Source of the DNA: a virus | Length of the DNA stretch: 36,388 nt | Direction: 5' to 3' (one strand) | IMG/VR virus record: IMGVR_UViG_3300047510_000366 | Coordinates: 1-36,388 of that record | Shown: positions 1 to 36,388 of the stretch, one piece after another | Numbering within the stretch: position 1 is the stretch's first letter | How the letters are laid out: each line of letters opens with the position of its first letter | The notes under the pieces: model-generated | Told to the model about the DNA's origin: nothing | The model's database searches: none | What the model saw: the letters and a program-made list of their open reading frames with translations, nothing else | Program-made: the position numbers and the translations under genes

Positions 1-1
1 A

Positions 2-460
2 TCTAAAATAGAAAAGGTTGAATTACCATCAAAGAATACTATTCGAAAGTATCTTGGATTTAGTCAAAAAGAAAATATAGACAAAACAGATTTAGATATT
101 ATTTCTGAAGTAGTTTTAGGATCTTCTTCAAGTTTTAATAAAGGAGTTAAATATTATTTAACGGAATCTAATAAATATGTATTAGATGCAATAATAGAAA
201 TTATTCTTAAATTAAAACCTTCAGATGTTTTAGATGGAAAAATTCCTTCTAAGGAAAGAACATTTTTATATGATGTAATAAATAGACAAAAAGATATTGA
301 AATTAAATCTATTAAAAATAATGATAAAGCAATGAAGGAAATGTTTGCACCAAACCTCACTGATGAAGATGAAATGCTTAGCATTGACATTTTAGGTGAC
401 GAAATGAAGCTACAAATAGAAAAAATTATAGTTGATATTGTATCTAAAATATCTGAATAA
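2..460 (+). CDS. C-terminal part of unknown protein (5' end outside window)
   Basis: The frame is open from the first bases to a TAA at 458-460 and encodes at least 152 residues. The product is Lys/Asp/Ile-rich and looks helical, with no membrane segment or motif I recognise. The next gene begins 10 nt later behind its own AAAGGAAA ribosome-binding site, so the two are probably co-transcribed virion genes. The very AT-rich codon use differs a little from the downstream tail genes. Function unknown; a head-tail or internal virion role is only a guess from position. Confidence 0.75.
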   Translation, partial: SKIEKVELPSKNTIRKYLGFSQKENIDKTDLDIISEVVLGSSSSFNKGVKYYLTESNKYVLDAIIEIILKLKPSDVLDGKIPSKERTFLYDVINRQKDIEIKSIKNNDKAMKEMFAPNLTDEDEMLSIDILGDEMKLQIEKIIVDIVSKISE

Positions 461-470
461 AGGAAAATAA

Positions 471-1364
471 ATGACAACATTTAGTGACGTAATAGATGAG
501 GTTGCACTTAGCCTATCTGGTTACACAATGCGGCAAGATAGAACTACACACTTGCTTAAAGCAATTAATAGCAGTGAATTAACTCTTGAGGTTAACTCTG
601 TTAGCAATATCTCTAAAGGAATTATAGAGATTGATGATGAACTTATGTGGGTAGATTCTTTTGATAAGACATCTAAGTACTTGTTCCTTCCTCCGTATGG
701 TCGTGGTTATTTGGGAACCACTCCCACCTCACACCTTATTAACGCTAAGGTAACTATTGCTCCTACATTTCCACGTCATAGTATTAAGAAAGCAATTAAT
801 GATACAATCCGCAGCACAGCTGGTACATTGTTTGGCATTCAATCTACTGTGTTTGATTATAATCCTTCCGTAACTACGTATGCCTTGCCTTACGATAGTG
901 AAGACATCTTGTCTGTATCGTATGAAGACATTGGCCCTACCAAAGAATGGTATCCAATTCGTAGGTATCGAGTAGATCGTATGGCAGATGTTGAATCATT
1001 TAATTCTAATGTTAGCATTACTGTGTATGACTTAATTCCTACATCATCCAGGATTAAGGTTACATATGTAGTTGACCCAGAACCATTTAACTATCTTGGT
1101 GATGACTATGAGGGTACAACTAACCTGCCACTATCTACTAAAGACATTATAGTTTTAGGTGCTTGTTACCGACTATTATCATTTATTGATCCAGGTAGAT
1201 TGTCATTCTCCAGCCCAGAGGCTGATGCACAATCCTCTAGAATTCAATATGGCTCTGGTACTAACACAGCCAAGTATATTTACGCACTTTATCAACAAAG
1301 GTTGCAGGAAGAGTCTTCTCGTCTGCGTGAGAAGTATCCTGTACGAGTCCACTACACGAGGTAA
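471..1364 (+). CDS. Probable head-tail adaptor / neck protein
   Basis: 297 residues, ATG start with AAAGGAAAATAA just upstream. The N-terminal half contains a beta-rich segment with IIEIDDELMWV and GRGYLGT (about residues 50-85), a pattern common in phage structural proteins that start with a small beta domain. The C-terminal half is helical and ends in a basic helix (LREKYPVRVHYTR). Size, position before tail fibre genes and mixed helical/beta make-up fit the adaptor (gatekeeper) proteins of short-tailed phages. The role is inferred from architecture; no catalytic motif is present. Confidence 0.5.
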   Translation: MTTFSDVIDEVALSLSGYTMRQDRTTHLLKAINSSELTLEVNSVSNISKGIIEIDDELMWVDSFDKTSKYLFLPPYGRGYLGTTPTSHLINAKVTIAPTFPRHSIKKAINDTIRSTAGTLFGIQSTVFDYNPSVTTYALPYDSEDILSVSYEDIGPTKEWYPIRRYRVDRMADVESFNSNVSITVYDLIPTSSRIKVTYVVDPEPFNYLGDDYEGTTNLPLSTKDIIVLGACYRLLSFIDPGRLSFSSPEADAQSSRIQYGSGTNTAKYIYALYQQRLQEESSRLREKYPVRVHYTR

Positions 1365-1367
1365 TCA

Positions 1368-2756
1368 ATGAGAAAATATTCATCCACAGTTCCAGAGATG
1401 ACTCTGGGAGCACAGCTTAGTGCTGGTGCTACAACCATTACTTTAAGTAGTGGTGCATGGCCTACAATAACAAGTCCTGATACATTGACACTTGTTATTG
1501 AACCAGAAGAACCTACTAATCTAGGCAATGAAGAAATTGTATATGTTACTGCACATACATCTGGTTCTACTACTGCAACTATTGTTAGAGCACAAGAAGG
1601 AACAACTGACAAGACTCACCCTAATGGTAGCAAAGTAAGACATATGATTACTGGTTCTGATCTTCAGGAACCTCATGTACATATGAATGCATCTAGCTAT
1701 GCAACTAACAACAGCGTTGCTGTTCATGGTATTGGATCTGGTGAAGGTGCTGTTGTAGGTACGGATAAAACACAGACATTAAAGAATAAAACAATTAACA
1801 TTTCTGACAATAATCAGATTAATGGTTTAACAGTATCTAACGTATCTGGTATTGCAGGTACGTATGCTCCATTAGCATCACCTAACTTTACTGGTACACC
1901 TACTATATCTGGTACTGCAATTGCAACTACAGCTAGTGCTCCTGCATCTCACACTCATGGCAATGTTAGCAATGATGGAAAGATTGGAACTACTGGAAGT
2001 CTTGTAGTTACTACTGGTACAAATGGTACACTTACAGCTTTGGCTGCAGGTACAACAAGTCAGTATCTTCGTGGTGATGGAGTTTGGGGTACACCATCTG
2101 GTGGTACAAGTGGTGTAACAAGCATTGCTGGTACATTAAATCAAATCACTGCTAGTGCAAGTACTGGTGCTGTAACACTTAGCCTACCTTCTACACTTAC
2201 ATTGCCTAGCACTACAGTTGCCACTACTCAAACTGCTGGAGATAATAGTACTAAGGTTGCTACTACAGCATTTGTTACTACAGCAGTTGCTGGTGTTAGT
2301 GGTGGTTCGACTGTTGAAAGATATGTTAGATCTGCAGATACTGCAACTATTAATACTACAGCTACAGCAATGTTTGCTGCATCTAACTCCTTGACTGCAA
2401 ATAGTTATTATAGATTTAAATATAAAGCTTATGTTGCTTTTACTTTTACAAGTGGTTCCGGAACTATTAGCTTTACTCATTCGTTTAGCAACACTCCACA
2501 GGAAATTACTTGGTTTTATAATACTGCTAACGACTTATTAACAGATCATGTAACTGTTGCTACATCAACTACGGTATCTCTTACTTTAAGTGCAAGTACT
2601 GAACGATACATTGAAGTAGAAGGTTACTTTAGAACTAACGCTACTACAGGTGGTACTTTTAGTCCTCAAGCTTCAGTATCCGGTAGTGGTATTGTTATTA
2701 AAAAAGCTTCAAGCATTGAACTTGAAAAGATTAGTGCAGTTGGAAGTTGGATCTAA
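1368..2756 (+). CDS. Tail fibre / minor tail protein
   Basis: 462 residues rich in Thr, Ser, Gly and Ala. Typical phage fibre motifs are visible: a GATTITLSSG-type opening near residue 20, YAPLASPNFTGTPTISGTA near residues 163-182, an RGDGVWGTP segment, and the AGDNSTKVATTAFV box near residue 290. The C-terminal 150 residues form a separate beta-rich domain that may be the receptor-binding end. GAGGTAATCA precedes the ATG, and the stop is directly followed by the next ATG (2757). Trimeric surface fibre is inferred from these low-complexity repeats. Confidence 0.75.
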   Translation: MRKYSSTVPEMTLGAQLSAGATTITLSSGAWPTITSPDTLTLVIEPEEPTNLGNEEIVYVTAHTSGSTTATIVRAQEGTTDKTHPNGSKVRHMITGSDLQEPHVHMNASSYATNNSVAVHGIGSGEGAVVGTDKTQTLKNKTINISDNNQINGLTVSNVSGIAGTYAPLASPNFTGTPTISGTAIATTASAPASHTHGNVSNDGKIGTTGSLVVTTGTNGTLTALAAGTTSQYLRGDGVWGTPSGGTSGVTSIAGTLNQITASASTGAVTLSLPSTLTLPSTTVATTQTAGDNSTKVATTAFVTTAVAGVSGGSTVERYVRSADTATINTTATAMFAASNSLTANSYYRFKYKAYVAFTFTSGSGTISFTHSFSNTPQEITWFYNTANDLLTDHVTVATSTTVSLTLSASTERYIEVEGYFRTNATTGGTFSPQASVSGSGIVIKKASSIELEKISAVGSWI

Positions 2757-4670
2757 ATGGCTGATATTACAGAAGAGATTGCATACGATTTATCAACTAG
2801 CGTTCAATCTGCTGTTTCAATATCTGGCGATCAGTCTGTATATTACGATATAGAAATTGGTGGTATTGGATTCATTGTTAATCCTAACCCGCAGAATCCA
2901 TATCGTAGACAGACAGCACAGTATCGTAAAGATCAGCAGGATAACTCTGTAGAACCAGGAGAGCAGTCTCTTACTGGTTGGTGGTTACGCTCTCAGTCAT
3001 CCTTTCAGTATGGTGCTGGTATTAAATTTTACGAACCAGCTCAAGAGTTAGGTAATGCAGCTTCAAATCAAACCCTACGATTTCAGTATGAAGATTCTGA
3101 AGGTGTGGATGTATGGACTGCTGGTCAGGTAACGCTACTTAAAAACACAGCAGAAGTATTTGATAGTGCAAATGTTAATTGTTTAACATCTGGTGCAAAT
3201 ACACTTATTATTGGTGATGGTACTGCTTTGAAAAAAGTAACAGTAACTGGAGATACTGGTGGTACTCCAGTTACCCTTACCGGTACACATTCATCTAATT
3301 TTAAATCACTTACTACCGATGGTGTAAACTACTGGGCATCTTGTGGTTCTCACATTCATCGTGGTAGTCTTACTGGTGGTTCCGCATCTGATGTATCTAT
3401 TTATACAAATGCAACTGCATCTACATCTGTAGTTGCTTATGAAAAGCAATACCTTCTTGCTGGCATTAATCAATCCATTTATATATTAGATCAAAATCAA
3501 ACTACAGGAACTACTCTCCCTGTAGGAACTACTGCTGCTGCTACAGGATATATTTTATATACAAGTCCTAATGGTTCATGGGCATGGACATCTTTTACGT
3601 CTAACGGTTCCGTTATTTACGCTGCAGGATACTCTGGCAATTCATCTAAGATATATAAGATGACTATTGATCCAGATACTTTAACACTTGATCCACCTAT
3701 TGTTGTAGCAGAACTACCTGCTGGTGAAATTGCCTATAGCATTAAATCATATCTTGGATATGTTCTTATAGGAACTAATCGTGGCCTTCGTGTGGCACAA
3801 GTAACTACTGAAGTTGGAGATATTATTTATGGTCCACTTGTAGTTGAAACACCACATGACGTTACTGGTATTGAAGTTTATGGTAACTTTGTTTGGATTA
3901 CTGGTGGAGATAATCTACTTTATCGTGTAGATCTATCTAATCAAATAGGTACATTATTCTTTCCGTATGCTAAAGACTTAGCTGCTGGTGCTAACGCTAC
4001 ATCCTTTATAACTATACTAGGTACTCGTATAGTATTTAGTGTTGATGGTGATGGACTTTACATTGAAAAAGAAAGTGAATATGTATCGTCTGGGTACTTG
4101 ACTACTGGACGTATAAGGTTCAATACACTTGAAAGTAAACTGTTTAAGTTCATTACTGAACGAGCTAGTTATGCTACCAATACAACTATCAAGGTGTCTA
4201 CAATATCCAAGTCGGGTACTGTAGAGGATCTTGGTACAAGTAATGCTGCAGCAAATGGTGCTGATTATACAATCAGTCCCATAGCACCTCAAGAGTTCCT
4301 TCAATTTAAGTTTACCTTGTATCGTGGTAATGTGAGTACTTCGTACTACACACCTACATTTTATGGATACCAGGTTAAAGCTTTGCCTGCAGCAAAGCGT
4401 CAAAGACTTATCCAGTATCCAGTATTTAATTATGATACTGAAACAGATAAGTATAACAATGCATTTGGTTATGAGGATAGAGCTTACGCTGTACTCTCGG
4501 AGCTAGAACTAATGGAAGAAAAAGGAGACGTGGTTGTTGTTAAAGATTATCGAAGTGGTGAGCAGTTTAATGCTCTCATTGAAGAACTATCTTATACAGG
4601 AACTACATCACCAGACAAGAAGTTTTCTGGGTTTGGTGGCGAGATGTTGATAACGGTGAGGAAGATCTAA
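2757..4670 (+). CDS. Large beta-rich tail protein, possible nozzle / beta-propeller
   Basis: 637 residues. The central part (about 130-470) has successive short strands with recurrent W/Y-G turns (for example YWASCGSHIHRG, YIYTSPNGSWAW-like and VWITGGDNLLYRVD segments), as in beta-propeller folds. The C-terminal 150 residues resemble a tail-associated beta domain. A protein of this size following an adaptor-like gene recalls the tail nozzle (T7 gp12 type) of short-tailed phages, but a minor tail or baseplate protein is equally possible. The stop overlaps the next ATG (TAATG), giving translational coupling to the lysis cassette. Confidence 0.5.
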   Translation: MADITEEIAYDLSTSVQSAVSISGDQSVYYDIEIGGIGFIVNPNPQNPYRRQTAQYRKDQQDNSVEPGEQSLTGWWLRSQSSFQYGAGIKFYEPAQELGNAASNQTLRFQYEDSEGVDVWTAGQVTLLKNTAEVFDSANVNCLTSGANTLIIGDGTALKKVTVTGDTGGTPVTLTGTHSSNFKSLTTDGVNYWASCGSHIHRGSLTGGSASDVSIYTNATASTSVVAYEKQYLLAGINQSIYILDQNQTTGTTLPVGTTAAATGYILYTSPNGSWAWTSFTSNGSVIYAAGYSGNSSKIYKMTIDPDTLTLDPPIVVAELPAGEIAYSIKSYLGYVLIGTNRGLRVAQVTTEVGDIIYGPLVVETPHDVTGIEVYGNFVWITGGDNLLYRVDLSNQIGTLFFPYAKDLAAGANATSFITILGTRIVFSVDGDGLYIEKESEYVSSGYLTTGRIRFNTLESKLFKFITERASYATNTTIKVSTISKSGTVEDLGTSNAAANGADYTISPIAPQEFLQFKFTLYRGNVSTSYYTPTFYGYQVKALPAAKRQRLIQYPVFNYDTETDKYNNAFGYEDRAYAVLSELELMEEKGDVVVVKDYRSGEQFNALIEELSYTGTTSPDKKFSGFGGEMLITVRKI

Positions 4671-4867
4671 TGGGTCCAACGGAGTGGGCAGGTATAGCTG
4701 TAGCTGTTGTAACTATTGTATCTGGCGTAGCGGGGGCTGTTAGATGGATGGTTAAACATTACCTACATGAGCTTGTGCCAAATCATGGCAGTTCAATTAA
4801 AGATAAAGTAAACAAATTAGAAGCAAGGGTAGATGAGATCTACTTGCTCTTAATAACTAAGGGATAA
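4670..4867 (+). CDS. Small membrane protein, holin-like (DUF2746-like)
   Basis: 65 residues starting in a TAATG overlap with the preceding gene. One clear N-terminal membrane helix lies at about residues 5-27, followed by a soluble coiled-coil-like tail with the heptad-like KDKVNKLEARVDEIYLLL. Many actinophages carry a short membrane protein of this design next to the endolysin. With the two-helix protein at 5411 it may form a two-component holin or holin/antiholin pair. The holin role is inferred from position and topology. Confidence 0.6.
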   Translation: MGPTEWAGIAVAVVTIVSGVAGAVRWMVKHYLHELVPNHGSSIKDKVNKLEARVDEIYLLLITKG

Positions 4868-4868
4868 T

Positions 4869-5411
4869 ATGGTTACAGTACAGAGGCTACTTGATGTAGC
4901 ATTTAATGAAGTGGGCTATACCGAAGCTCCGGTAAATAAGACTAAGTACGCTAAGTACTTTGGGACAGATGGTATTCAATGGTGTGGTGTGTTTGTAAAC
5001 TGGTGCTTTGAAAAAGCTGGAGGCAGACTACACAATACCTGGTACACACCTACTGGTGCACAGGGATTCAAAGTTCGTAAGCAATGGAAGACATCTGGCA
5101 GAATCCTTGCTGGAGATATACTTTACTTTGATTTTCCTAACGACAATGTTGATCGTATCTCGCATGTTGGGATTGCTGTAAAGCAAATCGGAAATATGGT
5201 ACTTTGCATTGAGGGAAATACCACATTGACTGGCTTTGTGCCAAAGGGTAAGAAGTCAGATGAGCGAAATGGTGGGGCTGTCGCCTTGAAATTACGCAGT
5301 AAAGATTATATAGTAGGTTGGGGCCGACCAAAGTATAAAGGCTCTGATTATAATTTAATAGTGGAAAAGATTGTAGATGCAGCTTTTCCTAAGAAACCGA
5401 AAGGCAAATAA
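4869..5411 (+). CDS. CHAP-domain endolysin
   Basis: 180 residues. A CHAP/NlpC-like cysteine peptidase or amidase that would cleave host peptidoglycan at lysis. Catalytic candidates are in the expected order: Cys39 in QWCGVFVNW, His99 in ISHVGIAV and Glu115/Asn117 in CIEGNT. The domain fills about residues 1-155, followed by a short basic tail (KKPKGK), with no recognisable wall-binding repeat. No signal peptide is present, so release should depend on a neighbouring holin. It sits between two membrane-protein genes, and its stop overlaps the next ATG (TAATG). Confidence 0.85.
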   Translation: MVTVQRLLDVAFNEVGYTEAPVNKTKYAKYFGTDGIQWCGVFVNWCFEKAGGRLHNTWYTPTGAQGFKVRKQWKTSGRILAGDILYFDFPNDNVDRISHVGIAVKQIGNMVLCIEGNTTLTGFVPKGKKSDERNGGAVALKLRSKDYIVGWGRPKYKGSDYNLIVEKIVDAAFPKKPKGK

Positions 5412-5641
5412 TGTTGGAACGAATCAAGGGATTTGCACATAGAAATCCTGTCCGAGTTACAGCTTGGGTTAGTGCTACTGTAGCTCTACTCCTAACTGTC
5501 CTAGCACCTGATCTACCTGTAGAACCAGTTGTAGTTTTTGTACTATCTTCATTGGGTCTTGGTGAATACGCTCAGCGTGTAGAAAATAAGAAGACTATCG
5601 AAGCTCTTTACCTAGATACTGTGGATGATGAAGTACTCTAA
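5411..5641 (+). CDS. Probable holin, two membrane helices
   Basis: 76 residues: a basic N-terminus, a first membrane helix at about residues 15-33 (ending LLLTVLAP), a Pro turn, a second helix at about 37-52 (VEPVVVFVLSSLGLG) and a charged tail. This matches small two-helix actinophage holins that permeabilise the membrane for the endolysin encoded just upstream. Start and stop are overlapped by neighbours (TAATG with the endolysin; 17 nt overlap with the HNH gene). The assignment is based on topology and context. Confidence 0.65.
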   Translation: MLERIKGFAHRNPVRVTAWVSATVALLLTVLAPDLPVEPVVVFVLSSLGLGEYAQRVENKKTIEALYLDTVDDEVL

Positions 5642-5921
5642 ATTAAAGAACGGTAAGAAGGCTTATGGACCCTATAAGGGGTCCAAGCAAAATGGTGGTA
5701 GACCTATTATGGTTATCAAGGATAAGGATAATAAGGCTACCTCTACCAATGCTGCACGTTACAAATATGAGAAGCGTAACGGTAAGCTACCTCGTGATAA
5801 AGATGTTGATCATAAGAACAACAAGGGTCGGAAAGGTTCCGACCATCATAAAAACCTGAGAGTAATATCTCACTCGGCTAACGTTGCCAAAGAAAATAAA
5901 CGCAGGGCAAGAAAGCCATAA
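5625..5921 (+). CDS. HNH endonuclease, probable free-standing homing type
   Basis: 98 residues, strongly basic. The HNH core lies at about residues 60-85: VDHKNN followed by HHKNLRVIS and SANVAKENK, the pattern of small phage HNH nucleases. The N-terminal 50 residues (repeated Gly/Lys and a RYKYEKRNG segment) resemble a DNA-binding arm. It starts inside the end of the holin gene at MM (5625 or 5628) and splits the lysis cassette, which suggests arrival as a mobile gene. It lacks the accessory features of packaging-associated HNH proteins and is far from the terminase. Target site unknown. Confidence 0.75.
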   Translation: MMKYSKLKNGKKAYGPYKGSKQNGGRPIMVIKDKDNKATSTNAARYKYEKRNGKLPRDKDVDHKNNKGRKGSDHHKNLRVISHSANVAKENKRRARKP

Positions 5922-5925
5922 TCAT

Positions 5926-5960
5926 ACGAAATCCCCCACCTTAGTGTGGGGGAATTTCGT
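5926..5960 (+). terminator. Strong stem-loop after the HNH gene
   Basis: Arms ACGAAATCCCCCAC (5926-5939) and GTGGGGGAATTTCGT (5946-5960) pair over 14 bp with one bulged T and a 6-nt loop. No U-run follows on either strand, so this is not a textbook intrinsic terminator; it may stabilise the upstream mRNA end or attenuate transcription. An ideal AAGGAGG ribosome-binding site begins 6 nt after it. Confidence 0.5.
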
Positions 5961-5977
5961 CATATAAGGAGGCAAAT

Positions 5978-6388
5978 ATGTGGAGACTAGCATACATAGG
6001 TCCGTTATTGGTAGGACTATTGTTTGGTCAAGTTGATACTTCTGTTCCGAATTACCCTGACAGGGTAGAGCAGACGGTGGTTGCCGAAGAAGGCATACCA
6101 CCAACGATTAGAGACATAGCGAAGACATGGTTCCTGATAGAAGTAGATGGATACTATGATGAGTGGAAGTGTATGGATAAGATTATCTATGCCGAGTCTC
6201 GTTGGATACCTGATCTATGGAATAGCCAAGGCTCAGAAGCCTATGGCTTAGGTCAAGTTAAGGGTAGTTATGACTACACTGCTGGTAAACCCTTGAAGCA
6301 ATTCAAGGTAGCAGTCAAGTATGTTATTGCTAGGTACGGAACACCCTGCAAAGGGTGGTCTTTTCACCAGAAAATGGGATGGTACTAG
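5978..6388 (+). CDS. Secreted lytic-transglycosylase-like protein
   Basis: 136 residues with an N-terminal hydrophobic signal or anchor segment (about 5-19). The rest is a small SLT/lysozyme-like domain: KIIYAESRW with the likely catalytic Glu73, then GSEAYGLGQV (about 86-95), as in transglycosylase domains of actinobacterial wall enzymes. Cys65 and Cys124 could form a disulfide, fitting export. It has the best ribosome-binding site of the region (AAGGAGG at 5966-5972, 5 nt before ATG). As the second wall enzyme in the cassette it may act from outside while the CHAP enzyme is released through the holin. Confidence 0.7.
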   Translation: MWRLAYIGPLLVGLLFGQVDTSVPNYPDRVEQTVVAEEGIPPTIRDIAKTWFLIEVDGYYDEWKCMDKIIYAESRWIPDLWNSQGSEAYGLGQVKGSYDYTAGKPLKQFKVAVKYVIARYGTPCKGWSFHQKMGWY

Positions 6389-6419
6389 GAAGCCCTAGAA
6401 TCAATTCTAAGACGATAAA

Positions 6420-6449
6420 ACCCCCTGGTCTATGTAAAGACTAGGGGGT
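6420..6449. terminator. Bidirectional intrinsic terminator between convergent arms
   Basis: ACCCCCTGGTCT (6420-6431) pairs with AGACTAGGGGGT (6438-6449), 12 bp including one G-U pair and a 6-nt loop. On the plus strand CTATCTTTT follows. On the minus strand the hairpin is followed by TTTTATCGTC. It therefore suits both the lysis cassette arriving from the left and the early operon arriving from the right. Confidence 0.8.
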
Positions 6450-6480
6450 CTATCTTTTAGGGCCTTAAAATGGCTCTAAC

Positions 6481-6717
6481 CTACCAAATTCGAGGCTCTC
6501 GATGGGGGGTTGTAGAGTCTTCTTTGGCTGTAATAAAGTAGGTAAACTTAATTACCCCTCCATTGATGGTAATTCTGGCATTGTTAGGTATGCCTAACCT
6601 AGTAGCAATGGACTTGATGTCCACAATGCTAGCCAGGGTAACCTCTGGTCCAACCGAGTATTCGGTTGTTACCTGGTCTAGCTTCTTAAACGGATAGTTA
6701 CTTTTGTAATCTGCCAA
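6481..6717 (-). CDS. Hypothetical small protein (TTG start)
   Basis: 78 residues if translation starts at TTG 6717, which has an AAAGGAAAG ribosome-binding site 4 nt upstream. The frame is open further, to an ATG at 6786, but that extension would almost entirely overlap the 40-residue zinc protein at 6698-6820 and lacks a ribosome-binding site, so I prefer the TTG. The product looks alpha/beta (SIVDIKSIATRLGIPNNARITINGGVIKFTYFI), perhaps a small DNA- or protein-binding fold. It is the last gene of the minus arm before the terminator. Function unknown. Confidence 0.6.
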   Translation of the reverse strand: MADYKSNYPFKKLDQVTTEYSVGPEVTLASIVDIKSIATRLGIPNNARITINGGVIKFTYFITAKEDSTTPHREPRIW

Positions 6718-6820
6718 TGTACTTTCCTTTCGGCTTATGCTGACACTCGCAGCCTTTGCAAGTGTCGTGTCGATCTTGGTCATCATAATCTGCAGCTTGT
6801 CTGCAGGGGATGCATATCAT
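6698..6820 (-). CDS. 40-residue zinc-binding mini-protein (CxxC ... CxxCxC)
   Basis: The ATG overlaps the TGA of the preceding 29-residue gene as ATGA. The product begins MICIPCRQAADYDD and contains CKGCECQHK, giving Cys3/Cys6 and Cys21/Cys24/Cys26 with His28 as likely zinc ligands. Similar very short 'CxxCR-AAD ... C-C-CQHK' proteins are common in actinophages; their role is not established. It ends at TAA 6698-6700, overlapping the start of the next gene by 20 nt. The coupling and Cys pattern make it a convincing gene despite its size. Confidence 0.75.
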   Translation of the reverse strand: MICIPCRQAADYDDQDRHDTCKGCECQHKPKGKYIGRLQK

Positions 6821-6906
6821 TCTTCGTCCTCATCGTCCCACTCCAACGGATCCACGTCTGGGAAATCCGTCCGTAGTGGAACTACCGGACTCAATCTATC
6901 TACCAT
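6817..6906 (-). CDS. 29-residue acidic peptide
   Basis: Starts with ATG 6906-6904, overlapping the TAG stop of the phosphoesterase gene, and ends at TGA 6819-6817, overlapping the next ATG. The product begins MVDRLSPVVP and ends in the very acidic PLEWDDEDEE. Coupling on both sides supports translation. No fold can be assigned; such acidic micro-peptides recur in actinophage early operons. Confidence 0.55.
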   Translation of the reverse strand: MVDRLSPVVPLRTDFPDVDPLEWDDEDEE

Positions 6907-7661
6907 TTGTATAATTTTCCTTCCACTGTAAATGACCTTCCATTGATTGGAACAATTACTGGAGTAACGTTCCCCGCTCTGATGTAAAGTATACAAAAGG
7001 CTTGCTGCCAATTACCATGACCTGCAGGGAGATACTTTGCTTTTGCCATATCCATAAGATGACCCACTTCAACACCGTAGAGTGGTCTCGTAATTTTCCC
7101 ACCGAAGCCTGCATGATAATGTTGAATACCCGCTTTGTGGGTATGCCCAGATATAACTGAAAGCCCGATGCGTTTAGCCAATGCCATTGCTGTACCACCA
7201 GGCGTTTGGATTTGGCTACCTTCATCTCCGTGAGCCATTGCCCACCCAGGAGCAAATTCCCATATTTTATTATGATAGGTAACTTTGATTTTATCATAGC
7301 CCAAAAGCTTTTCATACTTTAGATCCCTTAATGTTACTAATGCAGGAGCATACTTTTTTAGATAAGAAGCAACTCTGGTTTCACCATGATTGCTTCGCAT
7401 CACATGTATAGGCTTGTCACCTACTGCTTCACGAAAGCGAGCCATCACTTCGTGTGTCTTATCTAGATTCTTCTGATAGGTACCAGCGTATTCTAACGCT
7501 GTACCTTTATCCCATCTAGAGATTTCAAACTGATCTGCTTCGTCACCTACACAGTACAGTTCATCTGGTTCCCAATCCTTAGTGAACTTGAGAACTTCGG
7601 TGATAGCTCTGGCATCATGCAATGGTATCTGCATATCTGACAGAACGATTACTCGTTTCAT
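6900..7661 (-). CDS. Calcineurin-like metallophosphoesterase
   Basis: 253 residues with the metallophosphoesterase motifs in order: LSDMQIPLHD (Asp9, His15), GDEAD (Asp40), SNHGE (Asn91, His92), MAHGDEG (His144) and SGHTHKAG (His173, His175). The expected enzyme has a two-metal centre that hydrolyses phosphomonoesters or phosphodiesters; the substrate cannot be told from sequence. The ATG overlaps the preceding gene by 4 nt (ATGA). In phages such enzymes often sit among replication genes, as here. Full length; no truncation seen. Confidence 0.85.
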   Translation of the reverse strand: MKRVIVLSDMQIPLHDARAITEVLKFTKDWEPDELYCVGDEADQFEISRWDKGTALEYAGTYQKNLDKTHEVMARFREAVGDKPIHVMRSNHGETRVASYLKKYAPALVTLRDLKYEKLLGYDKIKVTYHNKIWEFAPGWAMAHGDEGSQIQTPGGTAMALAKRIGLSVISGHTHKAGIQHYHAGFGGKITRPLYGVEVGHLMDMAKAKYLPAGHGNWQQAFCILYIRAGNVTPVIVPINGRSFTVEGKLYKW

Positions 7662-7951
7662 TTGGTTTCCTTAGGGTCGAAGGTATCATCCAATACCATT
7701 ACGCCGATTAGTCCATAGTTGGCAATGTCAAGCATAGTATCCCGGAGGGATTCAAAGTTTGGATTAACATCGTTGCCTATGATATTAGCTAGTCGTGCTA
7801 CTTTGTCGTGCAGCCTAACTGCTAAACCTACCATCGGACCACCAGGAGCATTCATAATGTTCTTTGGTCCGTAATCATTCTGCTTCTTTACAAGCAGGTC
7901 TAACGCTTCTACCGATGCGTCTAGTGCTCTTTCATTAAAGGGTTTTACCAT
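7658..7951 (-). CDS. Nucleotide modification associated domain 1 (DUF1599-like) protein
   Basis: 97 residues. Family hallmarks are visible: QNDYGPKN (about 25-31), VRLHDKVARL (45-54) and ESLRDTMLDIANYG (67-80). This compact helical family (NMAD1/DUF1599) is frequent in phages and is thought to be linked to nucleotide or DNA-base metabolism, without a settled reaction. The ATG lies in a 7-nt overlap with the sigma-factor gene, preceded by AAGAGG. No DNA-modification gene is visible beside it. Confidence 0.7.
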   Translation of the reverse strand: MVKPFNERALDASVEALDLLVKKQNDYGPKNIMNAPGGPMVGLAVRLHDKVARLANIIGNDVNPNFESLRDTMLDIANYGLIGVMVLDDTFDPKETK

Positions 7952-8553
7952 GGCCTCTTGCCACCTATCTTATTGATGAGAGATTTAATTGCTCGGTCAA
8001 CTCGCTTACGAGTTGCCTCTTCTGTAATGCCTAGAGAATCTCCGAGTTGTTTAAGTGTTCGGGATTCATCCAAGAAGCGAAGTCGAAGTATCTCTTGATG
8101 CTTCTCAGTAAGTAGGTCATAGCCCCTAGAAATGTCAGCCCGCATAGCAAGCCAGTCATTACCAAAAGCAGGGTCCTTCGTGGACCTGGTATTTTCGCCA
8201 TTTGATTTTAGTCCTTCTGGTATCTTGTAATCTTGTGTCAAGATACTCGGAAGGAATATCTCAACCAGATTTCTGTCATAGTAGAATAAGTCGCTAACAT
8301 CGTAACCTATAATCCTAGCTTTTTCTTTTTCGCAAAACTTGAGTGCAGCATTACGGATGGAACGACTTACTAATTTGGTTTCTTCTTTCTTGTCTAGGGT
8401 TTCCCACTCGGATAACTTCCGATCATGGGTTACAAACCATAGCCATATCTCTTGTACAATGTCTTGCTTATCAACCATATGATACTTGCGAGAATACTCG
8501 TAAGCTACATGGTTGACTAAGCTAGACCATTCATTAACTTTTTCTTCGTTCAT
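7945..8553 (-). CDS. Sigma-70-family-like transcription factor
   Basis: 202 residues. A region-2-like helical segment includes KQDIVQEIWLWF (about 29-40). A C-terminal region-4 helix-turn-helix spans about 148-195 (LLTEKHQEILRLRF, then LKQLGDSLGITEEATRKRVDRAI). The middle (about 100-135) is a variable linker. It probably redirects host RNA polymerase to phage promoters. It starts in an ATGA overlap behind AAGGAAGA. The -10-binding residues of classical region 2 are not conserved enough for me to predict its promoter. A pure region-4 regulator is the alternative. Confidence 0.7.
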   Translation of the reverse strand: MNEEKVNEWSSLVNHVAYEYSRKYHMVDKQDIVQEIWLWFVTHDRKLSEWETLDKKEETKLVSRSIRNAALKFCEKEKARIIGYDVSDLFYYDRNLVEIFLPSILTQDYKIPEGLKSNGENTRSTKDPAFGNDWLAMRADISRGYDLLTEKHQEILRLRFLDESRTLKQLGDSLGITEEATRKRVDRAIKSLINKIGGKRPW

Positions 8554-8882
8554 TCTTCCTTGTATTCCTCGGCATGATGCTCAAAGAAATGTTCAACGTG
8601 TCTATCAAAGTCGTCCATTCCTATGGCAACGATAGCCTCTTCTATTAGTTTTCCTGGATCATCTGTTAATGAAGATACTAGGATTTCACCCAGTAGTATC
8701 ATTCGTTCTTTTGTTAGTTCAATGTCACCTTCTTCTAGCGTTTGGTACAGTGAACCTAAAGCTGTCATAAGGGCTAGACTGTTGTGCTCGTCCAACCTGA
8801 CAGCAATTTCCTTATCGCATTCTTCTTCATACCATTCGAATACGTTCTTACTATTTGCCCAAGGCTTCTCTAATTCGCTCAT
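8550..8882 (-). CDS. Hypothetical acidic protein
   Basis: 110 residues, strongly acidic, mostly helical by eye, with His-rich HVEHFFEHHAEEYKEE at the C-terminus. Overlaps the TOPRIM gene by 32 nt at its start and the sigma gene by 4 nt at its end. The ribosome-binding site is weak (GGAG 14 nt upstream), consistent with coupling to the primase gene. No family recognised. Confidence 0.65.
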   Translation of the reverse strand: MSELEKPWANSKNVFEWYEEECDKEIAVRLDEHNSLALMTALGSLYQTLEEGDIELTKERMILLGEILVSSLTDDPGKLIEEAIVAIGMDDFDRHVEHFFEHHAEEYKEE

Positions 8883-9480
8883 TTATAAATTCTACTCCAT
8901 TCTTTTGATACATGCTATTTACATCTTCACCGTCTGGCATCTGTACCGTACGGACATTGCTTAATTCACGTGTAATCTTCTGTGCAAACGAGTGACCTGC
9001 AGGGTCACCGTCTGCCATAACGATTACGGTTTCGAAATCATTTAACATTCTATTGTAATGTGACTTCCAGTTGGTTGCACCAGGCACACCAACTGTCTTA
9101 TGAACGGTCTTAGTATTCATTACAATAGTATCTATCTCACCTTCGCATACGCATATGTAATTGGTTGCTTGAAACAATGCACTAACATTATACATACTCG
9201 TAGTAGCTCCAGGTAATCCTAAGTATTTTGGTTCTTCTTCTGACATTGACCTGAACCGTAGGTCCACCACACCTGTGGGTGTGACGTACGGTATGGCTAA
9301 CCTACCTTTAAATTGCTCATGACCTGGCAAGGGTAGATCAACTACTCCTATCCAGTATGGCTGAACGTCTGCCAAGGTTAGCCCTCGGCTTGCGAGATAC
9401 GCCTCTGCCTCTGGCAGACTTTGGTGGTACTGCAGCACCGCCCGTTGGAGAAATTCTTTCTGCGAATTTGACAGCTTCAA
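8851..9480 (-). CDS. DnaG-type primase, TOPRIM part
   Basis: 209 residues. After an N-terminal helical stretch and a conserved-looking GRLAIPYVTPTGVVDLRFRS segment (60-78) comes a TOPRIM core: YICVCEGEID (Glu113) and VIVMADGDPAGHSFA (Asp157, Asp159), the acidic residues that hold the metals. It starts with TTG 9480, 9 nt after a strong AAGGAG, and runs out of frame inside the end of the zinc-finger gene for 143 nt. Together the two ORFs make one primase for lagging-strand priming. The RNA polymerase domain is shorter than in bacterial DnaG. Confidence 0.8.
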   Translation of the reverse strand: MKLSNSQKEFLQRAVLQYHQSLPEAEAYLASRGLTLADVQPYWIGVVDLPLPGHEQFKGRLAIPYVTPTGVVDLRFRSMSEEEPKYLGLPGATTSMYNVSALFQATNYICVCEGEIDTIVMNTKTVHKTVGVPGATNWKSHYNRMLNDFETVIVMADGDPAGHSFAQKITRELSNVRTVQMPDGEDVNSMYQKNGVEFINERIREALGK

Positions 9481-9694
9481 GAAAATCCACTCCTTCCATA
9501 TACATTATCAGATTATACACATCGCCTTTTGCTTCGCAAGCAAAACACTTATAAGCATTCTTATCATAATTTACCACAGCGGAAGCGTGACTGTCATCAT
9601 GAAAACAACACTTCATCTTTACCCACCCGGTGGTCCCATAAGGTAGGGACGCACCGTAGTGGATAAGGATGTCTCGCATAGGATGCTTGTCCAA
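9338..9694 (-). CDS. DnaG-type primase, CHC2 zinc-finger part
   Basis: 118 residues. A CHC2 zinc-binding domain fills residues 1-75: KMKCCFHDDSHAS (Cys29 or Cys30, His32) and KCFACEAKGDV (Cys50, Cys53). The final 40 residues are a basic, Arg/Gly/Ser-rich tail encoded over the beginning of the TOPRIM gene in another frame. Likely start is TTG 9694, directly after the preceding TAA; an ATG 15 nt downstream is the alternative but would lie too far from GAGGAAG. It should bind template DNA and work with the TOPRIM protein. Confidence 0.8.
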   Translation of the reverse strand: MDKHPMRDILIHYGASLPYGTTGWVKMKCCFHDDSHASAVVNYDKNAYKCFACEAKGDVYNLIMYMEGVDFLEAVKFAERISPTGGAAVPPKSARGRGVSRKPRANLGRRSAILDRSS

Positions 9695-9889
9695 TTATCG
9701 ATCTTCCTCATTCGAATCTTCGACTAGAATACTCAGCAATTCATCGATAGAGTTACCAGCTCTACCTAAGAATTCCTCTCTGAACGCTTCCCATTGTTTA
9801 TCAGAGAGGATGAATTGTGCTGCATCATCTATTTGCTCCTTGCGAATATCGCCTAGCTCACCTAAGTTAATATCAGAGGGGAATGACAT
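9695..9889 (-). CDS. Hypothetical small helical protein
   Basis: 64 residues from ATG 9889 (MSFPSDINLGELGD), acidic and helical, ending SNEEDR. An upstream in-frame ATG at 9940 would give 81 residues but increase overlap with the preceding gene from 17 to 68 nt; neither start has a strong ribosome-binding site. The TAA is immediately followed by the TTG of the primase zinc-finger gene. No family recognised. Confidence 0.6.
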   Translation of the reverse strand: MSFPSDINLGELGDIRKEQIDDAAQFILSDKQWEAFREEFLGRAGNSIDELLSILVEDSNEEDR

Positions 9890-10166
9890 CGCCAAGCACC
9901 GGTCCATCATCAGCTTTGTGAGCTTCGTAAACGCATTCATCGCCTACGAAAATTTCTTGTACTGCAATTTGATTTCCACCTAATGTTTCATTGAGATCTG
10001 TTTGAACAAAGTTGAGTTCTTTATTAAAAATTAATTCACCTACATACCAATTTGTCATATCAACTTCATTAAGATCTTTAATATTTTCTGGTATTAAAGA
10101 TTCATCTACTTCTACTACAGCTTTTGTCCAGCTATCGGTACGCCATAGTGCTGTTACTTTTACCAC
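9873..10166 (-). CDS. Hypothetical protein (GTG start)
   Basis: 97 residues, acidic, with an alternating beta-like pattern (VKVTALWRTDSW, WYVGELIFNKELNFVQ). Starts at GTG 10166 directly after the TAA of the zinc-ribbon gene, with GGAGG 4 nt upstream inside that gene. Its length and beta pattern recall small phage proteins of unknown function. Overlaps the following gene by 17 nt. No catalytic motif seen. Confidence 0.65.
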   Translation of the reverse strand: MVKVTALWRTDSWTKAVVEVDESLIPENIKDLNEVDMTNWYVGELIFNKELNFVQTDLNETLGGNQIAVQEIFVGDECVYEAHKADDGPVLGDVIPL

Positions 10167-10343
10167 TTATCCTCCAGTTTTATAGAATCCAGAACCCCTG
10201 AACTGTACAGGGACTGGTGAGTAAACCCTACGCATTAACTCTCCACAAGTTTCGCAGACAGGAAGTACTTCGGGTTCGGTTACAGGCCGAAGTACTTCCG
10301 TAAAGATAGTACATTGCCTGCAATTATATACATATGTTGCCAT
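10167..10343 (-). CDS. FmdB-like zinc-ribbon mini-protein
   Basis: 58 residues starting with ATG 10343 in a TAATG overlap. MATYVYNCRQC and PVCETCG give two CxxC knuckles (Cys8/Cys11 and Cys30/Cys33), and the chain ends VQFRGSGFYKTGG. This is the layout of the FmdB / zinc-ribbon family, where the 'FxGSGFY' tail is characteristic. The family is often called regulatory, but the biochemical role is unknown. The gene contains a 13-bp inverted repeat (10261-10299). Confidence 0.8.
   Translation of the reverse strand: MATYVYNCRQCTIFTEVLRPVTEPEVLPVCETCGELMRRVYSPVPVQFRGSGFYKTGG
10261..10299. repeat. 13-bp perfect inverted repeat inside zinc-ribbon gene
   Basis: GGAAGTACTTCGG (10261-10273) and CCGAAGTACTTCC (10287-10299) are perfect reverse complements around a 13-nt spacer. 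Each arm also contains the palindrome GAAGTACTTC, so the site can be read as two direct copies of one palindrome. It lies in the inter-knuckle coding stretch, so the protein carries a matching EVLRP / PEVLP pseudo-repeat. Confidence 0.75.
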
Positions 10344-10579
10344 TATTTACCATCCAATATCTTAAGAGTTTCGCAAGGGTAAGCATCCATACATTCTGAA
10401 CACTCATCTACCTTTGGATTCCAACAGCATCCATCACCACACTCATATGCTTCAGAGTAATTATGAGAGTGCAGTTCACGTATACGCTTAATGGCATTGA
10501 TTGCTTCAATACCCTTATTGAATTGCATCATGTGACGCTCCCAACCAAACTTCAGGTGTAATGGACTAAATAGTTCCAT
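10343..10579 (-). CDS. Cys-rich hypothetical protein
   Basis: 78 residues. The N-terminal half is helical and the C-terminal half holds six or seven Cys in CGDGCCWNPKVDECSECMDAYPCETLK, ending LDGK; probable zinc binding. Starts with ATG 10579 overlapping the resolvase stop by one base; MM at residues 17-18 offers a later start. The stop overlaps the FmdB-like start (TAATG). Specific function unknown. Confidence 0.7.
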   Translation of the reverse strand: MELFSPLHLKFGWERHMMQFNKGIEAINAIKRIRELHSHNYSEAYECGDGCCWNPKVDECSECMDAYPCETLKILDGK

Positions 10580-10917
10580 CAGTAACCTGCTTCTTTCAGT
10601 AGGTCAAGCCATACATCTACAGGCATGACAGCATATGCCACACCCACATCTGTAGTGCCTTTCTTCTTGATGATTACTGCTCCGGTCTTAGCCTTTGCAT
10701 TCTTCATTTCTACGTCTAGCTCTTTTAAGTATTCTGACAAGGTTATTTTCTTCTCATTCTTTGCTTCAATAACACAGCCAATGATACCATAAATGTCCCC
10801 TTTGTCCACATTTGAGCCAGCGATTCTTCGCTCAGCATGCTTCCAGCCTCTGCTTATTAAGTGTTTAACGATGGCTAGCTCCCATGCAGAGCCTTTGCGT
10901 TTGCTTGGTGTACTCAT
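10579..10917 (-). CDS. Holliday-junction-resolvase-like PD-(D/E)XK nuclease
   Basis: 112 residues. The motifs fit archaeal-type (Hjc-like) resolvases found in phages: N-terminal RKGSAWELAIV (Glu13), GSNVDKGDIYG (Asp41) and VIEAKN (Glu51, Lys53), forming the metal site. The protein would resolve four-way or branched DNA before packaging. The ATG overlaps the stop of the 24-residue membrane peptide. The basic KAKTGAVIIKKKG stretch is a likely DNA contact. Another VRR/restriction-like nuclease is the main alternative. Confidence 0.75.
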   Translation of the reverse strand: MSTPSKRKGSAWELAIVKHLISRGWKHAERRIAGSNVDKGDIYGIIGCVIEAKNEKKITLSEYLKELDVEMKNAKAKTGAVIIKKKGTTDVGVAYAVMPVDVWLDLLKEAGY

Positions 10918-10991
10918 TAGTGATCCATAAAGTTAACTACATATAGAAAGAATAGTATGAAACCAAACATTACTATAAACAATGGTTCCAT
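10917..10991 (-). CDS. 24-residue single-span membrane peptide
   Basis: ATG at 10991-10989 sits in a TAATG overlap with the acidic peptide gene, and TAA 10919-10917 overlaps the resolvase ATG in the same way. The product is MEPLFIVMFG followed by FILFFLYVVNF, a single membrane helix with almost no soluble part. Precise coupling at both ends argues for real translation, either as a functional micropeptide or as a device to keep ribosomes moving into the resolvase gene. Confidence 0.6.
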   Translation of the reverse strand: MEPLFIVMFGFILFFLYVVNFMDH

Positions 10992-11074
10992 TACTCTTCT
11001 TCCTCTTCTTCTAGTGCTGCAATTGCATCAGCATTCTCTTCGTAAATGTCTAAGTCTGGACCAAACTCATCCAT
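10991..11074 (-). CDS. 27-residue acidic peptide
   Basis: Begins at ATG 11074, one base after the WhiB stop, and ends at TAA overlapping the next ATG. The product starts MDEFGPDLDIYEEN and finishes with six consecutive Glu. No fold assignable. Similar in character to the acidic peptide at 6817-6906. Confidence 0.5.
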   Translation of the reverse strand: MDEFGPDLDIYEENADAIAALEEEEEE

Positions 11075-11075
11075 A

Positions 11076-11369
11076 TCACTCCGCCAACCCATTGGGCCTC
11101 CTTGATAATCCAGCTAGAAACTTTGGTTCTAGCATAATAATATTTCTTTCTCTTCTTATTTGCATTCTTTCATAAGGTGTAGTTCCACCCCAGATACCAT
11201 ATCTTTCGTGGTGTAATGCCCAGTCTAAACAATCATTAAGTACTGGACAGCCAGAGCATACGCCTTTAGCTTTCCTTGTATCAATAAACTTTCCGGTCTC
11301 ATCATCTTCAAAGAAAAATTCTAGACCTACTTCTCTACATCTTGCGTCGTCAAAGTTAGGATACTTCAT
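11076..11369 (-). CDS. whiB: WhiB-family iron-sulfur transcription regulator
   Basis: 97 residues with the complete WhiB signature: Cys11, Cys38, Cys41 and Cys47 (C-x26-C-x2-C-x5-C) to hold a 4Fe-4S cluster, followed by the YGIWGGTT turn (57-64) and a basic RMQIRRER tail that contacts DNA. WhiB proteins occur in actinobacteria and their phages; mycobacteriophage TM4 WhiB is known to interfere with host WhiB2. A similar host-takeover or sigma-binding role is inferred here. The ATG lies 14 nt inside the end of the helicase-like gene. Confidence 0.93.
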   Translation of the reverse strand: MKYPNFDDARCREVGLEFFFEDDETGKFIDTRKAKGVCSGCPVLNDCLDWALHHERYGIWGGTTPYERMQIRRERNIIMLEPKFLAGLSRRPNGLAE

Positions 11370-12156
11370 ATCCTGCTACATCTCCTATCTGCATAGATTC
11401 TGGATGGAATGACAATCGCATATAGTAGTCACCGGACTTGCTTGCTCTACCATAACGATTCTTTACTGGTGCAATACACAAGTAATTGTCATCTCCCATT
11501 TGTTCCTGACCTGTAGTCAGTACCATTGCTGGTACCTGACTCACCTTACCCTGAATAGCAGAGCGTGGCTGGCACGGATTCCCTGCCACGCCTTCTTGTG
11601 TATGGTGCAGAATGAGTACTGCAGCATTAGTATTACGAGCTAGATACTTCAGCTCTTTCATTGCTTGTCTCATTCCACCAAATTCTTCGTAGCCATCCAT
11701 TGCAATATCCATAAGGTTATCGATCACAATCATAGTAGGGCTAGTTCCCCATTGCGTTTCAAACGCAGCAACTTCTTCATCAATATCCTTTAGTGTTGGA
11801 GTTGAATCAAACGACCAGAAGATATGACTTACATTAGCTAATGCCTGTGACGATACGTCTTTCTGTGCATTAAGCATATACTCTGCTTGGACTTGGGTAA
11901 TACCATTGGTCATAGCTAGAGTACGCATTGCCATTGTTCGTGAGTTAGTGTCAGCAGAAAAGTACAATGTAGGAACTGCTAACTTAACTGCAATTGCTAG
12001 TGCTAGTGAGGACTTACCTGCACCTGGTGCACCTGCTATCATTGACAATTCTGATCTTCTAAACACAATGTTATTTTGCTGAAAGACCTTAAAGGCAGGT
12101 GGCAATGGTTCGCCACCCGCCTCGGTCCTGACAGCACTACGCTGCAGAGTTTCCAT
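11356..12156 (-). CDS. DnaB-like replicative helicase / RecA-fold ATPase
   Basis: 266 residues. Walker A GAPGAGKS (42-49), Walker B MIVIDN (142-147) and a sensor-like LILHHTQE (181-188) mark a RecA-fold ATPase. The layout matches the C-terminal motor of DnaB, without the usual N-terminal primase-interaction domain, so it is about half the length of bacterial DnaB. A DNA-helicase role beside the primase and SSB-like genes is likely; a RecA/RepA-type loader is the alternative. The C-terminal APVKNRYGRAS segment (229-239) resembles a DnaB arginine-finger region. Confidence 0.8.
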   Translation of the reverse strand: METLQRSAVRTEAGGEPLPPAFKVFQQNNIVFRRSELSMIAGAPGAGKSSLALAIAVKLAVPTLYFSADTNSRTMAMRTLAMTNGITQVQAEYMLNAQKDVSSQALANVSHIFWSFDSTPTLKDIDEEVAAFETQWGTSPTMIVIDNLMDIAMDGYEEFGGMRQAMKELKYLARNTNAAVLILHHTQEGVAGNPCQPRSAIQGKVSQVPAMVLTTGQEQMGDDNYLCIAPVKNRYGRASKSGDYYMRLSFHPESMQIGDVAGYEVS

Positions 12157-12159
12157 AGA

Positions 12160-12591
12160 TTAACTCGCTACGAATGTGTGCCATTCTGGCATAGATGGAT
12201 AGATGTAAATGTTCTTACACTTATCTGTAGCACCCTTTGGTGCATTACACATATATCCTCGCCAGATTTTACCGTCCTTACCTGTGCCTTGTCGTGCCGA
12301 CATAGCACCATGTACACAGGTTCTACCCCCACCTACCGTTGGAGTAGGGGTTGCCACAACAGTAGCAGCAGGAGTAGAAATTACAGTTGCACCAAAGGTT
12401 TGCTCTAGTGCAGCAACAGCTTCAGGCACAGACATGCCTTCGCCATTGAGCATATCTAGTACAACCTTAACTCCAGGAATATGATATGCCTGAGTCAAGT
12501 TGTTTAGATATTCATCATAGGTATTGCCTCTTACTGTAAAGAGGTCAGCACCATTTATTTTTGTAGTAAATGAAAAGCTTGATTCACTCAC
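12160..12591 (-). CDS. Hypothetical replication-operon protein with C-terminal zinc-ribbon
   Basis: 143 residues from GTG 12591, which overlaps the nuclease TGA (GTGA) and has AAAGGAGAA 7 nt upstream; the frame extends 9 codons further, but that is less likely. The N-terminus (SFSFTTKINGADLFTVRG) is beta-like. A Thr/Pro/Ala-rich linker (about 72-88) leads to a Cys-containing end with CVHGAM, GYMCNAP and DKCKNIY. This layout is common next to helicase genes in actinophages and could bind ssDNA; that role is inference. Confidence 0.7.
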   Translation of the reverse strand: MSESSFSFTTKINGADLFTVRGNTYDEYLNNLTQAYHIPGVKVVLDMLNGEGMSVPEAVAALEQTFGATVISTPAATVVATPTPTVGGGRTCVHGAMSARQGTGKDGKIWRGYMCNAPKGATDKCKNIYIYPSMPEWHTFVAS

Positions 12592-13343
12592 TTGTTTTCT
12601 CCTTTTGGTATATACCATTCACAATGCATTGTATACCCGCACATTCCACAACTATTGGTGTTCGGTATAAAAGCACCAGCCTTTCGGGCGTTGTCAAATG
12701 ATTGGACAAGGTACTCAATCTTCTCTGGTGTGTAGTTGGATAGGTCAACAGGGTCAGTTATAACTGCCTGTCTAGCCATCCAGTACGCACCTTTGTCTAT
12801 CAAGATACCATATTTTTTCCATAGGCCATACCTATAGAAACCTAATTGTAGCGTAGCCTCTGGCGTACGCTTACCTGTCTTGAGGTCTACGATGATTAGT
12901 TCTCCTTGATCATTGACCATTACTCGGTCAAGTATCATCTTAACTATAACACCATTAACGTCAACGTGCATCTCTATTTCAATGGCTGGCACACCGTCTG
13001 GTGTAGTCCATATCTGCCACGCAGAGTGCTCTCTAAATCGCATCCAGTTTGCAATGTATTCTGGACCTGCTTTGTCCCACCATTCTTTATCTTCAGGGTA
13101 ACGAGGGTTCGCTGCACGAATGTTCCCCGGTCCTTTAGATAGAATGGTATCTGTTAAGACTTCTGCTGAATATTTCTCCCAGTATTCTACTGAGAGATCA
13201 GTATATTTATCTATGATTTTTTCTTTCTTAGTAGTTTTCTTGGTAGTTGTCTTAGGCTTTGAAGCTTTCTTTGTCGTACTCTTCCGTGGCTTTATGGAAG
13301 AGGACTCCTCCGAAGAGCCACCAGGCTGGTCTTTCTTTTTCAT
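12588..13343 (-). CDS. Cas4/RecB-type nuclease, C-terminal part (downstream of frameshift)
   Basis: 251 residues if read from ATG 13343, but the first 20 or so codons lie over conserved sequence of the upstream frame and are probably not natural. Motif residues are Asp139 (ILDRV), Asp153-x-Lys155 (IVDLKTG), the QLGFY box (166-170) and three Cys near the end (CGMCGYTMHC). This is the PD-(D/E)XK exonuclease core and Fe-S half of a Cas4-like protein. The matching His and first Cys are encoded upstream in another frame (13252-13446). A Lys/Thr-rich linker (residues 21-45) follows the junction. Confidence 0.8.
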   Translation of the reverse strand: MKKKDQPGGSSEESSSIKPRKSTTKKASKPKTTTKKTTKKEKIIDKYTDLSVEYWEKYSAEVLTDTILSKGPGNIRAANPRYPEDKEWWDKAGPEYIANWMRFREHSAWQIWTTPDGVPAIEIEMHVDVNGVIVKMILDRVMVNDQGELIIVDLKTGKRTPEATLQLGFYRYGLWKKYGILIDKGAYWMARQAVITDPVDLSNYTPEKIEYLVQSFDNARKAGAFIPNTNSCGMCGYTMHCEWYIPKGENK

Positions 13344-13446
13344 GTTTCACCCTACTCAAATAATACATCCATCCACATGATAGATAGTCGTTTAAAGCTG
13401 AATAAGAAATATGCTCAGGCAATTCCTCATTATTAATTTGAATCAT
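13252..13446 (-). CDS. Cas4/RecB-type nuclease, N-terminal part (upstream of frameshift)
   Basis: 64 residues, ATG 13446 with AAAGGGG 4 nt upstream. ISYSALNDYLSCGWMYYL supplies the N-terminal Fe-S Cys24, and LFGGVLFHKATEEYD supplies the His51 motif typical of Cas4/AddB-like nucleases, where the D-DxK motifs should follow. Instead the frame stops at 13252-13254. The rest of the protein continues in the +1 frame (12588-13343). It is most likely one gene interrupted by a one-base insertion, a sequencing or assembly error, or a programmed +1 shift. Confidence 0.75.
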   Translation of the reverse strand: MIQINNEELPEHISYSALNDYLSCGWMYYLSRVKHEKERPAWWLFGGVLFHKATEEYDKESFKA

Positions 13447-13570
13447 ATAACCCCTTTATAGAAGGAAGGGTAGGGTAGAAAGGTATAACATCCCTACCCT
13501 CCCTTCCGTAGTATACTACGAGGCGTGCAGTACAGACAGAACGACACGCCGAGTTGCCCCACCTATTGGA
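13447..13570 (-). promoter_or_regulatory. Structured leader upstream of the nuclease-to-phosphoesterase gene block
   Basis: This 124-nt gap contains three stacked inverted repeats: GGCGTG (13522-13527) with CACGCC (13545-13550); the 14-bp palindrome CGTAGTATACTACG (13507-13520); and a long hairpin between GGAAGGG-type arms near 13465-13507. It ends in the AAAGGGG ribosome-binding site of the nuclease gene. The palindrome contains TATACT, which could be a -10 element, but no -35 match stands out. A terminator-plus-promoter or an operator is possible. Confidence 0.5.
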
Positions 13571-13675
13571 TTAGGTAGAAACTTCACAATCGTGACCATA
13601 ATAAAACTCGTTAGCATCATCCTCATCATTGAGGTTGAACTCTCGATCACATTCTAGGCAATGACCTTTAGACAT
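13571..13675 (-). CDS. 34-residue zinc-finger-like mini-protein
   Basis: ATG 13675 overlaps the TAA of the 44-residue gene. MSKGHCLECDREF gives a CxxC knuckle (Cys6, Cys9), and YYGHDCEVS brings His28 and Cys30 near the C-terminus, the layout of tiny actinophage zinc-finger proteins. Acidic middle (NDEDDANEF). Ends at TAA 13573-13571 before the structured leader. Function unknown. Confidence 0.7.
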   Translation of the reverse strand: MSKGHCLECDREFNLNDEDDANEFYYGHDCEVST

Positions 13676-13809
13676 TAGCCTACCACATCCGTAATCTCAT
13701 AGTCAGAGGCTACGGTATCAAGCTCATCAGATACCTTCTGCTTCGCTTGGTCTTCACTGTTGGCTTGAACAACAACCCAACCTTCAAAGTATACAGTATA
13801 TGAATCCAT
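13675..13809 (-). CDS. 44-residue hypothetical protein
   Basis: Begins with ATG 13809, one base after the stop of the gene at 13811, and ends in a TAATG overlap with the zinc-finger gene. MDSYTVYFEGWVVVQANSED followed by QAKQKVSDELDTV reads as a beta-beta-helix unit, similar to short phage 'translation/nuclease modulator' folds only in general shape. No family recognised. Confidence 0.6.
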   Translation of the reverse strand: MDSYTVYFEGWVVVQANSEDQAKQKVSDELDTVASDYEITDVVG

Positions 13810-13810
13810 A

Positions 13811-14299
13811 TTACCAACTCGCTTGGTATGTGACACTTGTCACATCTGGATCATCAAGTAATCCTTTGATTAGATCTCTTGTATAAAGTAAGTCACCTTT
13901 ATACCAGTCATCCATATCTGTAGAACCAAAGAAGAATCCTGATCTTGGTTCCAATGATGCTTCGCTAGGTAGAACCTTGCCTTCTAGTACTGCAACTACA
14001 GAGTTGTATAGATTCTGCAGGTCTTCACTTGACAGATAGATTTCCTGACATTCATCTACACCATTAGCACAATTGTCGACAATCCAACCATGAATAGCAT
14101 TAGCTTTACGCCAGTACCCTACTGGTACCTTGATAAAGAAGCCAGTCCAATCGTGTTCACGAATATGTTTGGCTGATGGCAGCAATGAAGCAACGGTCTT
14201 GAATGCTTCATTATCTTCTGGTTCTCCATCTACATTTTTTATTGAATAATTTTTACGACTGACGTACTCGTCAATGTATAGATACATATCTAGTCCCAC
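13811..14299 (-). CDS. Conserved phage protein of unknown function
   Basis: 162 residues from GTG 14299, 1 nt after the upstream stop, with GAAAGG 8 nt upstream. MGLDMYLYIDEYV at the start, GYWRKANAIHGW in the middle and SGFFFGSTDMDDWYKGDL towards the end form a pattern I know from hypothetical proteins of many unrelated phages. Aromatic- and Asp-rich; probably a small enzyme-like or protein-inhibitor fold, but no reaction is known to me. Confidence 0.7.
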   Translation of the reverse strand: MGLDMYLYIDEYVSRKNYSIKNVDGEPEDNEAFKTVASLLPSAKHIREHDWTGFFIKVPVGYWRKANAIHGWIVDNCANGVDECQEIYLSSEDLQNLYNSVVAVLEGKVLPSEASLEPRSGFFFGSTDMDDWYKGDLLYTRDLIKGLLDDPDVTSVTYQASW

Positions 14300-14300
14300 G

Positions 14301-14678
14301 TTAATACCTTTCTTCCCAGTTTGTAACTTCTAGATTTGTTTCAATAACTCTTTCGAATCCACGATAATGATTATCAATATCAACATTGAATTCAGAATGG
14401 TCAATTAGATCTGGATCTTCTGACCAGGGTACTTCAATATCAACTTCCCACTCAGCTTGTACTGTAAAGCGAATGGTGCGTGTTGCAGCAAAGTAATCTT
14501 CTAGAATTTCAGCAATCTCTTCGATATGCTTTTTATCTAGATCGTATACTTCCATCAACGTGCCTGTAATAAATGCACTGATAGACCACAGCTTATCTTC
14601 TGCTTTACCTAGTTTATATTTCAATGCTTCGGATGCTGCTTGTAGCGTCAAGACCTCTGCACTTTTTTCTTCTTCCAT
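14301..14678 (-). CDS. Hypothetical protein, acidic with C-terminal beta domain
   Basis: 125 residues from ATG 14678, chosen because AGAAAGGAAAATA lies directly upstream. The frame runs on upstream to 14849, but that extension would cross a strong stem-loop and the end of the preceding gene. Residues 1-60 are a coiled-coil-like acidic helix (MEEEKSAEVLTLQAASEALK). The rest has beta segments (TIRFTVQAEWEVDIEVPW). It may be a host-directed early protein; function unknown. Confidence 0.65.
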   Translation of the reverse strand: MEEEKSAEVLTLQAASEALKYKLGKAEDKLWSISAFITGTLMEVYDLDKKHIEEIAEILEDYFAATRTIRFTVQAEWEVDIEVPWSEDPDLIDHSEFNVDIDNHYRGFERVIETNLEVTNWEERY

Positions 14679-14699
14679 TATTTTCCTTTCTAAGGGAGT

Positions 14700-14734
14700 G
14701 ACTGTCCCCCTGTCGCGGAACGAGGGGGACAGTC
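14700..14734 (-). promoter_or_regulatory. 12-bp leader stem-loop upstream of the gene at 14678
   Basis: GACTGTCCCCCT (14700-14711) and AGGGGGACAGTC (14723-14734) pair perfectly around an 11-nt loop. On the minus strand it is followed by ACTCCCTTAGAAAGGAAAATA and the ATG, not by a U-run, so it belongs to the leader family described for this arm rather than to intrinsic terminators. The rest of 14679-14820 holds no gene I can support. Confidence 0.7.
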
Positions 14735-14820
14735 TTATTGCCCAGGGAATGTTGGTATAACTACCTGCGTATCGGAATAAATCCTTAAGCTGGTTCACAT
14801 ACCGTAAGCACAGGGCAAAA

Positions 14821-15399
14821 TCAACCAAGAGTTTTTTCCAGGTTGACATCTTCTTGTATTCTTTCTATTGCTTCATCAGCTGTATCTGAATCAACAAATA
14901 CATCAATACCTACACTAAAGATATTACTTGTAGGTGAGATCATTACATATAGATTGAACGGATACCGAATCACTCCGGTATGTACTTCTTCCATCCATTC
15001 ATTAAAGTCAAGTTTACGACTAACTGTCTCATCAGCCCAACCGGTACTCCAACCTTCAGCAATACGAGTCAATCCCTTGAAGTCTGCAGGTTCAAAGTGA
15101 CCACGCCAACCATCAGTCTTAACCCATTGCCTAAAGTTATTACCCTCTAACTTTTCTTCTAGCCAATCTGGTATGCCATCATCTCCGTATTCATTGTAGA
15201 TAATTAAATCTCCAATGTATAGAAGATCATGACCATCCTCACGATAGCGAGTGAATGTACTAAAGTATTGCGTGTCTGTCTCGTAACATTCATAGCATAT
15301 ATAGTCATCCATTACGGTGCTATATATAATATCAGAGTCTTCAGTAATGATTGAATCACAATCTTTTACTGGACATTTTCTTTCGTCTTGAGTTTCCAA
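14821..15399 (-). CDS. Hypothetical protein with N-terminal zinc-ribbon
   Basis: 192 residues, likely TTG start at 15399 (METQDERKCPVKDCD), overlapping the Api92-like gene by 34 nt. Cys pairs CPVKDC (9, 14) and CYEC (35, 38) suggest a zinc-ribbon at the N-terminus. The rest is Asp/Trp-rich (WSTGWADE, FNEWMEEVH) and ends in a helical acidic segment. The ribosome-binding site is poor, so coupling to the upstream gene is likely. No family recognised. Confidence 0.65.
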   Translation of the reverse strand: METQDERKCPVKDCDSIITEDSDIIYSTVMDDYICYECYETDTQYFSTFTRYREDGHDLLYIGDLIIYNEYGDDGIPDWLEEKLEGNNFRQWVKTDGWRGHFEPADFKGLTRIAEGWSTGWADETVSRKLDFNEWMEEVHTGVIRYPFNLYVMISPTSNIFSVGIDVFVDSDTADEAIERIQEDVNLEKTLG

Positions 15400-16055
15400 T
15401 TTCCCCAGTTCCTTCCTGTCTCATCATCTACCCATTCCCATTCTTCTGGATCAGCAGGGCAATCTCTGAACCAGTCCTGCGTATCTTGCCATTCGCATAT
15501 GCATTCTTGACCACGTTCTTCATAGTCTGCATGTGAATCAGGTACATCATACTCTGTCATGAATAAGCTCTGTCCATCTCTGAATGATTCAGAACCACCC
15601 CAACCATTCTCTTCTTCGTAACTTAATTCGAATAAGAGTTCAGGATATTGTTCCGATAAGTTATACAATGCAGTGATAGGTGTTGACCAAGGTGTAGCAA
15701 ATCTATATGAAACAGCATAGCTATTTTCATATGCATCTTCTGATTCGGATACAAGTTCAACATCACTAACATCCCATTTAGTATCCCAGTTAGCCATATT
15801 CCAGGTATACCAATGGTATTCTGTTTCATCTCCTGCAGGTTGCAAAGAGAAATAAATATCTAACTTATCTTCTGGTGGATGCACAATGTTCCATAAAGAA
15901 AATGGAATCTGTATCTCCACATCTATTTGTGGCAACTTTGGATCAGACCATACGTGTTGCTTCACAGTATATGGTTTAGCCAACTGCTCTTTTAACAAGA
16001 GCACATCATCTTTATATCCAGAGATAGTTAGATCGTTATACATCCAATTAGGCAT
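15366..16055 (-). CDS. Api92-like protein with ferredoxin-like domain
   Basis: 229 residues. The opening MPNWMYNDLTISG, the central WNMANWDTKWD (85-95) and FATPWSTPI (119-127) are hallmarks of the Api92-like phage family, named after a gene of phage APSE-1 and described as ferredoxin-like in fold. Members are often encoded on phages and plasmids; the molecular role is unknown to me. The C-terminal 50 residues are Asp/Trp/Cys-rich (CICEW, DCPADPEEWEW). Starts 8 nt inside the preceding gene. Confidence 0.7.
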   Translation of the reverse strand: MPNWMYNDLTISGYKDDVLLLKEQLAKPYTVKQHVWSDPKLPQIDVEIQIPFSLWNIVHPPEDKLDIYFSLQPAGDETEYHWYTWNMANWDTKWDVSDVELVSESEDAYENSYAVSYRFATPWSTPITALYNLSEQYPELLFELSYEEENGWGGSESFRDGQSLFMTEYDVPDSHADYEERGQECICEWQDTQDWFRDCPADPEEWEWVDDETGRNWGNWKLKTKENVQ

Positions 16056-16296
16056 TGGTTTCCTTTTCCATTTCTAGTGCTGCAACAGCATTACGAATGT
16101 CTGTTGCAATTGAATCGGCAGTTGCTGGCTTGAGAAACAATAAAGTATCTACACTTAGATATTTGAATTCATTGTCTTCATTAATGAAGTGTAATGTTTC
16201 TTGAATTCTTACTTTAATCGTACCTTTATCTATGATCTCAACATTGTAAGAAACATTTTCTGAACCTGCTTGACCGAATGTGCTACTTAAATACAT
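16048..16296 (-). CDS. Hypothetical small protein
   Basis: 82 residues, ATG 16296 behind ACGAAAGGTAAAAT, downstream of an 11-bp stem-loop (16318-16348). The first half is beta-like (ENVSYNVEIIDKGTIKVRIQETLHF), the second a helix ending ALEMEKETNA. Overlaps the Api92-like gene by 8 nt. No family recognised. Confidence 0.65.
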   Translation of the reverse strand: MYLSSTFGQAGSENVSYNVEIIDKGTIKVRIQETLHFINEDNEFKYLSVDTLLFLKPATADSIATDIRNAVAALEMEKETNA

Positions 16297-16317
16297 ATTT
16301 TACCTTTCGTTAATTGT

Positions 16318-16348
16318 GGGGGGTAGTGGCAAGACTACACTACCCCCC
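16318..16348 (-). promoter_or_regulatory. 11-bp leader stem-loop upstream of the gene at 16296
   Basis: GGGGGGTAGTG (16318-16328) pairs with CACTACCCCCC (16338-16348), 9-nt loop. On the minus strand it is preceded by CCCAACA and followed by ACAATTAACGAAAGGTAAAAT then ATG. Same layout as the leaders at 17940 and 18447. A second smaller hairpin, GTTCC/GGAAC, lies just upstream near 16355-16370. Confidence 0.75.
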
Positions 16349-16371
16349 TGTTGGGTTCCGGAAGGGAACGA

Positions 16372-17199
16372 TTATAATCCGTATGACAAATAGTTGTCAA
16401 CAGAATCTCTTGTAAATGCTTTATGCAATGCTATAAAGTTTTTATTAACAATTGCTTGATGCACCAAGGATGATAATGAGTAATCTGTAGCCTCATGTAT
16501 AATTTCTAATGCAGTTTCAGTATTTGGTGTTGGCTCACTAAATATATAACTCAATGCTAAAAATGTTAGGAACAAATCTGAATCACTATCAGTAGGTTCG
16601 GAATGCTTTACCATTGCCCAACCTTCAATCTTGGTTAGGTGTGTAAGTACTGCATCTCTAACGTGTACGGATGCTTTCTCAAGCAATCCACAATTGAATA
16701 CACCTGCAGTCTCTAATGAATACATAAATTCATTGAAGACTTGAGTACGAAATTGTAGTGAATCCTCAACCTCTGTAGTCATAAGCCATTTTTTGAGATC
16801 GCTTCTATCAATATCTACACCGTCTTGTGGACAGCAAGATTCCATTCCGCACAAGAGGCTAGCATACTTGCCTGATGCAGAGATAGCAAGACTATCTGCT
16901 AAGTAAAATGTATCATCTAGCTCTTGATTGCTAGCAAGTGATGCTTGTACTCTTCTTGCTCTACCTCTAGCCATATCTAGATCATCTTCTACTGCATATA
17001 CAACATAACGGAAGTTATCTTCATCTACTACAATTCTAGATGCTTCTTCTTCCGAATAGATTCCAATCACAGAATCTTCCATATCTATAACTGCCACACC
17101 ACTATCATACTGCAGCAATCCACTTTGCTCATTTGCAAAGATAAAGGAAGTAAAGGATTTACATCCTAATGTCTTTATGTTCATTACCAATTGACTCAT
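16372..17199 (-). CDS. Probable DUF4192-family protein
   Basis: 275 residues. KYASLLCGMESCCPQDGVDID (around residues 111-131) closely resembles the CxxxxCCPP-type signature of DUF4192, a family largely confined to actinobacteria and their phages. The N-terminal third has the family's beta pattern with a DSGVAVIDMEDSVIG stretch, and the C-terminal half is helical, ending in DNYLSYGL. Function unknown. Starts in an ATGA overlap with the membrane-protein gene; a GCCTTGC/GCAAGGC hairpin and GGAAAGGAATATAG precede the ATG. Confidence 0.6.
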   Translation of the reverse strand: MSQLVMNIKTLGCKSFTSFIFANEQSGLLQYDSGVAVIDMEDSVIGIYSEEEASRIVVDEDNFRYVVYAVEDDLDMARGRARRVQASLASNQELDDTFYLADSLAISASGKYASLLCGMESCCPQDGVDIDRSDLKKWLMTTEVEDSLQFRTQVFNEFMYSLETAGVFNCGLLEKASVHVRDAVLTHLTKIEGWAMVKHSEPTDSDSDLFLTFLALSYIFSEPTPNTETALEIIHEATDYSLSSLVHQAIVNKNFIALHKAFTRDSVDNYLSYGL

Positions 17200-17369
17200 C
17201 TATATTCCTTTCCGGTGGAGCCTTGCTCGGCACGGAGACGTGCAAGGCGACTATTTAATTTCTCTTGTCTTTCTTTCTCATCTTTTATACCAATGAAAAA
17301 TCCAAAACCATACATAGTAAGGCCAAAGAATATCCATACTCCATAAAATACTAGATCATAAATGTCCAT
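17196..17369 (-). CDS. 57-residue single-span membrane protein
   Basis: ATG 17369 with GAAAGG 8 nt upstream. MDIYDLVFYGVWIFFGLTMY and GFGFFIG form one long membrane helix (about 5-28), followed by a highly charged helix (KDEKERQEKLNSRLARLRAEQ) in the cytoplasm. The TGA overlaps the next ATG. The charged tail is encoded across the stem-loop that precedes the DUF4192-like gene. Possibly a membrane-anchored host-interaction protein; unknown. Confidence 0.65.
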   Translation of the reverse strand: MDIYDLVFYGVWIFFGLTMYGFGFFIGIKDEKERQEKLNSRLARLRAEQGSTGKEYR

Positions 17370-17398
17370 ACCCCATACCTTTCAATAGTTGTATACGC

Positions 17399-17524
17399 CT
17401 AGTGGTCTGCCAAAACGCTCTGGGGGTTGCCCAAAGTTTGTGTTGGACGGTGCCTTGCCTCAGCCATAAGAGCATTATCGGCGGAGCTTGCGGAGCCTTG
17501 ATAATGCATAAGAATGTATTGCAT
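17399..17524 (-). CDS. Possible 41-residue protein
   Basis: ATG 17524 lies 6 nt behind CAGAAAGGA and after an intrinsic terminator (17541-17581). The product begins MQYILMHYQGSASSADNALM. The coding stretch also contains one copy of the CCAACACAAAC box (17436-17446) that elsewhere lies in leaders, so part of this may be regulatory RNA rather than a gene. Weakly supported. Confidence 0.4.
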   Translation of the reverse strand: MQYILMHYQGSASSADNALMAEARHRPTQTLGNPQSVLADH

Positions 17525-17540
17525 AGCAATTCCTTTCTGA

Positions 17541-17581
17541 AAAAATAAAAAAAGGGATACCGAGCCGAAGCCCGGTATCCC
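17541..17581 (-). terminator. Intrinsic terminator after the SSB-like gene
   Basis: On the minus strand GGGATACCG pairs with CGGTATCCC (plus-strand positions 17573-17581 and 17554-17562) and is followed by TTTTTTTATTTTT. This is the clearest rho-independent terminator inside the minus arm. Genes below it need read-through or a promoter between 17370 and 17541. Confidence 0.85.
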
Positions 17582-17588
17582 TCTCATA

Positions 17589-17939
17589 TTATGCACTAAC
17601 TTCATCAACCAATGGTTCAACTGAAGTAACTTCAATAATGTCAATGAACTTTAGCGGTTCACCGTCTTTGCTGGTCTTGCGAGTAACTAATTCACCTACG
17701 ATAACTACATCTTGACCTGCAAACATATCAAACGCTTCTGCAACATATTGGCTAGTAGTGTTCAATACTTTATTAGTAACGAATGCATCGAATGTTTCAC
17801 CTGCATTGTTCTGAACTGACTTTGTAACTCGGATGTTTGCACCTATCCATTTTACCTGTCCATAAGGTGCAACTGCTCTTACACCTTTCTTAGCATCAAC
17901 TGTCAATTTACCTGACAGTGTGATTTCGTTTTTATACAT
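17589..17939 (-). CDS. Single-stranded-DNA-binding-protein-like (OB-fold)
   Basis: 116 residues. MYKNEITLSGKLTVDAKKG, then WIGANIRVTKSV, FDAFVTNKVL and DVVIVGELVTRKTSKDGEPL follow the strand order and the 'kG..v.v.G.l' turn of OB-fold SSB proteins, and the C-terminus is acidic. Position in a replication arm supports ssDNA binding. Sequence similarity is weak, and the usual aromatic DNA contacts are not obvious, so a general OB-fold protein remains possible. Leader with stem-loop and ACTAAGAAAGGTAAG upstream; own terminator downstream, suggesting high expression. Confidence 0.5.
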   Translation of the reverse strand: MYKNEITLSGKLTVDAKKGVRAVAPYGQVKWIGANIRVTKSVQNNAGETFDAFVTNKVLNTTSQYVAEAFDMFAGQDVVIVGELVTRKTSKDGEPLKFIDIIEVTSVEPLVDEVSA

Positions 17940-18007
17940 ACTTACTTACCTTTCTTAGTAGGGAGAGTGGTGCACGAAGTCCCACTCTCCCATAGTTTGT
18001 GTTGGTT
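17940..18007 (-). promoter_or_regulatory. SAS/ESAS-like leader of the SSB-like gene
   Basis: Read on the minus strand: AACCAACACAAAC (18007-17995), then GGGAGAGTGG (17991-17982) paired with CCACTCTCCC (17970-17961) over an 11-nt loop, then TACTAAGAAAGGTAAGTAAGT and ATG. The box and ribosome-binding segment match the leader at 18449-18510 almost base for base, while the stem sequence differs completely. Confidence 0.8.
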
Positions 18008-18446
18008 ACTTACCTTTTCTGTGTGAACAGAACGGTGCTTCTGGGCAAAGCCCTGTCTTGAGCCATACTAGCCAATGTTCTGGACAAGCACTGCTCTTTT
18101 CATCTACGTAATCGTAGTTGACTCCGATTGGTTTCATACCCCAACCGTCTTGAGGATTGTACGAACTTTCCCAAGCCTCACGTGTTTCCATTTCGGTTAC
18201 TTCTGTAACTGAAAGGTCCAATTCAAAGAGGTCTCTTTCGGTGAGAAGGATACCTTCTTTAGTCACAAGGAATCTGCGACGTGCATATAGAATCTCGTAT
18301 GGATGGTCTCCTACGGTTCTATCCCAAGCGTTTGCCAAACGCTCTTCTGCTAGAACTTCTTCGTTCATAGCATCTATCTCTTCGGCTGTCATCTCGTCAA
18401 GAGACTTGACGATTGTAAAGCCAAACGGAATGTATTCGTCTTTCAT
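18006..18446 (-). CDS. Hypothetical early protein
   Basis: 146 residues, ATG 18446 behind ACTAAGAAAGGTAAGA. Acidic N-terminal half (SLDEMTAEEIDAMNEEVLAEE), a basic RRRFLVTKEG patch in the middle, and a Cys/His-containing end (CPEHWLVW, CPEAPFCSHRK) that may bind zinc. No family recognised. The stop codon overlaps the CCAACACAAAC box of the next leader. Confidence 0.65.
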   Translation of the reverse strand: MKDEYIPFGFTIVKSLDEMTAEEIDAMNEEVLAEERLANAWDRTVGDHPYEILYARRRFLVTKEGILLTERDLFELDLSVTEVTEMETREAWESSYNPQDGWGMKPIGVNYDYVDEKSSACPEHWLVWLKTGLCPEAPFCSHRKGK

Positions 18447-18448
18447 TC

Positions 18449-18510
18449 TTACCTTTCTTAGTAGAGACTAGGCTTGTCGCTTGCCCAAGCCTAGTCGGTT
18501 TGTGTTGGTT
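18449..18510 (-). promoter_or_regulatory. SAS/ESAS-like leader of the gene at 18446
   Basis: Minus strand: AACCAACACAAAC (18510-18498), then GACTAGGCTTG (18496-18486) perfectly paired with CAAGCCTAGTC (18476-18466) over a 9-nt loop, then TCTACTAAGAAAGGTAAGA and ATG. No U-run follows, so it is not a terminator. Confidence 0.8.
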
Positions 18511-18631
18511 ATCTATTGTCCAAGAGGTACGCAATACCTACTACGATACCGAACAATAGTGCCATTCCTCCAAGTGCGAGGAAGTATGCGACTGGGTCGT
18601 CATTGAAACAAGAAGCGATAACGGATAACAT
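18509..18631 (-). CDS. 40-residue single-span membrane protein
   Basis: ATG 18631 behind CAACAGAAAGGTAGACATT. The product MLSVIASCFNDDPVAYF continues into LALGGMALLFGIVVGIAYLL, one membrane helix, and ends DNR. Short soluble ends on both sides. The stop lies at the edge of the next leader. Function unknown; phage early membrane peptides sometimes block superinfection, which is speculation here. Confidence 0.7.
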   Translation of the reverse strand: MLSVIASCFNDDPVAYFLALGGMALLFGIVVGIAYLLDNR

Positions 18632-18652
18632 AATGTCTACCTTTCTGTTGGA

Positions 18653-18856
18653 TTAGAAGTAAGGTAGAGACTCGTCGTCATCTACCCATTCTAATTCTTT
18701 GTAGTGGCAACCTAGCAATGCTGGTATTTCACAGCACAGAGGCTCGTCTTGCTTATGTGACAAGCAGAAAAAGATTGGTTCTTCGTGGAACTCGCAGTTC
18801 CAAGCGAATGATGCGTGACGGTCATTGCATATGTCACACATAGGTAAAAAGAACAT
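18653..18856 (-). CDS. Cys/His-rich small protein, first gene of the minus arm
   Basis: 67 residues, ATG 18856 behind ACTAAGAAAGGTTACT. Contains CDICNDRH (Cys7, Cys10, His14), later CEFHEEP and FFCLSHKQ, then LCC; a likely zinc-binding fold with two knuckles. Ends in an acidic DDDESLPYF tail. It is the first gene transcribed leftward from the divergent region, so it is probably made earliest. No family recognised. Confidence 0.65.
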   Translation of the reverse strand: MFFLPMCDICNDRHASFAWNCEFHEEPIFFCLSHKQDEPLCCEIPALLGCHYKELEWVDDDESLPYF

Positions 18857-18977
18857 AGTAACCTTTCTTAGTATGATGCCCTAGTGCCTAGGCATAGGCA
18901 TAATTATTATGATTAATAATTACATCCTCCTCCTGATTGCTAAGGCTATGACAAGGTAGAAGTATGCGAAGCCAACT

Positions 18978-19239
18978 CCATTGCGAAGCAATGGTCGGTC
19001 AAGGGTGAAGCCCTTGCGGGGTAAGGGGCAGAGCCCCTGATTATTCCATTGCGTAGCAATGGCGGGGTCAAGGGCGAGTAGTCCTTGTGGGTCAAGGGCA
19101 AAGCCCTGAGGATAGAATTATATAACCTTATCTGTGTCAAGGTAATGTAAATATTCCTACCAAAATACCCTGCCATTCCGGTAAGAATAATTCCTTGGCA
19201 AGGCCAAGAATCGCCGAAGGTCTGCCCTGCATAGCAGGG
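18978..19239. repeat. Array of short 3-nt-loop hairpins
   Basis: Five compact inverted repeats with 3-nt loops: CCATTGC-gaa-GCAATGG (18978-18994), AGGGGC-aga-GCCCCT (19024-19038), CCATTGC-gta-GCAATGG (19046-19062), AGGGC-aaa-GCCCT (19095-19107) and CCCTGC-ata-GCAGGG (19225-19239). Looser ones lie between, such as AAGGG/CCCTT (19001-19015) and CTTGG/CCAAG (19194-19208). The hairpin units are GC-rich against an AT-rich surround, and two share the same CCATTGC arm. Confidence 0.85.
19112..19140 (-). promoter_or_regulatory. Candidate leftward promoter elements
   Basis: On the minus strand TTGACA (19140-19135) is followed, after only 12 nt, by TATAAT (19122-19117). Both match consensus but the spacing is 5 nt too short for a standard sigma-70 promoter. 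With a 17-nt spacer the -10 would be the poor TTCTAT. Transcripts from here would carry most of the hairpin array as a leader. Confidence 0.25.
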
Positions 19240-19321
19240 TATGACCCGAGGTGATTAATGTACCGCAGTAGTAGGTACGTAATCTCATTCATATTTTTTT
19301 GTGGGTTATATGGGTACAAAA

Positions 19322-19376
19322 TAGGACATTTTATAACTATTTTCTGGGACTATAGTCCTATTACCCCCTATAGGAC
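19322..19376. promoter_or_regulatory. Candidate operator: three TAGGAC motifs and a palindrome
   Basis: TAGGAC occurs at 19322-19327 and 19371-19376 on the plus strand and at 19355-19360 on the minus strand. The middle copy abuts the 12-bp perfect palindrome GGACTATAGTCC (19347-19358). Spacing (28 and 10 nt gaps) and symmetry suggest protein binding near the rightward promoter. Confidence 0.4.
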
Positions 19377-19417
19377 GGATTAGTATAAGGTATAAGGTTA
19401 AATATTTATTATTAATA

Positions 19418-19440
19418 ACAAGCCCCTTTAGGGGGCTTGT
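19418..19440. terminator. Terminator-like hairpin upstream of terminase
   Basis: ACAAGCCCC (19418-19426) pairs with GGGGCTTGT (19432-19440) over a 5-nt loop. The minus-strand side continues TTATTAATAATAAATATT, which is U-rich; the plus side continues ATATTATATAATT. It may shield the two arms from each other or act as a leader hairpin for the terminase mRNA. Confidence 0.5.
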
Positions 19441-19525
19441 ATATTATATAATTAATACCTACAGATAGGTGGGCTGTAAGGTATGATTATATTTATGTTT
19501 TATATATCTTTTATTAAGGATCTTT

Positions 19526-21391
19526 ATGTCTTTTAAAAAGGGTGGGGAGCATTGGAAGGCTAAAGCCACCATGGAAGCTAAGGCTTCCGTTATTGAACAA
19601 GTTAGGTCCGGTATAGAACCTTCCGTGGCTGCCACCATAGCTGGTGTCAACCCCAAGCAATTCCGTGATTGGATATACCGAGACAAGAAATTTGCCTTGG
19701 ACCTTGAAGGTGCCCAGTCCGAAGGACAGGTCGTTTTACAAGCTACCCTTGGTGGTGGAAAAATGGACTTTTCGGAATGGTCCGAAATCTTCCTTGAGTC
19801 CAAAGTATTTCCCCACCACCAGTCGTGGGTGGATGTCCTAGAGGGTCGGGAGCCAAGCTGGCTCCACGATTCGATGATCTACGAACCATCCAGCCCCAAG
19901 AGGCTTTTGGTAAATGTTCCTCCAGAGCATGCGAAGTCCTCGGTCATTACGGTAAACTACGTGGTCTACCGACTATGTATGGACCCCAACATTAAGATAG
20001 CAATTGTCTCCCAGACTCAGAAGCGAGCCAAGGAGTTCCTCTTTGCTATCAAGCAGCGATTGACCGAACCTCGGTGGGCAAAGCTTCAGCAGGTTTACGG
20101 ACCCGCCGGTGGCTGGAAAGAGACAGCCGATCAGTGGACCCAAGACCAAATTTACCTCAAGCGTGATTCTGAGGCCAAGGACCCTACGGTCCAAGCCTTG
20201 GGTGTAGGACAGCAGATTTACGGTACTCGTGCCGACCTGATTATCCTAGATGACGTGGTCTCAACAACCAACGCTCACGAATGGGAGAAGCAGCTCAACT
20301 GGCTTCAGAAGATGGTCATCACTCGTTTGGGTGCTGGTAGCCTTATCATCTGTGGAACCCGAGTGGCATCCATAGACCTTTACAAACAGATTCGAAATCC
20401 TGAACATTGGACTTCTGGAAAGTCCCCGTTCACCTACTTGGCAATGCCAGCAGTTCTGCAGTTTGCCGACAAGCCAAAAGACTGGGTAACACTATGGCCC
20501 AAGTCTGACCGTCCTTGGGACGGAACTGATGACCAGCCTGATGAGGACGGTCTTTATCCAAAATGGGACGGACCCACGCTCTATACGAGACGTGGTGAGG
20601 TTTCTGCCGCAACCTGGGCGTTGGTGTACCAACAACAGGATGTTGAGGAAGATGCAATCTTCCCCGTTGCAGCAGTTAGCGGATGCGTTAACAAGATGCG
20701 TAAAGCCGGTCTTATTAACGCTAACGCTCCTGGGCATCCCTCCACTGGTGAGTGGGTGTACTTAATGGGTTTGGATCCAGCCATGTCGGGCAAAACCGCA
20801 GGAATTATGTATGCGTTGGACAGGCAATCTGGAAATCGAATGGTTATTGATGCCTACAATATGGCTGATCCAACCCCCCAAAAGATTAGAGCACTAATTG
20901 AAGACTGGGTAATGAAGTATCGCCCTATGGAATTGCGTATTGAAATCAACGCATTCCAAAAAGCCTTCTCTTTAGATGAAGAATTACGCAATTGGTTGGC
21001 ATCTCGTGGTACACAACTGCGTGAACACTTTACTGGTAAGAACAAATGGGACACTAACTTCGGTGTAGCCTCTATGTCTGGACTGTTTGGAACAGTCAGA
21101 GAAGGTAAACACCAACGAGATAACCTAATTAGCTTGCCAGACCACGAAAACAACGAGCACATTAAAGCTTTAATTAACCAATTAATCACTTGGAAGCCTG
21201 ATACTAGGAATCCAACCGACTTAGTTATGGCTCTTTGGTTTTGTGAGATTAGAGCACAAGAGATGATGAGGCAAGGAACTTTCCTTCAGACTCACGCTAA
21301 TAACAAATGGTCTACAAGAAGAAACAAATTTGATCGTGGAGTCATAAATCTTGACGATTTGGCTACCGAGCAATACACATATTATGCATAA
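19526..21391 (+). CDS. terL: Terminase large subunit with N-terminal helix-turn-helix
   Basis: 621 residues. An N-terminal helical segment (about 15-65; SVIEQVRSGIEPSVAATIAG then NPKQFRDWIYRDKKF) resembles the helix-turn-helix of small terminase subunits. The ATPase follows: Walker A variant VNVPPEHAKSS (129-139), Walker B DLIILDD (237-243) and a C-motif-like LIICGTR (273-279). The RNase H-like nuclease has GLDPAMSG (Asp417), LRIEIN (Glu473) and a late DLVMALW Asp. It cuts and pumps DNA into the prohead. No separate small subunit is seen. GC content drops sharply inside the gene near 20800-20880. ATG is preceded by AAGGATC. Confidence 0.95.
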   Translation: MSFKKGGEHWKAKATMEAKASVIEQVRSGIEPSVAATIAGVNPKQFRDWIYRDKKFALDLEGAQSEGQVVLQATLGGGKMDFSEWSEIFLESKVFPHHQSWVDVLEGREPSWLHDSMIYEPSSPKRLLVNVPPEHAKSSVITVNYVVYRLCMDPNIKIAIVSQTQKRAKEFLFAIKQRLTEPRWAKLQQVYGPAGGWKETADQWTQDQIYLKRDSEAKDPTVQALGVGQQIYGTRADLIILDDVVSTTNAHEWEKQLNWLQKMVITRLGAGSLIICGTRVASIDLYKQIRNPEHWTSGKSPFTYLAMPAVLQFADKPKDWVTLWPKSDRPWDGTDDQPDEDGLYPKWDGPTLYTRRGEVSAATWALVYQQQDVEEDAIFPVAAVSGCVNKMRKAGLINANAPGHPSTGEWVYLMGLDPAMSGKTAGIMYALDRQSGNRMVIDAYNMADPTPQKIRALIEDWVMKYRPMELRIEINAFQKAFSLDEELRNWLASRGTQLREHFTGKNKWDTNFGVASMSGLFGTVREGKHQRDNLISLPDHENNEHIKALINQLITWKPDTRNPTDLVMALWFCEIRAQEMMRQGTFLQTHANNKWSTRRNKFDRGVINLDDLATEQYTYYA

Positions 21392-21399
21392 GGAATGAA

Positions 21400-23178
21400 A
21401 TGGCGTTAAGCATTGACAAGGTTGCGGATAAGTATGAAGCTTTGAAGCAAAAGTATGCTCCTCGTGATGAGCGTATGCAAAATGTTCTTGCTGTACGCAA
21501 TGGAAATATGGCAAGCATTGGCATTGACTTCTTCCCAGAAGGAATGAATCACCCAATGATTGCAAACTTTATCGATGTTGCAGCTCGGGATATTGCAGAA
21601 GTGGTAGCTCCATTGCCAGCAGTCAACTGCAGTAGCAATAGCATGACTTCTGAGACAGCAAAGTCTGTTGCAGATAGGCGTACACAGATTGCAAATCATT
21701 ATATTCAGTTTTCTGACCTAGAAACACAAAACTACATTGGTGCAGACTGGTATCTTTCATATGGAACCTACAACGTTATTGTAGAACCAGACTTTGAAAG
21801 CAATATGCCACGCATTGTTGTTGACAATCCGTTAAATGCATATCCAGAGTATGACCGTTTTGGTCGTGTAGTTTCTTACTACAAGCGATTTAAGAAAACA
21901 GTACGAGAATTGTGTGTAGATTTTCCAGAATACAAATTAGAAATTCTTGCACAGTATGATGGTGGTCCAGTTAACTGGGGTGCCGAACTAGAATTAATTA
22001 AATACGAGGACAAAGATCAAATTACTTTGTTCCTTGCACATAGTAAACTTGTTCTTGCATCTACACCTAACCCAATGGGTAAGGTTATGGTGCGAGTTGG
22101 TCGTAGACCAAATCTAAATCCAGATGATCCTCGTGGTCAATTCGATGATGTTATCTGGGTACAGCTCGCTCGTGCTCGCTTTGCATTCTTAGCAATGGAA
22201 GCAGCAGAAAAATCGGTACAGGCTCCTTTGGCAGTACCGAATGATGTCCAGGAATTTGCTTTTGGTCCTGATGCAGTACTGCGTACGCAACAGCCACAGA
22301 ACATTCGTCGTGTAGGCTTAGAACTCCCGACATCAGCATTTACCGAGCAAGCAGTATTAGAACAAGAAATGCGAATGGGTTCTCGTTACCCAGAAGGACG
22401 TTCTGGTCAGATCGATGCAAGCATCATTACTGGTCAAGGCGTACAAGCTTTACTTGGTGGCTTTGATACTCAGATTAAATCTGCACAACAGATTCTTTCA
22501 CGAGTACTTGAAGAAGTAATTGCTCTTTGTTTTGAAATGGATGAGAAGCTTTTTAACGTAAAGAAAACTGCAAGTGGTCTTTACCAGGGTGCTCCTTACA
22601 AGTTTGAGTACAAACCAGCAACAGCAATTAAGGGAGACTACAGCGTACAGGTACGCTATGGTCTAATGTCTGGACTCGATCCGTCACGAGCATTAATCTT
22701 TTCGCTACAAGCATTAGGTGCAGGATTAACTTCACGAGATTATGTAATGCGTGAATTACCTTGGCCTATGAATGTATCAGAAGTACAAAAAGCAATTGAT
22801 GTTGAAAAAATGCGTGATGCATTAGCAGCATCTTTTGCATCTATTGCACAAGCAATTCCACAAATGGTTATGCAAGGTGGGGACCCTACTGACCTAGTTG
22901 TTAAAATCTCAGATGTCATTAAAGCCCGCAAAGCAGGAACCAGCATTGAAGATGCTGTAGCGGAAGTCTTCGCACCAGAAGAAGTTCCTGCTCCTGAAGC
23001 TGCTCCTGCAGGTCTACCATCTCCGGTTGAAGCATCTACCGTCCCCACTGCTCCTGGACAAATGATGGCTGCAGGAGCCCCAATGTCACCAGAAGGAATG
23101 CCAATGGCTCCTGGTGGTGGGCAACCAACTCCTGATGTAATGGCGTTGTTGCAACAACTCGGTGGACAGATGCAATGA
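21400..23178 (+). CDS. Portal protein
   Basis: 592 residues beginning 8 nt after the terminase stop. The order terminase-portal, the size and the pattern (N-terminal NHPMIANFIDVAARDIAEVVAP, YGTYNVIVEPDFE wing, long central helices around TGQGVQALLGGFDTQIKSAQ) fit a portal that forms the 12-fold DNA channel. The last 80 residues are disordered, Pro/Ala/Met-rich (APEAAPAGLPSP, PMSPEGMPMAPGG), a style shared with the small protein at 23410. The stop overlaps the next gene's start. Confidence 0.85.
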   Translation: MALSIDKVADKYEALKQKYAPRDERMQNVLAVRNGNMASIGIDFFPEGMNHPMIANFIDVAARDIAEVVAPLPAVNCSSNSMTSETAKSVADRRTQIANHYIQFSDLETQNYIGADWYLSYGTYNVIVEPDFESNMPRIVVDNPLNAYPEYDRFGRVVSYYKRFKKTVRELCVDFPEYKLEILAQYDGGPVNWGAELELIKYEDKDQITLFLAHSKLVLASTPNPMGKVMVRVGRRPNLNPDDPRGQFDDVIWVQLARARFAFLAMEAAEKSVQAPLAVPNDVQEFAFGPDAVLRTQQPQNIRRVGLELPTSAFTEQAVLEQEMRMGSRYPEGRSGQIDASIITGQGVQALLGGFDTQIKSAQQILSRVLEEVIALCFEMDEKLFNVKKTASGLYQGAPYKFEYKPATAIKGDYSVQVRYGLMSGLDPSRALIFSLQALGAGLTSRDYVMRELPWPMNVSEVQKAIDVEKMRDALAASFASIAQAIPQMVMQGGDPTDLVVKISDVIKARKAGTSIEDAVAEVFAPEEVPAPEAAPAGLPSPVEASTVPTAPGQMMAAGAPMSPEGMPMAPGGGQPTPDVMALLQQLGGQMQ

Positions 23179-23420
23179 TGGAAGACAAGCTAAGATTAGA
23201 TCTTCTTGATCTTTTAAACAAATCTGGAAAAGAAGTAGTAGACAAAGAGGGTGCACTATGCACTAACTTTATTCTTGTTGCAGAATTTGTAGATACAAAC
23301 AATGAGTACTACAAGCTTGTCTTAAAAGATGAAACATTACCACCATGGAGACACACTGGTCTCCTATATCACGTATTAGAAACAGAATTCGTAGAAGAGG
23401 AAGTAGAAGATGGCGAGTAG
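23175..23420 (+). CDS. Hypothetical protein between portal and internal protein genes
   Basis: 81 residues, ATG 23175 (ATGATGG) overlapping the portal stop. The pattern KLVLKDETLPPWRHTGLLYHVL suggests a small beta/helix fold with an acidic tail (FVEEEVEDGE). Overlaps the next gene by 11 nt. Probably a minor virion or assembly protein by position; no family recognised. Confidence 0.65.
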   Translation: MMEDKLRLDLLDLLNKSGKEVVDKEGALCTNFILVAEFVDTNNEYYKLVLKDETLPPWRHTGLLYHVLETEFVEEEVEDGE

Positions 23421-23841
23421 AGGCGGATACCGTAAACCAGCTAATCCTGCTCCTGTATCTGGTCCTGGAGAATTATCTCGTAGAACCGATGGTGCACAAC
23501 CAGCAATGGAAATGACTGGTGGAACTTATGGTGAGAATCAAGAGTTAATGGACTTACAAACTTCTGCACCTATGGCACAGGTTGAAACAAATCCTGCTAC
23601 AGCAGTAGAAGAAGCACCAATGGGTATGCCACCTGTTACCCCGTTGTTTGCACCGAGTGCAAGACCAGAAGAACCAGCAACTGCTGGTATGCCATTTGGT
23701 CCTGGTGAAATGTCAATGCCAAATATGCCAGTTAAAGGTGACCAACCAATTAGAGAATTATTACTTCGTGGAATTCAATCTTCGAATGATCCAGAACTTG
23801 AATACGTTTATGCTAGGCTTTCTGAAAGAGGTCTGATTTAA
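23410..23841 (+). CDS. Pro/Met-rich virion-associated protein
   Basis: 143 residues, ATG 23410 behind AGAGGAAGTAGAAG. Residues 1-110 are low-complexity and disordered (Pro, Gly, Met, Ala; e.g. GMPFGPGEMSMPNMP). The final 30 residues form a helical domain with NDPELEYVYARLSERGLI. Similar disordered sequence ends the portal, which may reflect shared interaction partners. The TAA overlaps the next ATG. Confidence 0.65.
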   Translation: MASRGGYRKPANPAPVSGPGELSRRTDGAQPAMEMTGGTYGENQELMDLQTSAPMAQVETNPATAVEEAPMGMPPVTPLFAPSARPEEPATAGMPFGPGEMSMPNMPVKGDQPIRELLLRGIQSSNDPELEYVYARLSERGLI

Positions 23842-26800
23842 TGTCAGATGATATTCTATCTTTAGAGGAACGCCTTACTGATCCTTTGTGGGATGCAGTT
23901 TCGGAAAATCTCTACACTACTCAAGAAAAGCAAAAGCTTAAAAGCCTAAAGAAATTTGCTCGTTTAGATAAGAAATTATCTGAAATGGGTGAAAATGGTT
24001 ATGATCGTTTTTCTAAACTTGATGTTAATATTCAAGATGGGTTACGTTGGTTTAATTCTGGACAAGAAGCAGTGTATATGAAGGCACCTTCTGCTTGGTG
24101 GCAAACAGCTGGTAGAGCTGCACTTTCTGGTGTTTTAAATTTTAACCCTTTAGGTACTGCTTACAACTTAGCTGTTCAGTATGGAAATCTTCTTAATACT
24201 GGTTTAAACACCATGATGCAAGTTGCCGAAAATGATAAATCATTTTTAGATATGGACGTATGGGCTAATTCGTGGTCTAATGGTGAAAGTTTATACAATC
24301 AAGAACTAGATAAAAAACTACAAGAAAAACATGGAAAGATAAGATCCTTTATTGCTAAGCAACATCTTGCTGGTAAAACAAGAGCTGAGATGATTGCAAA
24401 TTATTCTAATTCGTTTTCTCAAGAATTTATTAACGAACTAATTGATTTTAGCAATAATGAAAAACAATGGGAAAACGGAATCCTTGAGGATTACCGACAA
24501 GCAAAGTTATCTCCTGGACGGTATATTGCAAGAAGGCTTGTAGGAATTCGTGGCGAAGATGAAACTGGTTTTGGTTTAGGTGGTTTTCGATTCGGTTCAC
24601 CTATGGCTGCATCTCAAGAAGCAGAAGACATACGAACTGGTAAAAAGAAGTTAACCAAAAAAGAAAAAGATTTAATGTTTACCCGGGTATCTGGATTTAC
24701 AGATGCTACTGCTCAGATATTTGCAGATCCTTTAACTTATGTAACTTTTGGAGTTGGAGCAGGTGTTCGCTTTTTTGGTAAAGGTGTATCTGAAACCTCA
24801 CGAGTAATTGATCTTGCATCAAAAGGTACAGCAGGAATTAGAAAAGCTTTTAAAATTAGCCCTAAACTTCGTAAGACTTGGGATGACTATGGTGCTTTAG
24901 TAGAGCAATACAGTAATGCAAGTAAAGCTGGAAACATAGATGAAGTAAATAGAATTGTTCAAGAAATTAGAATTAAGTTCCCAGAGTTTTCTGCTGATGA
25001 AGTTATTAAGTTTAATGCTGACGGAAAAGTATTTAATGCACAAAGAGCATCTGATTTTTATTCAGATGTAGACAGGGCAGGCAGATTGCTTACTGGCAAT
25101 CTTAGTGGTACGGATTTCTTTAGAGATGCAATTGTTGTGCATCGTGCTAATCGTGGTGCTGTAGATGCTGCTAGAAGAGTTTGGTATAATCTTGGCTCCC
25201 AAGAAGGTGTTACTGCTAAAGAAGCAAAGATGAGTCTTGATGAATTGGCTGCTTATGGCGAAGATATTGGATTTGCCAAAACATTAGATGATACTCAATT
25301 TGCAGAATACACTAAAGAACGTAAACGATTCATAAAAAGATTAACAGCAGTCCTTTCTCGTTCCCCTGGAAACCAGCCAATTAAAGTTGGAGAAGATGCA
25401 ATCGATACGATTGATACCGTACGATTCCTGTTTAGATCTGTTGTAACTCGAAATGTTGCTGACATATCTGCACAGTTATTTTTGCAGTTAAACAAAGCAG
25501 AACAGATTAGTGTACTTCGTGGACTGTATCGCAGTGTTATGGAATCCTATGGTGTTCCAGAAGCTGAAATTGGTGAGATTCTTGGTAAGCGATTTGGTTC
25601 TGAAGATGAAACTCTTTCTATTGCAGGCAACCTAAAAGATCCACATACTGGATTGCCAATTGAATATGGTGGTGCCGGTATTGATAGAGACTTAAGAAGT
25701 GTTATTGCAAACCTTCCTTGGGAACATATTCAAAAGGCTTCAGCTAACGCTGCTCTTGGCAGCGGTGGTGAAACAGGTAGATATAAGTTACGAGTTTTTA
25801 ATCTACTTGGTGGTGCATCAAACAATAGTGCAGTATCTGCCATAACTCGTGGATGGTCATTAGGTACACTGTTTCCAAAGCTGGGTATTAGAGCATCTAT
25901 TGATGAAGCATTTTTCTTTTCTATTACTGCTCCAGGATATGTACTTAAGCAGTACTTTTCTGCACTTAAAGCAAGTAAGATTGCTACAGCAGCTTCTAGC
26001 GATAAAGTATCACAAGGTGTGGTTGCGGGACTATTTAGAAAAGTTGCATCTAAAACAACAGGTATTAAAAGATTTGATCCAGTAAATCTTCTGAGCAAAG
26101 AAGTACGAGCACGAATCAGAGAACGAGTAATGCTCGATGCCGAGAAGTTTGGCTGGACAGAAAATCAAACATATGAAGTTCTTAAGATTGCATTTGTTGA
26201 TGAAGCAATCAATGAGATTGGCACACTAGGATTATCTGCACAGAAGATTGACGATCTTCGTCAACTTCTAGTGCATAACGTTTCATTCCTTAATGCTGCT
26301 AGTTCTACAGCAGCTAGAGCAACAGCTACTGGTGGAGTAGTTGATGATATAAGCAAGATTGCAATTCTAGACGATATTGCAATGGCTAAAATGATTGATG
26401 ACTTTAATGTTGAGTTCGGTGAAGTATTTAAAGAAGTAGACCCATCTAGGTTCAAAAAGAATTCAATTGTTGTTCCAATGTTTTATAGCTTTAATAGATT
26501 CTTTAAGAATAACAAGCTTGGAGATATTGATCTTGGCGAAGTATTTGTAAAGCACAATGGTTTAAGAACTGAAGATGATTGGAAAAATGCAACTGACGAA
26601 GTCATTAACGCATTAGATGATAAACAAAAAGCTTATATCATTAGTGAACGTTCTCAGCTTCAGCCACAAGTAAAAGCTGGAATGTCTAACGATGCAATCA
26701 TAAGAGATACCTTGCTTAAGAGAATCTTTTCTGATATGTACTTTGTGTTTCATGGAACCGATAAGTCTGTAGCTAGAGGTGGTTCATTCAACAATCAGTT

Positions 26801-28934
26801 ATTGCAACACTTCCAGAATGGAAGACAACTAGGTTATTCCCACGATGATATTGCAAGATTAGATTTTGAAGAATACTTTGACTTGGTTCAAGGGCATACG
26901 TATGATCGTAAGTTCCGTACCAATATTAGTCAGATGCAAGACTTTCAAAATACTCCAGATAAGTGGCAAAAGCTAATTACTTTTGAGAATTCTATTTGGG
27001 AAATGATGGATAGAACCGTAAACGGTTTTGTTCGTCAAAAGGGTGTTCTTATGTGGTACTTTGCACGACGAGAAAAGTATCGTGCATTTGAATCTGAATA
27101 TACCCAAAAGGTATTTGATGGTTTAACAGGCAATGCTTTTAGATATAGCGATGTTGTTGCTAATCCAAACAAGTATGATAATAAGGTTAAAACAGCATTG
27201 CTTAGAGCGCAGACTATGACTGAAAAGTTTTATACTGAAGCTGCATTAAACGATGCAATTAACAATACCTTAAAGTATGTTGATAATCCAAACGTTCGCA
27301 CATACTTGGCATCTAGCGTAAAGAATGTAAACCGATTCTATCGAGCAATTGAAGACTTTTATCGTAGGGTATACCGACTAAAGAATGTAAGTACTCGTGT
27401 TCTTTATCGTATGCGATTAATGAATCTTGGACTAAACAATGCTGGTATTGTCCATACCGATGATGAAGGCGTACAGTACTACACAATTCCAATTGATAAT
27501 ATTATTTACGCAGCAATCAATCCAGTATTAACTAAACTTTCTGGCGGAAATACAGAGATGTTACAGCCTAAGTTTCTTGAAACTACAGGTAAGATTATTG
27601 GATTAAATCCTTCCTTCCAAGATTCTGGTGGTATTCCATACCTCAGTGGACCTATGGCAAGCATTGGAACACTAGGACTTAAGGCTATTGCCGGTAGAGT
27701 ATTTGAAACATCTCCTTGGGTAGAGGATATTGATAACGTTCTTCTTGGAGATATTGGTGATGATATTGATGTTTACAAAGCTGTTACTCCTGCTTTTCTT
27801 CAACGAGTATTCAAAGCTTTAGACAGAGATGAAAATGCTCGTCATAACCATAGTGCAGTTCTACAGGCAATTGCCTTTAACGCTGCCTTTGACGGAATGA
27901 ATCATCCAGGTATGAGTCCAAATGCAACCAATAGACAAAAGCAAGAGTATCTTGATATTGTTCGCATTGGTGCTCACAACATTCAAACAGCAAATGCTCT
28001 GCTTGGATTGGTATGGCCTTCAAGCGTAAGCTTGCAAGAAAGCACCAATATGCAAGATTACTTACGAGATACTGGAAGTACGAACATCCGTAGTGAGTTC
28101 TTTGAACTATATGATGCAATAGTTAAGAAGTATGGAGATGATGTTTCTGATCCATACCAGCTAGCTATCGCTATGTTTGTTGGACAAAATCCAAACAAGC
28201 TTATTTACACAGCATCTCGTGAAGATAAAGCAGTTAAGCCATTACTTCGTAAGACTGAAGAAGTTAGAGATTGGTTGATTGCTAACAAAGCATTTGTCAA
28301 AAAGTACGGAGAAGCATCATATCTATTTGCTCCCCAAACTGAAGGAAAGATTAATCCTTCTGTCTATAACTGGATGAGTGCTGCTGGTCTAGCAGATAGT
28401 GTTGAAGTTAAAGACTATTTAGATACAATTAACATCCTACAGGTTAAGTCTAGATTCTTTCAAATATCTAAAAACCTTGAAGATAAACTTGATAAGGTTG
28501 CAGATTACTCAGAAAGAAAACTTCTTATAGAAAATGCAGAAAACAAAAGAGCAATGATGAAGGCTGCATATCCACTACTTGCCGAACAACTTGGTGAGAA
28601 CGGTGAATTTACTGTTGAGTGGGAAAAGGGAGTGTTAAGAGATCTTGAGGAATTGGTCAACGACAATACAACACCAGTTCCTGCAACTCAAAGAAAATTC
28701 TTAAAGCAAATGATTAATATATTTAATAGTGGATATTCAACATTAAATATATCTTACAGTAATGATGATGCTTATTATGCAATTAAGTATTCAGCAAAAG
28801 AAAGAATGGTAAAAGAACTTACAGCAATTGCTGGTAATAGTCCTTTCCTTAAGCAAATAAACGATTTGGTATTCTTCTCATTGATTGACTTTAAAGCAAG
28901 AGATACCTTTAGAACAACCCCATACGGAAGGTAA
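23841..28934 (+). CDS. Giant virion protein, probable internal/ejection protein
   Basis: 1697 residues, the longest gene of the window (14% of it), starting in a TAATG overlap. Mostly helical and Lys/Asn/Asp-rich, with several amphipathic or hydrophobic stretches (for example ALSGVLNFNPLGTAYNLAV about 93-111, DPLTYVTFGVGAGVRFFGKG about 297-316, and IRASIDEAFFFSITAPGYVL near 680). I see no peptidase, transglycosylase or polymerase motif. Its place between portal and scaffold and its size fit a core/ejection protein delivered with the DNA; a tape-measure-like role is the alternative. Confidence 0.6.
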   Translation: MSDDILSLEERLTDPLWDAVSENLYTTQEKQKLKSLKKFARLDKKLSEMGENGYDRFSKLDVNIQDGLRWFNSGQEAVYMKAPSAWWQTAGRAALSGVLNFNPLGTAYNLAVQYGNLLNTGLNTMMQVAENDKSFLDMDVWANSWSNGESLYNQELDKKLQEKHGKIRSFIAKQHLAGKTRAEMIANYSNSFSQEFINELIDFSNNEKQWENGILEDYRQAKLSPGRYIARRLVGIRGEDETGFGLGGFRFGSPMAASQEAEDIRTGKKKLTKKEKDLMFTRVSGFTDATAQIFADPLTYVTFGVGAGVRFFGKGVSETSRVIDLASKGTAGIRKAFKISPKLRKTWDDYGALVEQYSNASKAGNIDEVNRIVQEIRIKFPEFSADEVIKFNADGKVFNAQRASDFYSDVDRAGRLLTGNLSGTDFFRDAIVVHRANRGAVDAARRVWYNLGSQEGVTAKEAKMSLDELAAYGEDIGFAKTLDDTQFAEYTKERKRFIKRLTAVLSRSPGNQPIKVGEDAIDTIDTVRFLFRSVVTRNVADISAQLFLQLNKAEQISVLRGLYRSVMESYGVPEAEIGEILGKRFGSEDETLSIAGNLKDPHTGLPIEYGGAGIDRDLRSVIANLPWEHIQKASANAALGSGGETGRYKLRVFNLLGGASNNSAVSAITRGWSLGTLFPKLGIRASIDEAFFFSITAPGYVLKQYFSALKASKIATAASSDKVSQGVVAGLFRKVASKTTGIKRFDPVNLLSKEVRARIRERVMLDAEKFGWTENQTYEVLKIAFVDEAINEIGTLGLSAQKIDDLRQLLVHNVSFLNAASSTAARATATGGVVDDISKIAILDDIAMAKMIDDFNVEFGEVFKEVDPSRFKKNSIVVPMFYSFNRFFKNNKLGDIDLGEVFVKHNGLRTEDDWKNATDEVINALDDKQKAYIISERSQLQPQVKAGMSNDAIIRDTLLKRIFSDMYFVFHGTDKSVARGGSFNNQLLQHFQNGRQLGYSHDDIARLDFEEYFDLVQGHTYDRKFRTNISQMQDFQNTPDKWQKLITFENSIWEMMDRTVNGFVRQKGVLMWYFARREKYRAFESEYTQKVFDGLTGNAFRYSDVVANPNKYDNKVKTALLRAQTMTEKFYTEAALNDAINNTLKYVDNPNVRTYLASSVKNVNRFYRAIEDFYRRVYRLKNVSTRVLYRMRLMNLGLNNAGIVHTDDEGVQYYTIPIDNIIYAAINPVLTKLSGGNTEMLQPKFLETTGKIIGLNPSFQDSGGIPYLSGPMASIGTLGLKAIAGRVFETSPWVEDIDNVLLGDIGDDIDVYKAVTPAFLQRVFKALDRDENARHNHSAVLQAIAFNAAFDGMNHPGMSPNATNRQKQEYLDIVRIGAHNIQTANALLGLVWPSSVSLQESTNMQDYLRDTGSTNIRSEFFELYDAIVKKYGDDVSDPYQLAIAMFVGQNPNKLIYTASREDKAVKPLLRKTEEVRDWLIANKAFVKKYGEASYLFAPQTEGKINPSVYNWMSAAGLADSVEVKDYLDTINILQVKSRFFQISKNLEDKLDKVADYSERKLLIENAENKRAMMKAAYPLLAEQLGENGEFTVEWEKGVLRDLEELVNDNTTPVPATQRKFLKQMINIFNSGYSTLNISYSNDDAYYAIKYSAKERMVKELTAIAGNSPFLKQINDLVFFSLIDFKARDTFRTTPYGR

Positions 28935-28938
28935 TTAA

Positions 28939-30102
28939 GTGTCAGATATTTTATTAGATTATTTTACTGAAGATGAATACGGTAATCCTGCTTATGCTTG
29001 GCTTGGTAAGGGAAGTAAAAAAAATCCAGATAAATTAAAGGGTCTTGCACAATTCGTTTTGGTTCCAAGTAATTACACCTCTGGAAGATCAACCCTTAAT
29101 GATTCTATGTGGCAATGGAATAATGGTTATCAAAATATTCTAAGCAATATTATGAAAACTGGACAGTTTAAAAGTTTAAGAAGTCTTCTTATTAAACATT
29201 ATGGACTTGATGAATCTTCTGTTGGTCAAGATGTTCAGTTTAGAAATGCTTATGCAAATGCCCTTCGTGAAGTTAGTTCATATAACTTAGGTTTATTTAG
29301 GCAGGGTAAAACAAATAATATCCTTAGTCTAATGGATTATCTTAAGAAGAAGCCAGAAGGTGGCAGTGGAGGTAGTGGTGGATACCAGGGGCCTACAAGT
29401 CAGATTTATATCACTGGAAAGAATTCTGCTAGAGATACATTTAGAAATGTGGTTAACCAGCTTACCGGTAAGAATCCAAGTAAAGCAGACTTTGAAGAGT
29501 TTTATGACGATCTTGTTAAAGCACAAGAAAGATATATCAATAGACAAGAAGGTCGAAGAAACCAAAGGATTACTCAGAGTCCATTCCAACTAGAAAACTT
29601 TACCCTTCGCTATATAGTTAAGAAGCTTGACATTAGTGGAGATATGTCTGGTCAGGTTGGTTCAATTCAAGACCTTGTAGATCAGGCAGCTAAAGACTAT
29701 GGACTATCTTCTGTTGTGGGTACAAACACTAAGATTAAACTTATTAAGAAACTTCTTACAGGTAAGTTTAGCGAAAAGGATATTGACGATACATTCAGAG
29801 ATTTGGCTAGAGCAACCTACTCAGCATTTGCCGAAGACATTGACAAGAATCCTAATATATCCTTTCAGGATATTATCTCTCCATACATTCAGACATACAA
29901 TAACTTGTTAGAAAAAACTGGAGTAGATACAGATGTTGCAAGTGTTATTGGCATGGCTACTAAAGATGGAAAGAAAATGACAATTGCTGAATTCCAAAAG
30001 GCACTTATGAAGAGTGATGAATATCAAACAACATCACGAGCTAAGTCAGATGCATCTAATTTGGCAGCATCCTTTGCTAGAGCATTTGGAGTTAATGTAT
30101 GA
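28939..30102 (+). CDS. Virion protein with Gly/Ser linker (GTG start)
   Basis: 387 residues from GTG 28939, 7 nt after GGAAGG. Two helical halves are joined by a flexible GGSGGSGGYQGP linker at about residues 139-150. The second half is helix-rich and repeats short KxLTGKxxx patterns (NQLTGKNPSKADFEEF; KLLTGKFSEKDIDDTF), an internal repeat of about 100 residues. Likely a second internal/ejection protein. The stop overlaps the next gene's ATG (ATGA). Confidence 0.6.
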   Translation: MSDILLDYFTEDEYGNPAYAWLGKGSKKNPDKLKGLAQFVLVPSNYTSGRSTLNDSMWQWNNGYQNILSNIMKTGQFKSLRSLLIKHYGLDESSVGQDVQFRNAYANALREVSSYNLGLFRQGKTNNILSLMDYLKKKPEGGSGGSGGYQGPTSQIYITGKNSARDTFRNVVNQLTGKNPSKADFEEFYDDLVKAQERYINRQEGRRNQRITQSPFQLENFTLRYIVKKLDISGDMSGQVGSIQDLVDQAAKDYGLSSVVGTNTKIKLIKKLLTGKFSEKDIDDTFRDLARATYSAFAEDIDKNPNISFQDIISPYIQTYNNLLEKTGVDTDVASVIGMATKDGKKMTIAEFQKALMKSDEYQTTSRAKSDASNLAASFARAFGVNV

Positions 30103-31166
30103 AAAAGATTGTTAGCAAAAGTCCTATGGATATATCCGGTGGTTTTCAACGCTGGACAGTAGTCTTTGATGACAAGACAACTGACATTTGGTCATTAAAT
30201 CTTTCAACAGGTCAATGGAGTACATCTGACGGTACAAAAGTAAATCTAGCAGATTACGAAAAACCAGCAGATTCTAGTGGTACAAATCCAGATCCTGGAA
30301 ACGAACCTCCTCCTCCACCTGACGGTATTGCTAAAGGTGTATTCATTGGCATTCTTACTCAGCTTGTAGGCATTACAAATACTGCAGTTGCAGAAGAACT
30401 ATGGAATGCTTACTTTAATTCTGAGTACTATGGCATTCAAATGGATTACTCGTTAATCCCAGACCTTCTTATTGGAACATCTGCAACACCATTGTTCAAC
30501 CAGGAGTTTGGTGCATTCTTAAGCCTTAAGTCTGATCCTAATAACAAGACTGGTATTACCACTCTTGGTGACTTTATGAAAGCTAGAGCAGAATATAAGA
30601 GCCTCTTTGCATACTATGGCTTAGAAGAACTTGCAACAAATGCAAATGCAGACCGATTTATTTCTGGCAATATATCTTTGATTGAGGCTAAAAGCCGAAT
30701 GGATGCAGCGTATGATGCAATCAATAATGCAGATAGTATATTACGTTCGCAACTTGGTAGTCTTAATCTTTCTGGACAAGACCTTGCCAAAGCATTGTTG
30801 CTTGGTAAAGATGCAGCAGGAGAATTACAAGACAAGATTAGAACAGCAAACATTCTTGCTGCACAAGTTGAGGCTGGATTTAACAGCCTTATCGGAGCAC
30901 AGGAACTTGCTCGTCAAGGAATTACACGAGAAAGAGCTCGTGAAGGATTGTCAGTTACTAAGATGCAAACACCTGGATACCAGGGAGAAGCACAACGACA
31001 AGGTATTACTACCGAAGGCTTGCAGAAAGAACTTGAATCAGAAAACATTCTTGGTCTTGCGTCACAAAGACGCAGACGAATTCAAAAAGGTGGCATAGCT
31101 AGATTCTCTGGTAAATCAGGAGCAGTCAGTGAGTCACTAGCCAAGCGTTCAGCTGGCAGTATATAG
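30099..31166 (+). CDS. Virion protein, possible third internal protein
   Basis: 355 residues. A short N-terminal beta domain (FQRWTVVFDDKTTDIWSLN) is separated by a Pro-rich linker (NPDPGNEPPPPPDG, about 61-76) from a long helical region with Ala-rich stretches (about 180-260) and a strongly basic tail (ASQRRRRIQKGG). The basic tail could contact packaged DNA. Coupled to the previous gene by a 4-nt overlap. No family recognised. Confidence 0.6.
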   Translation: MKKIVSKSPMDISGGFQRWTVVFDDKTTDIWSLNLSTGQWSTSDGTKVNLADYEKPADSSGTNPDPGNEPPPPPDGIAKGVFIGILTQLVGITNTAVAEELWNAYFNSEYYGIQMDYSLIPDLLIGTSATPLFNQEFGAFLSLKSDPNNKTGITTLGDFMKARAEYKSLFAYYGLEELATNANADRFISGNISLIEAKSRMDAAYDAINNADSILRSQLGSLNLSGQDLAKALLLGKDAAGELQDKIRTANILAAQVEAGFNSLIGAQELARQGITRERAREGLSVTKMQTPGYQGEAQRQGITTEGLQKELESENILGLASQRRRRIQKGGIARFSGKSGAVSESLAKRSAGSI

Positions 31167-31285
31167 AACCCTCAGTGAGATCGACCAGCCCTCACGAGCG
31201 TATAAGTCTGGTAGCAGGAGCCATAACATTTTCCCCGATTTGTTATGTGGCTTGCGTTTAACTTAGAGAGATAGGGAGAGTTGCG
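31167..31285 (+). promoter_or_regulatory. Leader upstream of the scaffold-capsid genes
   Basis: This 119-nt gap has a stem CATAACA/TGTTATG near 31221-31252 and GGGAGAG shortly before the scaffold ATG. Capsid and scaffold need high expression, so a promoter here is expected, but I find no convincing -35/-10 pair (TATAAG at 31201 has no partner). Confidence 0.4.
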
Positions 31286-31762
31286 ATGAGCAACAATTAT
31301 CAAGACTGGGATGATGAATTCGAATACGAAGACGATCAGCCCTCACAGCGAGTGAACGATGGAACAGACCTCGTCAAGCAATTAAGAAAAACAATCAAGG
31401 AGTTGGAGAAGAAGAATAAGGAACTCGATTCACGAGTCTCTGAATATACTTCTAAACAACGACAAGAGATCATCCAAAAGGTCTTGGAAGAACGTGGAGT
31501 TAATCCAAAGGTCGCCAAGTTAATCCCCGCAGATGTCGATGCCACTAATGTGGACGCACTCAATGAGTGGATCGAAGAATACGGAGATGCATTTGGTATC
31601 CCGCAGAGTGACAATTCTACCCCAGACGTAGATAATCTGAAAAGAATTAATTCTGCAACCGCAGGTGCAGCAATGCCAGACAATGTTGACGATATTGAAG
31701 CAATGATTGGTAATGCGGCCTCGGAAGAGGAACTGTATAACATTTTACGGAACCTCGGTTAA
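31286..31762 (+). CDS. Capsid scaffolding protein
   Basis: 158 residues directly upstream of the capsid gene. Acidic N-terminus (DWDDEFEYEDDQ), a coiled coil at about 27-65 (LVKQLRKTIKELEKKNKELD) and an acidic helical C-terminus (NAASEEELYNILRNLG). This make-up and position match phage scaffolds that guide shell assembly and then leave. No protease motif is visible, so removal or cleavage would rely on another gene. Confidence 0.75.
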   Translation: MSNNYQDWDDEFEYEDDQPSQRVNDGTDLVKQLRKTIKELEKKNKELDSRVSEYTSKQRQEIIQKVLEERGVNPKVAKLIPADVDATNVDALNEWIEEYGDAFGIPQSDNSTPDVDNLKRINSATAGAAMPDNVDDIEAMIGNAASEEELYNILRNLG

Positions 31763-31792
31763 TCGTAATTCAATTAAACTATGGAGTCCTAA

Positions 31793-32998
31793 ATGGCAAA
31801 TATTAATACCGGCGTAGGCTCTCTTGGTAACTATAACGCAAGCACCAATACTTATGGTACTGCAGGTTTACTACAGAAAGCTTACGACAAGGTACTTGAC
31901 TTCAAGCTCCGCTCAGAACCACTATTGCGTTCTGTTGCAGACAAGAAGCCAGGTAGCCTAACAAATAACAGCAACCAAGTAATCTTCCAGATCTACAAGG
32001 ATCTTGCTGTTGAAATCGATCCACTAGATGAAGCTAGTGATCCTGATACCCTTGGTATGGAAACCCCAGACCATATTGCTGTAATCATGAAAGAATACGG
32101 TAACATGGTTGCTCGTACGAAGGCAATGAAGCTATTTTCATTCACTGATGTTGATCCTGCTGTTGCTAACATTGTTGCATACAACATGATCGATAGCATT
32201 GACAAGCTTGTTGCTAACGTACTTGTTGGTGGTTCACAGGTTCTTTACGGTTCTGCTGATGCAGGTTCAGTACCAACTAGCCGCGGTGCTATTGTTGCTG
32301 CTGACACTATTACTTCTGCAGAAATCCGTAAGGCAGTTGCAAAGATGCGTAAAGATTCTGTTGCACCTCGCAAGGGTTCACTCTACTGGGTTGGTATCCA
32401 TCCAGAAGTTTCACACGATCTTCGTGTAGAAACCGATGTTGCAGGATGGCGTACACCTCAGAACTATCAGGCAACTGATAAGCTCTGGGCTGGCGAAATC
32501 GGTCAATACGAAGGTGCTTACTACATTGAATCACCTCGTATGCCATCAGGTTTTGACGGTGCTTCAACAGGTTCAGGTTCATTCACCAATACTGGTGGAT
32601 CAGCTGGTACCTCAGGTGCATTTGTAATTACCCTTACTGCTGCTACCACTTCTGGTGTAATTCAACCAGGATACTTGGTAACAGGTACCAACGTTGGTAC
32701 TGGTGCTCGTGTAGTTTCCGTTTCAGCTAACGGTCTTACCGTTACTGTTGACGTTGCTAACGCAGGTACAGTATCAGGAACAATTACGTTCCAACCAACC
32801 GTTAAGGTGTATCGTACCCTTGCTGCCGGACAGCAAGCATTGGCTGAAGCTGTTGCTGAAGAAGCACACTCAGTTGTTGCTCCTGTTACCGACAACTTTG
32901 GTCGATTCCACAAGGTTGGATGGTACTTTGCTGGTGGATGGTCATTGTATCGTTCAGAAGCATTGTGGCGTATTGAAAGTTCATCTTCAATCGCTTAA
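31793..32998 (+). CDS. Major capsid protein, N4-gp56-like, with inserted domain
   Basis: 401 residues. LYWVGIHPEVSHDLR (197-211), LWAGEIGQYEGAYYIESPRM (231-250) and the N-terminal AYDKVLDFKLRSEPLL fit the N4-gp56 branch of HK97-fold capsid proteins. Between the core strands lies a Gly/Thr/Ser-rich beta segment (about 257-335: GTGARVVSVSANGLTVTVD), likely an insertion domain that sits on the outer surface. Translation starts behind GGAGTCCTAA. Codons are richer in preferred GTT/GCT/CGT than neighbouring genes, consistent with high expression. Confidence 0.85.
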   Translation: MANINTGVGSLGNYNASTNTYGTAGLLQKAYDKVLDFKLRSEPLLRSVADKKPGSLTNNSNQVIFQIYKDLAVEIDPLDEASDPDTLGMETPDHIAVIMKEYGNMVARTKAMKLFSFTDVDPAVANIVAYNMIDSIDKLVANVLVGGSQVLYGSADAGSVPTSRGAIVAADTITSAEIRKAVAKMRKDSVAPRKGSLYWVGIHPEVSHDLRVETDVAGWRTPQNYQATDKLWAGEIGQYEGAYYIESPRMPSGFDGASTGSGSFTNTGGSAGTSGAFVITLTAATTSGVIQPGYLVTGTNVGTGARVVSVSANGLTVTVDVANAGTVSGTITFQPTVKVYRTLAAGQQALAEAVAEEAHSVVAPVTDNFGRFHKVGWYFAGGWSLYRSEALWRIESSSSIA

Positions 32999-33010
32999 TC
33001 CTTGGTTTGT

Positions 33011-33028
33011 CCACCACTTCGGTGGTGG
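33011..33028 (+). terminator. UUCG-tetraloop hairpin after the capsid gene
   Basis: CCACCAC (33011-33017), TTCG loop, GTGGTGG (33022-33028): a 7-bp stem closed by a stable UUCG tetraloop, 13 nt after the capsid stop. GGGCATTCTTGG follows, without a long U-run, so it may act as a partial terminator or stabilise the capsid mRNA. Confidence 0.6.
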
Positions 33029-33051
33029 GCATTCTTGGGACTAGGAGATAA

Positions 33052-33309
33052 ATGTATACATTCAGAACCCCTACAATTGATGAAGGCCCTACAGGCAATA
33101 CTAGGCTAGATCAATTCTACACATTACCTCGTGGTATTACCATTCTAAAAGTAAATGGTAAGTATCGTGAAGAACGATACCCATTAAGTAGTGATGTTAA
33201 AAATGCAGAGATTGCCTATGTCGGTGGTCATGTATATACAGTTACAAATTCAGAAGCAGCAGACCTAACTGCTGCTGGCTATGGCGATTATCTAACGGAG
33301 ATTAACTAA
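33052..33309 (+). CDS. Small virion or connector protein
   Basis: 85 residues, ATG 33052 with AGGAGATAA directly upstream. Begins MYTFRTPTIDEGPTGNTRL and continues with short strands (RGITILKVNGKYRE, AYVGGHVYTVTNSEAADL). Position behind the capsid suggests a head-completion or capsid-decorating protein. The TAA overlaps the next ATG (TAATG). Family not recognised. Confidence 0.65.
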   Translation: MYTFRTPTIDEGPTGNTRLDQFYTLPRGITILKVNGKYREERYPLSSDVKNAEIAYVGGHVYTVTNSEAADLTAAGYGDYLTEIN

Positions 33310-33668
33310 TGGCAGGTAAGTGGACAATATCCCATATCAAGGGAGATACTTTTAAATTCCGATTTAAAATATCAACAAATGGTGCAGGTTGGAATTTATC
33401 TGGCTATACTGTGCGTATGCAGATTCGTCCATTTGCTACATCGGAAACAGTACTGCTAGATGTTAGTAGTGCAAACAATGATGCTAACCATACCATTAGC
33501 CTTAACCATAGTTCAACTAATGGATTGGTTGATATTGTTATTTCAGCTAGCCTTATGTCAGAGTTGCCATTGGGTAGACTTGTTTATGATATTGAGTTTG
33601 ATTCTGGTGCAGAAATTTCTACAGAACTTCAAGGAACATTTATCGTTGGGTTAGAGGTGACTCGATAA
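33309..33668 (+). CDS. Small beta-rich virion protein
   Basis: 119 residues. [30 protein letters not shown] and [11 protein letters not shown] form an all-beta sandwich-like pattern similar in outline to N-terminal anchor domains of phage baseplate or fibre proteins (BppU-N type). It is coupled to the fibre gene by TAATG, so an adaptor between particle and fibre is a reasonable inference. Confidence 0.6.
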
Positions 33669-36388
33669 TGGCAACTGAGATCATTGTATACACAACCAAT
33701 AATGAAGTTGAGATTGAAAATAAACTTACCCTTATAGAAATATCCAATCAACAAGGAGCACAAGGTGCTCAAGGTGTAGCAGGACCTACTGGTCCAGCTG
33801 GACCTACTGGTCCTGCGGGACCTACAGGGGATACAGGATTGCAAGGTCCTGCTGGAGCACAAGGACCTACTGGACCAACAGGTCCACAAGGATTAAAGGG
33901 AGACCAGGGAGATACAGGTCTACAAGGTCCTACAGGGCCTACTGGAGCCACTGGTCCGCAAGGACCTAAGGGTGACACCGGAGACACTGGTCCAGCCGGT
34001 CCTACAGGCCCTGCTGGCCCTACTGGGCCTACTGGTGCTACAGGTTTAACTGGACCTACTGGTCCTACTGGACCTGCCGGTCCAACTGGTCCCGCTGGGC
34101 CTACAGGCCCAACCGGACCTACAGGTGCTGGTGTAATTACTGGTGGTACTACAGATCAACTGCTTGCCAAGAATAGCAATACAGACTATGACACTAAATG
34201 GGTTAATGCTCCTGCTGCTACCAATGGTCTACCTACAGGTGGTACTGCTGGACAAATTATTGTCAAAGATACTGCAACAGATTATGACGTATCCTGGATG
34301 GATAACTTTACTTCCGAAGTAAAACATTTAGTTAAGCTTGGCACATCAATTTCCAAAGGTCAGGCTGTCTATGTGTCATCTGCCGATGGCACAAATATGA
34401 TCGTATCTAAAGCAGACTATGATGCTGATGCTACATCTGCCACAACGATGGGCTTGCTTGAAACTGGTGGTGTTACTAATGATCAGGTTTATGTAATTAC
34501 TGAAGGTTTGCTTTCTGGACTAGATACTTCTACTGCAACTGCAGGTGATCCCGTATGGCTAGGTGATGCTGGTGCTCTTTTGTTTGGTACTGCCAACAAG
34601 CCAGTAGCTCCAAAGCATTTAGTATATCTTGGAACAGTAACACGAGTGAGTGCTACTGTTGGTGAAATATTTGTTCACGTACAAAACGGATATGAACTAG
34701 GGGAACTTCACGATGTACTTTTAGAAGCAGATGTAAACATTGCAGACAATGAAGTACTTGCTTGGGATAGTGGAACTAGCCTTTGGAAAAATCAAACTCC
34801 ATCTGAAGCAGGACTTGCTCCATCTGCAAGTCCAACATTTACTGGTGTTGTAACAGTATCTAGCGCAACTAACAATGCAGTTGAACTTGGTAGAACTGAT
34901 GGAACTTCATCTAGCCCATATATTGATTTTCATTCAGGCGCTACAGCAACTGACTATGATGCAAGAATTATTGCTACAGGTGGTACTGGTACTGCTGGTG
35001 GTGGTAACTTAACCTTTAATGCTACATCTTCAACATTTAGTGGTGGAGTAAATGTTACTAATAATGTTAATATGGGTACATCTAGTCAAATTGTTTTTGA
35101 AGGTTCAACAGATGACGCTAACGAAACATTCCTTACTGTTGCTAATCCAACTGCAGATAGAACTATTACTTTTCCTGACGCAACAGGAACTGTTGCTTTA
35201 GTTGGACATACTCATACCCAATCTGATGTAACTAATCTTACAACTGACCTTGCAGCTAAAATTGATAAAAGCATTGTTGATGCCAAGGGTGATTTAATTG
35301 TTGCTACAGCAGCAGATACTGTTTCTCGTTTAGCAGTTGGTGCAACAAATGGTCATGTGTTGACTGTTGATTCTGCTGAGGCTACAGGATTAAAGTGGGC
35401 TGCAGCAGCAGGTGGAGCGTCTGCACTTGACGATTTAACGGATGTTGTAGTTGCTAGTTCTATAACTGTTGTTGGAACATCATCTCAAGAATCTACCGCT
35501 ACAACAACAATGACATTTACTTTGCCTTCTAGTATGCAACAGAATGATATATGTATTGTAGTTATTGGTTCTGATACAAGTCAACCTGCACTACCTTCTG
35601 GTTGGACAGATTTAAGTTCTGCTACTTATGGTTCTGGATTTCAAAGAACTATATATAAAATTATGGGAAGCACTCCAGACACAACAGTTAGTTTAACTAG
35701 CATTTCTGCTTCTGGAACAGCCGTCTGTGCTATTGCTTTTAGAAATGCAGAAATACGAGCAATTACTGTAACAACTGGAACTACTGGTATGCCTACAGCA
35801 CCAGCAATAGGAACACTTGCAGATAACTCTATTGTTCTCATTGTAGGTACTATTGATGATGATAGTGTTGATGTTACTGTTCCTAGCGGATATGGTAATT
35901 TAACTGCAATAAAAGCATTAGATGGTGGAGTTCCTGCAACGGGTATGACTACAATGCTTGCAACAAAAACCATATCTACTTCAGCAATAGAAACACCTGC
36001 AGCATTTGGTGGTTCAGGAACGGATGATTGGTTTGCTGCTTCTATAGTGCTTTCTCCACTTTCTGGAAGTGGTACTGTTTTGGGTTATAACTCTACTACT
36101 GGAAGGTGGGAGGGTGAAACCGTATTTAAAGCAATTAATGATAGAAGTATTACAACTGGAGAATTGGCTTGGTATCCACCTCAAGAAGGTAATGGTACAA
36201 CTTGGAATACGGGCACTGGTGCTATGCGTCTAATACCTTTCTGGGTAGATAAAATATGTACCGTTGACCAAATTGGTACTGAAATATCAACAACCTCTAC
36301 CTCTGGTACACTTAGATTTGGTATATATGGTTCAAATAATGATTTGCGACCTTGGAATCTTATTGTTGATGCAGGAACAGTATCGTCT
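33668..36388 (+). CDS. Collagen-like tail fibre (3' end outside window)
   Basis: Open from ATG 33668 to the window end, 907 codons without a stop. Residues 30-152 are 41 uninterrupted Gly-X-Y triplets (mostly GPT, GPA, GDT, GPQ), a collagen-like triple helix. Then come beta-rich fibre segments, including [18 protein letters not shown], a [23 protein letters not shown] box, and LTDVVVASS. Residues from about 600 form further beta domains ([16 protein letters not shown]). Such trimeric fibres bind the host surface. The protein continues beyond the window. Confidence 0.85.

What the first reader, a model, noticed from the sequence alone, without database searches (positions are those of the whole stretch)
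14679..18910. Repeated leader design: stem-loop plus near-constant ribosome-binding segment before many early genes
Read on the minus strand, the genes starting at 18856, 18446, 17939, 17199, 16296 and 14678 are each preceded by a stem-loop of unrelated sequence (7-12 bp) and then a shared segment around GAAAGG(T/A), fully ACTAAGAAAGGT in three cases. The box CCAACACAAAC precedes two of the stems (18498-18510, 17995-18007) and recurs at 17436-17446; shorter CCAACA copies occur at 18631's and 16296's leaders. The stems differ in sequence but keep structure, the mark of selected RNA or DNA structure. Cluster K mycobacteriophages have a comparable arrangement (start-associated sequences with extended inverted-repeat elements); whether this is related is inference.
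Basis: partly seen in the sequence, partly recalled or inferred. Interest (0 to 1): 0.78.

Follow-up and report, generated by a model that had tools for sequence, protein, structure and literature searches.

The report
Hairpin leaders before phage early genes
In a freshwater phage of actinobacteria, the gaps between small early genes hold selected RNA hairpins just before ordinary ribosome-binding sites, and the one before the phage's DNA-cutting enzyme belongs to an undescribed RNA element, shared by many lake phages, whose loop can pair with the ribosome-binding site.

Summary
Partly confirmed. Four of the six named leaders (18446, 17939, 16296, 14678) carry a hairpin far beyond chance. The 17199 stem lies inside a coding sequence and the 18856 stem is not significant. 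Two leaders were missed: 17524 (a U-tract terminator) and 13446 (the strongest). The shared GAAAGG segment is an ordinary actinobacterial Shine-Dalgarno sequence. CCAACACAAAC occurs three times in this phage; its hits elsewhere are mostly chance or coding sequence.

The hairpins are under selection. Against the closest relative the gaps differ at 2.1% of sites, coding sequence at 10.1%. In more distant relatives orthologous genes keep a hairpin with unrelated but self-complementary arms. Membership in Cluster K SAS/ESAS is rejected.

The exonuclease leader (13447-13570) has homologues in the closer relatives whose contigs reach it, including cultivated Planktophila phages E7/F5. Stems covary (own arms beat swapped arms in 12 of 12). 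In most relatives the loop is complementary to the gene's own Shine-Dalgarno over 6-8 nt (window: only 5, not significant). A scan of all Shine-Dalgarno-bearing starts found this almost only before exonuclease genes. No Rfam family matches.

Mechanism (inferred): co-transcribed hairpins that insulate or protect translation starts; in the exonuclease leader, a loop-Shine-Dalgarno switch. Testable with E7/F5.

The parts
18447..18508 (-). Leader C of gene 18446: box CCAACACAAAC 18498-18508, hairpin 18466-18496 (11 bp), SD AAGAAAGG 18452-18459
   Evidence: beats 500/500 shuffles
17940..18005 (-). Leader D of gene 17939 (small protein, possibly SSB-like by my reading; no family match): box 17995-18005, hairpin 17961-17991 (10 bp), SD 17949-17956
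   Evidence: L005 counterpart GGGAGAGGGG/CCCCTCTCCC shows a U-A to G-C double change
17525..17588 (-). Leader E of ORF 17524: hairpin 17551-17584 followed by a U-rich tail (intrinsic terminator type), then SD CAGAAAGG 17532-17539
   Evidence: the two L004 substitutions in its stem keep pairing
16297..16371 (-). Leader G of gene 16296: hairpin 16318-16348 (11 bp), SD ACGAAAGG 16303-16310
   Evidence: orthologues in L005/L006 also have a hairpin leader with unrelated arms (orthology for L006)
16371..16400 (-). Perfect consensus promoter TTGACA-N18-TATAAT just upstream of leader G
   Evidence: 12 of 12; also present in L004
14679..14820 (-). Leader H of gene 14678: hairpin 14700-14734 (12 bp), SD TAGAAAGG 14685-14692
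13447..13570 (-). Leader I, the exonuclease-N leader: hairpin P1 13522-13550, hairpin P2 13461-13506 (15 bp, loop 13476-13491 AUGUUAUACCUUUCUA), SD AAAGGGG 13451-13457, ATG 13446
   Evidence: positional and structural homologue of leaders in L005-L009, L032, L033, L041-L043, L045-L047, L049, L050, L052, L053, L099, L100
18861..18872 (-). ACTAAGAAAGGT (Shine-Dalgarno) of gene 18856; no significant stem in its leader
17220..17248 (-).
17436..17446 (-). Third copy of CCAACACAAAC, inside small ORF 17399-17524, followed by a weak hairpin

Best explanation
The region is the start of a leftward early operon of a freshwater actinophage. In every gap longer than about 55 nt the polycistronic RNA forms a stable hairpin between one gene's stop codon and the next gene's host-type Shine-Dalgarno (SD) sequence. 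SHOWN: the hairpins exceed chance, the gaps are conserved, and pairing rather than sequence is kept between phages. INFERRED: most act as intercistronic RNA elements that insulate the next translation start from upstream RNA and ribosomes and protect the downstream message end; the U-tract member (17524) also terminates transcription. The exonuclease leader at 13447-13570 is a specialised case. It belongs to an undescribed leader RNA with a freely varying stem and a pyrimidine-rich loop that in most relatives is complementary to the gene's own SD. INFERRED: loop-SD pairing (an H-type pseudoknot) holds exonuclease translation down until a ribosome, phage protein or RNA turnover opens it.
For: Six of six long gaps beat 500 shuffles. 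Same architecture in L005 and L006. Gaps 10/471 substitutions against 101/1000 in flanking coding, p = 5e-9. Orthologous arms pair best with their own partner. No U-tract after hairpins C, D, G, H, I. Exonuclease leader: own arms beat every swap in 12 of 12 phages, permutation p below 5e-5; in one subfamily covariation 0.192 against 0.135 shuffled, 12 double-change cells against 3.6; 14 G-U against 4 A-C cells, favouring sense-strand RNA; model R1 finds L007, L008, L009 (E 1e-10 to 1e-12) and others not used to build it. Loop-SD complement of 7 nt or more: 10 of 23 loci, all but one chance hit before exonuclease-N; 4 of 2519 in control contigs. In E7/F5 both sides differ together (CTCCTGTC:GACAGGAG).
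Against: No RNA data. In the window itself the loop-SD match is only CCUUU:AAAGG (5 nt, p about 0.3), and in L007-L009 4-5 nt without G-U pairs. The permutation test of loop against SD over 12 phages is p = 0.07 because most share one loop class. R1 scores the window copy only 11.7 bits, not significant, so its membership rests on position, shape and flanking genes. Leaders C, D, G and H have no SD-complementary loop. Stem-to-SD distance varies in relatives (6-31 nt), which weakens a strict translational role.
Confidence: 0.5

Rival explanations
1. The hairpins are weak intrinsic terminators (attenuators) that grade expression along the early operon.
For: Hairpins often start 0-14 nt after the upstream stop codon. 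Some at comparable positions do have U-tracts: window 17584, L006 2833 and 3782.
Against: Hairpins C, D, G, H, I and several in L005 lack a U-tract, and L004 keeps them that way. Leader G follows a perfect promoter, so a terminator there would cut its own transcript.
Confidence: 0.22
2. The hairpins are RNA processing or stability sites: RNases cut near them and the stems protect the resulting ends, as at phage T7 RNase III sites.
For: Position between small early genes and pairing kept without sequence.
Against: Stems of 10-15 bp are short for classical RNase III sites (from general knowledge); no cleavage data.
Confidence: 0.18
3. Start-associated regulatory repeats as in Cluster K mycobacteriophages (SAS/ESAS), bound by a phage or host protein.
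For: Similar placement before a subset of early genes; a shared flank (box plus SD) in two leaders.
Against: SAS absent, Microbacterium EF SAS no more than chance, arms not conserved in sequence.
Confidence: 0.03
4. DNA rather than RNA elements (cruciform, recombination or protein sites).
For: Perfect inverted repeats also exist as DNA.
Against: G-U outnumbers A-C 14 to 4 on the sense strand in the exonuclease family; stems lie on the sense side of gene starts; no shared operator sequence.
Confidence: 0.05
5. Chance hairpins and chance loop-SD complementarity.
For: The box count is marginal and two of six listed stems fail.
Confidence: 0.02

Closest known systems
SAS/ESAS of Cluster K mycobacteriophages (PMC3203893) and the SAS/ESAS-like motifs of Microbacterium Cluster EF (PMC7302621)
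   Same: Repeated elements at or upstream of ribosome-binding sites of a subset of early genes in actinophages; part include inverted repeats.
   Different: There the 13-bp motif and repeat arms have a consensus sequence; here the SD is plain and the stems share no sequence.
Inverted repeats upstream of starts in Microbacterium Cluster EG (and mycobacteriophage Cluster O)
   Same: Short inverted repeats in small intergenic gaps, 14-22 bp before start codons.
   Different: Those are copies of one sequence (GATCAACCNNGGTTGATC); here every stem is different.
T4/RB69 gene 32 translational operator (PMC535899, PMC3014915)
   Same: Pseudoknot-type leader of a phage DNA-metabolism gene with diverged sequences and similar structure; a model for how the exonuclease leader may work.
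   Different: In T4 the repressor is known (gp32); here no ligand is known, and the loop itself is complementary to the SD.
SD-sequestering pseudoknot riboswitches such as preQ1 (PMC11625349)
   Same: H-type pseudoknot arrangement that can hide the SD.
   Different: No Rfam match; no metabolite-related gene.
Phage T7 intercistronic RNase III sites (from general knowledge)
   Same: Hairpins between early genes of a polycistronic phage mRNA.
   Different: Longer structured sites with known cleavage; not tested here.

Membership tests
Cluster K SAS | 13-bp GGGATAGGAGCCC at the RBS, many copies | tested here: not met
   One 3-mismatch site in 36 kb, 4.1 expected
Cluster K ESAS | 17-bp imperfect inverted repeats sharing a consensus sequence, next to an SAS | tested here: not met
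   Arms unrelated between leaders; cross-pairing mostly weak
Microbacterium EF SAS | GGGAAAGGACCCC repeated at starts | tested here: not met
   5 sites with 3 mismatches, 4.1 expected
Intrinsic terminator | GC-rich hairpin directly followed by a U-tract | tested here: not met
   Met only by 17584-17551; C, D, G, H, I not found by the scan
Actinobacterial Shine-Dalgarno | AGAAAGG pairing with the 16S 3' end CCUUUCU, 5-12 nt before the start | tested here: met
   Positions; the 16S tail itself is from general knowledge
Known Rfam family | Match at or above the gathering score | tested here: not met
   None in window or L042, L043, L049, L052, L053; relaxed searches only below gathering scores
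Exonuclease-leader RNA (family defined here) | P2 hairpin directly upstream of the exonuclease start, 14-20-nt loop, covarying arms | tested here: met
   Window copy: 15 bp, 16-nt loop, ATG 13446; arms beat all swaps
Exonuclease-leader RNA (family defined here) | Loop complementary to the gene's own SD over 6 nt or more | tested here: inconclusive
   Met in L005, L006, L032, L033, L041-L043, L047, L049, L050, L052, L053 and L099; window only 5 nt
SD-sequestering pseudoknot switch | Loop-SD pairing forms in RNA and changes translation | not testable with these tools
   Needs probing and reporters

The most novel reading that the evidence does not exclude
A previously undescribed class of cis-acting leader RNA controls the exonuclease gene of many uncultured freshwater actinophages (split 62-aa exonuclease-N and an unrelated-looking 257-aa exonuclease alike): a freely evolving stem presents a loop that base-pairs with the gene's own ribosome-binding site, switching translation of a DNA-degrading enzyme, while a broader set of sequence-free hairpins insulates the other early genes.
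Probability: 0.4. Interest if true: 0.75.

Novelty: new variant of a known kind. Interest (0 to 1): 0.6.

Why it matters
Phages of Nanopelagicales are abundant in lakes and almost nothing is known of how they control their genes. The exonuclease leader is a recurrent RNA element in them, with stem covariation and a candidate switch, absent from Rfam, and present in two cultivated phages, so it can be tested directly. It also shows how leader structure can persist with no shared stem sequence, which sequence-repeat searches miss.

Tried and rejected
CCAACACAAAC plus AAGAAAGG as a wider marker: 20 viral stretches, but apart from the same phage species they were exonuclease coding sequence (PNTNNC) or single hits without a stem. 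DNA similarity of the region to cultured phages: none. SSB-like protein 17939 in phages: none. Rfam: none at gathering scores; the sub-threshold Termite-leu match is taken as chance. GGTTTTGGCTCTCTCC in 257 Gb of bacterial genomes: 87 hits, about 120 expected by chance, so not a host element (expectation computed by hand). Window-type loop pattern: four extra hits are coding sequence of unrelated contigs. Distant exonuclease relatives L054, L058, L060, L062 do not show the loop-SD element. MAFFT consensus folding of mixed stems failed by misalignment; replaced by arm-swap tests and a subfamily model.
Full report
WHAT THE WINDOW IS. The window is a 36,388-base virus record, GC 0.41. It encodes terminase, portal and major head protein on the plus strand and, on the minus strand, a PD-(D/E)XK exonuclease, a DnaB-like helicase, a WhiB-like protein, a Toprim primase and a sigma-70 region 4 protein. 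The best-matching cultured records for the helicase are OX376641 and OX376640 at 57%. These are Planktophila phages LanE43AprF5 and LanE43AprE7, isolated on a freshwater Nanopelagicales actinobacterium (PMC10202952). An actinobacterial freshwater host is therefore likely.

THE OBSERVATION. The named stems were measured with a hairpin finder and tested against dinucleotide shuffles. Leaders of 18446, 17939, 16296 and 14678 beat 500 of 500 shuffles. The stem of 17199 lies inside ORF 17369-17196, and that of 18856 is not significant (p = 0.19). Two unlisted leaders, 17524 and 13446, are as strong or stronger. All six gaps longer than 55 nt below gene 18446, down to 13447, hold such a hairpin, while only 5 of 814 coding windows on the same strand do.

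THE SHARED SEGMENT. GAAAGG with flanking A is what an actinobacterial 16S tail (CCUCCUUUCU; general knowledge) binds, and it sits 5-12 nt before starts. AAGAAAGG at up to one mismatch is only mildly enriched in the whole record (50 against 37.9). I read it as an ordinary Shine-Dalgarno (SD). CCAACACAAAC is a small repeat of this phage: leaders C and D share both flanks around unrelated stems. The third copy lies in a small ORF whose frame is not kept in L004, and hits in other phage groups are mostly coding sequence.

SELECTION ON THE LEADERS. Against L004, a close relative, the five comparable gaps differ at 10 of 471 sites, coding sequence at 472 of 4675, and coding sequence within 100 nt of the gaps at 101 of 1000 (p = 5e-9). 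Stems have two changes, both in leader E and both keeping the pair. This is one genome pair and part of the contrast may be mosaicism, but the three most diverged flanks still show conserved gaps (1/66, 4/64, 2/75).

ACROSS RELATIVES. L005 and L006 (helicase 75%) repeat the architecture: stop codon, hairpin, SD, start. Gene 18446 has an orthologue in L006 (E 3e-10) and a weaker match in L005 (E 0.002); 17939 and 16296 have weak but positional orthologues in L006. Arms of orthologous leaders pair best with their own partner, and leader D shows one U-A to G-C double change against L005. The stem-to-SD distance varies and some L006 stems are terminators, so the role of these hairpins is not settled.

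THE EXONUCLEASE LEADER. Leader I (13447-13570) precedes the N-terminal half of a split exonuclease. The same position in L005, L006, L032, L033, L041-L043, L047, L049, L050, L052 and L053 carries a strong hairpin with a different stem. In many of them the loop is GGUUUUGGCUCUCUCC. That 16-mer hit 105 viral stretches; of the 80 matches read, nearly all lie before an exonuclease, either the 62-aa split type or a 257-aa protein matching phrog_466 exonuclease. In the one type-2 contig examined (L080) a 145-aa protein and the helicase follow, as in the window. In bacterial genomes the 16-mer occurs at chance level, and an L080 leader has no match among cultured phages.

STEM COVARIATION. For twelve representative leaders the cell's own arms pair better than every swapped arm, mean -24.5 against -11.4, permutation p below 5e-5. 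Within the 257-aa subfamily a 15-pair helix has 95.3% paired cells, 12 double-change cells (3.6 in shuffles) and covariation 0.192 (0.135 shuffled). G-U exceeds A-C 14 to 4. A covariance model from that subfamily finds L007, L008 and L009, which were not used to build it, at E 1e-10 to 1e-12, and ten exonuclease-N leaders fetched by exonuclease homology at E 0.0006 or better (some of these loci were later also hit by the loop pattern). It does not significantly match the window (11.7 bits): the window copy is divergent and is assigned by position, shape and neighbours.

LOOP AND SHINE-DALGARNO. Scanning every SD-bearing start in 23 loci for an upstream hairpin whose loop holds at least 7 nt of perfect complement to the SD region gave exonuclease-N in 10 loci and one other, weak hit. 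In 80 bacterial control contigs 4 of 2519 starts hit. In 78 contigs selected by the loop pattern, 59 of 60 hits are exonucleases, but that set was chosen by loop. Three loop/SD classes exist: CUCUCCUU:AAGGAGAG, CUCCUGUC:GACAGGAG (F5; E7 one pair longer) and CCUUUC:GAAAGG (L005, L006). The permutation test over 12 phages is p = 0.07, and the window has only CCUUU:AAAGG. Loop-SD pairing is therefore well supported as a family property, weak for the window copy, and unproven as a mechanism.

COMPARISON. SAS/ESAS and the Microbacterium repeats are defined by conserved sequence; the tested motifs are absent here. Pseudoknot leaders that hide the SD are a known kind of device (T4 gene 32 operator, preQ1 riboswitches), so the exonuclease leader would be a new variant of a known kind with no Rfam entry.

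VERDICT.

Noticed in passing
window 13252-13446 and 12588-13343 (-): The exonuclease is split: N-terminal motifs in a 64-aa ORF, the rest in another frame overlapping by about 92 nt (also L005, L006); in L049, L050 and L052 other genes lie between the halves. Two subunits or recoding is open.
   Followed up: partly
window 12093-12122 (-): Hairpin inside the start of the DnaB-like helicase gene (within codons 10-27). Its strength exceeds synonymous recodings in 9 of 11 phages tested (p 0.002-0.034), but not in E7/F5.
   Followed up: partly
window 16371-16400 (-): Perfect TTGACA-N18-TATAAT promoter at the end of gene 17199-16372, the only 12 of 12 match in the record; kept in L004.
   Followed up: partly
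L032 7525-7597 and L033 11829-11901: A second hairpin plus GACAGGAG leader in phages F5/E7 before a small gene upstream of the helicase; weak match to model R1.
   Followed up: no
window 10261-10299: 13-bp hairpin (GGAAGTACTTCGG/CCGAAGTACTTCC) inside a gene.
   Followed up: no
L041 1-655, L043 2440-2616, L049 1640-1745, L052 9500-9625, L053 1640-1739: An upstream hairpin P1 with a recurrent CCGTTA or CCGTC loop precedes the exonuclease P2 hairpin; covariation not tested.
   Followed up: no
window 18946-19288: Repetitive, hairpin-rich stretch between the divergent early and late genes (for example CCATTGCTTCGCAATGG) of unknown role.
   Followed up: no

Follow-up and report, generated by a model that had tools for sequence, protein, structure and literature searches.

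The window, a virus record of 36,388 bases analysed as a whole, carries a hairpin array at 18978-19239, and gene orientation switches at this region (Table 1). The original prediction placed the array beside the terminase, and the gene of the terminase large subunit (TerL) does start at 19526 on the plus strand; the closest leftward open reading frame clear of the array lies at 18653-18856. A 76-aa reading frame at 18946-19176 on the minus strand was rejected as protein-coding because it is interrupted by an indel seen in the relative L003. The array region shows no nucleotide similarity to phage records, and a second IMG/VR contig holds an identical copy of it (646/646 bases). Elsewhere in the window, 7945-8553 (minus strand) encodes a sigma-factor-like protein (PHROG 354, E 7.7e-17) and 23841-28934 (plus strand) a 1697-aa protein, between the portal and major capsid genes, which has no significant Pfam or PHROG match.

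Table 1. Features of the array region and its flanks, in window positions.
Feature	Position	Strand	Basis
Predicted direct terminal repeat, ~329 bp, left edge uncertain	18954..19282		edge homology to Beephvirinae repeat ends and metagenomic relatives
150-nt block missing in nearest relative L003 (3 other nt there)	18961..19110		blastn blocks
Hairpin A, CCATTGC-GAA-GCAATGG	18978..18994		hairpin scan
Hairpin B, CAAGGG-TGAAG-CCCTTG	19000..19016		hairpin scan, loop 3-5
Hairpin C, AGGGGC-AGA-GCCCCT	19024..19038		hairpin scan
Hairpin A', CCATTGC-GTA-GCAATGG	19046..19062		repeat search and hairpin scan
Imperfect hairpin B', CAAGGGCGAGTAGTCCTTG	19069..19087		read directly off the sequence
Hairpin C', AGGGC-AAA-GCCCT	19095..19107		hairpin scan
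Hairpin D, CTTGGC-AAG-GCCAAG, outside the indel	19194..19208		hairpin scan
Hairpin E, CCCTGC-ATA-GCAGGG, adjoins the end motif	19225..19239		hairpin scan
End motif GACCCGAGGTGATTAA, candidate terminase signal	19243..19258	+	motif survey, 40 nt before junction block
Right junction block CGTAATCTCATTCATATTTTTTTGT, predicted cut near 19282	19278..19304	+	comparison with relatives
Terminase large subunit (TerL) gene	19526..21391	+	PHROG 38, E 2.4e-62

Six hairpins of the array have a perfect stem of 5 bp or more and a 3-nt loop, where 0.28 are expected (2000 dinucleotide shuffles of the array region, maximum 3). The original prediction, which announced at least five perfect stems of 5-7 bp with such loops, therefore described a real feature. 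Stems of at least 6 bp are found in five of the six hairpins when the whole window is listed; the regional count of these longer stems is four, in a range that ends before the last one, compared to 0.08 in shuffles (maximum 2). The whole window has 39 3-nt-loop stems of at least 6 bp (11.4 in shuffles), so that a mild enrichment exists outside the array too.

Two of the hairpins, A and A', had been noted for their common CCATTGC arm. They belong to the two halves of a diverged tandem duplication, A-B-C (18978-19038) and A'-B'-C' (19046-19107), in which A and A' are spaced by 68 nt, and of which units B and the imperfect B' are additional to those first described. Between C (GGGGC-AGA-GCCCC) and C' (AGGGC-AAA-GCCCT), a G-C pair is replaced by an A-T pair, as read from the sequence. 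The unit of hairpin A occurs twice in the record, both times in the array (repeats were sought within 18500-19800). A tandem A pair is found elsewhere only in L093, a phage almost identical to this one (99.9% over 1901 nt). The idea that hairpin A has mobile copies was dropped, as CCATTGCGNAGCAATGG has 15 matches in viral_contigs, about the number estimated by chance; the pattern GACGGATTAGTATA, with 102 matches, is also near chance expectation and was set aside.

Close relatives differ in the array. L003, whose TerL is 100% identical, lacks the 150-nt block and aligns with the window at 97% and 96% on either side of it. This insertion holds every hairpin from A to C', six units including the imperfect one; D and E lie outside the indel and are degenerate in L003. 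At the position of E, L005 has a different hairpin, GCCTGC-CATA-GCAGGC. Since L003 is devoid of most of the array, the array is not essential, and since hairpins differ between relatives, it is not the array as such that is conserved. The original prediction made the presence of the array at the same place in related phages its touchstone: its particular hairpins do not stand up to this comparison, but the richness in hairpins at the site does, as described below.

The closest annotated phages, as judged solely from the TerL comparison, are Streptomyces podophages of the Beephvirinae (about 46% identity over 96-97% of the protein); the TerL of an unannotated record, ct2KA10, is 56% identical. 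Comparison of both record ends shows that the four Beephvirinae records all have exact direct terminal repeats just upstream of TerL, which starts at 624-679. The repeats measure 253 bp in FlowerPower, 264 in WRightOn, 275 in Immanuel3 and 396 in Abafar, whose record covers the homologous region with shifted ends. Direct terminal repeats of 253 bp are reported for FlowerPower and its sisters (PMC9753666). In WRightOn and Immanuel3, GACCCGGGGGTTGTTAA begins 40 nt before the repeat end and AGTCCC comes right after the repeat; FlowerPower has the variant TACCCCGGGGTTGTTAA at the position of GACCCGGGGGTTGTTAA. The left ends of the FlowerPower and Immanuel3 repeats read ACA|GTCCC. No terminal repeat was found in the ct2KA10 record, which carries the form TTGACCCCAGAGTGTTTAA of the end motif.

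The window resembles these phages in its TerL homology, in the late genes running rightward from TerL with leftward genes at the opposite end, and in a GACCC..TTAA motif located 40 nt from the repeat end, a predicted end in the window, and followed by AGTC. It differs from them in its hairpins, which are few in the Beephvirinae repeats: WRightOn and Abafar have one 7-bp stem with a 3-nt loop, the Immanuel3 repeat has one palindrome as opposed to the array of the window, and FlowerPower has no qualifying hairpin beside its end motif.

The same arrangement is found in metagenomic phages. A search for TerL relatives in IMG/VR returned 161 loci, of which 80 were kept, and the motif survey used hand-listed upstream DNA from part of these. 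The motif lies about 260-320 nt upstream of TerL; about 40 nt further on comes a block of the TACTGTAGA|GTC type and then an AT-rich run. Of the 64 sequences that extend 330 nt or more upstream of TerL, 53, the window included, have the motif under a loose rule, at -258 to -317. Inspection by eye shows variants in 10 of the remaining 11; the exception is L037, where no variant was seen in the upstream stretch inspected. With a strict pattern, 14/28 records have a single occurrence each, compared to 0 for a reversed-pattern control. On the left side, a junction like AGACA|GTC has a candidate in 41/52 sequences with the right motif, under a rule drawn up after inspection of the sequences; four of the 11 others begin too close to contain it.

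In the window, the position of the motif implies that a repeat should end near 19282. The left junction, TGACA|AGGTAG, is only a partial match to the AGACA|GTC of the relatives and was placed by means of L003 and L005, so the left end near 18954, which depends on a short motif, is the weaker of the two edge assignments. With both predicted edges, the whole array falls inside the predicted repeat. It is thus probable, from sequence comparison, that the genome is a linear, actinophage-like one whose direct terminal repeat corresponds to the array region; this region occurs once in the assembled window contig. The original prediction had suggested a packaging (pac/cos) site, a replication origin or a structured leader RNA. 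For the first of these the neighbourhood was right, the array lying in a predicted repeat with a family-wide motif next to it. What is conserved, however, is this adjoining motif and not the hairpins, which vary from one relative to the next.

Several contig ends were looked at in this respect. The L058 contig (1-7, GTCAACC) begins exactly at the predicted left junction, and those of L005 and L009 begin within about 11 nt of it. Contig ends were nevertheless rejected as physical ends: ends upstream of TerL are common but scattered, and these three are too few as proof. The end overlaps of G017 and G022 (139 and 216 bp) were rejected as repeats, for their position is upstream of the predicted one and they have the appearance of circular assembly, and the meeting point of L093 and L102 at 19208/19209 is a storage boundary rather than a contig end.

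The hairpin content of the site was then compared across the family, with a filter requiring a stem of at least 5 bp, a loop of 3-5 nt and at least 3 G/C in the arm. The count uses 23 nonredundant sequences out of the 41 with both junction candidates, themselves from the 52 with the right motif. These 23 predicted repeats contain 38 hairpins, compared to 4.3 in shuffles (maximum 9), and 31 compared to 3.8 when the window is removed. At least one hairpin is present in 17 of the 23; the predicted repeats of L003, L022, L052, L063, L065 and L077 have none passing the filter. Per kb, the predicted repeat has 11.2 hairpins, the TerL leader 5.3 and the TerL coding sequence 3.4; the last two also exceed their own shuffles.

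The position of the hairpins relative to the motif was determined for 34 nonredundant sequences out of 53. The excess runs upstream of the motif, peaks at -60 to -41 (13/34) and extends to +39. From +40 to +99, just beyond the predicted repeat end, every 20-nt bin has hairpins in 0/34 sequences. Further clusters appear at +100 to +119 and near the TerL start. Relatives carry different hairpins at the predicted repeat, so the ability to fold seems more important than the exact letters.

In L076, L078 and L081, 4/15 pairs, in three hairpins, are changed on both sides, and 44/45 cells are paired; this level of covariation, a formal count made on three sequences only, is reached by 6/500 shuffles. 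Hairpins at about the same place in other relatives have GTTGCC/GGCAAC, GTCACC/GGTGAC or GGCATC/GATGCC stems. Double-sided changes can also be produced by template switching, without selection. It is possible, although doubtful, that the family retains a hairpin-rich terminal repeat through its structure and not its sequence, and that this structure is required for repeat copying or end maturation. The accompanying proposal, that lineage-specific hairpin sets are renewed by duplication, insertion and paired substitution, is held with the same reserve.

The most serious alternative, and a plausible one even if we do not favour it, is that the hairpins are REP-like or template-switch palindromes which accumulate without function in a tolerant non-coding repeat. 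The 150-nt block is a lineage-specific indel, and units B and C resemble palindromes of unrelated bacteria (Planctomycetaceae, Clostridia, Gluconacetobacter). Among the matches listed (loci L256-L360 only), 89/118 GGTCAAGGGYRAAGCCCT sites complete a 6-bp stem, compared to 7.4 expected, and 26 of these 89 have a second hairpin at most 45 nt away, compared to 76/1050 random positions; many of the sites come from one Planctomycetaceae assembly and are therefore not independent. The bacterial tandem mini-hairpins, GGTCAAGGG-NNAA-CCCTTG, to which we apply "REP-like" as our own label and not as the name of a family, are similar to B and C in sequence and in tandem arrangement. They differ from the units of the window, which sit in a predicted phage terminal repeat and only in the array; no palindrome dispersed in many copies was found by the repeat search over 18500-19800, and many copies were seen only in other genomes. 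In the Planctomycetaceae assembly mentioned above (L267-L346, contigs CALFSX01...), the palindrome GGTCAAGGGCGAAGCCCTTGTT is present in many copies with a shared CCACGCCA-type context before it, looking like a dispersed repeat family.

Template switching, which can create and maintain hairpins (PMC8794818), may have left a trace in the relatives: GTTGCG-TTAT-CGCAAC (L020:5679-5694) and GTTGCG-ATAA-CGCAAC (L030:5679-5694, L042:4095-4110) have identical arms and reverse-complement loops, which suggests inversion of a hairpin by this process. Palindromes without function do not readily explain why the excess recurs in most of the predicted repeats and ends where the repeat is predicted to end, instead of filling the intergenic region. 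They also fit poorly with the preference for a C-G closing pair, found in 26/38 hairpins, as expected for stable single-strand loops.

Another reading, which we consider unlikely, is that the region separating the divergent early and late operons holds a structured leader RNA, an attenuator or terminators to which the hairpins belong. Four terminator-like sites are found in 18850-19560, compared to 0.7 in shuffles, two of them on the minus strand at 19152-19210. The loops are rich in A on the plus strand (69 A vs 34 T), and RNA folding gives an average z of about -1.6. This folding is about equal on both strands, however, and DNA parameters give a mean z that is no higher; moreover, most hairpins lack a T tract. 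The window has 0 covariance-model matches to Rfam families above the gathering score, and no sigma-70-like promoter was found in the region, in a scan restricted to this type of promoter. The double compensations of L076, L078 and L081 are without G-U intermediates, in these three sequences only.

Two other elements were noticed upstream of TerL. A second conserved box of the TerL leader, at about 19374-19397, reads GGGGTTAGTATAAGTGTAGG in relatives and GACGGATTAGTATAAGGTATAAGG in the window, and is possibly a late promoter. A conserved 7-bp hairpin at about -37 from TerL is present in L052, L058, L061, L063, L066, L077, L081 and other relatives, with arms and loops exchanged between variants (TAATACT-AAT-AGTATTA, TAATAGT-ATT-ACTATTA and TAATAGT-AAT-ACTATTA); it was not seen in the window.

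A replication origin with hairpin-initiated replication, very improbable in our view as the main explanation, would agree with the cumulative GC skew, which reaches its minimum at 18-19 kb and its maximum near 6.5 kb. Gene orientation, however, changes where the skew does, so that an effect of replication on the skew cannot be told from one of transcription; end-primed replication of the N4 type would overlap with the explanation that we prefer. The hairpins have in addition the anatomy of the single-stranded DNA promoters which serve the injected RNA polymerase of N4 and have a 3-nt loop with a sheared G:A pair: their stems are of 5-7 bp with 3-nt loops, and C-GNA-G loops are present in A, A' and relatives. 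Hairpins with 3-nt loops are described for N4 promoters (PMC4496689). Promoters of this kind are nonetheless the least credible explanation considered, and hardly to be expected here. The 1697-aa protein, considered as an N4-like polymerase, was rejected, having no match to RNA polymerase families, and the phage carries a sigma-factor-like gene. PF00940 had no match in the six frames of the record either, a weak argument since the search controls gave none.

The explanation that we retain, tentatively and with somewhat less than even confidence, is that the array lies inside a short direct repeat of a linear podovirus-like genome and that its hairpins aid the processing of this repeat. A more fragile part of this proposal, drawn only by analogy, is that they work as DNA structures while the repeat is copied or matured; yet from our analysis this appears somewhat likelier than any single alternative. 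The proposal goes beyond what the sequences show directly: the array with its 150-nt indel, the conservation of the motif, an excess of hairpins across the family and compensatory changes in one trio.

According to this model of hairpin-aided processing, each concatemer junction would hold one copy of the repeat. The terminase would recognise GACCC-nnnGTnnTTAA and cut about 40 nt downstream, and the repeat would be copied, so that both ends of each virion genome would carry it. The hairpins would fold, either at the end or in the displaced strand, when supercoiling or a single-stranded state of the repeat allows it. Once folded, they may prime the copying of the repeat or make it stall, keep the maturation complex in place, or shield the end. 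The letters of the stems would be free to vary as long as pairing is retained, which would give each lineage its own set of hairpins. In the lineage of the window, a 150-nt block of REP-like mini-hairpins would have been inserted just inside the left end.

Elements of this model have counterparts in well-studied phages. The T7 genome has a short fixed repeat at both ends, as is proposed here, but differs from the window, where many small hairpins lie inside the predicted repeat; a hairpin end on T7 concatemers was reportedly described by Chung et al. in 1990. To our knowledge, the duplication of a repeat during packaging is documented mainly in a few model phages such as T7. N4 has direct terminal repeats with inverted repeats, like the repeat proposed for the window, and hairpin priming at its end is reported (PMC3896407); its small 3-nt-loop DNA hairpins form in vivo (PMC4496689). 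Unlike in N4, the searches described above found no virion RNA polymerase. In the literature covered, mostly titles and abstract openings, we recognised no study of hairpins in the terminal repeats of these phages.

The motif is shared by Streptomyces isolates and metagenomic phages alike; the hairpins next to it change from phage to phage and yet remain paired. These phages form a natural series, which would make it possible to test whether DNA hairpins take part in the duplication of the repeat. The end motif could also be used to place genome ends in metagenomic contigs devoid of end data. If the repeat is indeed kept for its structure, it would be a fast-evolving packaging element, coded by structure.
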